53,000 nucleotides of DNA from a virus: positions 1 through 53,000 of the IMG/VR virus record IMGVR_UViG_3300031631_000003; one strand, written 5' to 3'. The notes under the pieces were generated by a model that ran no database searches, had not been told where the DNA came from, and saw nothing but the letters and a program-made list of their open reading frames with translations. Each line of letters begins with the position of its first letter. Position 1 is the first letter of the stretch. Position numbers and translations under genes: made by a program. This document shows, in pieces, positions 1 to 53,000 of the stretch.

Positions 1-257
1 ATTTTAAACTGTTGAATGATCAACTTGCATGGGCTGTACGTTTATGGTTACAGGGTGATACTGCCATGTTACCTCCTGATGAGATGTTGATCGAAGAGCT
101 TGCGGCATACACATATCAGATCGGTGATGATGGTAAACTGAGAGTGTCGAAGAAATCTGTTATTAAGGATTTACTCAGACGGTCTCCAGATCGCTTCGAT
201 TCACTTAAATTAACGTTTTATACAGAAGGAGCTGCTAATGGATACGATCTCAGTTAA
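1..257 (+). CDS. terL: Terminase large subunit, C-terminal end (partial)
   Basis: The reading frame is open to the left edge (first full codon at 3) and ends at TAA 255-257, so this is the tail end of a longer gene. The TTG at 12 is an internal codon, not a start. The last residues contain GKLRVSKKSVIKDLLRRSPD followed by RFDSLKLTF. This is the typical end of a terminase large subunit nuclease domain, where the Asp after SPDR/F belongs to the RNase H-like active site. The enzyme packages DNA into the procapsid and cuts concatemers. Its place just upstream of the portal gene fits. The ATPase domain lies outside the window. Confidence 0.85.
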   Translation, partial: FKLLNDQLAWAVRLWLQGDTAMLPPDEMLIEELAAYTYQIGDDGKLRVSKKSVIKDLLRRSPDRFDSLKLTFYTEGAANGYDLS

Positions 258-831
258 TATTTCTAGCAACTATACGAAACAGGGTTATATCTTTGGTAGT
301 AATATAATAATCTTCGATAGAATTTACTGCGGTGTTGCAGAGAATACAGCCGTTGTGCTTGGCGAGGAACGGTTTCATGGTGTTACCAATTATTATTTAC
401 TTGCTGACGTAGTATGCAAGACGTTCAATGATTTAATTAAAGTATTGTCAGCGATGAGGCGCATTAAAGTAAATGAGTTTTTCTGGAATCCTGACAAGGA
501 ACGGAACGAGATATTAACCAGGCATCACATCCAGGCGTTCAGAAGTAGGAAACCTCAGTTGTTTTTTAGTTCGATACCGTCGGATAGTACGTCGATTAGT
601 AGTGAGTGGGAGGCAATAACCACGGTGCTCGATCCTAAACATCTGTGGTTATTTAATGAGTCTAGGGTGCCAGCAGCTATCCAATCAATGCCGACAGACT
701 ATACAAAACTCAAGGCTGAGGATTACCCGTTGGTGGCGGCACTTGGGTATGCTCTCACGATGTTATTTGACATACCAATTCTGTCAGATAGCGACGATAT
801 GCAGCTATCATCACGTAAGTATGGAGGATAG
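238..831 (+). CDS. Hypothetical protein between terL and portal
   Basis: A 197-residue protein that I do not recognise. Its ATG overlaps the terL end by 20 bases and follows a good AAGGAG ribosome site at about 226-231, so it is translationally linked to terL. It is soluble, with no signal peptide or membrane segment; the C-terminal third (KLKAEDYPLVAALGYALTML) is helical and hydrophobic. Its position suggests a packaging or head-assembly accessory role, but nothing in the residues proves it. Confidence 0.7.
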   Translation: MDTISVNISSNYTKQGYIFGSNIIIFDRIYCGVAENTAVVLGEERFHGVTNYYLLADVVCKTFNDLIKVLSAMRRIKVNEFFWNPDKERNEILTRHHIQAFRSRKPQLFFSSIPSDSTSISSEWEAITTVLDPKHLWLFNESRVPAAIQSMPTDYTKLKAEDYPLVAALGYALTMLFDIPILSDSDDMQLSSRKYGG

Positions 832-852
832 TGTTACTGATTACACATAAAC

Positions 853-881
853 TTGACAATCGTGTTACTTAGTGTTATCCG
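853..881 (+). promoter_or_regulatory. Possible promoter ahead of portal gene
   Basis: A perfect -35 TTGACA lies at 853-858, then 17 bases, then a weak -10 TATCCG at 876-881, directly upstream of the portal ATG at 888. The -35 and spacing are ideal and the -10 is poor. It may be weak or need an activator. The start would leave a very short leader. Confidence 0.35.
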
Positions 882-887
882 TGTAGC

Positions 888-2972
888 ATGGATACAAATA
901 CTAACCCCGATGAGGTTCCTGTTGCTGGTTCAGTACTAGGACAGTTCATCGCTCAGAAATGTACACAGGCTATTGAAGATCGACAGTGGTTAACTAGCCG
1001 TTGGATCGAGGATATTATACAGCTTGAAGACCTGGATACCAAAGGTCATGTGCATAACATCACAAAACCAAAAACATTAACTGCAGAATCACGAATTAGT
1101 GATATCCTGTTTGTAGCCGGTGAAAAGAATTTCTCAGTTGATCCTGATCGTACTGTACCTGCAGAACATAAAGAGCAGGCTGAACAGTCCTCCGATACGC
1201 TCGAAAACAATATAGTCGAACTACTTGATGATTCTAATTATGAGAGTCAAGGTCGATTCATCATCAAGCAAGCTACTCAGTTGGGGTGTGGAATCCTCGA
1301 AGCACCTGTCAAAGATACCCAGCCTCGTAAGACATGGAACCAGGGGAAAGATGGTGAAGGTGAGCTTGTAAATACGTTAAGTATGGAGCTTGCTGACGTA
1401 ACGTCCGTTAAGTCTCGTACTATCTGGGATTACTTTCCTGATTTATCTGTAGCCAAACAAGAAGATTGCGCGTTTGAGTTTTATCGCAATTGGCTGTCAA
1501 AGGTTGATCTTCAAAACCTTCTGCTCGGTGATAGTGGTTTTAACACCCAAGAAATTCTTGATATCATCAACACCGAAACATATGCAACACCTCCTGATCA
1601 TATTACCGAACTTCGTGATGAGTCGTCTGCTGATGATCGTTCCGAAACGTACGTTATATGGAAATGTCACATGACTGTTCCAGTTGATATGGTTAAGGAT
1701 CTCTGCCAAAAAGAACCCGAACGTGAGGGAAACCTATTTGAAGAGGATGATCTTGACGAAAATGAATTTGATGTTGAAATACTTGCATGGGTATCTGAAT
1801 CAGGCAGGTTGCTAAAGTTCTGCCCTAATCCGCTCGAAACAGATGAGCGACCATACTCAGTATTCTGTTATGATCGTGATACTACTTGCTTCCTCGCATC
1901 TCCTGGTGTCCCCCGGTTAATAAGAAAACAGCAACAGGACGTCAACGCTTCGTGGGATCGTATACATGATAACGCTGATTTATCCGTTGGACCGCAGTGG
2001 ATTTATGATCCGAATATCGTTGAACCGATTCCAATTGATGGTGAAGTAACTCTGGATATGACCGCTAACAAAGGGTGGCGGATGAAACGTCCTGGTGTTG
2101 ATCCGAGTAAAGCGTTTCACTTCTTCAATGTTCCATCTGGTGTTGAAGAGAATATGATTATACTACAAACAGCACTCGCATTTGCTGATGTAGAGACTCA
2201 ACTGCCGCAGATTGCCGGTGGTGAGATATCCGCTGAACAATCCAGGATGGCGACTGAATCGCTTGAATTACTGATGAATGCTGCAAATGCAACTCAGCGT
2301 AGGATCATAAAAGACTATGATGATTTTGTAACTATTCCAATGGTTGGTCGTCTGATTGATGACGCCATGCAAAATAACCCAATTGAAGGTGTTCACGGGA
2401 GGTTTATCCCGAATGCTCATGGTACCAGTAGGCTGCTGCTGAAACAAACACAGATGATGAACGCGATGAATCTGTCGCAGATTGCTGGTAGTAATCCTCA
2501 TTTTGCAGCAAAGACTGACTGGGATTCTATGTATGACCAAATTATTCGTGGTCTACAGTTTGATCCCAAAGTTGTTACATTCTCAGAGGAAGAGATGGCG
2601 AAGAAGGCTGAAGAGAATCCGCCTCAACCATCCCCGGAAGAGATAGAAGCCCAAGCAAATATGCTTGAAGCCCAGAACGAACAGAAGAAAATCGATGTCG
2701 GTGTTCAGGAATCTCAGGCTAAAACACAGCTCGCAATAGAAGAATTGAAGTTTAAGAAGCAGAAAGCAGAAGCTGATTCTAAGATTGCGGTAATGAAACT
2801 TGAACTTGAGCGAGAGAAGATGGAACGAGATGGTCAGGGTAAAGTCGGTGAACTCGCATTCAAGCAGAAGGCCAAGGAGCGTGAGATAACCATGACTGCT
2901 GCCGCGAAAGAGAATGACCGGGCGAATGAATTTCTAATAGAATCACAAAACCCTAAGACGAAACAACACTGA
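888..2972 (+). CDS. Portal protein
   Basis: A 694-residue protein forming the dodecameric DNA gate at the capsid vertex. The middle (about residues 340-520) has portal-like features: a helix with LIRKQQQDVNASWDR, the segment FFNVPSGVEENM, and ADVETQLPQIAGGEISAEQS followed by a long helix. The last ~110 residues are K/E/Q-rich coiled coil (EAQNEQKKIDVGVQESQAKT), as in large podovirus portals. It follows terL and precedes scaffold and capsid, the standard order. The ribosome site is weak. The stop TGA overlaps the next ATG (TGATG). The family call rests on length, order and motifs; alignment to P22- and N4-type portals would settle the subfamily. Confidence 0.85.
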   Translation: MDTNTNPDEVPVAGSVLGQFIAQKCTQAIEDRQWLTSRWIEDIIQLEDLDTKGHVHNITKPKTLTAESRISDILFVAGEKNFSVDPDRTVPAEHKEQAEQSSDTLENNIVELLDDSNYESQGRFIIKQATQLGCGILEAPVKDTQPRKTWNQGKDGEGELVNTLSMELADVTSVKSRTIWDYFPDLSVAKQEDCAFEFYRNWLSKVDLQNLLLGDSGFNTQEILDIINTETYATPPDHITELRDESSADDRSETYVIWKCHMTVPVDMVKDLCQKEPEREGNLFEEDDLDENEFDVEILAWVSESGRLLKFCPNPLETDERPYSVFCYDRDTTCFLASPGVPRLIRKQQQDVNASWDRIHDNADLSVGPQWIYDPNIVEPIPIDGEVTLDMTANKGWRMKRPGVDPSKAFHFFNVPSGVEENMIILQTALAFADVETQLPQIAGGEISAEQSRMATESLELLMNAANATQRRIIKDYDDFVTIPMVGRLIDDAMQNNPIEGVHGRFIPNAHGTSRLLLKQTQMMNAMNLSQIAGSNPHFAAKTDWDSMYDQIIRGLQFDPKVVTFSEEEMAKKAEENPPQPSPEEIEAQANMLEAQNEQKKIDVGVQESQAKTQLAIEELKFKKQKAEADSKIAVMKLELEREKMERDGQGKVGELAFKQKAKEREITMTAAAKENDRANEFLIESQNPKTKQH

Positions 2973-3142
2973 TGCGGGCTATCGAGTGGTATGAAGTACA
3001 GAAGTTTCTAAAAGAACAGATAAAATACTGCACTGAGCGGTGTATTGATGTTGATGTTACAGATAAGGAACGCCTGATTAATGCAAGTGAACTCAGAGCG
3101 TTTGAACGTGTTCTCAATCTACAAGGTGAGGAGCCGGTATAG
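2972..3142 (+). CDS. Small head-region protein
   Basis: A 56-residue ORF that fills the gap between portal and scaffold exactly. Its ATG overlaps the portal stop (TGATG) and its TAG abuts the scaffold ATG at 3143. The product starts MRAIEWYEVQKFLKEQI and ends LNLQGEEPV; it is charged and helical. Such tight coupling on both sides supports a real gene. Small proteins at this position are common in phage head operons. The function is unknown. Confidence 0.7.
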   Translation: MRAIEWYEVQKFLKEQIKYCTERCIDVDVTDKERLINASELRAFERVLNLQGEEPV

Positions 3143-3937
3143 ATGAGTGATAAAGATTTTGATGATGCATTTAATGCTGTAGTGAGTGACGAAGAGACTG
3201 TTATTGTTGATGACAAGGTGGATCCACCTGCTGATGCTGAAGTCGTCGATGAAAAAACTCCAGATCAGATGGAGATTGACAAGTTACAACAGACAGTAAT
3301 GCGTCAGGCCGCTTCTCAGTCTGCACTACAGAAGAAACTTGATAACAAAGCTGAATTGATTAAGCCGAAACAGTTTGCGCCTGTCATTGATGACAAAGGT
3401 GTATTTACTGATTCATTTGAGGAATTGAAAAAAGAATTTCCCGAAGCTGATTTTGGTCGTGTTGAGGATATAATCACTCAACAGCAGACTCAGATTTCTG
3501 AGTTAGCTAATCGGTTTGAAACTACGGCTACAAATAACAATGAAATGCAGAGAGTGCAACGCCTCAAAGAGCAGACATCGATTGTGTCACAAACACACCC
3601 CTACCTGCAAGAGACTGTGCAATCTGAAGAATTTGTAAACTGGCAGAAAACGCTTACCCCTGCAGAAATGACCCACGTAAAGAGTGCTGTTAACGCTGAC
3701 GAGATTAACAACATCTTAAACGTCTTCAAGTCTGCCACAGGTTATAAGAGTAAAGCTGCCCAGGAAGTAGAATCCACAGAGATTGCCGAGGCTACAGTTA
3801 AGAAACGTGAGAAACGTACACAAGCTGCCCAAGGTATTTCAACGAAACAACAAGCGTCACCTGCAACTGGTGCAAGTGATAAACTTAACGAAGATGCTAT
3901 ATTCGATCAGGTATTTGCCAATCTAGGTATCTCGTAA
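3143..3937 (+). CDS. Capsid scaffolding protein
   Basis: A 264-residue acidic, coiled-coil-rich protein placed between portal and capsid, which is the scaffold position. The N-terminus is strongly acidic (DEETVIVDDKVDPPADAEVV). Residues ~50-150 are helical with Q-rich heptads (IITQQQTQISELANRFE), and the C-terminus has a basic patch (KKREKRTQAAQG), like the capsid-binding end of other scaffolds. It would guide procapsid assembly and leave before or during packaging. The ATG immediately follows the previous stop, with AGGTGAGGA upstream. No protease motif is visible, so autoproteolysis is not suggested. Confidence 0.8.
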   Translation: MSDKDFDDAFNAVVSDEETVIVDDKVDPPADAEVVDEKTPDQMEIDKLQQTVMRQAASQSALQKKLDNKAELIKPKQFAPVIDDKGVFTDSFEELKKEFPEADFGRVEDIITQQQTQISELANRFETTATNNNEMQRVQRLKEQTSIVSQTHPYLQETVQSEEFVNWQKTLTPAEMTHVKSAVNADEINNILNVFKSATGYKSKAAQEVESTEIAEATVKKREKRTQAAQGISTKQQASPATGASDKLNEDAIFDQVFANLGIS

Positions 3938-3960
3938 CTTTACTCTTATGGTGAAATAAA

Positions 3961-5244
3961 ATGACTATGACAACTGTTGCGCCTGTCGCGCAACGTACAA
4001 ATGTATATGCCGAGGCTGAAACGCTGGCACATGCGCAACCCGTTCAAGCATTGAATATATTTGGCGACTCTCACTCACTACCAAAGAACAGTGGTAAGAT
4101 TCTTTCCATGCGTCGTTGGGACGTTAAAGCACTGGTCGTTGATGGTAATGGTGATCCTGTTGCACTGACTGAGGGTGTTGAACCTGCTGGTGCTGATATC
4201 ACTTACAGCAATGTTGAGGTTACTCTCAAGCAGTATGGTGATTTTGTGAAGATTACAGATCGCTGTGAAGACGAGTATGAGGACCCCGTCCGTCAGCACG
4301 CTACTGAACAGAACGGTGAGCAAGCCGGAGAAATAATCGAACTCGCATGTTGGGGCGCTATTCGTGGTGGCTCTAATGTTGAGTACTCGAATGGTACTGA
4401 CCGAGATGAAGTCAACACTGCAGTTAACGATGCAATGATTCAACGTATCGAACGTTCTTTGATGGCCGAGAAAGGAAAGCATATCCGCAAAGTACAGACC
4501 GGTAGTAAGAATTATGCCACCGTTACTGTTCCCGCATCTTATGTAATCATTGGTCATACTGATCTCCTGAAGGATTTCCAGGCGCTTACTGGTTGGAAAC
4601 CATATGATGCTTATGCATCACAGGATCGCATCTGTAATTATGAGGAGGGAACCGTTGGTAAATTTCGTGTAATCCTTTCACCCACCGTTACTAATTGGGC
4701 CGATGCTGGTGCAGCTAAAGGAACCATGGTATCTACTACTGGAACCTCTGCTGATGTTTATCCATTTATTGCATTTGCAGACCATGCATATGGTCATACC
4801 CGGCTTAAAGGGAAAGGCGCTATTCAGCCAATGATTGTACAGCCGAATATGCCAAGTGCTGGAGATCGTTTAGGTCAAATGGGTTCAGTTGGGTCAACTT
4901 CATTTCGGCCCCATTCCACAGCAATGTGGAATTGATAAGTTGGTGAATTGCTGGAACGCTAAGGTGGAGACACTATGCCAATCAGCAGCGAAGCCGTTGT
5001 TAAAACGGAACGTTCAGAGACTATCCCTTGACAGGGAGTACGCATCAAACGATGTGGAAGTGCCAGCCATCCTATAAACGGATGATGATATAGTCCAATC
5101 TTGCAGGAAACTGTAAGCAGTTCATAAGTGAACGGGGTATGAAGTAGTGATCATACTCGAATTTCTGGGAAAGCAAGTTACGTAGCAGGTATTACAGCCG
5201 AGTTTTGGCTGATCAGAGGTGAGGTCGCAGCTACTGCGGTTTAG
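3961..5244 (+). CDS. Major capsid protein (N4-gp56 type), interrupted by a group I intron: exons 3961..4894 and 5168..5244
   Basis: The main shell protein. The first exon encodes an N4-gp56-family capsid: N-terminal arm, SLPKNSGKILSMRRWD, a TLKQYGDFVKITD strand and the long helix around EIIELACWGAI. Read straight through, the frame stops at 4933-4935 after an atypical tail. Removing 4895-5167 joins T4894 to G5168, makes a Trp codon across the junction and continues KASYVAGITAEFWLIRGEVA to TAG 5242-5244. The product has 336 residues with a proper family-like C-terminus. The exon lengths (934 + 77 = 1011) keep frame. The intron evidence is given separately. An unspliced RNA would give a 324-residue protein with a different end. 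Confidence 0.85.
4895..5167 (+). ncRNA. Group I self-splicing intron in the capsid gene
   Basis: A 273-nt intron with no internal endonuclease ORF. The conserved core is readable: P element AATTGCTGGAA (4946-4956), Q element AATCAGCAGCGAAG (4980-4993), R element GTTCAGAGACTAT (5012-5024) and S element GATATAGTCC (5087-5096). P7 is GACTAT 5019-5024 with ATAGTC 5090-5095; P8 is CATCC/GGATG; P2 is TTCCACA-GCAA-TGTGGAA (4914-4931), closed by a GNRA loop. P1 pairs exon GTTGGGT with intron GCCCCAT (4908-4914), with one mismatch and the required U.G at the 5' splice site. The intron ends in G (5167). Hairpins CTTGCAG/CTGTAAG and GTTCA/TGAAC follow in the P9 region. The exact boundaries are inferred from P1, terminal G and frame. 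Confidence 0.88.
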
Positions 5245-5254
5245 TATTTAACCT

Positions 5255-5288
5255 ATCCACCTGTCTTGACTGTAATGGACAGGTGGAT
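5255..5288 (+). terminator. Probable terminator or processing hairpin after capsid gene
   Basis: A perfect 11-bp inverted repeat ATCCACCTGTC/GACAGGTGGAT with a 12-nt loop lies 10 bases after the spliced capsid stop and is followed by an A/T-rich run, TAATATTATTT. The U-tract is imperfect, so partial termination or 3'-end protection of the abundant capsid mRNA is as likely as full termination. A TTGACT/TAATAT pair with 17-bp spacing overlaps it, which could also act as a promoter for the next gene. Confidence 0.55.
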
Positions 5289-5314
5289 TAATATTATTTA
5301 ATGGAGCACAAGAA

Positions 5315-5791
5315 ATGACCGAAGAGACTAAAGACGCTGAAGTAGTGACAGAGCCTTCTAAGAAACTCACCCCAGCGCAGAAAGCTGCGAAAACCAAAGC
5401 TGCAAATAAACTCAAAACTGCCCGTGTTGTTAAAACACGTACCGAAGCAATCAATATCCTGATGGAGATGAATGTACCGTTTGATCAGAAGGCTGACGAT
5501 ATAGCCTTGATTGCCATTGCTGAACAGATTCCTGTTGAAAAGTGGTACAAGATCGAGATTCAAACCCGTGATGAATTTGCTACAAAACAAGCGTTTTGTA
5601 AAGTGAATGGTAAGTCATGGCGACTCGAACGAGGTGTCGAACATAAAGTACCAGCTCGTGTGGTAGCGGCATTTAGAAATGCTGTCAGCAAGACTGTTGA
5701 CATGATCGATACCGTTAACGGTAAGAAGATCGTCGAACGAGAACGAAGAAATGAAATGATTTCTATACTTGGGGAGACTTCAGCACCGTGA
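5315..5791 (+). CDS. Hypothetical head/neck protein
   Basis: A 158-residue protein, start ATG at 5315 behind GGAG (5302-5305). The first ~45 residues are Lys/Ala-rich and disordered-looking (KLTPAQKAAKTKAANKLKTA). The rest is a compact mixed domain containing FCKVNGKSWRLERGVEHKVP and VVAAFRNAVSKTV. The position between capsid and neck adaptor, and coupling to the next gene through GTGA, suggest a head-completion or decoration role. No family recognised. Confidence 0.7.
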   Translation: MTEETKDAEVVTEPSKKLTPAQKAAKTKAANKLKTARVVKTRTEAINILMEMNVPFDQKADDIALIAIAEQIPVEKWYKIEIQTRDEFATKQAFCKVNGKSWRLERGVEHKVPARVVAAFRNAVSKTVDMIDTVNGKKIVERERRNEMISILGETSAP

Positions 5792-6501
5792 ATTATTTAG
5801 CTCTTGCTAAAAAGATGTGTCGCGCAATAGGGTATGCGGAGCCTACTTCTATTGCGTTGGCCGGGGCTGACCAATCACTTGTGTTCGAGTGGTTGGCAGA
5901 CGCTTGGGTTCATATACAGGAGACAGAAGAAAGATGGTCGTTTATGCAATTCTCTGCCACTGTCAACGCCCTGATTAATAAATCTACATACACGCCTGTT
6001 GAGATGGGGCTACCAACACTCCGAGAAATCGTTGTCGGTAGGACGATCCTCACAGAAACAGACGGTACGTTCATTAAGTATATGACCTGGGTAACACCGG
6101 CGGAGATGGAATATAAAACCATGACAGCTCCGTTGATTGGTATCCCTGAGTTTTACTCCACAGAGCGTGGTGTTGTGACTATCTATCCCACGCCAGATAA
6201 GGCATATAAGGCTAATATCCAATACATGGTTAACCCTGTTGTCCTCACACTTGACACAGACGAACCAGCAGCACCTGAACACTTCCACAAAATTATCTTA
6301 TTCAAAGCGTTGCATGAATATTCTGTGAGTGACAACTCACCAGAGCAGTTTCAGTTTGGATCTGTTGAATTTGAACAATATCTGAACCGGATGAATCGTG
6401 AATGTCTCCCTCAACCATCGATGAGCGGAAGAAAGACAGGAAAATTCTACGAACAGAAACACTCGAATAGGTATTCAGCAAATGCAGGGTATACAGTTTA
6501 G
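5788..6501 (+). CDS. Head-to-tail adaptor protein (probable)
   Basis: A 237-residue protein starting at a GTG that overlaps the previous stop (GTGA), with GGGGAG at 5770-5775. The N-terminal helices (MNYLALAKKMCRAIGY, LVFEWLADAWVHIQ) and the later segment GVVTIYPTPDKAYKANIQY fit podovirus adaptor proteins such as P22 gp4/T7 gp11-like neck rings, which extend the portal channel. The following 691-residue gene fits a nozzle. The call rests on fold-like pattern and order rather than a signature motif. Confidence 0.6.
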   Translation: MNYLALAKKMCRAIGYAEPTSIALAGADQSLVFEWLADAWVHIQETEERWSFMQFSATVNALINKSTYTPVEMGLPTLREIVVGRTILTETDGTFIKYMTWVTPAEMEYKTMTAPLIGIPEFYSTERGVVTIYPTPDKAYKANIQYMVNPVVLTLDTDEPAAPEHFHKIILFKALHEYSVSDNSPEQFQFGSVEFEQYLNRMNRECLPQPSMSGRKTGKFYEQKHSNRYSANAGYTV

Positions 6502-8557
6502 CAAAACTTCTTCACAAGTAATCCTCCCAGAAGGAGGTCTCAATACCGAGACCTCTAAATTAGCAATTCCTCCTGGTCAAATGATCGGGTGTTCTAACGT
6601 CGAGATTGGTGAGCCTAAAGGATGGCGAAGATCAGACGGCTATGAACGCTTTGACGGTCATCCTCGACCACATCTAGCAGAGTACACAGCATATGAGGCA
6701 ACGTTTAGTAATGAAGCCGTATCGGGTGCTGAGTTCACCGGACCAACTGGCTCAGGAATTATACTTGATGATTATGAATCTGATTCTGAGGTCATATGGT
6801 TGTATGTTGCCGTTGGTACTGTCGCGGCAACTGATATTCTAACTGTTGCTGCAGTTAACATCTGTACACTTGATGTCCTGACTGCCGCCGAAACAATTGA
6901 AGATACCAAAACATATACAGATCGTGCTGTAACCGCTGCTAGGAGTTACATCGGAGAGGTTACTGGTACTGGTGACATTAATGGTGTCTGGTCATATAAG
7001 GGAAATGTTTATGCGTTTCGTGACGGGATTATGTATGAATCTTCAAGCGCTGGATGGGTTGTTGTGGTATTTCCCAGTGAGATTGAGTTTGACACTGGGT
7101 CAGCAGTGACTTCATCTGACATCCCGGCTGTTGGAGACACCGTAACAAACGGGACAGCTACTGCTGATGTTGTTGGTATACAAAAGACTAATGCCGCTGC
7201 CGATGGGTGGACTGATAATCTGGCTATCGGGGTTATTACAGTATCAAATATCACTGGTGGAACGTTTGCCGATACCGATACCTTGACATTTGCTGGTACG
7301 GGTGCAGGTGCAACGGCCGTTGCAACTACTGATCAAACACAGATCGTCTTGAATACTGATGGTCGTTATGAATTTAAGAACTATAATTTCAGCGGATCTG
7401 CCGATACTCTAAATATGTATGGTGTTGACGGTGCCAATTATATGTTTAGTTTTGACGGTACAACATACCTGCAGATTCGTACTGGTCTTGAAGACGATAC
7501 ACCGAGTCATATATTTATGATGAATTTCCAAGCGTTCGTCTCTAAGCTTGGGTCGTGGCTACTGTCACCACTTGGTGATGTCTTCGGAACGTGGGAAAAT
7601 GTGCGTGGGTCTGATGAGTGGGCGATGGGCGATACGATTGTCGGGGCTATAACAAGTCCTGGTGGAACCGCGCTATCATTTGCAAGAAATTCTATCTCAA
7701 TTATATACCCTACTGACAGCGGATACTATGCGATTAAGCCTTATGCATCTGATTATGGTGCGCTGGAATGGTCTCTGCAGAATGCAGTCGCTCCTATCTG
7801 TATCTCCGATGGTGGTGTCACACTGATTCAACCTACTGATAAGTTCGGTGATTTTGAAGCTGGTCAGGCTGATGAGGTTATCAGGGATTTAATATCCGGG
7901 CTCAAAGAATCGTTCGTTACATCGGTTGTTTTTAGGAACAAGAAAGAATACAGGATGTTTTTCTCGAACGGTACAACTGTTCGCTTGAAGTTCGGTATAA
8001 ATTCAGTGGTTGGATTTAGTGTTGATGAATATCCACTGACCGTAAGAGGGTGCACGGCTTCTGTTCGCTCAGATCGTTTCTTGACTGATACGACTGTCGA
8101 AAAGGATCATGTATTTTTCTACTCGGATAACGGATATATTTATCAGATGGATGCTGGGGATTCATTTGATGGTGATGATATAGTAGCATTCTACGCATTG
8201 CCATGGAATCACATGGGTTCGCCCAGGATGAAAAAACGCTGGTACGATGTAATTCTTGAAATTGAAACGAAAGACTCTGGGGTGATGATCGGGGTGAAGC
8301 CTGTTTATGATATGTATTCTCCTGAGCGTACAGATGTAAATGAGACAAATGTCCAGGTAGATTTGCCTGGTGGTATCTGGGGTGAAGTGAATTGGGATGA
8401 GTTCTACTGGTCAGAATCACCAACAGGTGGAATGTATAAAATACGATTGAGAAGTACAACCCCAGGACTTGGTTTAGTAATCGGCTCCGTTGGTGGTGCT
8501 TCGTGGAATGTACGATCAATAACAACAAGATTCTCAGGACGGGGAGAGGTAAGATAA
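6482..8557 (+). CDS. Tail nozzle / DNA-stabilisation-type tail protein
   Basis: A 691-residue, beta-rich protein immediately after the adaptor, which is the position of P22 gp10 or T7 gp12-type nozzle proteins. It begins MQGIQFSKTSSQVILPEGGL and continues LNTETSKLAIPPGQMIGCSN, an opening often seen in nozzle proteins of this class. It contains blocks such as GSWLLSPLGDVFGTWENVRG and FARNSISIIYPTDSGYYAI that look like beta-propeller blades, and ends with GEVNWDEFYWSESPTGG and a short basic tail. It would close the short tail tube and retain DNA. Its start overlaps the adaptor by 20 bases. Confidence 0.65.
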   Translation: MQGIQFSKTSSQVILPEGGLNTETSKLAIPPGQMIGCSNVEIGEPKGWRRSDGYERFDGHPRPHLAEYTAYEATFSNEAVSGAEFTGPTGSGIILDDYESDSEVIWLYVAVGTVAATDILTVAAVNICTLDVLTAAETIEDTKTYTDRAVTAARSYIGEVTGTGDINGVWSYKGNVYAFRDGIMYESSSAGWVVVVFPSEIEFDTGSAVTSSDIPAVGDTVTNGTATADVVGIQKTNAAADGWTDNLAIGVITVSNITGGTFADTDTLTFAGTGAGATAVATTDQTQIVLNTDGRYEFKNYNFSGSADTLNMYGVDGANYMFSFDGTTYLQIRTGLEDDTPSHIFMMNFQAFVSKLGSWLLSPLGDVFGTWENVRGSDEWAMGDTIVGAITSPGGTALSFARNSISIIYPTDSGYYAIKPYASDYGALEWSLQNAVAPICISDGGVTLIQPTDKFGDFEAGQADEVIRDLISGLKESFVTSVVFRNKKEYRMFFSNGTTVRLKFGINSVVGFSVDEYPLTVRGCTASVRSDRFLTDTTVEKDHVFFYSDNGYIYQMDAGDSFDGDDIVAFYALPWNHMGSPRMKKRWYDVILEIETKDSGVMIGVKPVYDMYSPERTDVNETNVQVDLPGGIWGEVNWDEFYWSESPTGGMYKIRLRSTTPGLGLVIGSVGGASWNVRSITTRFSGRGEVR

Positions 8558-9619
8558 ATGGCAGAAGGTAACTGGACACAAACATTTCCCAGCTTGATTG
8601 AGCATACCAAAGCGCGTGGTGCTGACATCAATAGCAGAGTTAGTGGGTTGGGAAGCAATTATGACATGCTTCCGGCTCCACATGATGACGGTAAGAAGGG
8701 ATTCTTCGGGCCGTGCTATGTTGGCAGCCCTACCGAACTAGGACAGGCGACAAGTGCGGTAGATATTCGGAATGGTGCGATTACACATGGTGTTGATTCC
8801 GGTGTTGCCGATGCTTATGTCGTTACGTTGGGAATAGCATCACTGGCATATGTTGCCGGGATGAAAGTTAATTTTGTTGCGACGACTACAAACACAGGTA
8901 CATCAACAATTGATATTGATGGTCTGGGTGTGATTGCACTCAAGGCATCAGCAACGATGGAGTTACCTGCTGACTATATTTATGTTGATGATATAGTCGA
9001 GGTGATTTATACCGGAACGTTTTTCCAGATAACATCAATCACATCTCACGTTGCAGATGCTGCCAACAGTGCCGCTGCCGCTGCCGTAAGTGAAACAAAT
9101 GCGGCAACGAGTGAGACGAACGCTGCATCAAGCGAAGGTGTGTGTCTGGCGTCAAGTAACTTCATCGGGGAGTGGTCAGACCAGACAGGCGCTCATGTTA
9201 TCCCTACATCGGTTTCGAATGATGATAAGTACTGGATGCTGATTGCTGATGTCGTTGATATTACGCTGAGTGAGCCTGGTGTTTCTGCTGATTGGGTGGA
9301 AATAAAAGCAGGTGGTGGAATGGCATGGGAGGCTAGTGCCTCTGGTGATGTTACCGCTGTAGCTAGTATTGGATATCTTACTTATACTGACACTGCTGCT
9401 AGGAATGTAAATCTTCCTGCTGGTGTTGTTGGCGAGAGTGTGGGTATAAACGATGTATCTCAAAACTGTGGAACCAATAGTATTACAGTTATTACTAGTG
9501 GTTCTGAAAAGTTTATGGGGTTAGTCGAGAACTTTATTCTTGATATTGATGGGTCATCTATTGTTGCTACGTATGCTGACGCTACTAACGGATGGGTAAT
9601 TACTGGCGGGAATTGGTAG
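8558..9619 (+). CDS. Tail fibre protein
   Basis: A 353-residue protein whose ATG follows the nozzle stop directly, with GGAGAGG upstream. The N-terminal part begins AEGNWTQTFPSLIEHTKARG. A T/G/D-rich beta region spans 60-165. A short shaft of alanine-rich near-repeats, AAAAVSETNAATSETNAASS (~170-195), is typical of trimeric fibre linkers. The C-terminus ends NGWVITGGNW, a common fibre terminus. It probably binds the host surface or anchors longer fibres. The next gene, an HNH endonuclease, ends with a closely similar peptide, WITGGSW. Confidence 0.7.
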   Translation: MAEGNWTQTFPSLIEHTKARGADINSRVSGLGSNYDMLPAPHDDGKKGFFGPCYVGSPTELGQATSAVDIRNGAITHGVDSGVADAYVVTLGIASLAYVAGMKVNFVATTTNTGTSTIDIDGLGVIALKASATMELPADYIYVDDIVEVIYTGTFFQITSITSHVADAANSAAAAAVSETNAATSETNAASSEGVCLASSNFIGEWSDQTGAHVIPTSVSNDDKYWMLIADVVDITLSEPGVSADWVEIKAGGGMAWEASASGDVTAVASIGYLTYTDTAARNVNLPAGVVGESVGINDVSQNCGTNSITVITSGSEKFMGLVENFILDIDGSSIVATYADATNGWVITGGNW

Positions 9620-9622
9620 GTA

Positions 9623-10303
9623 ATGGGAAAAGTTAACAATATATTGGGGCAACGTTTTGGAATGCTTGTCGTTATACATGACACTGGTGTTAGAAAGAAC
9701 GGGGTTATTTGGTTGTGCAAGTGCGATTGTGGTAATACGAAGACAGTTAGAGCTTGCCATCTAACAAATAATGCAACAATATCTTGTGGGTGCTATACTC
9801 TTGTTGACAATATCGTAGGGCAAATATTTGGACGATTGACTGTCTATAAAAGTTCAAAGAAAAGGTCAGGCAATGGAGCAGCTTACTGGAAGTGCGTATG
9901 TTCTTGTGGTAAAACAACTATTGCAAGAAGTGACGGCTTGAGAAACGGATCTATACGGTCTTGTGGTTGTATGCATCTCGATAGTGTATCTGGCGAGAAT
10001 AACCACAATTGGAATGGTGGCATTACTTCCGATAACCAGAAAATACGTAAATCATTAAAATATAAAAAATGGGCGTTAAGTGTTAAGGCCCAATCTAACC
10101 ACACTTGTGTTAAGTGTGGTTGTGCTGATAATCTGGTTGCGCATCATATTAAATCATTTTCAGCCAATATAGAGCTGAGACTTGATATTGACAATGGTGC
10201 CTGCTTATGTAGGGAGTGTCATATGAAATTTCACAATAAATATAGTTATATCAAATTTGATGAGAATGATTTCTTGTCTTGGATTACAGGAGGTAGCTGG
10301 TAA
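9623..10303 (+). CDS. Free-standing HNH homing endonuclease in the fibre cluster
   Basis: A 226-residue DNA nuclease. It has two tandem Cys-rich finger modules (WLCKCDCGNTK...SCGC at ~35-55 and WKCVCSCGKTT...SCGC at ~88-117), a NUMOD3-like GENNHNWNGGIT (~124-135), then an HNH core: CVKCG, VAHHI, N and LCRECHMKFH (~160-203). Such enzymes cut a phage gene lacking the insertion and spread by repair copying. It starts 3 bases after the fibre stop and its own stop is coupled (TAATG) to the next fibre gene. Its last residues WITGGSW mimic the fibre's own C-terminus. Confidence 0.85.
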   Translation: MGKVNNILGQRFGMLVVIHDTGVRKNGVIWLCKCDCGNTKTVRACHLTNNATISCGCYTLVDNIVGQIFGRLTVYKSSKKRSGNGAAYWKCVCSCGKTTIARSDGLRNGSIRSCGCMHLDSVSGENNHNWNGGITSDNQKIRKSLKYKKWALSVKAQSNHTCVKCGCADNLVAHHIKSFSANIELRLDIDNGACLCRECHMKFHNKYSYIKFDENDFLSWITGGSW

Positions 10304-11508
10304 TGAGTAGATTAACAGATTTTTTTAAGACAGGCGGGCAATACGAACATTCTCCTATGATGCATGTTCAAGATCAGAAGGCTGACGGTGTAAACGGTGG
10401 TACAAGTGTAACTGGAAGAAATAATAGAACACTTAATACTGTGTTAGGTAGCAATGAGATAATTGGAGCTTCATTATCATCAAATTTAGTCACACTGCCG
10501 GCAGGAGAGTACTATATTCAAGGTTCTGCTGTAGGGTACTCAAGTCCGTACGTAAGAACTATAGTGGAGACATCTACGGGAACAGAATTATTAAGAGGGG
10601 CGAATGACACAGGAAATATTACCTCTTTTGTCGGGGGTCGTATAACTTTAGCTTCATCTACTGATATTCAACTAGTATCATTTATCGAAGCAGGACTCGC
10701 AACTAAAGGACTTGGCAGGGCGTTTGGAACTGGTGCATCCACAGGGGTTGAGGTTTACGCAGACCTTAAGATATGGCAACTAGACGCAATAAAGACAAGC
10801 CCAATAATCCACGACAACAAGCTCTACCCACTCCCAGGGAACACATACGTTACAGGTGATATGTATGGACTTGAGTACAGTTACACGTCAGCTAATAGTA
10901 TCACGGTAGATGCTGGTATCTGCTATGACAGCTTGAACACTACGCTACTCACTGGATCAGCCTCTCAAGCGGTTGCCATAGGGACTACAATTAATCAGAT
11001 ATACAACTTGTTCCTTTGTGATGATGGGTTGGTTAAGACTGATACTAATGTTGAAGGTACTACGTTGCTGGCTGGTAGTGTCACTGCTTTGCGATGGATT
11101 GGGTTTGTAAGGACTAATAGCGCTGGTGAGGTATGCGACTTCGCTATGAATGGAGATACTTACGCATTTGCTCAGGCATCTAAGTGTACATTTGTTTCTG
11201 GGTTTACTTCAACTACATATGTTCCTATAGATTTGTCTCCTATTGTTCCTGTTAGCAGGGTAGATGAGGTTTATATTGGTTGTTCTGCTTCTAATGTGTA
11301 TAACAGTTGCATTAGCATATCTAAAGATGCTGTGAATGTCGTGACATTCACAATGGGGTATACAGTTATCACTGACATATTCGTTACTTATGGTTACAGC
11401 GGCGCAGCCTTTGCTCTAAGACAGATACCGATAAGTTCAGCATTATTTATGAAGACTGATAGTGGAACTAACAGCATGGCAGTACCTCAAGTAACTCTAA
11501 AACGATAA
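10303..11508 (+). CDS. Tail fibre / receptor-binding-type protein
   Basis: A 401-residue beta-rich protein. Residues ~20-165 (TLPAGEYYIQGSAVGYSSPY, EVYADLKIWQLD) resemble the C1q/TNF-like jelly-roll found in phage appendage proteins. The second half is Ser/Thr/Gly-rich with many aromatic residues. There is no signal peptide. It starts at a TAATG overlap with the HNH gene, so it may originally have been coupled to the preceding fibre gene. A role in adsorption is inferred from composition and from the fibre neighbours. Confidence 0.6.
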   Translation: MSRLTDFFKTGGQYEHSPMMHVQDQKADGVNGGTSVTGRNNRTLNTVLGSNEIIGASLSSNLVTLPAGEYYIQGSAVGYSSPYVRTIVETSTGTELLRGANDTGNITSFVGGRITLASSTDIQLVSFIEAGLATKGLGRAFGTGASTGVEVYADLKIWQLDAIKTSPIIHDNKLYPLPGNTYVTGDMYGLEYSYTSANSITVDAGICYDSLNTTLLTGSASQAVAIGTTINQIYNLFLCDDGLVKTDTNVEGTTLLAGSVTALRWIGFVRTNSAGEVCDFAMNGDTYAFAQASKCTFVSGFTSTTYVPIDLSPIVPVSRVDEVYIGCSASNVYNSCISISKDAVNVVTFTMGYTVITDIFVTYGYSGAAFALRQIPISSALFMKTDSGTNSMAVPQVTLKR

Positions 11509-11524
11509 CAAAGGAGATAACAAT

Positions 11525-12142
11525 ATGAAATTCGCATATAAACCAGATCACACAGTAACAGGATACAATAGAGCAGCAACAGCAGGAACCGATGAGATCA
11601 CCGGAACCTGCACACCTCAACATTGGAACGTAACACCTCCAGAACATTCAACAGATGTACGCTTTTATGTTGAAGTTGGTGGAGTTCCGGTAGCCAAATC
11701 ACAGACAGAGATAAATCTTATTATAGCGGATGAGGACAGAAACAAAGCTTACCAATCACAAGCAGCAGCCATCGAGACAAAGAAACGCACCGAGAACGAG
11801 AAACCATTCCCTTACAACGGGCAGACATACAAATCAGACGCTTCAGCAAAGAATGATGTTGAGGGTGTTCTTGGGCAGTGTGCTTTGTATATCGGATCTG
11901 CAAGTATCCCAACGTTTCCTGTCACCGGCTCCCTTACGGGGAAGTGGTTAACTGAAGAGGATGTCGCGGTACCTTACACCTGTGATGAGTTTAAGATATT
12001 TGCAAAGGGTTATTTTGATAGATTCTCCTGGAACTTTGACAACAGGGTGGTTCATCAGTTAATGTTAAAAGCAATGTATGATAATTCGGCAAAAACAGCA
12101 CAAGATATCCTTGATTACGATTTCTCAGAGGGGTGGCAATAA
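11525..12142 (+). CDS. DUF4376-like fibre-associated protein
   Basis: A 205-residue protein, start ATG 11525 behind AAAGGAG. The middle part (PFPYNGQTYKSDASAKNDVE and the downstream helix) looks like the DUF4376-type domain often encoded next to phage tail fibres. The N-terminus (MKFAYKPDHTVTGYNRA) and the aromatic C-terminus are not recognised. It may be a small tail appendage or fibre-assembly factor. The family assignment is tentative. Confidence 0.5.
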   Translation: MKFAYKPDHTVTGYNRAATAGTDEITGTCTPQHWNVTPPEHSTDVRFYVEVGGVPVAKSQTEINLIIADEDRNKAYQSQAAAIETKKRTENEKPFPYNGQTYKSDASAKNDVEGVLGQCALYIGSASIPTFPVTGSLTGKWLTEEDVAVPYTCDEFKIFAKGYFDRFSWNFDNRVVHQLMLKAMYDNSAKTAQDILDYDFSEGWQ

Positions 12143-12789
12143 TGGGACAAACGGCAGAAACAGTACAGATATGGAATGACCAACTTGCGGCTGGTAAATC
12201 AAATGAATCTATTGTGAAGTGGATAACAGACGAACAGGCTGGTCTCCATAACAAGGCGCCAAGCGCGCCAAGCGCTCCAAGCGCTCCAGTTGCGCCCACA
12301 GTTGCGCCCACAGTTGCGCCACGGAAGAATTGGACTGATTATGTCACGCCAGATATGGATATGACAACCCAGATGGGTCAATACACCAGTGAAGATTCCC
12401 CGTTGATGATTGCGGCAGAGACCGCCGGTAAACGTCAACAGAACTCGCTTGGATTGCTGAATACTCAGGGTACTGTTTCCGCCGTTCAGAACAATATGTT
12501 TAACGCTGCACTACCAGTTGCAACCGCTGATGTCGATCGAGCAACAGTTGTTGCTCTTGATAAAATGGGAGATGATTTGCAGCGAGATGTTGTTGCTGCA
12601 AATATTACCGCATCCAATCAACAGATGATGGCAAAGATATGGGGTGATCTTGTTAATACTCAGGTGGCCACGATGGGTGCCGGAATTAACGACGGGTCAT
12701 GGACTCAGACAGGTCAAACAAATATTGAAAACGTTATTAACGCTTCTGGTAGTGCATTTAGTGGCTTCTTAGGCGTTCCATTATCATAA
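12142..12789 (+). CDS. Probable internal virion protein with PSA repeat linker
   Basis: 215 residues. ATG 12142 overlaps the previous stop (TAATG), with GAGGGGTGG upstream. After a helical N-terminus comes a low-complexity linker APSAPSAPSAPVAPTVAPTV (~37-57), encoded by short tandem DNA repeats at about 12257-12320. The remainder is Ala/Gln/Asn-rich helix (NNMFNAALPVATADVDRATV). Together with the next five genes it forms a block of repeat-rich proteins before the giant virion protein, a place where podoviruses keep ejection proteins. Function inferred only from this context. Confidence 0.55.
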   Translation: MGQTAETVQIWNDQLAAGKSNESIVKWITDEQAGLHNKAPSAPSAPSAPVAPTVAPTVAPRKNWTDYVTPDMDMTTQMGQYTSEDSPLMIAAETAGKRQQNSLGLLNTQGTVSAVQNNMFNAALPVATADVDRATVVALDKMGDDLQRDVVAANITASNQQMMAKIWGDLVNTQVATMGAGINDGSWTQTGQTNIENVINASGSAFSGFLGVPLS

Positions 12790-12799
12790 GGAGATAGAT

Positions 12800-13342
12800 A
12801 TGGGAGATAATTGGTGGGGAGATGCATGGGATACAGTGACTGATACAACCGCTGGTTGGTTTGCTGACGATGAGGACACTTCAAATAACGCGGGACAGTT
12901 TAGTAATTCGAGTGTCTCTAACTACGACTCAAACGCTGACAATCCAGGCTCAGATGGTTTTAGTACCATAACCTACGACTCAAACGCTGACAATCCAGGC
13001 TCAGATGGTTTTAGTACCGTAACAGATAGCTTGTCCTCTTCGTTTTATGTTGATGATGATAGGTGGGATGTTAGTTACGACGATGAAAGTATCTGGGGAA
13101 AGGTAGGAGACTTTGCGGGAGATGCATGGGATACAGCAAGTGATTTTATAAACACACCAGTTGGTGGGAAGACGATCAGTGGTGCTCTCGGGATGCTCGG
13201 TCAGTATTTGATGGATGAAAGTGCGAGTGATAAATCAAGAGCGATGGTTGGTCAAGCTGAAGGTATGATGGGTGGTTATGATGGGCCACCAGAAGAGGAA
13301 AAGGTAGTTGAAGCGACCACCAGTAATTTGGGGAAATGGTAA
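12800..13342 (+). CDS. Acidic Asp/Ser/Asn-rich protein with 17-residue tandem repeat
   Basis: 180 residues, ATG 12800 with AAGGAG at 12788-12793. The N-terminal half is very acidic and Ser/Asn-rich. It carries two exact-to-near-exact 17-residue copies of YDSNADNPGSDGFSTIT, and the phrase GDAWDT occurs near residues 6 and 108. The C-terminal half is helical with KTISGALGMLGQYLM. It may be a structural or ejected protein; no family recognised. The acidic Asp-rich repeats could bind cations, which is speculation. Confidence 0.55.
   Translation: MGDNWWGDAWDTVTDTTAGWFADDEDTSNNAGQFSNSSVSNYDSNADNPGSDGFSTITYDSNADNPGSDGFSTVTDSLSSSFYVDDDRWDVSYDDESIWGKVGDFAGDAWDTASDFINTPVGGKTISGALGMLGQYLMDESASDKSRAMVGQAEGMMGGYDGPPEEEKVVEATTSNLGKW
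12922..13023 (+). repeat. 51-bp tandem duplication inside the acidic protein gene
   Basis: Two adjacent 51-bp units (12922-12972 and 12973-13023) are nearly identical at the DNA level and keep the reading frame (17 codons each). They differ at only a few bases near the unit ends, which implies a recent in-frame duplication. Confidence 0.9.
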
Positions 13343-13348
13343 TAGGCT

Positions 13349-14329
13349 ATGGCTGATAATATCACACGTATAGAGGGTGATTCGACATCCCCAACTGGTA
13401 TGATAGGCTCCATGCAAGGAACGCCTAGTACATCAGCATCAACACCGGGATCAATGTCTGTTGATATGAGCAGCACTGTTGCTGGTATGGTTGAGAAGGG
13501 TGTAGGTATCGCCATGGGGATCGCTGAGATTGGCACAGGTGTCCCTGGTGGAACAGCTGCAATCTCAGGTGCTGTCACCGATACTGTAAGAGGTAAGGCT
13601 CCTGAAGATATTGGAGTCCGTGCTGCATCTACTGTTGGGAAGTCTGCACTTAACCAGGCTGGAGTGTTGAGTCCCATATCCGGCTATATGATTAGTACTG
13701 GTATGAATATGATAGATGAGTCGAATCGTGGTAACTACGCAAATTATGGATATGCTGCAACGAAGGCTGCACCGGCTGCTGTTGGTGCATTGGCGGGCAT
13801 GGCTGTGGGTGGCCCGATTGGTGGTTTTGTGGGTGGTATCCTTGGTGCTATGCTTGGTGCAAATTCACTTGAGAGTGGGTTCCTAGGTGATATGCTAAAC
13901 AGCAGAACCCATGAAATGAATAGAGATGCCCTGGCTGGACAGGGTTACGGATATGGTGATATTGCCGGAATAGTTGCCAATGATATTGATATGCAGTCAG
14001 GATTCACACCTAATGCAAGAGGTACAACGTCTCCAAATACATTCACCAACCCGAATGTCTCGAATAATACTGGTATGAATGTCGATACACCAAGTAATAA
14101 CGGTGTTGCGTCAGCTACAGCTAATAATCCACATGAACAGAATAACACCAATGCATCGTCAATGGCAGAACAAACAGCTAATAATCCACATGAACAAAAT
14201 TACGGAGTAGTAGACAATAGCCCAGGAGAATACTCAGATTATGGATATACTGTGGGCGGACTTGGTGGGGTAACTGGCGATGGTGATCAAAATAATGGGC
14301 CAGGTGACGGTGAAGACAACTATAATTAA
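13349..14329 (+). CDS. Gly/Ala-rich probable membrane-active virion protein
   Basis: 326 residues. The centre (about 140-175) is a glycine-rich hydrophobic stretch, AVGALAGMAVGGPIGGFVGG followed by ILGAMLGAN, of the glycine-zipper type seen in phage ejection proteins that enter membranes. An earlier Gly-rich segment lies at 40-75. The C-terminal third is Asn/Gly-rich and contains the peptide ANNPHEQN twice. It sits in the ejection-protein block. Channel or membrane insertion during DNA delivery is an inference from the zipper. The start has a weak ribosome site (AATAGG). Confidence 0.5.
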   Translation: MADNITRIEGDSTSPTGMIGSMQGTPSTSASTPGSMSVDMSSTVAGMVEKGVGIAMGIAEIGTGVPGGTAAISGAVTDTVRGKAPEDIGVRAASTVGKSALNQAGVLSPISGYMISTGMNMIDESNRGNYANYGYAATKAAPAAVGALAGMAVGGPIGGFVGGILGAMLGANSLESGFLGDMLNSRTHEMNRDALAGQGYGYGDIAGIVANDIDMQSGFTPNARGTTSPNTFTNPNVSNNTGMNVDTPSNNGVASATANNPHEQNNTNASSMAEQTANNPHEQNYGVVDNSPGEYSDYGYTVGGLGGVTGDGDQNNGPGDGEDNYN

Positions 14330-14351
14330 AACAACAAACGAGGACAGACAA

Positions 14352-14819
14352 ATGGACAATAACGGAGTTTTAGGAAACCTGATGAATAACACGTATGGTC
14401 AGGATTTAATCAGAAACATCATCGGAACGATGTATACACCTGAGCAGATAAGTGCATTCAAGCCTGCTGACATGGCTGATGTATCAAAACGTGTTGGTGA
14501 TTTTATGAGTGATCCTAAGTGGACTCGGAATAATCCCATGCAGATGCAGCAGGGGCAGGGGCAACAAGTAGCATACGACAACGCATATGCTGCGACAGGA
14601 CAGGGGCAAACGTTGGCGCAGATGATCCCGAATCAGCCAGATTATGCTGATGCAACGACAAGAGCTTACAATGATTATTGGGGGTCACGAAGCACACCGT
14701 CGACACCATCTGCTCCATCTGCTCCATCTGCACCAAAAGCTCGACCAAAAGATGCAGTAACAGGGGGTGTCATCAGACAGGGTAAAATGACACCCACAAC
14801 ATATGAGAGCTACCGATGA
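14352..14819 (+). CDS. Q-rich small virion-block protein
   Basis: 155 residues. I chose ATG 14352 because GAGGA precedes it; an upstream in-frame ATG at 14280 would overlap the previous gene by 50 bases with no ribosome site. Residues 1-60 are helical. A Gln/Gly patch (QMQQGQGQQ) follows, then a linker STPSTPSAPSAPSAPKA. The stop overlaps the next start (ATGA). This architecture, a helical domain plus a PSA linker, matches the gene at 12142. Function unknown. Confidence 0.55.
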   Translation: MDNNGVLGNLMNNTYGQDLIRNIIGTMYTPEQISAFKPADMADVSKRVGDFMSDPKWTRNNPMQMQQGQGQQVAYDNAYAATGQGQTLAQMIPNQPDYADATTRAYNDYWGSRSTPSTPSAPSAPSAPKARPKDAVTGGVIRQGKMTPTTYESYR

Positions 14820-15322
14820 GCAATGGAATGATTGATAATATGCAACAGGGTCAACAACCGCAACAGCAACAGGGTGGAACGTATCCTCAGAACGTAGAGG
14901 AAGCATCACAGTTTGTTAATGATATTATGCGGATGATTTACTCCGAGGGACAACCGGAGAAGATACTTGACGCGCTTACTGCTGGTGATAATATTGCTGC
15001 TGCTCTTGGGCAAACCGCTGGTGTTCTTGTTATGACGGTACTGACTAGACGCGAAGAGCAGACCGGCAGGAAACCCCACTTCAACTTGGTTATCAAGGGT
15101 TTGAAGCGAGCTATTGAAGAGATGTCCGACTTGATGGAGATGGCTGGAATACCCGCCCCAACTCCTGAAGAGCTGCAGGAAGCATCGCAGTATGCCGGTC
15201 AGGTTATAGAGAGTGCTGTCAACGGTAAACAGGGCGGTGGTCCACAACAGCCACCACAACAGCCACAACAGCCACAACAGCCACAACAGCCACAAGGACC
15301 ACCACAACAAGGGGTAATATAA
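14816..15322 (+). CDS. Helical protein with (QQP)n tail
   Basis: 168 residues, coupled on both sides (ATGA at the start, TAATG at the end). The central domain (~25-135) is helical, with FVNDIMRMIYSEGQPEKIL and two long helices. The C-terminus is a run of QQP repeats (~143-168) encoded by tandem CAGCCACAA-type DNA repeats at about 15245-15300. A flexible proline-glutamine tail suggests a structural or scaffold-like role. Family not recognised. Confidence 0.55.
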   Translation: MSNGMIDNMQQGQQPQQQQGGTYPQNVEEASQFVNDIMRMIYSEGQPEKILDALTAGDNIAAALGQTAGVLVMTVLTRREEQTGRKPHFNLVIKGLKRAIEEMSDLMEMAGIPAPTPEELQEASQYAGQVIESAVNGKQGGGPQQPPQQPQQPQQPQQPQGPPQQGVI

Positions 15323-16467
15323 TGGGCGCATACGAAGATGAATATGCTAGAGCTGCTGAAAATGCCTCAGGTAGAAAAGGTTACGAAGAAGGTTATCAGT
15401 CGGTGTATGGCACACCAGACACTGGAAGCAGTGGGACTGATTGGCGAGGTGTTGTCGGGTCATTGATGGTTGGTGGCTCTCAGGGTTGGTTGCAAGGCAA
15501 GCAGCAACAGTGGGCGCAGGAAGCTGCCGACATGAAGAAAAAAACAGCGAATCGATTACGCACCGAGGATCGAAGGTGGGCTGTTGAGGATCGTGATGCC
15601 AAGTATGGCTCGGCACTTGCTGTTGAAAACGCCAAACAAGCGGGTACTGCTTCTGAAGGTGCTCTTAATCGTGCCGGTCGTGAAACGGTTGCGGGTATTG
15701 ATGCAACCGGTCGCTCTAGTAAGTCCGGTGGGAAGACGATCAGTGGTACAGATATGAAGAATTTTCAGATTGTATTAAAAGACGTGAAACAGGAGTATCT
15801 TGATTGGGCGGAAACACAGGTTGAGGAGGCTGGCTGGCGCGACGATAAGGATGCACGTGCTGAAAAAGTAGCTGAAATGGCGAAAACTCGTTACGATCAA
15901 GATCCGCGTGTTGTAAATATTATGCGACAAATAGGTGCTCCTGAAACGCCAGAAACACAGCCTCGAATGATTGACGCTGATTCACCGAGTGCCGCGATTG
16001 CAATTCTTGGCAAGGGTAGTACTCCTCCGTTACCTGAAAGTATGACGATTGAGCGTACTGGTAAATCTATTGAGGAACCAGCGCCTATTGAGGTTAAACC
16101 GGATGGTGTTATCGGACAGATGCAGGACAAAGAATCCTTGGTTCGACGTGCTGCGGAAGGTGATGAGTCGGCAATTGAAGAGCTGAGATTGAGTGATGCA
16201 CGATCTCAGCTAAACGCTGATGCCCAGGGGCGTAGTATTATGGGTAAACTCAAGGAGTTCTCGAATTGGTCATCTGGTAAAGCGTCAGGTGGCAAACCGA
16301 TTATATCTGGCCTTGCCGCACGTGATCTCGCAAAACGAGCAGGGCTACCACCGGAAGCCGCTAAAAAGTTAGCAATGCCTGAATATATCGAGCTTGCTTA
16401 TGCTATTGATGAGGCATTAAACTCAGGTGACAAGGAGCTACTTGAAAAACTTCTCAAAGAACTGTAA
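15322..16467 (+). CDS. Probable internal virion protein
   Basis: 381 residues. The N-terminal 100 residues have a Gly-rich hydrophobic segment (WRGVVGSLMVGGSQGWLQG) followed by a charged helix, KKKTANRLRTEDRRWAVEDR. The rest is Lys/Glu-rich helical, with a low-complexity hinge near 195-235. It immediately precedes the giant polyvalent gene. It probably belongs to the set of proteins delivered with the DNA, judged by composition and position only. Confidence 0.5.
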   Translation: MGAYEDEYARAAENASGRKGYEEGYQSVYGTPDTGSSGTDWRGVVGSLMVGGSQGWLQGKQQQWAQEAADMKKKTANRLRTEDRRWAVEDRDAKYGSALAVENAKQAGTASEGALNRAGRETVAGIDATGRSSKSGGKTISGTDMKNFQIVLKDVKQEYLDWAETQVEEAGWRDDKDARAEKVAEMAKTRYDQDPRVVNIMRQIGAPETPETQPRMIDADSPSAAIAILGKGSTPPLPESMTIERTGKSIEEPAPIEVKPDGVIGQMQDKESLVRRAAEGDESAIEELRLSDARSQLNADAQGRSIMGKLKEFSNWSSGKASGGKPIISGLAARDLAKRAGLPPEAAKKLAMPEYIELAYAIDEALNSGDKELLEKLLKEL

Positions 16468-16508
16468 TATGTCCAGAACCTGAAGACTAAAATAACACAG
16501 GATATACT

Positions 16509-19500
16509 ATGCCGATTACATATGATGAACTTGTCGATTCAGATGAGTTTTCCGCACTACCTTCTTCCGATAAGAATAAAGTTTTAAATCACTATGGGTA
16601 TGATTCATTGCCTGAAGTAAGCGAACGCGAGTCTCAACTGTCTGGAGAAGCGTTAAAAAACTATCAGGAAATGGGCGACTTCAAGCGTGGTCTATATGCT
16701 GGTGGGCATCAGGTCGAGGCAATAGCTGGTGGTGCCTTGGGTCTGTTCGGTGATGCCACAGGTCTGGACAAGCTCAGAGATCAAGGTTTTGACCGGTATC
16801 AAAAGAGTACTGCCGAGGCCGCGAAGTATCCTGGAGAAGTTGAAAAGATTGAGGACATAGGCTGGGAGTTCGGAAAGGCTGTCGATTGGGCGCAGGGTGC
16901 GTTCGGTGAACAGATTCCAACCCTAATCAGTATGGCTGTTGGTGGTGGAGTTCTGTCTGCTGGTCTCAAAAAAGCGTTACCGTCAGTGGTAAAGGCTGCT
17001 GTAAATAATAAGGTAAAGAAGGGCGTCGCATTAAATGTAGCTGAACAACAGGTTGCAAAACGATTTACTGACGCCGGTATCGTTATGACTGCTGGCACGA
17101 TGGAAGCTGGGGGAATGTGGGGGCAGGAGGCAAAAAAGCATGGAGTTGAGAATGTAAATGCTCTTACCACATCAATTGCCGGGCTTGCTGCAGGGTCGTT
17201 AGAATTGCTTGGTGTTGGTGGCGTTCTCAGTAAGGCCATGAACGGAATGGCCGGAACCACTCTTAAGCGCTTAGGTATTGAAGGATTTAAGGGCGTTGTT
17301 CGTGAAGGTACTACCGAGGGCGCTCAGGAAGTAGTTAGCATTTTAAATAGTAAGTATCACGATCCTACTGTCTCACTTACAGATAAGGAATCAATCAGTC
17401 AGATACTTAACTCTATAGCGACCGGTGCTCTTGTGGGTGGCGGTGTCTCTATGTCGACGGGTTTGTTGCCAGCGGCACCAACCCCAGAACAAGCAGACGC
17501 AACAGCAACAGAGCTTGAGAATACAACTGACAACGATGGTTTCAAATCTGTTAAGAACGTTGTGGAAGCGAATGAGATACGTCAAGCGTCCGGTGTTGTA
17601 GGTCAGTTCCAGGGTATTGATGAACAGTTCGCACCTGTTGGCGCTGGTAATATAAATACTGCTTCTATAACCGGAACAGTGGACGATATCACTGGTGGCG
17701 TAGCAGTTGATAACCTGGCAGATATCCAGAATCGTGCTCGAATTAGAACAGAAGGAAAACAGTTACAGGCCGATCTCGGGCTAACACCTGCTGACACCAA
17801 GGCAGATGCGACTGAACAGACAGAACCCACCAGAGAACAGACTGTCCTAATGAATGAGCCGCTTGCTGAGGAAGTTTTTCGTAAAACAAGTATTGGTGAA
17901 CCGTTAACTCCTGAAGAGATTGAGTATCGTGATGCGTTCGTTGCGGATAAAAAACGTGTAGGTAAAGCGGAAGCACTCGAAGCAAAGAAACAAGCTGAAT
18001 TTATTAAACTGTCTGGTGTTCAACAGGTTCCAGGGTATACCGAAACTGAAGTAACTGAACAGCCTGTATTTAAGCCAAGTAAGAAAGAAGCAACTGCGCT
18101 TGCTGATTCCGATCCACATCGTCAGGCTATGGAAAAAGCTAAGACTATGGGTGGTATCAACATTGAATCTGTGAAACAGATGTTTTCTCCCGAAACGTAT
18201 AAAGAATTAAGCAAGGCTGGATTGTTCACGAATGACGGTCAACAGATTGACGAGATTGCAACACAGCTTGGATACGCTGATGCGAAAGAGTTAGTCACAG
18301 CATGGGAGCAAACTGCATTAAAAAAAGATGCTGTATCCGATGCTATTGAGGAACAGCAAGCAGAGTTTGATATAGCTGAAGATGCGGCTCGAATTGCACC
18401 GGTTAATGAGCAGTCTCCCGAAGATTTCAAGATCCTTGCAGATGGTATGAAGTCTGGTCGGTATATTTTGAGCGATGAAGATATCGAAAGTATGGGTAGC
18501 CTAAGTATTCCTCAGAAAGCTGAGTTGTTGAGGATTAATAATCCAATAGATGGTAAACCAGTTGAAGCGACCAAGAAGGCAGACGAGAAAGGAGAAGCAG
18601 TCAGGGGTAAGGCACCAGAGGGTGAAGTTGCAGGAAGTGGAGCCCCAACCGCAGAACCTGGCGATGGCGGATTGTCTGATGGGGATATTCGGCCTGTCGA
18701 GGGTGGTATAGCCACGGGTAAGGAACAAAACACAGTCTATCTAGGGGATGAAACTCCCGATGCGCCTACAGTATCAAAGCGACGAACCATCGAAACCAAG
18801 GCAGATGGAACCGAAGGAACAGCTAGAGATTTCCAGAATGAAAGACGAGATCCGAAGAAACATAAAACGATCACCGAACAGAACGAATCGTTACCGGGTA
18901 ACACTGAAGCAATTATTGATTACGCAAGTGATTCATACGTGAAGTTTAAGAACGCTATCGAGTCCGTAGCTGTTAACAAGGAGAATTTACGAAGACTGTT
19001 CGATGAGGCTGGCACTGATTCAATTATAGTTACGGCAAACGGTGTTGAGTATCAGATATCAAGACCAGAACGTGGTAAGAATATAATATCACTTAATGCT
19101 GCTGGTCGTAAGCTGAGAAAAGAGATTCGTCAGAAGTACAAAGACGATGGATTACTGGAATATGATTACGATAAGGGTGTTACGCTGAATGTTCAGCCGA
19201 CATCTGATGTTGTGAGTAGTGCGTCAACTAATCCCGATCAAACACTCGAACAGGCCGCAATAGAGCATGTGAAGTTGCAACAGGAACTTGGCCTTGCATA
19301 TTATGACCGTCAGGCTATCAGGAAAAAGATAAAAGAAGAAACTCTTCCGCTACTAAAAGACAACGGGATAGGCAGCACATGGAGAGATAGTAAGTCTGAA
19401 TCCACGTTTTGGGTAAGTCGTAAAAAGACAGGTGAGGAATGGGCTGAAGGCTCTAAGGCTGAGTACGAGGATATTATGAACGAGATAATGTCCGATCCTG

Positions 19501-22500
19501 AAACCACAAGAGATGGTGGCGAAGAACTACAGACAGCCGGAGTATCAAAACTCCAAGCAATGCAAAAGAAAGGCAAGGATGCAGAAGCAGAAGCAGAAGC
19601 CGCTCTGCCACGATTCTCAATTGCTGATGATAACATACCAACACAGGTAACAGATAATGAAACCGGGAAGACTATCGATGTTGCTGAAGCTGCACAGACT
19701 GTTTACACCGATGGTATGAATCTTGGTAAGTTTATATCAGGTATGCGTAAAGCACTCGGTAAGGCTTACTCGAAGGTTCGGAGTTTTGTTCGTGGTCTGT
19801 TCAATGAGGTTAAGGCGTTTAATGACCGGCTTGGCGAGGTTGGTGCTGTTGGTGAGCAGGGGCAGAAACCTGTTGATGTGAAATCCAGAAACAAACAAAC
19901 CAAAACCCCAGCAAACAACAGCCAGGAAATAATCGATAAAAAGGGACAGGAGTTCCTAGACGGTATTACTGCAAGCGGTCTGGTCAAGTTTATATCACCT
20001 GATGCGATACAGGGTATACTTGATGGTATTAATGCCCGGTTTATGACAGCATGGCATGGTTCACCACATGAGGTTGATAAATTTTCATCCGACAAGATCG
20101 GCACAGGTGAAGGCGCACAGGCTTATGGACATGGGTTATATTTTGCTGAAAGTCGTGATGTTGCTGAGTGGTATCGTAAAAAACTTGGTGCAAGAGGGCT
20201 AATAACGAAAGATGGTAACTCAAGGTATCCTGCTGATAATATGATAACAGGATCGCCAATGGTTAGAGCGTTACTTTCATTGTCTGATGATTCATTCAAG
20301 AATAATAAAGAGAGAATCGCTGATCTTGAGAAACAGAAAAAAGACATAAAGGCTCGTTCAGATAGGGCTATTAAAAGTGGTGCAAAGCCAGATAGTTTAT
20401 TCATTAGGGATATGCGTGAAGAGTTCGAGAATGTAGATGAAGCAATCTCATTAATAGAGGATGGTGTAGCACTTGATTCGTCGGGGAAATTATACCAAGT
20501 AAAGCTTGCACCAAAAGAAGAAGAGTATCTTTTGTGGGACAAACCGCTTAGTGAGCAGAGCAAAGAGGTAATGGGTGCATTTGGGAAGATAAAAAACAAG
20601 GTCAGGCTTAAAAGTCTCCTAGTAGGTTTTGGCGGAAAGAAAGCTCTTTGGGCAGACGATGTCACGTATCAAATAAAGCAGCAACAAGAGTTTCACGACG
20701 GATCGACTCTCTATAACGGCCTAGAAAGAGCATTAGGCGGCAAAGCGGAAGCGTCTCAACTTCTGTCAAAAATCGGAATCCGAGGCATAAAATACGCTGA
20801 TGGGGCAACCAGAAATAAAGAAGACCAGAACTTCAACTATGTAATCTTTGATGACTCTGATGTAACAATCGAAGCAAGGTATTCCAAGGATGGCAAAATA
20901 GAAGCATTTACAATGCCTGACGGAACTATCTACATGGTGGATGGTAACATTGCGGAAGGTAACGCATATCAGACACTACTCCACGAAGCTGGTCATAGCC
21001 ACCTCCCTGCTGCTTTTACAGGTGACAGATGGAGTGGTATTCTTAAAACGTTTGAACGTCACTCAGGTAAGGATACTGCTACCGGTAAAGCTGTTAACGA
21101 AGCAAGAGCAAGAGTTCCTGAAGGAACCAAGCCAGAACACGTTGCTGAAGAACAGATCATGTATTTCATAACCAACAATGCCAATAAGGAACTGCCACTA
21201 TACAAGCGTATTATTGGTGCCATCCGCCGGGCGTTAGTATCTGTCGGATTTCCAACAAGCATGTTGCATCCTGATGATATGGTTGCTATGGCTGAGGGTT
21301 ATCTTGCTGGTCAGGGTAAGGCTGTAGGTAAATCTGATGGTGTTCGTTATTCAACAGCAGCAACACCTGCCACCAGACGCAAGCTGGGATTCATGGGTAA
21401 GATCGCGCCGTATATCAACATTACAGAGGATCAAAAAGATCAGATCGCGACGACATTATGGGATCGACTCGTACCTGTTAAGCGCATTCAAGGACGTGCA
21501 AAACGCAAGCTGAAGGAGTCCCAAGACTATCTACTACACCGTAGAGTTGCTGGTCGTAAGTCTGCCGATGAAGTAACACTGTTGAAGGATACCCAGATCG
21601 ACCCATTGTTAAAAACCATGGCGGATGCTGACTTAAGCATCAAGCAGGTTGGTGATTATCTATGGGCTGACCATGCATCTGAACGTAACATTCAGATGAA
21701 ACGTGTCCGGGCTATGGGATTCATACGAAATACCACCAACGCAATGACCGATAAAGAAGCATCTGAATTTAAGGATATGATATTCGATGCGAAACACAAC
21801 TCCGAGTTAACCCTTGCTGAAATTGATGATAAACGTGACGGCTATATAGATGTTATGGATTCTATGCAGGGTCGTGTGCAGGAATGGGAAGATAGTCTCG
21901 ATGTTCAGCGAGGTAAAGCCAAAACTGACCATGCTCTAAAGCTACTGAAGAACGCAGAAGATAGACTTCAAATGCGCAAAAACGTTATTGATAAATGGGA
22001 AGATGTTAAAGACCGCCTGTCAGGACTCACCAATGAGCAAGCTGAAACCAAGCTGGATGAGTTGGCATCACCAGAGATGAAAAAGATTGCTAAGTCGTGG
22101 CGTGAGATTAATGAGAACGCGTTACTGAAGAATCTTGAGGCTGGTGAAATCACACAGGGAGAATATGATAACATAACCAGACCATATAAAAAAGACGTGC
22201 CGTTATATCGTGAAGATCAGGATTTTGAGACTACTAAAGCACCAGTTGGATTGCAATCACTTGGTTCCATTGGTTCACCGATTAAGACAGAATACGGATC
22301 CACATCTGCTGTTGAAAATGTGATACCCCATATAGTTGATCGTGCTCAAGCTGCTATCGAGCGGAAACATAGACTTGATGGCGCAAAGATCCTATATGAC
22401 ATGGCGCTGAATAACCCTGAGATGGGACTTAGCTTATCGAAACAACCAACTGCACCAGCGTATGATAACGATGGAAATCTTATCAGACAACCTAAACACG

Positions 22501-24248
22501 AGCTTGATGCAAATCAGTGGCGGATGAAGGTTGACGGTGAGACGTATATCATGGAGGTCGATACTGATGACAAGCAAGGTATGCGGTTTGTTGAATCTCT
22601 ACTACCGAAGATAAGTGATCTCGGTCCAATATTAAATGCATCACGAAAACTTAATCAGCTCCTCGCTAAACTAAACACCACGTACAATCCTGAGTTTGTA
22701 ATCAGCAACTTTACACGAGATATCCAGATAGCTGGTGTTATGCTTGAAGATACCGAAGGTGGTGAAGGTGGTCAGAAGGAAGTTCTCAAAGGTGTAACAG
22801 GGGCGATTAAGGGAATATACGCTTCAGAACGGGGTAAGGATTCTGGAGAGTGGGGTAAATGGTGGGCCGATATGAAGAAAAACGGTGGTAAAATATCGTT
22901 TCTTGAATCGTATGAAACCATCGAGGATCTTGCTAAGAAGCTTGAAACAGACCTTGCATATATTAAAGGTGATAAGTCAGCTCTTAAAATGAAAGGTAAG
23001 GCTACACTGGATTTTATTGAAGCAATGAACACTTCTGTTGAGAACGGTGTTAGATTATCCACATATAGATACCTTGTTGAGAATGGACAGTCTAAGAAAA
23101 TGGCCGCAAAGAACGTCGCTAATCTGACAGTTGATTTCAATAGATCAGGTAAGTGGGGGCCAACGGCAAATAGCTTGTATATGTTTGCTAATGCCGGAAT
23201 TATCGGGAATGCTCGTATGATACAGGCACTTGGTAAATCCAAGAAGGTACAGAAAATTGCCGCCGGAGTTGTTGGTGCTGGGATGGCACAAGGTGTACTT
23301 AGTGTACTGCTTGGTGGATATGATGACGATGGAGAATCATATTATGACAAGCTGCGACGTAGCAATCCTGCATTGTTTGAGCGTAACATGATTTGGATGA
23401 AACCTGGAACCAAGGGTGAGTATATTAAGTTTCCACTGGCATATGGCCTGAATGTGTTTTATAAATTCGGTGAAGAAATATCCACTGCTGTGAGACAACC
23501 ACAGGGGTATTCAACGATGAAAGGCGCAATGTCAATGACAACAACAGTATTGAACGCGTTTAATCCTGTTGCATCGTCTACTATTTTTCAGACGATGGCT
23601 CCTACGGCTCTAGATCCTATAATTCAGTCCGGTGAGAACAAGAACTGGTTTGGTGGCGATCTCATGCCCGCGCCTAATCCTTATGGCATGAGTAAACCAG
23701 ACAGTGAACGATACTGGAACAGCGTTAACCCGGCGGCAAAGGGTATCTCACGCACGTTAAACACATTGACAGGTGGTGATAAGATCGAGGGCGGTCTAGT
23801 CGATATCTCTCCAGCAACACTTGAGAATGTATGGGGAACGTTCACGGGGGCAACAGGTCGATTCATAACAGATGTTGCAACGTTGCCGTATAAAGCATTT
23901 ACAGGTGATGCACAGGTTCGTAACGTGCCGTTTGTGCGGAAATTTACAGGCTCCACATCTGAGTATGTTGACGGTAAGATATACAAAGAGAACGTGAAAC
24001 GAGTTGAGATAACAGATCGTAGATATGAGGCTGCTGATACTGTCTCAGATCGTCGTAAGATTAAACGTGACTCCACCTACAACATGATATCAGTAACCGA
24101 TACCACAGAAAAGCGATTAAATAAACTCCGCAAGAAGTTACGAACTGCAGAAGATTCAGGAAGAGAGAGCACCGTTGAACGCCTCGATAAGCAGATCAGA
24201 GAGATACAGCGTCGATATAACCGGAAATTTAACCGGTTGGTTAATTGA
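16509..24248 (+). CDS. Giant polyvalent virion protein with ADP-ribosyltransferase and zincin-like domains
   Basis: 2,579 residues, about 15% of the window. Domains in order: N-terminal helices; Gly/Ala-rich amphipathic region (~60-325, e.g. PTLISMAVGGGVLSAGL); long charged region; ART-PolyVal-type ADP-ribosyltransferase from ~1178 (WHGSPHEVDKF, YGHGLYFAES, later IGIRGIKYADG and FNYVIFDD); a zincin-like motif LLHEAGHSHLP near 1490-1498 (HExxH); helical large-polyvalent-protein regions (~1590-2200) with NPEFVISNFTRD (~2060), the LPD38-like signature; and a basic coiled C-terminus. Polyvalent proteins are thought to enter the host with phage DNA and act on host targets. Substrates here are unknown. 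The frame is intact throughout. Confidence 0.8.
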   Translation: MPITYDELVDSDEFSALPSSDKNKVLNHYGYDSLPEVSERESQLSGEALKNYQEMGDFKRGLYAGGHQVEAIAGGALGLFGDATGLDKLRDQGFDRYQKSTAEAAKYPGEVEKIEDIGWEFGKAVDWAQGAFGEQIPTLISMAVGGGVLSAGLKKALPSVVKAAVNNKVKKGVALNVAEQQVAKRFTDAGIVMTAGTMEAGGMWGQEAKKHGVENVNALTTSIAGLAAGSLELLGVGGVLSKAMNGMAGTTLKRLGIEGFKGVVREGTTEGAQEVVSILNSKYHDPTVSLTDKESISQILNSIATGALVGGGVSMSTGLLPAAPTPEQADATATELENTTDNDGFKSVKNVVEANEIRQASGVVGQFQGIDEQFAPVGAGNINTASITGTVDDITGGVAVDNLADIQNRARIRTEGKQLQADLGLTPADTKADATEQTEPTREQTVLMNEPLAEEVFRKTSIGEPLTPEEIEYRDAFVADKKRVGKAEALEAKKQAEFIKLSGVQQVPGYTETEVTEQPVFKPSKKEATALADSDPHRQAMEKAKTMGGINIESVKQMFSPETYKELSKAGLFTNDGQQIDEIATQLGYADAKELVTAWEQTALKKDAVSDAIEEQQAEFDIAEDAARIAPVNEQSPEDFKILADGMKSGRYILSDEDIESMGSLSIPQKAELLRINNPIDGKPVEATKKADEKGEAVRGKAPEGEVAGSGAPTAEPGDGGLSDGDIRPVEGGIATGKEQNTVYLGDETPDAPTVSKRRTIETKADGTEGTARDFQNERRDPKKHKTITEQNESLPGNTEAIIDYASDSYVKFKNAIESVAVNKENLRRLFDEAGTDSIIVTANGVEYQISRPERGKNIISLNAAGRKLRKEIRQKYKDDGLLEYDYDKGVTLNVQPTSDVVSSASTNPDQTLEQAAIEHVKLQQELGLAYYDRQAIRKKIKEETLPLLKDNGIGSTWRDSKSESTFWVSRKKTGEEWAEGSKAEYEDIMNEIMSDPETTRDGGEELQTAGVSKLQAMQKKGKDAEAEAEAALPRFSIADDNIPTQVTDNETGKTIDVAEAAQTVYTDGMNLGKFISGMRKALGKAYSKVRSFVRGLFNEVKAFNDRLGEVGAVGEQGQKPVDVKSRNKQTKTPANNSQEIIDKKGQEFLDGITASGLVKFISPDAIQGILDGINARFMTAWHGSPHEVDKFSSDKIGTGEGAQAYGHGLYFAESRDVAEWYRKKLGARGLITKDGNSRYPADNMITGSPMVRALLSLSDDSFKNNKERIADLEKQKKDIKARSDRAIKSGAKPDSLFIRDMREEFENVDEAISLIEDGVALDSSGKLYQVKLAPKEEEYLLWDKPLSEQSKEVMGAFGKIKNKVRLKSLLVGFGGKKALWADDVTYQIKQQQEFHDGSTLYNGLERALGGKAEASQLLSKIGIRGIKYADGATRNKEDQNFNYVIFDDSDVTIEARYSKDGKIEAFTMPDGTIYMVDGNIAEGNAYQTLLHEAGHSHLPAAFTGDRWSGILKTFERHSGKDTATGKAVNEARARVPEGTKPEHVAEEQIMYFITNNANKELPLYKRIIGAIRRALVSVGFPTSMLHPDDMVAMAEGYLAGQGKAVGKSDGVRYSTAATPATRRKLGFMGKIAPYINITEDQKDQIATTLWDRLVPVKRIQGRAKRKLKESQDYLLHRRVAGRKSADEVTLLKDTQIDPLLKTMADADLSIKQVGDYLWADHASERNIQMKRVRAMGFIRNTTNAMTDKEASEFKDMIFDAKHNSELTLAEIDDKRDGYIDVMDSMQGRVQEWEDSLDVQRGKAKTDHALKLLKNAEDRLQMRKNVIDKWEDVKDRLSGLTNEQAETKLDELASPEMKKIAKSWREINENALLKNLEAGEITQGEYDNITRPYKKDVPLYREDQDFETTKAPVGLQSLGSIGSPIKTEYGSTSAVENVIPHIVDRAQAAIERKHRLDGAKILYDMALNNPEMGLSLSKQPTAPAYDNDGNLIRQPKHELDANQWRMKVDGETYIMEVDTDDKQGMRFVESLLPKISDLGPILNASRKLNQLLAKLNTTYNPEFVISNFTRDIQIAGVMLEDTEGGEGGQKEVLKGVTGAIKGIYASERGKDSGEWGKWWADMKKNGGKISFLESYETIEDLAKKLETDLAYIKGDKSALKMKGKATLDFIEAMNTSVENGVRLSTYRYLVENGQSKKMAAKNVANLTVDFNRSGKWGPTANSLYMFANAGIIGNARMIQALGKSKKVQKIAAGVVGAGMAQGVLSVLLGGYDDDGESYYDKLRRSNPALFERNMIWMKPGTKGEYIKFPLAYGLNVFYKFGEEISTAVRQPQGYSTMKGAMSMTTTVLNAFNPVASSTIFQTMAPTALDPIIQSGENKNWFGGDLMPAPNPYGMSKPDSERYWNSVNPAAKGISRTLNTLTGGDKIEGGLVDISPATLENVWGTFTGATGRFITDVATLPYKAFTGDAQVRNVPFVRKFTGSTSEYVDGKIYKENVKRVEITDRRYEAADTVSDRRKIKRDSTYNMISVTDTTEKRLNKLRKKLRTAEDSGRESTVERLDKQIREIQRRYNRKFNRLVN

Positions 24249-24310
24249 CAAAACTGTAAAAATGTAGTAACCGTGGAACATAAACCACACAACACAACAA
24301 GGAGAAAAAC

Positions 24311-24610
24311 ATGAGTGAGTATATCGCACCAAAAACAGCAGCAGAAGTTGGTTTAGAATTTACGGTTTCTTCTGCCGTGGGTGTTAAAGCGTATGGTAAT
24401 AACGGTGCCGAGATGATCGGTATTGTCATGGTTATAAACAGTGATGCCACAGCCGAGCCGCTTACATCCCGTATCAATCCAAGTCAATCAGCAGTTGAAG
24501 TTAGACTGTCTGGCGTCCAGAAACACTTTACAATCACAGAGCCTGGAACTTATCGTATTGATAAGTTTACTACAGTAGGAACAGTAGGTATCGATACCGA
24601 AGGTTCCTGA
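24311..24610 (+). CDS. Small beta-rich protein after the giant gene
   Basis: 99 residues, ATG 24311 with AAGGAG (24299-24304). Mostly beta: GLEFTVSSAVGVKAYGNNG, then HFTITEPGTYRIDKFTTVG. No signal peptide. Ser/Thr/Val composition like phage decoration or fibre-base proteins. It opens the second fibre block. Not recognised. Confidence 0.6.
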   Translation: MSEYIAPKTAAEVGLEFTVSSAVGVKAYGNNGAEMIGIVMVINSDATAEPLTSRINPSQSAVEVRLSGVQKHFTITEPGTYRIDKFTTVGTVGIDTEGS

Positions 24611-24611
24611 T

Positions 24612-25523
24612 ATGATTACCATACAGCAACCCATACAGTGGGCCATCGCTCCCGCTGTATCGTTTGGTCAAGGTGGGGGTGTGCTTTCCATACCTCCTTA
24701 CTCAGAAGACCTCCTTGTTTGGCTCAAGGGTGATAACTCAGATACTCAAAAACTAGACTTATGGAGGAGTGGTGGGACTGAAAACTTTGATATGAGTAAG
24801 TCGGCTTGTATCCAGGTTAATGGTACTGATGAGGACGGAACCACAAGTATAGCTCACGGAACTATTGTTTCAAGTGAAGGGACGGCAACAGTTACTTACT
24901 CTGGAACTACACTGTCTTTTTCAACCGCAGGGACATTCTATAATGTGATATTCTCTGATGGTTCCCACTACAGGTGCGCAGAAGGAGAAGATGGTGGGCT
25001 GATATCCTATGATGATACTGGAGAACATACTATTACTTGGGATGGGACTACAGCTAACATTAGGGGTTATACTCAGGATAGTTACCATGGCAATGCTGCT
25101 GATGGCTGGTGGGAATCCATAGGAAGTCAGGCATACTATCCATATGACCCATCTGGTGATTTTGCACAGACGTTATTGAGTAGCACTGCTGTTGATGTCT
25201 TTATCTATGATACCACTAAAGATTCCGATGGAGGAGCTTGGAGAGAGCGGTGTCAGGCTTTGAGTTGGTACAATGAGGATTTGAACACTGCGACTCGTGG
25301 TGCTTCTCGTAAGTTCCCTGCTGTCGTTGCTATTATCTTTGAAGCTACTCAATACACTATATTCGATCTTACAGACCCGTCCGCTCCTATGTGGAGAGTC
25401 AAAGTGATATCTGGTACTATATCCTCAGGTGCGATGCTTAACGGATTGATTGTCGTTGGCACAGGTGCTGGGGTGTATAGGTACAATTATATATCAGAGG
25501 TAGAGGAGACGATAACAGCATGA
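24612..25523 (+). CDS. Second-block tail fibre-type protein
   Basis: 303 residues. Contains a Ser/Thr-rich beta module, HGTIVSSEGTATVTYSGTTL ... FYNVIFSDGSHYRCAEGEDG (~75-125), that recurs in related form in the protein at 27282 (HGTIISYGGTAVPTYVHPTI ... IRNILFSDG). The shared module marks the two as related appendage proteins. The C-terminus (IVVGTGAGVYRYNYI) resembles a beta-propeller blade. The stop overlaps the HNH start (ATGA). Function inferred from the fibre-like neighbours. Confidence 0.55.
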   Translation: MITIQQPIQWAIAPAVSFGQGGGVLSIPPYSEDLLVWLKGDNSDTQKLDLWRSGGTENFDMSKSACIQVNGTDEDGTTSIAHGTIVSSEGTATVTYSGTTLSFSTAGTFYNVIFSDGSHYRCAEGEDGGLISYDDTGEHTITWDGTTANIRGYTQDSYHGNAADGWWESIGSQAYYPYDPSGDFAQTLLSSTAVDVFIYDTTKDSDGGAWRERCQALSWYNEDLNTATRGASRKFPAVVAIIFEATQYTIFDLTDPSAPMWRVKVISGTISSGAMLNGLIVVGTGAGVYRYNYISEVEETITA

Positions 25524-25966
25524 GAGAACGAGAAAGGTTTGAGGCGAAGGTTGATTCATCTGGTGATTGCCATGAGTGGATGGCCAGTATTGGTGGTAGT
25601 GGTTATGGACAATTCTATTTTGATAATAGGAAATTCTCTTCTCATAGGAAAGCATACGAGATTTATATCGGAGAAATACCAGATGGATCGTTTGTTCTTC
25701 ATACTTGCGACAATAAAAGATGTGTTAACCCAAAACACTTATTCCTAGGAACGCAACAGGACAACATGGATGACAAGGTAGCAAAGAATAGGCAAATATC
25801 TGGGGAGGGTATCCAGACGGCAATCTTATCAGCAGAACAAGTGTCAGATGTCAGAAGATTGATACGAGACGGCTTCACGCACATATCAATAAGTAATATG
25901 TATAAGGTTGGAAGGTCTACAATCTCCATGATAGCGAATGGAACTAACTGGAGGTGTACACAATGA
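25520..25966 (+). CDS. HNH homing endonuclease (HNH_3 / I-HmuI type)
   Basis: 148 residues. The HNH core is clear: CHEWMASIGGSGYGQFYFDN, HRKAYEIYIG, then VLHTCDNKRCVNPKHLFLGT and QQDNMDD (~17-90). A C-terminal helix-turn-helix (AEQVSDVRRLIRDGFTHISI ... VGRSTISMIANG) would bind DNA. It is inserted between two fibre-type genes and coupled to both by ATGA overlaps, so it is a free-standing mobile gene rather than intron-borne. Confidence 0.88.
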   Translation: MRERERFEAKVDSSGDCHEWMASIGGSGYGQFYFDNRKFSSHRKAYEIYIGEIPDGSFVLHTCDNKRCVNPKHLFLGTQQDNMDDKVAKNRQISGEGIQTAILSAEQVSDVRRLIRDGFTHISISNMYKVGRSTISMIANGTNWRCTQ

Positions 25967-27282
25967 ATATAGTAAATAATATTGTAAATGATGTTGCGCT
26001 AACAATACTCGCAGGTAGTGCCATTGATCCTCTAACTGGTATTGCCACAGTATGCCAAGGGATTGCCACAGATGGTGGAGTCTCTATTATTGATGGCCCT
26101 GCTGGTGTTGATACTGTAAAAGATATAACAACCATAGGCCCTAGTACCAAGGTCACTGTGAATAATGTAGGCTCCTTAGTCTTAACAACAGGCTATGCAG
26201 CATACGTCTTCAACACCATTCCATCAATTGACACAACTTCAGCAGGAGCTGATTATAGCTACACAGTAGCCTCTGGTAAGCTTGCAGAGAATATCTCAGA
26301 TGTAGTGCTGAAGGATGACATGGAGATCATCGTTGGTGGGTATGGCTCACTGAGTACTATGACCACCTCGGCCACATCTCCAAACCCTGTCACCTACAAA
26401 ATCAATGGCACGACGGGTATTATCTACTGGGGTGATGGACTCTCCGATGCCTTTGCTAGTGGGGTTAATGTTACTCATACGTATGCCTCGGTTGCTGGTA
26501 ACTCTATTAGGATTGTGCCTGTTGATGAGGCTGCTTTGACTAAGTTTGATTGCCATAGCAATCAATTAACAGGCTCTATACCAGACCTCAGTTCTAATAC
26601 TGCTTTAACTACGTTTGATTGCTATATCAACCAATTAACAGGCTCTATACCAGACCTCAGTTCTAATACTGCTTTAACTGCGTTTTCTTGCAGCATCAAC
26701 CAATTAACAGGCTCTATACCAGACCTCAGTTCTAATACTGCTTTGACTACGTTTTATTGCCATGCCAATCAACTAACAGGCTCTATACCAGACCTCAGTT
26801 CTAATACTGCTTTGACTACGTTTTATTGCAGCATCAACCAATTAACAGGCTCTATACCAGACCTCAGTTCTAATACTGCTTTGACTACGTTTTATTGCCC
26901 TGCCAATCAACTAACAGGCTCTATACCAGACCTCAGTTCTAATACTGCTTTGACTACGTTTCATTGCCATGTCAATCAATTAACAGGCTCTATACCAGAC
27001 CTCAGTTCTAATACTGCTTTGATTTTGTTTTATTGCTCTACCAATCAACTAACAGATTATGCTGGAGGCACAATGTCAGCAACCTGCTTAACCTTCAAAG
27101 CAGAGGAAAACGCATTAATCCAGACAGCAGTAGATGCAATCCTAGCAGCCTTAGACACAGCAGGAGGTTCAAGTGGTACATGTGATCTAAGTGGGGGCAC
27201 AAACGCTGTACCAAGTGCATCTGGTCTAACGTCTAAATCAAACCTTGAGGCTCGTGGCTGGACAGTCACCGTGAATGCATAA
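25963..27282 (+). CDS. Leucine-rich-repeat tail fibre / surface-binding protein
   Basis: 439 residues; ATG 25963 follows GGAGGTG. The N-terminal ~130 residues are beta-rich and Thr/Ala/Ile-rich. A short PKD-like stretch (IYWGDGLSDAFASGVNVTHT) leads into seven 23-residue leucine-rich repeats plus a partial eighth (~192-366), each with LTTF.C...NQLTGSIPDLS. The C-terminus is helical with a final Gly-rich linker and GWTVTVNA. LRR arrays form curved binding surfaces, so this is a candidate host-recognition protein. Three positions per repeat vary, the rest barely. Confidence 0.75.
   Translation: MNIVNNIVNDVALTILAGSAIDPLTGIATVCQGIATDGGVSIIDGPAGVDTVKDITTIGPSTKVTVNNVGSLVLTTGYAAYVFNTIPSIDTTSAGADYSYTVASGKLAENISDVVLKDDMEIIVGGYGSLSTMTTSATSPNPVTYKINGTTGIIYWGDGLSDAFASGVNVTHTYASVAGNSIRIVPVDEAALTKFDCHSNQLTGSIPDLSSNTALTTFDCYINQLTGSIPDLSSNTALTAFSCSINQLTGSIPDLSSNTALTTFYCHANQLTGSIPDLSSNTALTTFYCSINQLTGSIPDLSSNTALTTFYCPANQLTGSIPDLSSNTALTTFHCHVNQLTGSIPDLSSNTALILFYCSTNQLTDYAGGTMSATCLTFKAEENALIQTAVDAILAALDTAGGSSGTCDLSGGTNAVPSASGLTSKSNLEARGWTVTVNA
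26536..27060 (+). repeat. 69-bp LRR-coding tandem repeat, 7 full copies plus a partial
   Basis: Units start at 26536 and repeat every 69 bases to 27018; a shortened copy follows to about 27060. Outside a six-codon window (TT-codon, X, Cys, X, X, Asn) the copies are almost identical, including silent sites. This suggests recent expansion or homogenisation by recombination. Confidence 0.92.
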
Positions 27283-28835
27283 TGATTACTAATATAGAGC
27301 ATAATACCACTACTCCTGCTGAGAGTAAGATAACCAAGGTCACGAAGAAGTATAATACCGGAGTTATGGTTGGTGATATAAGATTAGCAACACTTTCCGA
27401 TACAACCGCTGAGGCCATAACAAGCGTGGATGGAGTGGTAGACAGATCACTCAAGGGTAATAACCTTCAGGTAGTCGGTGAGTTAACCAAGACACCTGTA
27501 GCAACCGGAGCAGAGCTTGTGGCCTACTCTGGATTCAGTGCTACAGATTACATTGAGCAACCTTATAACTCTGACCTTGACTTTGGTACTGGTGATTTTT
27601 GTGTTATGGGGTGGGTTAACTCCACTTACTCTGGAGGGTACCCACAACTATTAGAAAGAAGGAAGACAGACAGTACGGGGAATAGAATATTAGTAGGGAT
27701 GTGGACTAGCAATATAGGGTTTCAAATAATCAATGACGCATTAGACACTGTACAAGTAGTCCCAGCAGGTAGGAATGATGCAGATGGCAACTGGCACTTA
27801 GTAGTGGTAAAACGAACTGGAGGTTTCGTATTCCTCAATATTGACGCTACCCCAATAAACAATGTGGCAATAACAGGAACTTTAACAGCTAATAATCAAT
27901 TAACTGTACTAGGTAACGACGTAACGTATGAGTTACCTTCCCTCAGTACACTCTTAGCAAACTGGCGTATCTCAGCAACAGCCCCAACAGACGCTGAGAT
28001 ACTCGACATCTACAACCAAGAGAAGAAGATGTTCCAAGAGGATGCCAAGTGTACCCTGCAAGGTACAAGTACATCAGTCCAGGCACTAAGCTATAACGAA
28101 GACACCAGTAAACTATATGCAGGCACTTCAGATGGTATAACGGTATTTGATGGACTTACTTCAGAGGTTCAAGAATCTTCAGGGAATATAGTCGCAATTG
28201 ATTATAGCAGTGATGACAGTGTGGTTGGGACCACTACAAGTGTTTTTAGTGGATATACCATAGAAACGATAGAACATCCTGGTAATGAATTCAATAATTC
28301 CGAAACCAGCTTTGCCCCTGAAACCAAACCAGTAGGTAGCCCTAATGGTACAGACGATGATTTCACAATGGACACTGACCATGGAACGATTATTAGCTAT
28401 GGTGGTACAGCAGTTCCAACCTATGTACACCCTACGATTACTTTTACTACCGGAACTATTAGAAACATACTCTTTTCAGATGGTGTGCTAATCCCTGTTG
28501 ATGAAGGTGAAGGGCTTGTAATTAAAGACTCTCTTGGAAACATAGTAGGAACCTATGACGTGACTATCCCTACATTCTGGGAAGGTGAGCCCATGGTGTC
28601 TCAGGAGCTTGGAGACGCTGATATAGCTGCTGATGCTTTGTACTTTACAGATGGATTATATCATCCTGTAGAGAAGACACAAGCTGAGTGGGTATCTGAT
28701 GGAGTTATTAATTATGATAAGCAGAGATATCTTACTGACTGTGAAGGTAAACCACCTCAACTGTTAATTTACAAAGATCCACGCACCACTGCTGAGGATG
28801 CTGCGATTAAGCTCTTCGACTGTATTGGTGAATAG
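27282..28835 (+). CDS. Tail fibre-type protein with LamG/concanavalin-like domain
   Basis: 517 residues, start coupled by TAATG to the LRR gene. Residues ~75-245 look like a LamG/ConA-type jelly roll: LDFGTGDFCVMGWVNSTYSG, then DADGNWHLVVVKRTGGFVFL and a terminal helix, PTDAEILDIYNQEKKMF. Residues ~250-310 resemble a beta-propeller blade. The region ~345-420 repeats the HGTI...FSDG module of the 24612 protein. Lectin-like folds in phage appendages bind glycans. The coding end is immediately followed by an open fragment in another frame (see 28835). Confidence 0.6.
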   Translation: MITNIEHNTTTPAESKITKVTKKYNTGVMVGDIRLATLSDTTAEAITSVDGVVDRSLKGNNLQVVGELTKTPVATGAELVAYSGFSATDYIEQPYNSDLDFGTGDFCVMGWVNSTYSGGYPQLLERRKTDSTGNRILVGMWTSNIGFQIINDALDTVQVVPAGRNDADGNWHLVVVKRTGGFVFLNIDATPINNVAITGTLTANNQLTVLGNDVTYELPSLSTLLANWRISATAPTDAEILDIYNQEKKMFQEDAKCTLQGTSTSVQALSYNEDTSKLYAGTSDGITVFDGLTSEVQESSGNIVAIDYSSDDSVVGTTTSVFSGYTIETIEHPGNEFNNSETSFAPETKPVGSPNGTDDDFTMDTDHGTIISYGGTAVPTYVHPTITFTTGTIRNILFSDGVLIPVDEGEGLVIKDSLGNIVGTYDVTIPTFWEGEPMVSQELGDADIAADALYFTDGLYHPVEKTQAEWVSDGVINYDKQRYLTDCEGKPPQLLIYKDPRTTAEDAAIKLFDCIGE

Positions 28836-28948
28836 CTGCATACATTTTACATGAGGCTGACAATGGTATATATCTCGGTGCAGACCTTGAAATCTGGTAT
28901 GACTACCGTCTTGGATCACCAATCGCAAAATACACTAAATTAGTTTAA
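28835..28948 (+). pseudogene. Orphan coding remnant after the lectin-like gene
   Basis: A stop-free stretch of 37 codons with no in-frame start, beginning at the last base of the upstream stop codon and ending at TAA 28946-28948. It reads AAYILHEADNGIYLGADLEI followed by WYDYRLGSPIAKYTKLV, which looks like natural protein sequence. It may be the former C-terminus of a fibre gene, cut off by recombination or a frameshift. Upstream this frame closes at TGA 28829-28831. Confidence 0.45.
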
Positions 28949-28958
28949 GGAGATAGAA

Positions 28959-29435
28959 ATGGCATTAAAAGTAATAGTACCAGAATCGGTGATTGACGAA
29001 CCAGTGATAGTTGAAATCGGAGAACGATTCAGGCGCAGAGCATCGACAAACAAAGAGCATGTGCTTGGAACAATCTACGAGTTTAGCGATGCTGGTGAGA
29101 ACCTGTTTACTGCAGAGGCATATGCTGCCTGTCATGGATATGGTTGTATACTAGATGATGGTATATTCTATCATGTATTTACTACTGCCGAGAAAGACAA
29201 CCTTGTCCCTGTTGATTGGCCAAATAGTAAAGACGCAGAAGGTGAGCGAATAGCTTATGAGGATTATTTTAGAAAGTCAACTCAGGTTGAGTTAGCTGAT
29301 GGTACTTGGAGATTCAGGATACAATACGGAAATGACGCTTTAATGAACACCGAGAGGTTGATCTATCAGAAATCATTGGGTATATTACTGACAAAAGGTG
29401 AAGGTCAAGCTCTTGAAGTTAAACCAGAAGTATAA
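28959..29435 (+). CDS. Hypothetical protein, fibre/lysis junction
   Basis: 158 residues, ATG 28959 with AAGGAGA. It begins MALKVIVPESVIDEPVIVEI, with a mixed alpha/beta pattern and many acidic residues, and has a Tyr/Trp-rich segment near 100-130. No signal or membrane segment. It sits between appendage and lysis genes; no family recognised. Confidence 0.6.
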   Translation: MALKVIVPESVIDEPVIVEIGERFRRRASTNKEHVLGTIYEFSDAGENLFTAEAYAACHGYGCILDDGIFYHVFTTAEKDNLVPVDWPNSKDAEGERIAYEDYFRKSTQVELADGTWRFRIQYGNDALMNTERLIYQKSLGILLTKGEGQALEVKPEV

Positions 29436-29447
29436 AGGAATCTCAAC

Positions 29448-29810
29448 ATGGATGTGCCAGATCTTGTAGTGGAATGGGCATTAGGAATTGTGACTAGTGC
29501 CGGAATGGGGAGTTTCTTCTTTTTGAAGAGCAAGTCAAGTAAGAACACTGCTAGTATCGTGGCACTTAAAGAGCAGATGGATCAAAAAATAGTTGATGCA
29601 ATTGAGAAACTAGGAGAAAACGTAACGCCACTAAGTCTCTGTAATGCCAAGCAAGAGTTGTGGCAAACAAGGTTTGATATGTGGATGACCCAGAACAAGG
29701 AACAACATGACCATATTGACAGTAGTGTAGCTGCTTCGCTGGAGAACATAGAAAAGCAATTGGTTTTTGTATTCGAGAAGCTTGACAATTTAAGTAAGGG
29801 GGACAAGTGA
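29448..29810 (+). CDS. Single-pass membrane protein with coiled coil (holin- or spanin-like)
   Basis: 120 residues, ATG 29448 behind AAAGGA. Residues ~8-27 (VEWALGIVTSAGMGSFFFLK) form one membrane segment followed by KSKSSK, which places the rest as a soluble helix (ALKEQMDQKIVDAIEKL ... LENIEKQLVFVFEKLDNL). One N-terminal membrane segment plus a long coiled coil, directly before a lipoprotein gene, resembles an inner-membrane spanin arrangement. A holin is the alternative. Evidence is positional. Confidence 0.5.
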   Translation: MDVPDLVVEWALGIVTSAGMGSFFFLKSKSSKNTASIVALKEQMDQKIVDAIEKLGENVTPLSLCNAKQELWQTRFDMWMTQNKEQHDHIDSSVAASLENIEKQLVFVFEKLDNLSKGDK

Positions 29811-30304
29811 TGTGGAAATCATTAGGATGTGGGATTTTGGTTATGCTGTTGTTGTCTGGGTGTGGTGCTCACGAGAAAACTAATAATTTGATAGCCCAGG
29901 CTAACACAGATAGATTCAAAGCTTTCACAAAAGGCATGAACGCCTCCACTTCCGAGGGTGCAAGGATTGCTATGGCCATGGCCTTTGCTGGTAACATGGG
30001 ACAACAGAACTTCTACAAAGAAGACTCGGCTCTTGATTGGGTACTTGGTGTTGGTCGTATAGTTACTCCACTGGTTCCGTTGTTCTGGCAGAGTGGTGAC
30101 TCAAGCTCTCAAGGTATTACCGCTGGTCGTGATGTATTCTTTCAGTCTACAAGGGCTGATTCTCATTGGAACTACCAATCAGCAACAAATGAATATCTAC
30201 TTGGTGACAATAACTGGAATGGTAGTAATGATGCTGAGGTGCCTCTTGAGTCGGATCACAGCGTGTCGGAGTCAACATCAACAACTACTACACCAGTACC
30301 TTAA
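29810..30304 (+). CDS. Lipoprotein in the lysis block
   Basis: 164 residues. The signal peptide MWKSLGCGILVMLLLSGCGA has a lipobox LSGC, so processing at Cys would anchor it in the outer membrane. I start at ATG 29810 (GTG 29807 is possible) because it overlaps the upstream stop and GGGGGA is well placed. The mature part has helices, then a Ser/Thr-rich tail ending STTTTPVP. It is far larger than classical Rz1 proteins. A partner for the 29448 protein is one reading. Confidence 0.6.
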   Translation: MWKSLGCGILVMLLLSGCGAHEKTNNLIAQANTDRFKAFTKGMNASTSEGARIAMAMAFAGNMGQQNFYKEDSALDWVLGVGRIVTPLVPLFWQSGDSSSQGITAGRDVFFQSTRADSHWNYQSATNEYLLGDNNWNGSNDAEVPLESDHSVSESTSTTTTPVP

Positions 30305-30305
30305 T

Positions 30306-30437
30306 ATGCGTGATGATATCCCAGAGCTTATAGAGGTTGTAACTAGCCTGTTGATAGAAGTGAAAGAAACTCAGAAGGAAATCAAAGAGCTTCAGGATAA
30401 GATATTCCAGATGGAGTTTCAAGGGACAAGAAATTGA
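30306..30437 (+). CDS. Small coiled-coil protein
   Basis: 43 residues from ATG 30306, 2 bases after the lipoprotein stop: MRDDIPELIEVVTSLLIEV, then a KETQKEIKELQDKIFQME heptad pattern. A longer in-frame ORF starts at 30093, but its first 70 codons lie inside the lipoprotein gene and are probably a shadow. Function unknown; a trimeric coiled coil is plausible. Confidence 0.5.
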   Translation: MRDDIPELIEVVTSLLIEVKETQKEIKELQDKIFQMEFQGTRN

Positions 30438-30634
30438 AAGACTTTTGTACGTGGTGGCCTGACAGAAACTATGGTATGATATGTGCACAGCATGACTCGG
30501 ACTATAACACACATGAGGTAACCAGATGGATAGCGGACAAAGAACTTTGGATAGGTGTAACGGCATCAGGCCATCCAGTCAATGCGACGGTTATGTGGAT
30601 CGCTGTGAGGATGATAGGATGGATGTTTTGGTAG
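30434..30634 (+). CDS. Small protein with phospholipase A2-like Cys-x-x-His-Asp motif
   Basis: 66 residues, probable TTG start at 30434 overlapping the previous stop. Contains DFCTWWPDRNYGMICAQHDS followed by DY, that is CAQHDSDY, similar to the C..HD..Y active-site helix of phospholipase A2-like folds. A later segment, RWIADKELWIGVTASGHP, and a hydrophobic C-terminus follow. Phages carry short proteins of this pattern near lysis genes. Enzymatic activity is not shown; the motif similarity is by eye. Confidence 0.5.
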   Translation: MKDFCTWWPDRNYGMICAQHDSDYNTHEVTRWIADKELWIGVTASGHPVNATVMWIAVRMIGWMFW

Positions 30635-30720
30635 ACAAGTATGGTCCAAAAGAGAAGAGGGTAGGGGTAATGTTTCCGCTATCTAAGATTATTGATTGGT
30701 TCAAACGGAGAAACAAATGA
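30619..30720 (+). CDS. Tiny basic protein
   Basis: 33 residues if started at ATG 30619 (MDVLVDKYGPKEKRVGVMFP, ending WFKRRNK). A shorter start at ATG 30670 has a GGTAGGGG ribosome site. The ATGA overlap with the next gene supports translation of this frame. Amphipathic basic C-terminus. Function unknown. Confidence 0.35.
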   Translation: MDVLVDKYGPKEKRVGVMFPLSKIIDWFKRRNK

Positions 30721-30920
30721 AAGAGAAAATGATAGCGATGTTAGTTGGTATGTTAGTTAAACGCCTAGACGCTGAGACGTTCAAGGAGTTCGCAGATATG
30801 GCCCTTGATTTTGTTGAGGACTATGTCAAGGAGTCCCCAACAGCGTACGATGATGCTGTAATGTTGCCCCTGTGCAACACTATCAGAACTGCATTCAATA
30901 TCCCAGACGATGATGAGTAA
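30717..30920 (+). CDS. Small helical protein
   Basis: 67 residues, MKEKMIAMLVGMLVKRLDAE then TFKEFADMALDFVEDYVKES, acidic end IPDDDE. Start coupled by ATGA. All-helical, no clear membrane segment. Not recognised. Confidence 0.5.
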   Translation: MKEKMIAMLVGMLVKRLDAETFKEFADMALDFVEDYVKESPTAYDDAVMLPLCNTIRTAFNIPDDDE

Positions 30921-31248
30921 ACTACTGATCTATGCACTCACTCTATTACTGAGTGGGTGTACAGTGTTCTCGCCACTAGATCAACTCTACCCTTCACTCA
31001 CCAAGGAAATACCTGATGAACTTATCGAACTGGAAGTACACATTGTCAATCCTATTTCTATTCACTATTGGTGCATTGTTAACGGCCTTAATCCGCTCTT
31101 TATTGTATTGAACGCAGGTACAGTGTTTGGTTGTGCTAATCTTAGTCACGGCGAGGATGGGGGGTATAAGTGCGTAGTCTATCAAGCTTATGATGCTGAT
31201 TGGATTTTTGAACATGAATATAGACACTGTAAGGGGTATATGGATTAA
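30910..31248 (+). CDS. Small lipoprotein with HExxH-like motif
   Basis: 112 residues starting at ATG 30910 or 30913, overlapping the previous gene. Signal peptide MMSKLLIYALTLLLSGC with lipobox LLSGC. Near the C-terminus, DADWIFEHEYRHCKGYMD contains HEYRH, a zincin-type metal-binding motif. In a lysis block this could be an envelope-acting metallopeptidase or a spanin-like partner. The protein is small for a protease, so catalysis is uncertain. Confidence 0.55.
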   Translation: MMSKLLIYALTLLLSGCTVFSPLDQLYPSLTKEIPDELIELEVHIVNPISIHYWCIVNGLNPLFIVLNAGTVFGCANLSHGEDGGYKCVVYQAYDADWIFEHEYRHCKGYMD

Positions 31249-31355
31249 TGTTTGTATCTTGGTACGATGGACTAATGTGGACTAGGGACTGGAACAGGTG
31301 GCAAGAAATAATGCATCAACAAAATAGCAGGAGACGTAATGGGACTTGGTACTGA
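31248..31355 (+). CDS. Possible 35-residue Trp-rich ORF
   Basis: MFVSWYDGLMWTRDWNRWQE onward; ATG 31248 overlaps the upstream TAA and AAGGGG lies 12 bases upstream. It runs 17 bases into the endolysin gene. Five tryptophans in 35 residues is unusual. It may simply be a translational bridge. Weak evidence. Confidence 0.3.
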   Translation: MFVSWYDGLMWTRDWNRWQEIMHQQNSRRRNGTWY

Positions 31356-31671
31356 ACAAAGGAAGTTTACTCTGGCTATAGCCAAGCTCATCTTGTTCGC
31401 ATATGAGGAACTGAAGGTGGAGCTTACATTCGGAGATGCTTACCGTGACCCAAGAGTACATGGTCACGGTAAGGGTTACGGTTCTGACAACAGCGTCCAC
31501 CTTATACGTCTTGCTGTTGATCTTAACCTTTTTGTAGGTGGTGAATACATAACTGATTCAACCTGCTATGCGTGGGATAGGCTCCACAATTACTGGAAGT
31601 CTATCGGCGGTGCTGATAGGATATCTTCAGATGCTAATCATTTTAGTTTTACGTGGCAGGGTCGGAGGTAG
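31339..31671 (+). CDS. Endolysin, M15-family peptidase
   Basis: 110 residues, ATG 31339 behind AGGAGA. Pattern of the M15 (VanY/L-alanyl-D-glutamate peptidase) fold: GDAYRDPRVHGHG, then the zinc ligands in NSVHLIRLAVDLN (His54, Asp61) and the final SSDANHFSF (His101). It cleaves peptide stems of peptidoglycan to release progeny. There is no signal peptide, so a holin is needed. It is the last rightward gene; its 3' end overlaps the convergent gene at 31649 by 23 bases. Confidence 0.85.
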   Translation: MGLGTEQRKFTLAIAKLILFAYEELKVELTFGDAYRDPRVHGHGKGYGSDNSVHLIRLAVDLNLFVGGEYITDSTCYAWDRLHNYWKSIGGADRISSDANHFSFTWQGRR

Positions 31672-31885
31672 TCCCCTCTTCCATAGAGATATGGTCAATT
31701 AATCCTGCAACTTTTCTTGCAAACTTCCTGATACCTTTATCGTGGTGGTATCCCCAAAGTAAAATACACTCCTCTCTTAAATCGTCCAGCCTTGAAGGGA
31801 AGGTACAACCTCCGTTGGTACTTTGTCCCTTAGCCTCCTTCGCTAGACAACCGTGGTTACAACTCTTAAAGTGTGGTCTTTTCAT
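31649..31885 (-). CDS. Small Cys/His protein, end of leftward operon
   Basis: 78 residues, AGGAGAACTAAA before ATG 31885. N-terminal FKSCNHGCLAKEAKG could bind zinc; then DLREECILLWGYHHDKGIRK. It is the promoter-distal gene of the leftward operon and converges on the endolysin. No terminator is visible between them because the coding ends overlap. Function unknown. Confidence 0.6.
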   Translation of the reverse strand: MKRPHFKSCNHGCLAKEAKGQSTNGGCTFPSRLDDLREECILLWGYHHDKGIRKFARKVAGLIDHISMEEGTTSDPAT

Positions 31886-31917
31886 TTTAGTTCTCCTCTA
31901 TGTTATGGTTTTCAGCG

Positions 31918-32232
31918 TTATCTGCAACCTACCACTTTCATAAACTCATCCCACGCCTTGCGTGTCACAGCTTTCTGCGCGTCAACAGCAAGTCTTATGT
32001 TGTCCTTCATTTGCCTGATAATCACCCCTGCAAACCATTGTCTGTTTTCTTCTGGGCAAAAGCTAGAATTAAAGGAGTTGGTATATACTTGTCCGCCATG
32101 CCACAAGTCTGTTACTTCAAAGATAAACGCTTCATACTCATCTGTTTTGTGGATGCCAGCGTATAACTTAAAGTGAGGCAGTTTGTTTTCTATCTTGAAG
32201 TCTACTACTAGTTCGGAATATTCTTTATTCAT
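31918..32232 (-). CDS. Hypothetical early protein
   Basis: 104 residues with AAGGAGAACTAA before ATG 32232. Compact alpha/beta: FKIENKLPHFKLYAGIHKTD, YEAFIFEVTDLWHGGQVYT, C-terminal helix. No known motif. Strong ribosome site and conserved-looking composition support a real gene. Confidence 0.6.
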   Translation of the reverse strand: MNKEYSELVVDFKIENKLPHFKLYAGIHKTDEYEAFIFEVTDLWHGGQVYTNSFNSSFCPEENRQWFAGVIIRQMKDNIRLAVDAQKAVTRKAWDEFMKVVGCR

Positions 32233-32253
32233 TTAGTTCTCCTTAAATTAAAA

Positions 32254-32322
32254 TACCAACCAACCCGTTCATTAGAACTAAGCAACCCTTTCAGCCATGA
32301 TAGCATTGTAGGTTGGTTGGTA
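32254..32322 (-). repeat. 12-bp inverted repeat with 45-nt loop between early genes
   Basis: TACCAACCAACC (32254-32265) pairs perfectly with GGTTGGTTGGTA (32311-32322). On the leftward transcript the stem is followed by TTTTAATTT and then the ribosome site of the next gene. It may be a weak terminator/attenuator or an RNase-processing stem. I could not fit a tRNA. Confidence 0.6.
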
Positions 32323-32329
32323 AAATTTG

Positions 32330-32911
32330 TTATAAGCCCAACAATTCTGGGTTTTCCAGAGATTCAATAGTCTGCTTCAAGAACTCAATCCAATCAGGTA
32401 ACTTGTGGGCAAACCGTTGTGAGTTGATATGCCTAATCACTTTATAGTTCAGGTTAACTTCACGCTCTTGCAAGAATGCCTGCGGTAACGCCTTAGACTT
32501 GACCCTGCTTGACGTTTGCCTTGAAAGCATATCCAAGTATTCAATGTAAACCATAGCATCAGAGGTGCTGTCAAAGTCTTCGTTCTTGAGGTCGAAATAT
32601 TCAGGTAATAAATCATCCTTATCGAGCGTGTGCATAGTTGATTCTGATTGTTTTGATACCCCTATACGGTAGGTGTCGAATTGTTTCCAGAATTCAAGGG
32701 TTGCTGTGACAGATATCCACACTTGTATGTGCTCAAGGAATTTATTGTGTCCTTTGTCACGGCCAGCATTAGCAAGTGCTGCTTTGTAGATCCTGTTACG
32801 CTGTTCGTCAGTCCACCATTCATCTCTGGTAAGACCCGGCTTACGAAACGATAACCCAAACCCATAGAGTGCTGAGTCTAATCCTGCTTCATCTAATTTA
32901 ATTACTTTCAT
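32330..32911 (-). CDS. Hypothetical protein, weakly ThyX-like
   Basis: 193 residues, ATG 32911 in an ATGA overlap with the upstream gene and AGGGG nearby. Contains NKFLEHIQVWISVTATLEFW followed by KQFDTYRIGVSKQSESTMHT. The order of a helix ending in an aromatic/Gln and an R..S.QSEST stretch recalls flavin-dependent thymidylate synthases (RHR..S.NE.S.RY), but the key residues do not line up. I keep it as an unrecognised conserved phage protein. Confidence 0.5.
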   Translation of the reverse strand: MKVIKLDEAGLDSALYGFGLSFRKPGLTRDEWWTDEQRNRIYKAALANAGRDKGHNKFLEHIQVWISVTATLEFWKQFDTYRIGVSKQSESTMHTLDKDDLLPEYFDLKNEDFDSTSDAMVYIEYLDMLSRQTSSRVKSKALPQAFLQEREVNLNYKVIRHINSQRFAHKLPDWIEFLKQTIESLENPELLGL

Positions 32912-33078
32912 GTGCACCCCTCAAATAATACATCGTTAAGTTTACGTATAATTTTACAGCTCCCACTGATATGAATCATACTTCTTTCTGGAGACTCTGG
33001 ATCTCTATGTGAAGTAATACATACCGTTTTGTTCTTCAACAGTTTCTTTATTATCTTAGCTATTTTTTTATCTTTCAT
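32908..33078 (-). CDS. Small basic protein
   Basis: 56 residues from ATG 33078, behind AGGAGGAAACAAA: MKDKKIAKIIKKLLKNKTVC, ending VLFEGCT. Overlaps both neighbours. Lys-rich N-terminus. Unknown role in early infection. Confidence 0.5.
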   Translation of the reverse strand: MKDKKIAKIIKKLLKNKTVCITSHRDPESPERSMIHISGSCKIIRKLNDVLFEGCT

Positions 33079-33304
33079 TTTGTTTCCTCCTGTTCCACGC
33101 ATTCATTGCCATATGTTTTGCGCTATCAGCTCCGTTATGTTTTGCATCAGCTTCAAAGCAACGGCCAGTCCTCACGTCACATGGTAGGCACTCAATATAG
33201 CAATAAAGGTGTCCTTCAATTTCCATACATGACCCATTGTAAGTATCAAAACGTATTGAGATATCTTCAGCTTCGCCGCAAAATGGGCATGGTTTTAGTT
33301 TCAT
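33068..33304 (-). CDS. Lar-like restriction-alleviation family protein
   Basis: 78 residues; start ATG 33304 behind GAGG. Zinc-finger pattern of the Lar family: KLKPCPFCGEAEDISIRFD at the start, YIECLPCDVRTG in the middle, MNAWNRRKQNER at the end. Lar-type proteins are associated with modulating type I restriction, so an anti-restriction role is plausible here, though many family members are uncharacterised. It lies in the early operon, where such a function would be useful. Confidence 0.75.
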   Translation of the reverse strand: MKLKPCPFCGEAEDISIRFDTYNGSCMEIEGHLYCYIECLPCDVRTGRCFEADAKHNGADSAKHMAMNAWNRRKQNER

Positions 33305-33313
33305 CAATTAACC

Positions 33314-33511
33314 TCAAACTTGTTTGTCCAGCATATCACGCTGTTTTTGAGTGACAAAGTAAAAACAGAATGGAGCGTCGCCACTGGCTGTTGTATCTAT
33401 CCACTTGAATCGTTGCCATGATTGAGAGTACTCGCTAGACCGTGCCGTCCATCGGTAGCAATCGTTTCTTAGTGGGCAGGTTTCGTTTGAACATAGTGTC
33501 ACATCTGGCAT
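33314..33511 (-). CDS. Small Cys-rich early protein
   Basis: 65 residues; ATG 33511 chosen for GGAG 8 bases upstream. Begins MPDVTLCSNETCPLRNDCYR, a compact three-Cys pattern seen in small phage zinc-binding proteins, and ends FCFYFVTQKQRDMLDKQV. Function unknown. Confidence 0.6.
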   Translation of the reverse strand: MPDVTLCSNETCPLRNDCYRWTARSSEYSQSWQRFKWIDTTASGDAPFCFYFVTQKQRDMLDKQV

Positions 33512-33840
33512 GTGTATACTCCAAGTTCGGGCCTCATAGTTGCCCACAGCTTATTCATTGTTTCAAGAATCTCTTCTTCTGATACTATTTTCAATTGAGA
33601 CTCCTTGATGTAGTTCAGTCTTTCATTCGTATCCATTCTTCTGTACAGGTAATTATCACTGTCATAGGATCTCAACCATGTTCTCTTTCCTTTCTGACAG
33701 GTATAAACATCAACTTTATATTTAAATGAGCCGCTGTAGATTACAGTTGAAACCTCAACTGTTATGCTCACCCTTGATCCATCGCCCCTTCGCAGTATCT
33801 GTTTGTATGCTATATCCACCTTATTCTCCACGTTCCTCAT
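33499..33840 (-). CDS. Hypothetical early protein
   Basis: 113 residues from ATG 33840; an internal GTG nearer 33816 has a better ribosome site (GGAGAATAAG). Contains a beta-rich centre, RVSITVEVSTVIYSGSFKYK, and a C-terminal helix. Overlaps both neighbours by 13-20 bases. Not recognised. Confidence 0.5.
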   Translation of the reverse strand: MRNVENKVDIAYKQILRRGDGSRVSITVEVSTVIYSGSFKYKVDVYTCQKGKRTWLRSYDSDNYLYRRMDTNERLNYIKESQLKIVSEEEILETMNKLWATMRPELGVYTCQM

Positions 33841-34192
33841 GTGTTAGTTTACGTGCCATGTCCCATTTAGCTCTATTCCATCCTATGTAATGCTCCCCAT
33901 CAAAGCTGTAAAACTTCATTGGCTTAAAGACATCACCTCCATAATCTTTAACCATAATAATTTCACCTTTTTTAAACTCACACGGTGGTTTATCATTCTT
34001 ATCAAATGGGTTGTAGGTATATAAGCTTGGGTTTTTGTCATCTGCGTAATAGCTGCCATCTTCATAGTAATGATAACCTCCACATAAATAAAAAGAATCT
34101 TCGTCCGTTGGCTCAGAAAATCTTGCCCAACAATTTTGTATACTCCAACACCAATCGCCAACTTTTAATTCACTAAGTTTCTTATGTTTCAT
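33821..34192 (-). CDS. Hypothetical protein with SH3-like beta pattern
   Basis: 123 residues from ATG 34192. Opens MKHKKLSELKVGDWCWSIQN and has FKKGEIIMVKDYGGDVFKPM, reminiscent of small beta-barrel (SH3/Tudor-like) folds. Tyr/Asp-rich centre. No family recognised; it belongs to the closely packed early operon. Confidence 0.5.
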   Translation of the reverse strand: MKHKKLSELKVGDWCWSIQNCWARFSEPTDEDSFYLCGGYHYYEDGSYYADDKNPSLYTYNPFDKNDKPPCEFKKGEIIMVKDYGGDVFKPMKFYSFDGEHYIGWNRAKWDMARKLTHEERGE

Positions 34193-34200
34193 GTTATCTC

Positions 34201-34803
34201 TCACTCGCACCAAGCTACAGTGCTCATAGGTTTACTGGTTACATCGTTTCTAATGCCAGCATAGTTACCGCATGACGTTCCGTATTTCTCACACTGTTTC
34301 GGCAACCCATGATCCGTATGCATACGCTCATCGTAGTGCTTGCATATCTCCTGACCACGTTGACGATGGCAGACTAGAAATCTATCAATCAACACTGGTT
34401 TGATAACGATCCTTTGTCTCGGTTTTGCTCTTCCCCTGGGTGGGCCGTCAAGTGCAATTGCTGCTGCCCTGAAAGCTCTCGGTTGCATCGTAGGCATCCA
34501 TAGGCAGAGATGGTTCCAGCCCCAAACTTTTCCCCTGAACTCCATCGCGCCCCGTCTAACATCGTGCTCGTTGATGTCAACACATTCATTAACTGTCAGC
34601 GGCCCCTTAGATGTCATGTGACAAGTAGCTCCACGCTTGTATACCTCACCGGCTTCTCTTGCATCACGATACCTTCTCATAGTATGGACTGTATCGTGGC
34701 CTAGCTTCATCATCTCGTAACACATTGAGTATGTGCATCCGAGTTTAGAGGCAACCTGCGTTAGTGTGAGTCCGTCTATTAGGTGGTGGCTTATTCCGCT
34801 CAT
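34201..34803 (-). CDS. Putative HTH DNA-binding protein
   Basis: 200 residues. The N-terminus has a helix-turn-helix-like stretch, DGLTLTQVASKLGCTYSMCY (~10-30). The middle is basic (PPRGRAKPRQRIVIKP), and the C-terminus has scattered Cys/His (CKHYDERMH, CEKYGTSCG). Could be a regulator. ATG overlaps the stop of the tiny membrane gene upstream. Not assigned to a family. Confidence 0.45.
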   Translation of the reverse strand: MSGISHHLIDGLTLTQVASKLGCTYSMCYEMMKLGHDTVHTMRRYRDAREAGEVYKRGATCHMTSKGPLTVNECVDINEHDVRRGAMEFRGKVWGWNHLCLWMPTMQPRAFRAAAIALDGPPRGRAKPRQRIVIKPVLIDRFLVCHRQRGQEICKHYDERMHTDHGLPKQCEKYGTSCGNYAGIRNDVTSKPMSTVAWCE

Positions 34804-34886
34804 ATTGATTCTGCCAGATATGTCAATATAAAATATAAATTAGCTACTGCTGTGGCCACTACCACCCATGGCATTAATCTATTCAT
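34800..34886 (-). CDS. 28-residue membrane protein
   Basis: MNRLMPWVVVATAVANLYFI then LTYLAESI: essentially one membrane helix. Both ends are ATGA overlaps, with the dNMP kinase stop upstream and the 34803 start downstream, so it fills the gap exactly and is probably translated by coupling. Tiny phage membrane proteins of this type often act on host envelope enzymes; the target here is unknown. Confidence 0.55.
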   Translation of the reverse strand: MNRLMPWVVVATAVANLYFILTYLAESI

Positions 34887-35413
34887 ACCGTCACCCCATT
34901 ATCGTCCATAGTATCGATGAAGAAGTTATACGCATTAAATACACCATCACCCATGGCAATATCCATTGTAGCATGGACCCCGTTTTCTGATACGTGGTCA
35001 CTATCTCGCTCCACACTCTTGCGATGAAGATTAACGACAACACCACCGAGTGATGTAATAAGGTCGGCTTCGTCTTGAAAACGAATATCATCAATTACAA
35101 CATTACTCTGGGTGTTTAATATTTTATTATGCATAAGATTACACCAGAAGTCTTCAGCTATCATATTACGGCAGAAATCTGTCCCAAATAATTGCATTAC
35201 TTCTCTTGGTGATTTACCACTGAAAGTACTAAGTGGTTCATGCTTCAAATCCTGGTCGGTGAAATACTCCATAGGTAAGTCAGTAAGTGCGACCAGCGCT
35301 TCTTTTAACGGAGTTGCAAATGATAGTATCGTGTATCCGTGATTATCTCGAAGATACTCCGCTATAGTTGTTTTACCCACCCTTGCCAGTCCTGCTAATC
35401 CAATTATTTTCAC
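34883..35413 (-). CDS. Deoxynucleoside monophosphate kinase
   Basis: 176 residues, GTG start in a GTGA overlap, GGGAG upstream. P-loop GLARVGKTT (~6-14), YTILSFATPLKEAL (LID/substrate helix region) and VVIDDIRFQDEADLI (~98-112) match the phage dNMP kinase family (T4 gp1, T5-like), which phosphorylates dNMPs to supply replication. It sits in the same leftward operon as the polymerase. Confidence 0.8.
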   Translation of the reverse strand: MKIIGLAGLARVGKTTIAEYLRDNHGYTILSFATPLKEALVALTDLPMEYFTDQDLKHEPLSTFSGKSPREVMQLFGTDFCRNMIAEDFWCNLMHNKILNTQSNVVIDDIRFQDEADLITSLGGVVVNLHRKSVERDSDHVSENGVHATMDIAMGDGVFNAYNFFIDTMDDNGVTV

Positions 35414-35592
35414 AACGTCTCCCTCACCTTATTAATTGTCTCGGATAATTCTTCGAGTACTCTTCGTTCCCTGCTCATCTCAGGATCGTTTTCCCTGGGA
35501 ACTGTGAAGTGAACGAAATCTGCACCGATTACGATGTAATAAAACTCACCGAATATTTCCTTCCGAATCCTGACACCATTCTCACCCTTCAT
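35410..35592 (-). CDS. Small early protein
   Basis: 60 residues: MKGENGVRIRKEIFGEFYYI, then IGADFVHFTVPRENDPEMS and a helical end. Start in TGATG overlap, GGGAG upstream; stop overlaps the kinase GTG. Coupling suggests co-expression with the kinase. Unknown function. Confidence 0.55.
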   Translation of the reverse strand: MKGENGVRIRKEIFGEFYYIVIGADFVHFTVPRENDPEMSRERRVLEELSETINKVRETL

Positions 35593-35921
35593 CAATACTC
35601 CCCCACTTCTACGTGTTTATCACCGTAGAAGTCTGTGTACGTTGTCACTTCGGTAGTCCTGCCGTATTTATCTGTAATTATTGTGAGGTTTGGATTAAGA
35701 GATCCGCCCTTGCTGATGGGATTAACACCACCAATCATATTATACTCAGGGTAAGCAAATACAGTTACCGGGCGTTGATAATATGCTGTCGGTCTCCCGG
35801 TAACAGCCCCACCAACAATTGTCCCGACCATGTATGCAACGGTGTTCTCGTTTACGTTCTGTGCTTCTGCTGGAATTGCTGAGAGTGTTAAGATACTCAT
35901 GGCAATTATAATAGATATCAT
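35592..35921 (-). CDS. Secreted small protein
   Basis: 109 residues from ATG 35921 (GTGGAG upstream). Signal peptide MISIIIAMSILTLSAIPAEA with an AEA cleavage site. The mature part has Gly/Tyr-rich sequence, MVGTIVGGAVTGRPTAYYQR, and beta strands. Export from an early gene is uncommon and hints at an envelope-level effect such as superinfection exclusion, which is only inference. Confidence 0.55.
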   Translation of the reverse strand: MISIIIAMSILTLSAIPAEAQNVNENTVAYMVGTIVGGAVTGRPTAYYQRPVTVFAYPEYNMIGGVNPISKGGSLNPNLTIITDKYGRTTEVTTYTDFYGDKHVEVGEY

Positions 35922-35943
35922 GGTGTTCTCCACGGTTGAGTCG

Positions 35944-35956
35944 GTGAATTATTCAC
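35944..35956. promoter_or_regulatory. Short palindrome, possible operator
   Basis: GTGAATTATTCAC, a 13-bp palindrome between the ribbon-helix-helix gene and the secreted-protein gene. Such sites can be bound by Arc-type dimers. The position fits local autoregulation but nothing else supports it. Confidence 0.3.
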
Positions 35957-35971
35957 TGACTGATAAATACG

Positions 35972-36139
35972 TTATAAACGATTATCGACAGTCTGTCTAC
36001 TCATTTCTTTCTGTATAATACGTTTTACAAACATACTCATTGAACGCTCTTCGGATCGGCTCTGTTCCTTGATCCACTTAATTACTTCCGGTGGTAGTTT
36101 CCGAATTGTTAAACTACCTTGATCGCTCCACTTACTCAT
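35972..36139 (-). CDS. Arc-type ribbon-helix-helix regulator
   Basis: 55 residues: MSKWSDQGSLTIRKLPPEVI, then KWIKEQSRSEERSMSMFVKR and a basic helix. The pattern is a beta strand (SLTIRKLP) followed by two helices with SMSMFVKRII, the classic ribbon-helix-helix fold that binds DNA as a dimer. The ATG overlaps the methyltransferase stop (ATGA). Probably a phage transcription regulator. Confidence 0.75.
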   Translation of the reverse strand: MSKWSDQGSLTIRKLPPEVIKWIKEQSRSEERSMSMFVKRIIQKEMSRQTVDNRL

Positions 36140-36885
36140 GTTGTCTCCCTGATACGTTTAGTTGCAATATCGAAATATGCTTTATCAAGTTCGATACCTA
36201 TAAAATTGCGGTTTAAATTCTTGCAGGCAACACCTGTTGTTCCCGAACCCGTTGTAAAATCTAAAACCGTTTCATTCTCATTTGTGTATGTCTTGATTAG
36301 GTACTCCATCAATGGTACTGGTTTTTGGGTTGGGTGGACAGACCCTCTTTCTACAACTTGAAAATCTATCCCCGTTTTTGGGTATCTAACACCATTATTA
36401 TCATTTCTGAAATTAGAATATTTACCGTAGGTTTCTGTCATACTTGTGGATAATTTAGGATCACCAGCTTTATTTTTATATGGGGTGCCTTTGGTAAACT
36501 GAGGATTGTACATGATAGATTTTTGAAAAACTGATATAACTTCAGTATCTTTCATCGGCATCTTTTTTGCATTTAGGTGACCGGTGCCTTTGGGCTTTCT
36601 CCAATACCAATCATACTTATAATTCTTAATGTTACTCATCCTTAAAGCACTACTAAACGGTTCGGAACCAAACAATACAATAGCACCATTAGATTTTATA
36701 ACCCTATTCAACTGCTTCCACATAAGTTCAAGATCGACAACCGTATCCCATTTGCACGCGGTTGTTCCATACGGAGGATCTGTCAAAACCATATCAACAC
36801 TACCGTCTGGTATATTCTTCATCTCTTCCAGGCAATCACCGTGTATCAGACGAGGCTGCTTGTTAAACAAACTTAACTGTTTCAC
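36136..36885 (-). CDS. DNA methyltransferase, DPPY (beta-class-like) type
   Basis: 249 residues from GTG 36885 (GAGG 10 bases upstream); ATG 36903 is possible but lacks a ribosome site. Motif IV DPPYG at ~37 (MVLTDPPYGTTACKWD) precedes the SAM-binding motif DFTTGSGTTGVACKNLNRNF (~213-232), the beta-class order. The target-recognition part lies between. It would methylate adenine or cytosine N4 and may protect phage DNA from restriction or mark replicated DNA. No matching nuclease is adjacent, so it is an orphan. Confidence 0.85.
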   Translation of the reverse strand: MKQLSLFNKQPRLIHGDCLEEMKNIPDGSVDMVLTDPPYGTTACKWDTVVDLELMWKQLNRVIKSNGAIVLFGSEPFSSALRMSNIKNYKYDWYWRKPKGTGHLNAKKMPMKDTEVISVFQKSIMYNPQFTKGTPYKNKAGDPKLSTSMTETYGKYSNFRNDNNGVRYPKTGIDFQVVERGSVHPTQKPVPLMEYLIKTYTNENETVLDFTTGSGTTGVACKNLNRNFIGIELDKAYFDIATKRIRETT

Positions 36886-36892
36886 TCTGTTA

Positions 36893-38737
36893 TTACCTCG
36901 CATAACTGATTAGCTTCTCTGTCTCAGAGATATACCAATCGAAATTAATATCTGATGTGTAAAAACCACTGAGATCGTTACACACTGTTACGTTAAATCC
37001 CTTATTTATCCCAATCCTGCGGTCAGGTGCTTCGGGGTTTTTATCTGTCTGATTTTTCGTTGGAGGCATGACTTTGACAAATTCATCACCGTGTTTAGTG
37101 ATTATATACCTTGTCACGTTCTGTTGCTGAACATCTCCTAGCATCAATTTACTTGACCGGGGAACTTTCGTTCTTAGGCAGAAATCAAGCATATCATCGT
37201 GGTTCTTGATAAATTCTACAGGTTCTGTTCCATGAATTAGAAACGCTTCAGCAGCTTTCGGAACGACGAGCGCTGAGTGATTTTGATGCCATCCGAGTTT
37301 ATATTCATATTTACCTTTGCGTTTTACTTTACCGTTGGTGTATTCTGCCAGGTAATTATTTACGTTCGATAATGCCATGAAATCATATTCTGCTTCTTCA
37401 AGTTCTAGTCCTGTAATTTGTTCGTTTTGCCTACATATCATCCGTAGTTGTAGAATATCTGAGCGTTTAATTCTTACTGTCAGTCCATCAGTGTTACACT
37501 GCAACATCTTAAGATATGGTATCTTTAATAATTCATCAGCAAGCATTGTTAATATCATCTGTCCATTTACTGTAATAGCCATCAAATATTTTATGTCCAA
37601 CAGGAAACTATATTTATTTCCAGCATTGCCAAAGGTGCTATTTAATGCCAATTTAACGGCAAGGTTCTTGGGTGTTTTCTTCGCATACTTCTTTCGCTCC
37701 ACATATAATTCTTGGTAACTATCACAAAACGATTCATTCAAGTGCTCAGGATACAATCTGTTTGCTATAGCAATATTTGGATAATATGAACTATAATCCA
37801 GATCAAGAATAGCGTATTCTTCGTTGCTTTTATATACGACATCTTCTCGACTGGCGTGTAGTCCGCCAGTACCGTACACGTATTTTAGCCCGTCAATTTC
37901 AGCGGTCAAATCATTAATAGCACCTTTGGTTTCAGTTATAGTTCGTTCCTTAAACCATTGGTGTATACGCTGAAATTCAGGGTGATTAAATTTTAAATAA
38001 GGAAGAAGTACTTCTCCTATATTTATTTGTTGTCTGATTGTTTGTCTAGGTCGTTTTGGGGCTGTAGTGAAACATATTCCTGGGCTTTTAGCCTCAAGCC
38101 TATCTTGCATCATTCCCTTACCGATTTTTGTATCATCCCAATTCAAATCAACTCCCAGCTTTTCACGAAGATCGATGGATGCTGTACAGTGATTCAAAAA
38201 CATTTCTGTTGCGTCAACGTCATGCTTACAATACCCAACAAGGTTTTGTATCTGTCCTTCGTTAAGTTCTGAATCTGGTGGATATGGGAGATCAGCTATC
38301 GATCCCATCCTCATATTAAACTCTAGAATTTTCAAGCTGGTTAATTTTGCGATGTTATTGTAGTGGTTCATTGCACATAAATCTAACTCAACCATCAGTC
38401 GATCATTAGTCCATATAATATGTGAGAATCGTTGATCCCAGGGTGTGTTTATAATTGACATTGCCTTATTATAAACATCCTGCACAGTGAGACGATCACA
38501 GTAATTCTTCACTAACCAATGGATAACCGGAACATCAAAACCTAATCCGTTATAAGATACCATCGTGGATAACTGCAATGATCGTTCTTTGATAAAGACT
38601 AATAGGTCTGATATTTCATTCTTACGGATTGACCATTCAAATATTTTATATTTTCCTGAACCGTGGTGCTTAAATACAACACAAAAGCAGGATTTGAATG
38701 TTTCAATATCATAAGTCCAAGTATTATCTGGGTTCAT
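36893..38737 (-). CDS. DNA polymerase, family B
   Basis: 614 residues; ATG 38737 overlaps the HNH stop (TAATG). Exonuclease motifs: TYDIETF (Asp10/Glu12), SYNGLGFD (~62-68), YCKHD (~169-173). Polymerase motifs: A DLDYSSYYPN (~312-321), B KLALNSTFGN (~362-371), C QCNTDGL (~413-419), where the usual DTDS is NTDG. It replicates the phage genome with proofreading. At this length it is one of the shorter family B enzymes; a protein-primed mode is not indicated because the phage carries terminase and a separate primase. Confidence 0.9.
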   Translation of the reverse strand: MNPDNTWTYDIETFKSCFCVVFKHHGSGKYKIFEWSIRKNEISDLLVFIKERSLQLSTMVSYNGLGFDVPVIHWLVKNYCDRLTVQDVYNKAMSIINTPWDQRFSHIIWTNDRLMVELDLCAMNHYNNIAKLTSLKILEFNMRMGSIADLPYPPDSELNEGQIQNLVGYCKHDVDATEMFLNHCTASIDLREKLGVDLNWDDTKIGKGMMQDRLEAKSPGICFTTAPKRPRQTIRQQINIGEVLLPYLKFNHPEFQRIHQWFKERTITETKGAINDLTAEIDGLKYVYGTGGLHASREDVVYKSNEEYAILDLDYSSYYPNIAIANRLYPEHLNESFCDSYQELYVERKKYAKKTPKNLAVKLALNSTFGNAGNKYSFLLDIKYLMAITVNGQMILTMLADELLKIPYLKMLQCNTDGLTVRIKRSDILQLRMICRQNEQITGLELEEAEYDFMALSNVNNYLAEYTNGKVKRKGKYEYKLGWHQNHSALVVPKAAEAFLIHGTEPVEFIKNHDDMLDFCLRTKVPRSSKLMLGDVQQQNVTRYIITKHGDEFVKVMPPTKNQTDKNPEAPDRRIGINKGFNVTVCNDLSGFYTSDINFDWYISETEKLISYAR

Positions 38738-39576
38738 TATGCACACTCTCTGTGTATTTCCATATGGCAGTTAAAACATAGCAATATATGTCCTGCTGGA
38801 TTTATTGAATCATCCCCAAACTTAGCCACTGTCAAGGTGTGGTGAAGTTCTACATCAATAATATCCCCACACTTCTCGCAATAGTTATGCCCATGCTTGT
38901 CACACTGTGCTGATTTGAGATGATAAGTTTGACAGTTTCTTGAATTAGTCGCTTTACTAACTATTGATCTTTTATCTATTTGACTATGAGGATGAAACCC
39001 ATAAATAGGACATAAAAGTTTACACTCTTCTGAGCAGTAGAGATTTGCTTCTCCTAACGCTTTACCTTCATAGGCTAACACTCTCGATTGTACTTGTGCA
39101 GATGTTGGGATAAATCTATTGGTGCAATTTTTACACACCACGGTGATAGTATCATTTATAATTTTTGCTTTATCTGTAATTGGGATACGTGAAAAAAGCA
39201 CTACTGAAGAGCATGGTTTTGATTTTGATATTTTTTTACGTATACTGTCCTTCTTACGAACCACAATACTGTTGTTTTTACGATATTCCTTACTGTGTTT
39301 CTTTATAGATTCTTTATTTTTTAAATAGTAATTACGATTGTATTCTTTCTTATCTAACTTGTGTTCCGTATTATATCTTTTCTTGTACTCTTTTATGTTT
39401 TCTTTATTTAGTAAGGAATAGTTTTTATTATATTGTTTATAGCGACCTTTATTGTTCTGGTAATTATTTGATACTTGAATCTTTGTACACGGTTTACAGT
39501 AATAACTAGAACCATCAAGCCTTTTATAAAATTCAGTTATCGGTTTTTCAATACCGCATTTTGTACACCTTTTCAT
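38737..39576 (-). CDS. HNH homing endonuclease beside the polymerase gene
   Basis: 279 residues from ATG 39576 (GGGGG upstream). A zinc-ribbon start (MKRCTKCGIEKPITEFYKR ... YYCKPC) leads into a long Lys/Asn/Tyr-rich helical linker. A Cys cluster (CKNC, YCSEECKLLCP) precedes the HNH core CEKCGDIIDVELHHTLTVAK ... HILLCFNCHMEIHREC. It is AT-rich and unlike its neighbours. It is a paralogue of the 44075 gene on the other strand and probably mobile, sitting next to polB, a common homing site. Confidence 0.85.
   Translation of the reverse strand: MKRCTKCGIEKPITEFYKRLDGSSYYCKPCTKIQVSNNYQNNKGRYKQYNKNYSLLNKENIKEYKKRYNTEHKLDKKEYNRNYYLKNKESIKKHSKEYRKNNSIVVRKKDSIRKKISKSKPCSSVVLFSRIPITDKAKIINDTITVVCKNCTNRFIPTSAQVQSRVLAYEGKALGEANLYCSEECKLLCPIYGFHPHSQIDKRSIVSKATNSRNCQTYHLKSAQCDKHGHNYCEKCGDIIDVELHHTLTVAKFGDDSINPAGHILLCFNCHMEIHRECA
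38826..38908 (-). repeat. 83-nt HNH-core segment shared with 45034-45116
   Basis: Read on the minus strand it matches 45034-45116 at 82 of 83 bases (one C/T difference). The flanks of the two genes are much more diverged, so the segment forms an inverted near-identical patch of about 83 bp in the genome. Confidence 0.95.
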
Positions 39577-39593
39577 ATTTCCAAACCCCCAAA

Positions 39594-39673
39594 ATAAAAA
39601 AGCTCCATGTGAACATTGCAAAGGTCGGTTCCCAGAGTTAGGGCAGTTGCTTGTTCACATGGAGCTTTTTTAT
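39594..39673. terminator. Strong bidirectional hairpin terminator
   Basis: A perfect 22-bp inverted repeat with arms 39594-39615 (ATAAAAAAGCTCCATGTGAA + CA) and 39652-39673, and a 36-nt loop. With six A on one side and six T on the other it can terminate in both directions. It separates the clamp-like gene from the HNH/polymerase genes in the same leftward operon, so it should reduce read-through into them, unless antiterminated. Confidence 0.85.
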
Positions 39674-39740
39674 AAACTCTAATAGGTTCCGACACCTAAA
39701 TATAGAATACCATGTTGTAAGCAATAAATCAAACAGTCAT

Positions 39741-40196
39741 CTACCCCATCCCCATAATATAAACAGACCAGTTTTCACCGGACACTATCAAGGGTAGGTC
39801 ATCACCAGCAAATTCAAACTTCATTGATTCGACATCACCAATTGCACGTAAAATCAATTTCAGATTCTTCGGATCGATATGAACTGTTGCCTCTGGCTTT
39901 GCTTCCAGGTTCAGCGTTTTATTCAGATTCATTGGGAGCAAGTCGCGATTTAATTCTGTAAACGGTATCCCACCGATGGTATTATTTGCAATAGGCATCC
40001 CAAGCATCAGTTTAAAAGTATCATTATCGACATCACTGATACCGATAATCCCTCCAGTATCACAATCGTGAGTGCATGGAACATTAACTACTCCCATCAC
40101 TGTACCATTGGTGGTGATGTGTTGGATACCGGCTTCAGTGAACCGGATTATATATGGGTATTGTTTACCCTTCAGTAATTCTAAGTTCATAATCAT
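39741..40196 (-). CDS. Sliding-clamp-like or polymerase accessory protein
   Basis: 151 residues from ATG 40196. Mostly beta with a final helix-strand unit, VHIDPKNLKLILRAIGDVES, followed by MKFEFAGDDLPLIVSGENW. The ending resembles the last domain of bacterial DNA polymerase III beta (a helix, then '..P..I......'). At this length it could be a single clamp domain that oligomerises. It lies between the SSB and polymerase genes. The similarity is by eye; structural search is needed to decide. Confidence 0.45.
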   Translation of the reverse strand: MIMNLELLKGKQYPYIIRFTEAGIQHITTNGTVMGVVNVPCTHDCDTGGIIGISDVDNDTFKLMLGMPIANNTIGGIPFTELNRDLLPMNLNKTLNLEAKPEATVHIDPKNLKLILRAIGDVESMKFEFAGDDLPLIVSGENWSVYIMGMG

Positions 40197-40197
40197 A

Positions 40198-40222
40198 AGC
40201 AGGGTGTATCGTACACCCTGCT
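40198..40222 (-). promoter_or_regulatory. Hairpin in the ribosome-binding region of the clamp-like gene
   Basis: A perfect 11-bp stem AGCAGGGTGTA/TACACCCTGCT with a 3-nt loop lies 1 base upstream of the start ATG 40196. The only Shine-Dalgarno (GAGGAG) is at the far base of the stem, partly within it. Folding could bring that site next to the ATG or block ribosome entry. Confidence 0.6.
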
Positions 40223-40233
40223 CCTCGGTTAAA

Positions 40234-41070
40234 TTATACAATCATACCGTTCTGACGAGCTGTTTCAACAGTCCATCCGGCTGCAAGCATCGCTTCCCAA
40301 GTTTGACCACCAGCAAGTGGGGTCATTTGAACCGGTGGTGGTCCCGCAGCGAAATCCGGGGCAGGTGGAGCTTGAACAGGTGGAGCTTGAACAGGTGGAG
40401 CTTGAACAGGTGGAGCTTGAACAGGTGGAGCGGCAGGTACAGGCATCCCACCAACAGGAGTAAGTGATGCACCGGCGGGTAGTGCTTGACCACCGAACCC
40501 AGCAGTGGATACATCGACAGATCCCTGAGTGTCAATAACTTCACCGTATGCGGTCAGTGCAACGGCTTTTGGGTTGAGATACATACCCGCGGTATTACCA
40601 GGTTTTGCATTATTACTGGTAAATTCCATCATAACCTGTACGTAGTAACCGGGCATAATAGCATTGGGTTCGATAAGCACCTTCGCGCCTGTCGCATCGC
40701 AGATCGTTGGGAACCACATCTGGTTGAACCATACAACCCAATTACCAGGATATCCTGCTTGATCACAGGGTTTTTTCATAGATTTATTCGGGATAGTAGA
40801 ATCACCATCTGTGATCTTCCATGAAAACGCTGGCTGTTGGGTCTCACCATTCGGCCATGCTGCAACAGCAGCATCATAAATCTGCTTGCCCCATACTGTT
40901 TCATTCCAGTGTTGCTCCGGTCCTTTCGGAATTGCAACACCAAAACTCATTGCTTCCATGGGTGTTCCGTCATTTTTCATGCGCGGATTACCGTTATTAT
41001 CTTTTACCGGATACATCTTATACAGAGATCCACCAATCATACGTCCAACAGGTGTTGTTAATTCAGCCAT
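40234..41070 (-). CDS. Single-stranded DNA-binding protein, DUF2815 type
   Basis: 278 residues from ATG 41070 (AAAGGAG upstream). The N-terminal ~200 residues fit DUF2815 ssDNA-binding proteins: GRMIGGSLYKMYPVKDNNGN, GVAIPKGPEQHWNETVWGKQ, PGYYVQVMMEFTSNNAKPGN and the conserved MYLNPKAVALTAYGEVI. The C-terminus is a Pro/Ala linker with PVQAPPVQAPP repeats, ending in a helix rather than the acidic tip usual for SSBs. It would coat ssDNA for PolB and the helicases. Confidence 0.8.
   Translation of the reverse strand: MAELTTPVGRMIGGSLYKMYPVKDNNGNPRMKNDGTPMEAMSFGVAIPKGPEQHWNETVWGKQIYDAAVAAWPNGETQQPAFSWKITDGDSTIPNKSMKKPCDQAGYPGNWVVWFNQMWFPTICDATGAKVLIEPNAIMPGYYVQVMMEFTSNNAKPGNTAGMYLNPKAVALTAYGEVIDTQGSVDVSTAGFGGQALPAGASLTPVGGMPVPAAPPVQAPPVQAPPVQAPPVQAPPAPDFAAGPPPVQMTPLAGGQTWEAMLAAGWTVETARQNGMIV
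40367..40431 (-). repeat. 15-bp tandem repeat coding PVQAP
   Basis: Four near-identical 15-bp units in the SSB linker, giving PVQAP repeats. Copy number could vary by slippage without breaking the frame. Confidence 0.85.
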
Positions 41071-41098
41071 TTTTAATTCTCCTTTCAAGTTTTGTTAT

Positions 41099-41260
41099 TT
41101 AATTAGAACAATATCCGCCACAATAGCCGACAGGTATATCCCATGTATTTGCGCATACTTGTTGTTTCTGATTGCCGACACAGATGCATGAACAGCTTGC
41201 CTGAGCCATCGTTCCTGTAAATCCAAGTAACAGAAATACAACCAGTAATATATTCTTCAT
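41099..41260 (-). CDS. Small secreted Cys-rich protein
   Basis: 53 residues, ATG 41260 right after the DUF2800 stop, with AAAGGAG inside that stop region. Signal peptide MKNILLVVFLLLGFTGTMAQ with an AQA-type site, then a 33-residue mature part with six Cys (ASCSCICVGNQ...CANT...YCGGYC). Disulphides or metal binding are likely in the periplasm. A secreted knottin-like peptide inside the replication operon is unusual. Function unknown. Confidence 0.65.
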   Translation of the reverse strand: MKNILLVVFLLLGFTGTMAQASCSCICVGNQKQQVCANTWDIPVGYCGGYCSN

Positions 41261-42334
41261 TTAATTCTCCTTTGGTTTAAATAATAACTGTAACGCTTCC
41301 ATGTCCACCTTCTTCAAGGTGGGTTTACCAGCATAAAAATTACTCATACCATCGATAACTTCTTTCGGCATCCCGGCTGTTATCGCCTGGATCGGAGTTA
41401 TCGGTGCTGGTTCCTTCATCAAATCCAGACCATACAACATCGATGTATCGCGAATTACACTGGTATCAACCGACCATGCTTTTCTACCACGACCTGTTCC
41501 GATTTCATACCCGGGAGGTGGTGTTTTCATACACACCGCCTCGATACCAGTTAATCGTGCTTTAATAAGTTTCTCTGCAAATTTCAGGAACTCATACTCC
41601 TGTGCAAGATTCGGTTCGACAGGGGTATTATCCGCAATATGAACCAGATTTTGCACCGTTATTCCAAGTGATTTACATACAGCTCGTGCAGAACAGTATT
41701 TACAGTGTTCACCAGCTACAGCCTCGGGATCATCACTGAGCGCCTGGTGAGCTGCATATGAATACTGATTTATAAACCCTCGCAGGTCTGTTGCCTTACA
41801 TGACCATCGTTTAATTCCACCAGAGCGCGGTTGTACGATAATATTTTCTACAGTCATGTTAATCTCAAGGCCGTCAACGAGATCAATTATACCAGAGTCG
41901 TATGTAATCAACTGAGGATTTTCAACAGGTGATACATCGATATAACCGTCTTTGTAATCAACCATCGTGATGTGATTTATTTCTGGATTATATGACCAGA
42001 AATCCGCAGTCCCGAAACACTCTGGATGCACGCGTTTACAATCAATTCGCACCTCTATGTGATTCTGACCGTGTATACTCCGGCAGAGATCAACATATAC
42101 TTTACCGCGATTAATCATCTCCTGTGTAATTATAATCCCGTTATCGGGACAGGTTGCACCTGGAGATACAGGTGTACCTCTGAGACTCACCTCATTTACC
42201 CAATGGACTGCTGTCCCGATATCGCGTGTTTCGTGCGGTGTATCATCTTCAGGTATAGCCCGTTGCATCGGAACAGACGCAGGGCATTTACTGATCCGCG
42301 CCATGCTCGATGGTGATATTATCGAGTGTTCCAT
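41261..42334 (-). CDS. PD-(D/E)XK nuclease, DUF2800 type
   Basis: 357 residues. DUF2800/Cas4-RecB-like layout: ISPSSMARISKCPASVPMQR, ETRDIGTAVHWVNE, then the nuclease core GTADFWSYNPEINHITMVDY + KDGYIDV (Asp and D-x-K) and QLITYDSGI. A Cys cluster, EHCKYCSARAVC, near ~217 recalls the Fe-S site of Cas4/AddB nucleases. Probably acts in recombination or DNA processing with the SSB that follows in the operon. Confidence 0.75.
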   Translation of the reverse strand: MEHSIISPSSMARISKCPASVPMQRAIPEDDTPHETRDIGTAVHWVNEVSLRGTPVSPGATCPDNGIIITQEMINRGKVYVDLCRSIHGQNHIEVRIDCKRVHPECFGTADFWSYNPEINHITMVDYKDGYIDVSPVENPQLITYDSGIIDLVDGLEINMTVENIIVQPRSGGIKRWSCKATDLRGFINQYSYAAHQALSDDPEAVAGEHCKYCSARAVCKSLGITVQNLVHIADNTPVEPNLAQEYEFLKFAEKLIKARLTGIEAVCMKTPPPGYEIGTGRGRKAWSVDTSVIRDTSMLYGLDLMKEPAPITPIQAITAGMPKEVIDGMSNFYAGKPTLKKVDMEALQLLFKPKEN

Positions 42335-42335
42335 A

Positions 42336-42920
42336 TTAATACTCGTTAAGTTTAGCCATAATTACAGGCAGTGCACCGGGATGTTCGCCAAGCAGTTGCA
42401 TATTCGGGATTCCGTTATCCGCTAGGAGTTGCATCATATCCGTTGCTTGCATCTTACCGCTTCCCATTAACTCAGCAAGTTTCTGTTGTACTGATTCTGG
42501 GGTGATGATAGTTGGATCGGTGGTTACTGCTGGTGCTGCCTCCTGTGGCTCGGTGGTTGCCGGTGTGTCTGCTGATTTAGCGTCATACTCAGCATAAATA
42601 CTGTCAACGATTGCCTTATCTGAACCACGTTTCAGCTTCCAGATACCAACTGTTGTTTGTGTTTGTTTTATCGTATTTATACGGGCATCCCATGGTCTAC
42701 CAGCAGAGTCAAGTTCGTTGGGGTTGACGATGTGTTCCGGTGCCGGTTCAGTAACTGGTTCCTGTACGGTGGTGGTTTCTGGAGCTGGTGTCGGTATAGA
42801 CGGCTTCCTACGTGGTTCCCGTGTTGGTGCATCGGTAATACATTGCTGTCCATGTAATAACATTCTCATGTCATCATGGGCTTCTTCTACCGTCTCACAA
42901 TTAATTTTAATTTCAATCAT
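42336..42920 (-). CDS. Conserved phage replication-region protein with PWDARI motif
   Basis: 194 residues, GAGG upstream of ATG 42920. Residues ~1-65 end in a Pro/Thr-rich linker ([20 protein letters not shown]). The centre, [20 protein letters not shown] ... [10 protein letters not shown], is a widespread phage signature often placed next to DUF2800/DUF2815 genes. The C-terminal helices ([20 protein letters not shown]) are linked by a second Pro/Thr-rich spacer. Biochemical role unknown. Confidence 0.6.
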
Positions 42921-42946
42921 TTTTAATACCTCTGTTTAATTTTTAT

Positions 42947-43294
42947 TTACCAAATTCTTCCGTTTCCGCTTCCGTCTCCGCTTCCGCTTCCGTCTCCGCT
43001 TCCGCTTCCGCTTCCGTCTCCGCTTCCGTATCCGTATCCGCTTCCGTCTCCGTCTCCGCTTCCGTCTCCGTCTCCGCTTCCGTCTCCGTCTCCGTCTCCG
43101 TCTCCGCTTCCGCTTCCGTCTCCGTCTCCGCTTCCGCTTCCGTCTCCGTATCCGCTTCCGTTTCCGCTTCCGTATCCGCTTCCGCTTCCGCTTCCGTCTC
43201 CGCTTCCGTATCCGTATCCGCTTCCGTCTCCGTCTCCGCTTCCGTCTCCGCTTCCGTCTCCGCTTCCGCGACCTTTCATTTCTATTCTTTCCAT
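42947..43294 (-). CDS. (Gly-X)n repeat protein, X = Ser/Asp/Tyr/Asn
   Basis: 115 residues. ATG 43294 has a strong AAGGAG 8 bases upstream, overlapping the DUF6948 end. After [10 protein letters not shown] nearly every other residue is Gly up to GNGRIW; the alternate residues are only Ser, Asp, Tyr or Asn. The coding unit is GGA-NNC. No family recognised. The alternation suits an extended beta or silk-like sheet with Gly on one face. Asp-rich stretches could bind calcium. It is an intact ORF with good initiation, so it is probably expressed. Confidence 0.65.
42958..43268 (-). repeat. Hexanucleotide repeat array, about 50 units
   Basis: Units GGAAGC, GGAGAC, GGATAC and GGAAAC on the minus strand alternate without interruption for about 310 bp. 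A longer sub-block around [15 protein letters not shown] occurs twice, showing duplication on a larger scale. Confidence 0.95.
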
Positions 43295-43653
43295 ATCTTC
43301 ACTCCTTCTATGGAATCAAATGCTTCCTGGGTGCATGGGATAATTTCAATTGATTCTGTTAAAGTTATCTTTGGAACAACACATGGGAATTTACAATCAT
43401 CTGGGTTTTTAACACCTTCCATCGCAAGCTGCGACAGACTTGCCGCACCAGACCAATACCAGAGTCTGCGAGAGTTAACCAAATCAACCTGCTTTCCTCC
43501 TTGTGATTTAAGAAACCCCGCATGTACCCCGGCTGAGTATGTGCGGACAATTACATATTCAAGCCCGTCTGTATTTACTGCTTGTGCTTGTTCCGTACCC
43601 TTCTTTACATATTTGATACCGTTAATTTCAATCTCATTTAATTCTACTGACAT
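43282..43653 (-). CDS. DUF6948-type phage protein
   Basis: 123 residues from ATG 43653 (AAGGAG upstream). Signature [20 protein letters not shown], then [20 protein letters not shown] and [20 protein letters not shown] match the DUF6948 pattern. Widespread in phages; function unknown. Second gene of the leftward operon. Confidence 0.75.
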
Positions 43654-43664
43654 TTCAATTCTCC

Positions 43665-43748
43665 TTATAGAGCGTTTATAAATCCGGTAGCGATAACTAC
43701 CAGCGTGATTCCAATGATGCATATTGTGCTTCTTTGTCGTTCTGTCAT
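43665..43748 (-). CDS. 27-residue membrane peptide, first leftward gene
   Basis: [20 protein letters not shown] then TGFINAL; CAGGAG lies 8 bases before ATG 43748. One membrane helix with a basic N-terminus. Being first from a strong promoter it should be made very early; possible host-membrane effector. Confidence 0.6.
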
Positions 43749-43777
43749 GTTGTTCTCCTGTTGTTGTTTCAGTACAG

Positions 43778-43806
43778 ACAATAGACGATGTGTTTACAAC
43801 TGTCAA
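43778..43806 (-). promoter_or_regulatory. Leftward early promoter
   Basis: On the minus strand: TTGACA (43806-43801), 17 bases, TATTGT (43783-43778). Near-consensus sigma70 form. It drives the leftward operon from the membrane peptide to 31649. Confidence 0.75.
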
Positions 43807-43817
43807 GAGGTTTTATC

Positions 43818-43845
43818 TTGATTTTAAAGATATATTAAGTATACT
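43818..43845 (+). promoter_or_regulatory. Rightward early promoter
   Basis: TTGATT (43818-43823), 16 bases, TATACT (43840-43845), then the 43881 gene. Back-to-back with the leftward promoter, only 11 bases between -35 boxes, so one regulator could control both. Confidence 0.65.
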
Positions 43846-43880
43846 CTGTTTAACAGTTCATTCAAACAAGGAGAAATATA

Positions 43881-44078
43881 ATGACTGATAGACCGAAGAT
43901 TGTAGGAAAAAACGTAACGATCACGAACTTAACAATGGAGCAATATAAAAAACTCGTTGGGTTATCTCAACAAAAGAATATGAGCATCAGTGCTTATATG
44001 AAACATCTGCTGGAGCAGGTTAAATTTAACGAAGATACACAGGAATACTGTTCATCGGAAGAGGGCTTCTGGGGATGA
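43881..44078 (+). CDS. Small ribbon-helix-helix-like regulator
   Basis: 65 residues, AAGGAG before ATG 43881. NVTITNLTMEQYKKLVGLSQ then QKNMSISAYMKHLLEQV gives a strand-helix-helix outline like Arc/CopG regulators. First gene after the rightward promoter, so it may repress the divergent hub. Stop overlaps the HNH start (ATGA). Confidence 0.6.
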   Translation: MTDRPKIVGKNVTITNLTMEQYKKLVGLSQQKNMSISAYMKHLLEQVKFNEDTQEYCSSEEGFWG

Positions 44079-45205
44079 GGGTTTGCACAATAGACATTGC
44101 ACAACAGCTAGGAATGGCACATGGTCATCTTTTAAGAAGTATGTATTCAATATGTAAAAGAAATAACTTACATATTGATAGATATGAGTCATCATACGCG
44201 AGTAAATATGGACAATTGCATAAATGTTATAGAGTCAGTGTTCAAATATATAAATTATTAATAAAAACTATTAATAAAAAGCGAAGGAGAACATTACAAA
44301 AAGAATTATTATCAGTTGGTTTAAAGATGTGTTCAAGATGTAAAGACTTCATGAATATCACAGATTTTAATAACGCAACTAACTCATCTGATGGGTTGTA
44401 TTCATCATGTAAGCATTGCAGAAGTGAACTAAGTAAAATTAGCACATCATTAAGTCAAAGATCCATACATCATAATATTACGATTATGATTAAGAGAACG
44501 TATCACAGGTTAGGACTCAAGGAATGCACAAAATGTAAATCTTTGATGCCTTTCAATCGTTTCTGGAAAGATAAAGACCGCAACGGTGGTTATAACCACC
44601 GTTGCATAGAGTGTTCATTACCGAGTTGTAGAAAACGATTGAAAGATAATCACGACAGATATAATAAGAATCGTCGTCTTAAAAACGAATCACCCAGTGA
44701 TTATAAGAAATCTACAGAATTAGTTATATCCGATGGTGCTATTTTGGATAAAGAATGGTCAGAAGTGTTCGGATACGATATCTTATCAGTCAAGTGTAAG
44801 AATTGTGGTAAACATCATATACCATCGCTTTACAGTGTGAATAATCGTATTCGTTGCATAAATGGAACAGTAAAAGGCGAAGGAAATTTTTACTGTTCGG
44901 TAGAGTGTAAGAACTCTTGTCCTATATATGGTTTCATTACAACCAGTCAAACAGATCCACGCAGTAAACAATACACTCCATCATCTGCACAACAAACAAC
45001 CCGTAAGTGTCAAACCAATAATCTGAAACAGTTACAGTGTGACAAGCATGGGTATAACTATTGCGAGAAGTGTGGGGATATTATTGATGTAGAACTTCAC
45101 CACACCTTGACAGTGGTAGAACACGGTACTGATGCAGTTTCATCTGCTGGGCATATACTATTATGTGCTGGTTGTCATACGGATGTACATAGGGGGTGCA
45201 AGTAA
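44075..45205 (+). CDS. HNH homing endonuclease, paralogue of 38737
   Basis: 376 residues. N-terminus with helix pattern, then two zinc-ribbon-like modules (MCSRCKDFMNITDFNNATN ... CKHC at ~88-115; ECTKCKSLMPFNRFWKD ... CIEC at ~148-175), a Lys/Arg-rich linker, and the HNH end CEKCGDIIDVELHHTLTVVE ... HILLCAGCHTDVHRGCK. AT-rich like the 38737 gene. Located between the regulator and the SF2 helicase gene. Likely mobile; neither flanking gene is visibly interrupted. Confidence 0.85.
   Translation: MRVCTIDIAQQLGMAHGHLLRSMYSICKRNNLHIDRYESSYASKYGQLHKCYRVSVQIYKLLIKTINKKRRRTLQKELLSVGLKMCSRCKDFMNITDFNNATNSSDGLYSSCKHCRSELSKISTSLSQRSIHHNITIMIKRTYHRLGLKECTKCKSLMPFNRFWKDKDRNGGYNHRCIECSLPSCRKRLKDNHDRYNKNRRLKNESPSDYKKSTELVISDGAILDKEWSEVFGYDILSVKCKNCGKHHIPSLYSVNNRIRCINGTVKGEGNFYCSVECKNSCPIYGFITTSQTDPRSKQYTPSSAQQTTRKCQTNNLKQLQCDKHGYNYCEKCGDIIDVELHHTLTVVEHGTDAVSSAGHILLCAGCHTDVHRGCK
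45034..45116 (+). repeat. 83-nt HNH-core segment shared with 38826-38908
   Basis: Matches the reverse complement of 38826-38908 at 82 of 83 bases, while surrounding coding sequence is clearly diverged. Confidence 0.95.
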
Positions 45206-45207
45206 TA

Positions 45208-46872
45208 ATGATACTCCGTCCATATCAACAGAAATTAAATGATGATATTTATGATGCATGGGATGCTGGTCACAGGAGAGTAGGCGCTGTGATGGTCACA
45301 GGGGCTGGTAAAACGGTGGCATTCACTCAAATAATAAAGGAGCATGTAGGATATAGTATATTACTTGTTCACAGAGTTGAGTTACTAGAACAAGCGTGTT
45401 TAACCCTGAGTAAGAGAGGGGTTAAACATAATATAATAGCTCCTCAATCTACTATAAAGAATATATGCAGGAGTGAGGTTACAGAGTTTGGAAAATGTTA
45501 TTACGATCCGAATGCTTCGGCATATGTTGCTTCTGTGCCGACACTGGTCCGCAGACTTGGATCTCTTAATCAGCTATGTAGTCAGGTTACTCTTGTTGTC
45601 GTGGATGAGTGTCATCATTTAACGGATAAGAACTCGTTTGGAAGATGCGTTCTGGCGTTTACCAATGCTAAAACACTAGGTGTTACGGCCACATTATGTC
45701 GAGCATCTTCATCAGGACTTGGAGCAGGTCAAGGCGGGTTACTGGACACATTTGTTGAAGGCCCAACAATGAAGTGGTTAATCAATAACGGATATCTGTG
45801 CGATTATGTGATGTACGCCCCTGAATCATATATCAATATGACAAATGTTAATATCACATCGTCTGGTGACTACTCACAAAAGAAATTATCAGCAGCAATT
45901 GAGGATTCAACAATTGTGGGTGATGTTGTAAAGAGCTATCTTAAATTTGGTAAAATGCGCCCAGGTATAACATTTACAGTCTCTGTTAAAAACGCTCATG
46001 ATATTTCAGATGCTTATATCAAGGCTGGAGTATCATCCGCTGTGCTTCATGCAGAATTACCGCAACATGAGCGGCATAATATACTTAGGAAGATGAGAAA
46101 CGGAGAGTTGAATCAGGTTGTAAACTGTGGAATCTTAACAGAAGGAAGCGATATAAAAATAGCTCAGGTAATCAGCTTTGCCAGGAAAACGGAATCTCTA
46201 TCATTATATCTCCAGATGGCAGGCAGGGTGCTCAGAGTATCACCCAATGGTGAGAAAGCAATATTAATAGACCATTGCAGTAACATAGTACGTCACGGAG
46301 CACCGGACGAGATACGAACCTGGTCACTAGATCGACGGGGACGTAAGTCAAACACTCCCGACGATGTAACACTTATATCAGTCTGTCCAGCTTGCTCCGG
46401 TGCATATGAACGTATGCTTGGGCGAACCTGTCCGTATTGCGGTCACTTTAGTGAACCAGTTGACAGAGTGCTGCCGGAAAACGTCGAAGGTGAGCTGTCG
46501 CTATTGACACCAGAAGCATTAAATAAATTACGTGCGGATATCGCTCAGGCAAATCGTACACCGGACGAAGTATTTCAGGATATGCAAGCGATGAATATGT
46601 CGCAGGTTGTATGTAATACGAACCGTAAACGACAAACCGAGTTGTTGGAGTTACGCAAGAGGTTAACTGAGACAATACAGAAATGGGGCGAAGGTAAACG
46701 ATCACTGGGACAGGATGATACAGTATCCTATCGTGAGTTTTGGATTACATACGGTGTTGATGTTATGTCTGCTCAGATGTTAAACAGGAAAGATACTGAG
46801 GTGTTGATTGACAAGGTATTTAGGGGCGTACTCCCTCCTCAGTGGATGAAAGATGCGATGAATTTAATTTAA
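45208..46872 (+). CDS. SF2 helicase, DEAD/DEAH-type
   Basis: 554 residues, ATG 45208 behind AGGGGGTG. LRPYQQ (Q-motif region), Walker A VTGAGKT (~30-36), motif II VVDECHH (~131-137), motif III VTATL, C-terminal motifs ILTEGSD and motif VI QMAGRVLR (~335). After the helicase core come four Cys in CPACSGAYERMLGRTCPYC (~392-411), a zinc ribbon. An ATP-driven DNA helicase of the type frequent in phage replication modules. Confidence 0.88.
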   Translation: MILRPYQQKLNDDIYDAWDAGHRRVGAVMVTGAGKTVAFTQIIKEHVGYSILLVHRVELLEQACLTLSKRGVKHNIIAPQSTIKNICRSEVTEFGKCYYDPNASAYVASVPTLVRRLGSLNQLCSQVTLVVVDECHHLTDKNSFGRCVLAFTNAKTLGVTATLCRASSSGLGAGQGGLLDTFVEGPTMKWLINNGYLCDYVMYAPESYINMTNVNITSSGDYSQKKLSAAIEDSTIVGDVVKSYLKFGKMRPGITFTVSVKNAHDISDAYIKAGVSSAVLHAELPQHERHNILRKMRNGELNQVVNCGILTEGSDIKIAQVISFARKTESLSLYLQMAGRVLRVSPNGEKAILIDHCSNIVRHGAPDEIRTWSLDRRGRKSNTPDDVTLISVCPACSGAYERMLGRTCPYCGHFSEPVDRVLPENVEGELSLLTPEALNKLRADIAQANRTPDEVFQDMQAMNMSQVVCNTNRKRQTELLELRKRLTETIQKWGEGKRSLGQDDTVSYREFWITYGVDVMSAQMLNRKDTEVLIDKVFRGVLPPQWMKDAMNLI

Positions 46873-46875
46873 GTG

Positions 46876-46904
46876 TTGACGGCAGTAACCCATAGGGGTA
46901 TAAG
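46876..46904 (+). promoter_or_regulatory. Rightward promoter after the helicase gene
   Basis: TTGACG (46876-46881), 17 bases, TATAAG (46899-46904), just after the helicase stop. A small hairpin GAGGG-AAACAG-CCCTC (46916-46931) follows in the leader. It would boost the small-gene cluster and primase. Confidence 0.65.
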
Positions 46905-46953
46905 TAATCATGAACGAGGGAAACAGCCCTCAATAACCCCAACGGAGAACGAC

Positions 46954-47136
46954 ATGATAAGTAAAATATTCTCAGCAGTATCAGTGATAACGATTTCTGT
47001 TATGATGTCACTCGTAATTATATTAACAGGGTCATGTATATCACTGGTGAGCGTTCCGCTTGCGCTGTTGGTTATATCGATGATCGTTCTGGTTCCAGTA
47101 GTTGCAGTATACACCTATCGAGATATGGAGAGTTAA
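46954..47136 (+). CDS. Small double-membrane-segment protein
   Basis: 60 residues from ATG 46954 (CGGAG upstream): ISKIFSAVSVITISVMMSLV and SVPLALLVISMIVLVPVVAV are two membrane helices; short charged end YRDMES. Function unknown. Confidence 0.6.
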   Translation: MISKIFSAVSVITISVMMSLVIILTGSCISLVSVPLALLVISMIVLVPVVAVYTYRDMES

Positions 47137-47137
47137 T

Positions 47138-47287
47138 ATGGGATTTTATTTTACCGAAGTTAAAGGCATCGTATATCAAGTTCATGTGGCTTACACTCGT
47201 GAACGCGGATACCAGGTGCTTTATGCGCTGGAAGTTACTGACCAGAAACGGATTATTAAATTTTATGCACACGATGAGGATTATTAG
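47138..47287 (+). CDS. Small early protein
   Basis: 49 residues: MGFYFTEVKGIVYQVHVAYT and ALEVTDQKRIIKFYAHDEDY. ATG 47138 lies 1 base after the previous stop. Beta-rich, unrecognised. Confidence 0.5.
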   Translation: MGFYFTEVKGIVYQVHVAYTRERGYQVLYALEVTDQKRIIKFYAHDEDY

Positions 47288-47289
47288 AT

Positions 47290-47499
47290 ATGAATCGTAA
47301 ACACATACGAGTAGGTAGAGGATACCAGATATCGGAAGATATCAAGAAAACGATAATTAACGAGTGCGATAACCCTGCTGATTATGAGCAGTACGTGGAG
47401 TTAAATCTGTTGAGCGATCCCGACGCGGGAGCAGCTTACTATCACATTACAACAGATCATTTTAAATTTTACTGTAAGGAGGCACTATGCAAAGTATAA
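47290..47499 (+). CDS. Small early protein
   Basis: 69 residues, GAGG before ATG 47290. MNRKHIRVGRGYQISEDIKK and a Tyr/Asp-rich end. Overlaps the next gene by 13 bases. Unrecognised. Confidence 0.5.
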   Translation: MNRKHIRVGRGYQISEDIKKTIINECDNPADYEQYVELNLLSDPDAGAAYYHITTDHFKFYCKEALCKV

Positions 47500-47711
47500 T
47501 AGGGATGATTGAATGTGAGAACTGGATGTATGCAAGGAAGCGAGATGTCAGACCGGGTGCTCGCAGTATGGCAAGTATCCGATCCATCAGACTTGAATAT
47601 GATGGTTTAAAGGCAAGTAATGATTATATACCAAGTGAGTTTAAAGATATGTCTGACCTGTCTCATTTATCAGAGGATTATACCAGCGATGGACTTAAAA
47701 CAACAGCGTGA
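47487..47711 (+). CDS. Small early protein
   Basis: 74 residues with a strong AAGGAGG before ATG 47487. Contains MYARKRDVRPGARSMASIRS and an acidic/Ser-rich C-terminus, EFKDMSDLSHLSEDYTSDG. Overlaps the XRE-type gene. Unrecognised. Confidence 0.55.
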   Translation: MQSIIGMIECENWMYARKRDVRPGARSMASIRSIRLEYDGLKASNDYIPSEFKDMSDLSHLSEDYTSDGLKTTA

Positions 47712-47841
47712 AAAACGTAAAATATCACAACGGGAGATGGCGAGACTGTTAAATACACCAGTCTCGACTTATATTAAATGGGAGAACGGTTCGCGCCGGG
47801 TTCCTGGAATCGTTAAAATTGCGTTACGAGGAATTAAATGA
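47689..47841 (+). CDS. Minimal XRE-type helix-turn-helix protein
   Basis: 50 residues: MDLKQQREKRKISQREMARL, then LNTPVSTYIKWENGSRRVPG. A Cro/CI-like HTH (SQREMARLLNTPVSTYIKWE) with hardly anything else. May regulate the rightward early genes. Stop overlaps the next ATG (ATGA). Confidence 0.7.
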   Translation: MDLKQQREKRKISQREMARLLNTPVSTYIKWENGSRRVPGIVKIALRGIK

Positions 47842-48101
47842 AAATAAATAGCTGCCCATCACATTTGTATAAACCAGAAGTATTACAAGAATTGAAGCAT
47901 CACGGGTTAGGATTAGCATTGGGTCAGTCAGTTGTCAGGAGATATGCTGTAATGATGAACAACTATTTAATACATGGGCATTCCCCGAAAGAATGTGCTT
48001 TCGATATACATGAGGAATGGAAGCATGAACAACAAACATATATAAAACCTGATTACCTATACACAAAGGCATGTATAGGTATACATAATATGGAGAATTG
48101 A
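47838..48101 (+). CDS. Small helical early protein
   Basis: 87 residues, GAGGAATTAA before ATG. MKINSCPSHLYKPEVLQELK, helical, ends IGIHNMEN. Its start region is a 23-base near-copy of that of the 48305 gene. Unrecognised. Confidence 0.55.
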   Translation: MKINSCPSHLYKPEVLQELKHHGLGLALGQSVVRRYAVMMNNYLIHGHSPKECAFDIHEEWKHEQQTYIKPDYLYTKACIGIHNMEN

Positions 48102-48102
48102 T

Positions 48103-48285
48103 ATGCCTCCTGAAAACAACCCAAGAGATGAAATAGAAACATATCCATGTGAGTGTGGTGGAGATATAACAAAAAACGAATACGGAGAGTGTCCAACTTG
48201 TGGGAATGAGGCTATGGATAAATACTGCCCAAACTGTGGTGCAGAAATGAAAATATGGGAATGTGACGTGTGCGGGTTTGTATAA
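48103..48285 (+). CDS. Double zinc-ribbon protein
   Basis: 60 residues, GGAG before ATG 48103. Cys pairs CEC, CPTC, CPNC and CDVC (YPCECGGDITKNEYGECPTC / YCPNCGAEMKIWECDVCG) form two rubredoxin-like zinc ribbons. Could modify RNA polymerase or act as an adaptor; not determinable. Confidence 0.65.
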   Translation: MPPENNPRDEIETYPCECGGDITKNEYGECPTCGNEAMDKYCPNCGAEMKIWECDVCGFV

Positions 48286-48304
48286 GCACCGTAAGAGGAA
48301 TTAA

Positions 48305-48559
48305 ATGAAAATAAATAATAGATTCAGCATCAGTAGGGACCGGTATAATTATATCCTGACACACACCGGTGAATATACAAATCTTGAAACAGGTGAAATC
48401 AGTCACCCGGAAACACGATCATATTATCCAGATCTTGCATCGTGCTGTCGTAGTGTAATCAGGCAGGATACCGATGTTACGGATTTGCAAACGATTCTTG
48501 ATTCACTGGAACGACTACAGAACGAAATCACTGCGGCTATTATGCTTGGAGGGCTGTGA
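48305..48559 (+). CDS. Small early protein
   Basis: 84 residues, GAGGAATTAA before ATG. NRFSISRDRYNYILTHTGEY, then DLQTILDSLERLQNEITAAI (coiled helix). Stop overlaps the nuclease ATG (TGATG). Unrecognised. Confidence 0.55.
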   Translation: MKINNRFSISRDRYNYILTHTGEYTNLETGEISHPETRSYYPDLASCCRSVIRQDTDVTDLQTILDSLERLQNEITAAIMLGGL

Positions 48560-48951
48560 TGCGCAGTGAATCAGCAGTAACAAACGATGTGTTATTGGCG
48601 GTGAGTAAACGTGGTATACGCTTATACCGTAATAATTCAGGAGCTATTACAACGGATGATGGCAGGCATATACGGTTCGGGCTGGGTAATATTTCCACGA
48701 AGGTTAACAGATCCCTGAAGTCGAGTGATCTGATCGGTGTAACACCGGTGGTTATTAAACCCGAACACCTGGGCAGAACACTAGGTATATTTACCAGCCT
48801 GGAGATTAAACACGGTGGTTGGAAATTACAACCGAGCGATGATCACGCACAGGCGCAATTGCGCTGGATAGAATTAATACGCGACCTCGGTGGTATTGCC
48901 GGATTTGTTTCTGATGTAGCTGAGCTTGACAGTATTATATATTTTATGTAA
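48559..48951 (+). CDS. VRR-NUC nuclease
   Basis: 130 residues from ATG 48559 (GTG 48556 possible). VRR-NUC layout: ESAVTNDVLLAVSKRGIRLY, then SDLIGVTPV, the catalytic SLEIKHGGWKLQ (E-x-K) and AQLRWIELIRDLGGIAGFVS. A small PD-(D/E)XK-superfamily nuclease typical of phage replication modules near a primase-helicase, probably cutting branched DNA. Confidence 0.8.
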   Translation: MRSESAVTNDVLLAVSKRGIRLYRNNSGAITTDDGRHIRFGLGNISTKVNRSLKSSDLIGVTPVVIKPEHLGRTLGIFTSLEIKHGGWKLQPSDDHAQAQLRWIELIRDLGGIAGFVSDVAELDSIIYFM

Positions 48952-48964
48952 CGTATTACAGACT

Positions 48965-49059
48965 GTCGGAGGTCTTTTAAATCGAGTTTGCAATTTTGAC
49001 CGTGATAATATCCTGTAGGTTCAGCTCGTACCTACTCCGACTGGGATGTTGTCACGGTC
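48965..49059 (+). ncRNA. Structured RNA leader / terminator-like element
   Basis: A 16-bp stem (48998-49013 with 49044-49059, including G.U pairs) encloses a second hairpin GTAGGT/ACCTAC (49015-49035). It is followed by ATTTTTG, so it can act as a terminator. The unpaired TCCGAC in the junction also pairs with GTCGGA at 48965-48970 upstream, allowing a pseudoknot or alternative fold. It lies in the 141-bp gap before the 49093 gene and primase. Confidence 0.6.
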
Positions 49060-49092
49060 ATTTTTGTTTCCAATGCATAGTGGAGGAATTAC

Positions 49093-49368
49093 ATGAGTAT
49101 TAAATTCGGAAGTAACGATAATTCAGGCAGACGCGCGGAGCGTTTGAGCAGGGTTATCGGGTATGTCACAGCTAAGGCATCAACAGATAATTTAATCGGT
49201 CTGTGGGATGATAAGGGTCATTTAATAGTCTATATTAGTAGACTTATCAGTGCTGATTTATATTCTGCCCTGTGTGAAGCGTGGAATGATGTTGAAGGTG
49301 AATTAACACTTGAGTTTATCCGCACCAATGATAATGAAATCCAACAGGTGTTCAAATATGACTCCTGA
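49093..49368 (+). CDS. Small protein before the primase
   Basis: 91 residues, GGAGG before ATG 49093. SIKFGSNDNSGRRAERLSRV, strand-rich middle, LTLEFIRTNDNEIQQVFKYD end. Overlaps the primase start by 11 bases. Unrecognised. Confidence 0.6.
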   Translation: MSIKFGSNDNSGRRAERLSRVIGYVTAKASTDNLIGLWDDKGHLIVYISRLISADLYSALCEAWNDVEGELTLEFIRTNDNEIQQVFKYDS

Positions 49369-52051
49369 GCAATATTATTCCCTTGGCTATACGCCTCTGC
49401 CAATTATGCAAGGGCATAAGAAACCCACGGTCACAGGGTGGCCGACAGTTGCCCGTGATATATTATTAACCTGTTTCAATCCAGGTGATGGGGTTGGTAT
49501 ACGTCTAGGACCAATTAAGGCACTCGATGTTGACATATATGACAACGGTTTAACTACCGAGCTGTTAGGGTTTGCTGATTTATTACTTGGTGAGCAGGCG
49601 TATCGCGTGGGTGAGGCACCTAAATTCCTCATCGTTTTTAACTGTCCTGAAATTGAACATAAAATTACATCGAAGAAATTCAAGAATCCTGCCGATGGTA
49701 CAATCAACGCCATCGAAGTATTAGCTTCGTCCGGGCAACAGTTTATTGCAGATCATATTCATCCCGACACAGAGATGCCTTACACATGGCATCGTGGTGA
49801 ATTACCTCACATTGACGATGTAGTTCGTGTTGATCCGTGGATGATTGAAGCGATTATCACATTCTTTGAAAAACGCGCTACAGAACTTGGCTGGATTGAG
49901 ATTAATACTACCAAACCATCTACTGAACAAACCTCAGAACAACGTACATATAATAAATCATATAACATCGTTGATCTACTCACTCAATACGGATGGGTCG
50001 CAACTGGTGAAGATCAGTGGGTACGTCCTGGTAAAAAAATCGGGGTGGGTGGTACTGTAACAGGCAATACGTTCTATTGTTTTTCTTCGAGTACCGTACT
50101 CGAAGAACGATGTATTATCCGTCCTTATGACCTCGTTCTTGCATATGCATTCAACGGCGATGTGGTAGCGATGTCAAATCATGTGAATGATACGGTTATT
50201 AATTCGCTGCGCTCTGCTGGGTTTGGTGTTGGTGTTGAGGTTCCTGTTGGTGCGTCTGTTACATCACCGGTGGATAACCTACTCTCACAACTCTCGTACT
50301 CGCAGATAAACCACCCTGATGTCTGGTTTCCGTTGGTGGTGAGTACGAGGTTATCCCCGGTGGATCTTGATGTAGTTCTCACTAGACTTGGCGAACACCC
50401 GATGGTCGAGGGGAGTAAACGAGTTTTAAAAGCGGAATACGAACAACGATTAACTGAGTATAATAATAATCAGATTGAATCTGAAGCAATTCAGGAAGGT
50501 AAACACGTTGTTCACTGGTCCGTGAGACAGGTAGGTGTGTGCATGACCGCAACGGAAACAGCACTAATGAGTGTTAATGGATCTCTTGAATATTTCTCAT
50601 ATGCTGGTCGGTTATCATATACAATAGAATCTGAGCCGAAAACGAATAAACGCAATGGAACTCCCCCGAAACACCATCTAATCAGGCAGTATTCCAGAAA
50701 TACTCTCACTCAACGATCAGAAGAATCAGCAGATTTCCTGAGTTACAAAGGGCAGGAGGTTGTTAAAATCGGTGTTCCAAAGGACCTCATAGGACACATG
50801 CTTGAGAATCCGTTGTCGCTGGCGCCAGTTGTTCACGGCCTTGTACGTCACCCGGTGCTTACATATGATAATCGATTAATATGTGAAGAGGGTATTGATA
50901 AAGAAACTGGATTGATGCTGAAATTTGGTGGTCATAAATTTGACGATATAGGAACGTGTGACCAGGTCGGTGCCGGTGTACTTGTTAAGAAGGTTAATAG
51001 CCTACTGTTTAGTGAGTATACGTTCCAAAGCAATGGAACTGGTCACGTTGCAGCGGTTGGTGGTTTAATGAGTGTGTTGCAACGCAAGGTTATTGATGAC
51101 TGCCCTGGGTTTATGATTACAGCAAATCAGGGATCAACTGGAAAATCCACGATGGTGGATATGTTTTGTGTCACCGCAACGGGAAGATTAGCGGCACCGT
51201 TATCGTTTTCAAGTTCTCGATCTGAGATGGAGAAAGCAGTACTTGCTTCCCTGATGGAATCACCAAATATGTTGTTCTTTGATAATCTGACAGATGGTAA
51301 AGAGGTTGTGAGTGATATCATATCCGTTCTGATTACTCAGCAGTCTTTTAAAGGTAGAATACTCGGATTATCTGAGATGGTTGAAGTGCCAACGAATATG
51401 GTTGTGTTGTTGACCGGTAACAATATTAGCACATCAACAGACCTCGCGCCACGTATTGTAAAGATTGGTTTGACATCGAGTGAAGAGGACCCGACACATA
51501 AACAGTATGATGACGATATGATAGTAAGGAAGTGCCTGTCTGTCCGCAATGAGGTCATTACAGCACTGCTCACGATTGTTCGTGGTTATATTGATGCAGG
51601 AAGACCAAGGGTTATAACTCATGCGTCCAGGTTCACCGATTGGGACGCAATGGTCAGGTCTCCTTTGATGTGGGCAACAGGTGTTGATATTGAGGATAAC
51701 ATATCAATCAATCGTGAGGACTCTGGTGAGTTCCAGGCAACTGAAAATCTGATGTTTAGTCTACGATGTATATTTGGCAATGACGACTTCACAGCTAAGA
51801 ATATTCAGAATGTATGTGAGACTAAATTATTCACATCACGCGATCCAAGCATGTCAGTTATTGATATTGTAGACGGTATTGAAGAACATCTTGACACTCT
51901 TAATTATGGAAAAGAGATAAAAGGCGCTAAGACTATTGCATGGATATTGAAGAAAATGATTGGTAAAAACATAAAAGGATATAAAATAGTGAAGAAAAAG
52001 CTAAGACTAAATTTAGGATATGCAATTGTTAAGGTGGACTTACACAAGTAG
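49358..52051 (+). CDS. Primase-helicase (PrimPol domain plus AAA+/SF3-like helicase)
   Basis: 897 residues. ATG 49358 is chosen for AGGTG at 49346-49350; upstream in-frame starts lie in the previous gene. N-terminal PrimPol: YYSLGYTPLPIMQGHKKP, GIRLGPIKALDVDIYD (acidic DVD, ~57-64) and GQQFIADHIHP..., the His-containing strand. C-terminal ATPase: Walker A GSTGKST (592-598), Walker B NMLFFDN (~648), motif C VVLLTGNN and the arginine segment LAPRIVKIGL. It makes primers and unwinds DNA at the origin. Confidence 0.85.
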   Translation: MTPEQYYSLGYTPLPIMQGHKKPTVTGWPTVARDILLTCFNPGDGVGIRLGPIKALDVDIYDNGLTTELLGFADLLLGEQAYRVGEAPKFLIVFNCPEIEHKITSKKFKNPADGTINAIEVLASSGQQFIADHIHPDTEMPYTWHRGELPHIDDVVRVDPWMIEAIITFFEKRATELGWIEINTTKPSTEQTSEQRTYNKSYNIVDLLTQYGWVATGEDQWVRPGKKIGVGGTVTGNTFYCFSSSTVLEERCIIRPYDLVLAYAFNGDVVAMSNHVNDTVINSLRSAGFGVGVEVPVGASVTSPVDNLLSQLSYSQINHPDVWFPLVVSTRLSPVDLDVVLTRLGEHPMVEGSKRVLKAEYEQRLTEYNNNQIESEAIQEGKHVVHWSVRQVGVCMTATETALMSVNGSLEYFSYAGRLSYTIESEPKTNKRNGTPPKHHLIRQYSRNTLTQRSEESADFLSYKGQEVVKIGVPKDLIGHMLENPLSLAPVVHGLVRHPVLTYDNRLICEEGIDKETGLMLKFGGHKFDDIGTCDQVGAGVLVKKVNSLLFSEYTFQSNGTGHVAAVGGLMSVLQRKVIDDCPGFMITANQGSTGKSTMVDMFCVTATGRLAAPLSFSSSRSEMEKAVLASLMESPNMLFFDNLTDGKEVVSDIISVLITQQSFKGRILGLSEMVEVPTNMVVLLTGNNISTSTDLAPRIVKIGLTSSEEDPTHKQYDDDMIVRKCLSVRNEVITALLTIVRGYIDAGRPRVITHASRFTDWDAMVRSPLMWATGVDIEDNISINREDSGEFQATENLMFSLRCIFGNDDFTAKNIQNVCETKLFTSRDPSMSVIDIVDGIEEHLDTLNYGKEIKGAKTIAWILKKMIGKNIKGYKIVKKKLRLNLGYAIVKVDLHK

Positions 52052-52104
52052 GACTTACACAAGTAGGACTTACCTACGTAAATATCTGTAAGTAGGACTT
52101 ACAG
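52034..52104 (+). repeat. Iteron-like direct repeats after primase
   Basis: GGACTTACACAA units: a first copy inside the gene end (52034-52047), a full 15-bp GTAGGACTTACACAA at 52048-52062, and truncated GTAGGACTTAC copies at 52063-52073 and 52092-52102. The last is within a perfect hairpin CTGTAAG/CTTACAG (52086-52104). Regular spacing resembles iterons bound by an initiator. Confidence 0.75.
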
Positions 52105-52362
52105 AAAAAACACTTAAAAGAGAGCTAGAGGTTACTACACACCTAAACGTCTGAAATCATTAAGGATCGGGTGTTTTTGTAGTAACCTCATAGTACTCCT
52201 ATCCTTAATAGCTTGAGACCCTTATATTTTAAAAAAGACCCTCTCAAGCTATTAGGAATGGAATCGGGGGGAGGTTCCAACACATTGAGTGATTATTTCG
52301 CAAGATCACCGACTTATTGTGTAGTAACCTCCAAAAGCTAATAATAACAAGGAGTTAGAAAA
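52105..52362. other. Non-coding, inverted-repeat-rich segment (possible replication origin)
   Basis: No convincing gene in 52052-52362. Inverted repeats: GAGGTTACTACAC (52128-52140) with TGTAGTAACCTC (52178-52189) and again with GTGTAGTAACCTC (52319-52331); ATTAAGGAT/ATCCTTAAT (52159-52209); AATAGCTTGAGA/TCTCAAGCTATT (52207-52218, 52242-52253) around an A/T-rich loop TTATATTTTAAAAAAGA. Repeats flanking an AT-rich unwinding stretch next to a primase-helicase gene match origin logic; cis-regulation is the alternative. Confidence 0.5.
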
Positions 52363-52536
52363 ATGAGTAAAATTGAAGAAGCTGTGGTGGTAGTTGGTTA
52401 TGATGTCAATTCTTTTAATTTTGAGATCGACAAATTTATTAGTATGGGGTATCAGCCACAAGGTGGTGTGACTGTGGCAACAGCATCTGATGAGGATGTT
52501 ATTTATTCAGTACTCATGGTTAGAACTAAACAATAA
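52363..52536 (+). CDS. DUF1737-like small protein
   Basis: 57 residues, AAGGAG (52349-52354) before ATG 52363. VVVVGYDVNSFNFEIDKFIS then MGYQPQGGVTVATAS and YSVLMVRTKQ follow the DUF1737 outline (strand, helix, GWQP.GG strand). Function unknown in phages. Confidence 0.6.
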   Translation: MSKIEEAVVVVGYDVNSFNFEIDKFISMGYQPQGGVTVATASDEDVIYSVLMVRTKQ

Positions 52537-52585
52537 TAACATTATGCGACATTGAGTTAGTCGAAACTAATAGGAGATATATATC

Positions 52586-53000
52586 GTGAAGAGTGGGGAG
52601 AAAGAGATACAGAAGCAGAATATTCAACAGTTGTTAAATGCAGAGTATACTACGAAGCAAATAGCGGCTAGTTTGGGTATATCTGAAGGTACAGTGATTA
52701 ATCGTAAGAAAGAGATTGCCCAATCAGCAACAAATGGTGTTATACTCCATGGTGCCGCCCAGATGGCCGTTAATAAGGCGTACATCGATCCAATTGCAGA
52801 ATTGTATACCATCCATCAGGATACAAAAATGGTGTACCAGGAGGCTCTGAGGCGCTTCAGTGATATGTTGAAGAGTGATGAATTTGATCCCACTGCTGTG
52901 TTGACTATCACAAAAGAGTTACGAGCTGACCTGGAGCTGCAGGTAAAAATCACTGAGAAAATATTTAACGCGGATCGTATGAGAGTTTTCCGGGAATGTA
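52586..53000 (+). CDS. terS: Terminase small subunit (partial, probable)
   Basis: Open to the right edge, 138 codons visible. GTG start at 52586 with AGGAG 8-12 bases upstream. N-terminal helix-turn-helix (YTTKQIAASLGISEGTVINR), then long helices (HQDTKMVYQEALRRFSDMLK, LTITKELRADLELQVKITEK), as in small terminases that recognise the packaging site and help TerL. Being the last gene here while terL opens the window supports a circular map joining the two ends. A generic HTH regulator is the alternative. Confidence 0.65.
   Translation, partial: MKSGEKEIQKQNIQQLLNAEYTTKQIAASLGISEGTVINRKKEIAQSATNGVILHGAAQMAVNKAYIDPIAELYTIHQDTKMVYQEALRRFSDMLKSDEFDPTAVLTITKELRADLELQVKITEKIFNADRMRVFREC

Follow-up and report, generated by a model that had tools for sequence, protein, structure and literature searches.

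The window analyzed here is an entire IMG/VR virus record of 53,000 bases, in which the structural genes follow the usual order, with a portal-like gene at 888-2972, an ORF in the scaffold position at 3143-3937, and the capsid gene from 3961. An N4-gp56-type major capsid protein of 336 amino acids is obtained when this last coding sequence is read as join(3961..4894,5168..5244). The first exon matches phrog_1357 (major head protein, E 9e-53) and the Pfam family Phage_capsid_4, and it shares 41% identity with the capsid of Pseudoalteromonas phage Y3. The features of the gene and of its intervening sequence are as follows.

3961..4894, plus strand: exon 1 of the major capsid gene, 311 codons and the first base (T) of Trp codon 312
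4891..4911, plus strand: P1, GGGUC (4891-4895) paired with the internal guide GGCCC (4907-4911); splice-site pair U4894.G4908
4895..5167, plus strand: group I intron of 273 nt with no endonuclease gene, from the RF00028 match, the best junction, and the helices; omega-G at 5167
4913-4920/4925-4932, plus strand: P2, 8 bp, GCAA (GNRA) loop
4933..4935, plus strand: in-frame TGA that ends the reading of exon 1, lying between P2 and P3 and ahead of the catalytic core
4939-4945/5061-5067, plus strand: P3, enclosing P4, P5, P5a, and P6
4948-4954/4982-4988, plus strand: P4, from the helix list and the covariation alignment
4959-4963 (CUAAG)/4974-4977 (UAUG), plus strand: P5/P5a tetraloop receptor motif, 11-nt type
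4989-4990/5011-5012 and 4994-4998/5004-5008, plus strand: P6, from the helix list
5019-5023/5091-5095, plus strand: P7, GACUA/UAGUC, of the P3/P7 pseudoknot
5024-5028/5033-5037, plus strand: P7.1, folds in the window
5041-5046/5051-5056, plus strand: P7.2, folds in the window
5068-5072/5080-5084, plus strand: P8, from the helix list
5100-5106/5111-5117, plus strand: P9, GAAA loop
5120-5133 and 5135-5158, plus strand: two further hairpins in the region 5100..5158
5168..5244, plus strand: exon 2, GG of Trp codon 312, 24 codons (KASYVAGITAEFWLIRGEVAATAV), and the stop TAG (5242-5244)

Intron anatomy and covariation

Scanning the entire 53 kb against Rfam returned a single match, to RF00028 at 4876-5117 on the plus strand (91.1 bits against a curated threshold of 50; E 4.1e-22), and this match spans model positions 1 to 253 of 253. 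The covariance model thereby confirms an earlier sequence-only reading that had recognized a group I intron from a P1 with a U.G pair, a GCAA-capped P2, P7, and P8, all of which are present in the helix list. Exon 1 ends in a U that pairs with G in P1, the intron ends in a G, and UUUC at 4903-4906 could form a P10 with the beginning of exon 2 (GGAA or GAAA). The CUAAG and UAUG segments of P5 correspond to the central part of the 11-nt GAAA receptor, apart from one altered closing pair, and would be a putative contact for L9; the P2 and P9 tetraloops and this receptor motif look intact.

The helices were evaluated in an alignment of 43 related cores, which were chosen by conserved core motifs with the host gene ignored and were scored against the structure written for the window intron. 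Across these introns, 80% of the cells pair and the covariation score is 0.342, compared with 0.117 for shuffled controls (0 of 500 reached 0.342) and no more than 0.127 for controls in which the partner strand was slid. Pairing is retained in 98% of the cells of P3, 100% of those of P6, 96.5% of those in the first four pairs of P6a, and 92% of those of P8, with numerous two-sided changes in P3, P6, and P8; P4 and P7 are invariant among the 43 cores and hence are uninformative on covariation. Only 36 to 41% of the cells in the P7.1 and P7.2 columns are paired in the relatives, and because these two helices are so poorly supported, the assignment to subgroup IA is tentative. The single-sequence fold is only mildly better than those of shuffled sequences (z of -2.4), which is weak evidence; the case is built instead on the covariance model, the covariation, and the exon comparison below.

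The exon junction and the capsid C terminus

Joining 4894 to 5168 yields a 336-aa product with the C terminus ...DRLGQMGSVGWKASYVAGITAEFWLIRGEVAATAV, which aligns without gaps to that of Pseudoalteromonas phage Y3 (...DELGQTGSVAWKTYYVAKILNDLWMVRLECTAVEN). This spliced capsid carries ...GSVGWKASYVAG... and ...WKASYVAG..., and the unspliced ORF terminates in ...GSVGSTSFRPHSTAMWN (also given as ...STSFRPHSTAMWN). As the sequence-only reading had held, a plain ORF call misplaces the end of the capsid at 4935 and misses an exon of 25 residues, counting the split Trp, at 5168-5241.

The junction was located by homology, with an HMM built from 80 uninterrupted capsid homologues that were recovered by a profile search of IMG/VR. 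When this HMM was run on every combination of a U in 4860-4960 with a G in 5100-5240 (n = 1,333), the 4894/5168 junction ranked first, at 367.8 bits, and the unspliced product scored 340.3 bits, or 27.5 bits less. The intronless N4-gp56 capsids thus favor the boundaries (4895 to 5167) and the family-like C terminus that had been read from the sequence. An alternative 5' site at U4885, likewise capable of pairing with the guide (GGGUU/GGCCC), drops three conserved residues and was rejected (353.6 versus 367.8 bits).

The codon split by the intron specifies Trp in 79 of the 80 homologues, and the bases immediately 3' of the split point are GG in 79 of the 80 as well. The Gly codon that precedes it is GGG in the window and in just 3 of the 80 homologues, and folding indicates that after a change to GGC, GGT, or GGA the guide no longer makes the observed P1, such that the use of GGG fits a coadaptation of exon and guide. 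No second copy of the capsid gene occurs within the 53-kb window. Together, the exon comparisons support the view that excision of 4895-5167 would restore the capsid gene product. Directly after the capsid stop lies a strong hairpin (5255-5288; 12 bp, -19.7 kcal/mol, z of -4.7) that, with the A/T-rich stretch downstream, is a possible terminator.

Related introns, insertion site, and mobility

The introns nearest to that of the window in the core tree are one beside a ribonucleotide reductase sequence (L204) and that of the DNA polymerase gene of phage LAMP. The nearest named relatives, from the E. coli phages LAMP (Kuravirus), KBNP1711, and KarlSchell_Bas89, are approximately 78 to 88% identical over core segments and have the same core layout, but their host gene is DNA polymerase rather than capsid; for Bas89 and LAMP, the depositors annotated the polymerase gene as a join of two pieces. 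In Bas89, an endonuclease gene (phrog_1035, endonuclease VII) at the P6 loop separates the two halves of the core, whereas the window intron has none and its P6a hairpin amounts to 15 nt in all (4994-5008), so its endonuclease was either lost or never present. An exact search with a 28-base R/P7.1 segment found no match. In the L204 record (reverse strand), the ribonucleotide reductase gene upstream of the intron at 1079-1247 apparently contains an intein-like insert too.

A gene-blind scan of IMG/VR with one 15-base intron motif gave, among the matches listed, 49 complete cores, or about 45 distinct ones once near-duplicates were removed (L094 to L213). Based on PHROG matches of the flanking ORFs, major-head-protein exons flank at least 19 of these approximately 45 introns (L094, L097, L103, L107, L113, L118, L121, L151, L159, L162, L171, L179, L181, L188, L190, L191, L192, L196, and L212), and the adjoining head proteins belong to seven PHROG families (10, 1328, 1005, 267, 9953, 1357, and 9206). 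L118 was assigned by tblastn to the window capsid, and L121 and L212 were assigned by weak matches. A capsid-like exon is flanked by two introns in L151, L171, and L212; the interruption itself is clear for these three and for L118, and the remaining capsid loci are cases of adjacency. Other flanking genes encode ribonucleotide reductase (L204, L149, and L173), psbA (L133), and a helicase (L168). Because it derives from one motif and from the matches listed, the capsid-adjacent share is a lead and not a rate.

The abundance of capsid-adjacent relatives was the unexpected part of the analysis. Phage introns have been described as residing mainly in genes for DNA polymerase, ribonucleotide reductase, and terminase (review, PMC3984707; 2025 survey, PMC11878797), and the sample of at least 19 of about 45 suggests that this picture may reflect a bias toward cultured phages. 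Among terminases, the large-subunit fragments of Vibrio phage vB_VpaM_R16F are annotated as separate genes, with four group I introns among them.

To find interruptions of the same codon, IMG/VR was scanned for DPLGQRGx[VI][GAS], a capsid motif, ahead of a T whose next base is any but G, the sign of a broken Trp codon. The scan gave 92 matches, every one a capsid; 91 simply have another residue at this position, and one (L232, IMGVR_UViG_3300017788_000001) is interrupted. Its insertion, of approximately 971 nt on the reverse strand (2296-3268), has a group I match that is weak yet significant (27.8 bits, E 4.5e-4, under the family threshold) and a P1 of 7 bp (GUUGCGU/GCGCAAC with U.G) from sequence reading and folding. 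The 3' site favored by homology (...GTAGAC^GGAAG, 379.3 bits) lacks a terminal G; a site with the terminal G is shifted by one base and gives a Leu codon (373.5 bits). The Trp codon that it occupies is the one split in the window, here in a related capsid gene. Unlike the 273-nt intron of the window, which lacks an endonuclease, the L232 intron encodes a LAGLIDADG_2 endonuclease (E 4e-29) in its P7.1 region and is of another group I lineage. Because it falls far from the window intron in the core tree, it appears that one capsid codon has received introns of two group I lineages.

A second interrupted N4-gp56-type capsid gene (L118, IMGVR_UViG_3300002026_000281) was found via the intron motif alone. 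Its intron (RF00028, 82.8 bits) resembles that of the window in having no internal endonuclease, its best junction produces ...TCVILQDLFMIRVEVGATA, and its insertion is about eight codons 3' of the window's position, with an HNH-type gene (phrog_1271) immediately downstream. Given the insertion in the same codon at L232 and that eight codons downstream with an HNH-type neighbor at L118, the 3' end of the capsid gene looks like a recurrent homing target. In Stenotrophomonas phage StenR_269, a free-standing LAGLIDADG_1 gene is situated immediately 5' of an uninterrupted capsid gene.

The window intron, which was seen a single time in this lineage, is absent from the 80 IMG/VR homologues and from six homologue loci of the phage collection (L002 to L007). 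Interruption is rare in this capsid lineage, since 49 other homologue records, searched whole, contained no group I intron. A search of IMG/VR with the single capsid protein recovered no near-identical intron-free relative, and the interrupted-Trp pattern for DELGQTG-type capsids had no match. A pattern for introns that begin with G was discarded, as it matched merely uninterrupted capsids with a Cys codon, and in bacterial genomes it yielded no convincing interrupted capsid.

The only ORF at the intron, of 62 aa at 4889-5077, has no Pfam match, in agreement with the earlier statement that no homing endonuclease is intron encoded. The window holds four free-standing HNH/Endo-VII-like genes.

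9623-10303: HNH endonuclease gene in the structural/tail region, the nearest to the capsid gene, starting 4.4 kb downstream
25520-25966: HNH endonuclease gene in the structural/tail region
38737-39621, minus strand: phrog_1035-type (Endo VII-like) gene beside a DNA polymerase-like ORF (36893-38746)
44075-45205, plus strand: phrog_1035-type (Endo VII-like) gene beside a helicase-like ORF (45196-46872)

The two phrog_1035-type genes, on opposite strands, have a very similar C terminus (CDKHGYNYCEKCGDIIDVELHHTLTV...AGHILLC..CH). Collaborative homing is an established phenomenon in phages (PMC3984707), and two of the four genes match phrog_1035, the family of the P6-loop endonuclease in the related Bas89 intron. 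Mobilization of the intron in trans by one of these genes, an alternative that concerns mobility and leaves the identity of the intron untouched, is nevertheless unlikely. None of the four adjoins the capsid gene, and the polymerase-like and helicase-like ORFs that do adjoin the phrog_1035-type genes are more natural targets. Among the loci compared there is a single close match, to an HNH domain in L192 (51% over 84 aa), and a phage search for genes akin to the HNH gene at 9623 found distant matches only. The suggestion in the sequence-only reading that the free-standing HNH genes may act in trans finds no positive support.

Homing or co-conversion would be the most likely means of spread, with an endonuclease that has since been lost or is supplied in trans by a coinfecting phage, because relatives of the intron include endonuclease-bearing forms and a LAGLIDADG-bearing intron occupies the same codon. 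Homing is suggested by the conserved codon, by the recurrence, and by the endonucleases located close by in other phages; homing at conserved sites has been reviewed (PMC2814812). A capsid codon with two different introns offers a concrete and testable homing site.

Predicted splicing and other capsid introns

Judged from sequence, the insertion in the capsid gene is very probably a self-excising RNA. We have high confidence in the overall reading that a group I ribozyme divides the capsid Trp codon (T|GG), would be spliced out to give the 336-aa capsid, and most likely spread by homing or co-conversion. The two-step splicing chemistry of group I introns is established. Here, an exogenous guanosine would attack 3' of U4894, positioned by the U.G pair of P1, after which the freed U would attack 3' of G5167, linking 4894 with 5168 and excising the 273-nt intron. 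Translation of the resulting mRNA would then give the full 336-aa capsid protein, which is required for virions. Ribosomes translating exon 1 would enter the intron briefly and halt at the TGA (4933-4935) ahead of the core, which may leave the ribozyme free to fold. The position of this TGA between P2 and P3 fits the proposal that ribosome arrest ahead of the core aids intron folding (PMC3984707).

Because intron splicing in T4 responds to translation and growth state, partial splicing of the capsid intron might be envisaged, with a 324-aa and a 336-aa form made in regulated proportions. Alternative splicing of a phage intron gene is also on record (PMC11878797). We regard this alternative as very improbable, since the intron shows no signs of decay (the core, P1, P2, P9, and receptor motif are intact) and the unspliced form would be without the C-terminal stretch that the homologues conserve. 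It is just as hard to credit that the capsid is truly truncated at 4935 (324 aa) and that the likeness downstream is the dead remnant of an old frameshift or insertion: the ORF through 4935 is open and keeps most of the capsid domain, but a complete, covarying group I core sits exactly between two fragments that join without gaps, exon 2 is intact up to a stop at the family position, and the window has no other capsid gene.

Capsid introns are already known. A probable group I intron occurs in the major capsid gene of mycobacteriophage LittleE, where splicing was shown by RT-PCR and protein sequencing (PMC3706429). As in the window, the last base of its first exon is U and the last base of the intron is G, but that intron is about 819 bp long, contains a putative homing endonuclease, and interrupts an HK97-type capsid at a different position (PMC3706429). 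Uncultivated crAss-like phages (Delta/Zeta) also have group I introns in their major capsid genes (PMC7886860); in contrast to the window intron, these number several per gene, were recognized via their endonuclease domains, and belong to a different capsid lineage (PMC7886860). With these published cases and the many related introns at capsid exons, the capsid location, which the sequence-only reading had emphasized, is not exceptional. We found no report of introns in N4-gp56 capsids in the openly accessible literature, and the intron is an element of a known type at a location that has seldom been described. Automatic annotation misplaces the end of this capsid protein and omits a C-terminal stretch that is conserved, and other uncultivated phages are probably affected likewise.

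Two tandem repeats were observed elsewhere in the window. In the gene of a putative tail-region protein, a 69-bp repeat (26531-27055, 7.6 copies) encodes a leucine-rich-like unit (NQLTGSIPDLSSNTALTTF), and a 12/18-bp repeat on the minus strand (42957-43268) encodes a Gly-Ser-Asp repeat (DGSGDG...).
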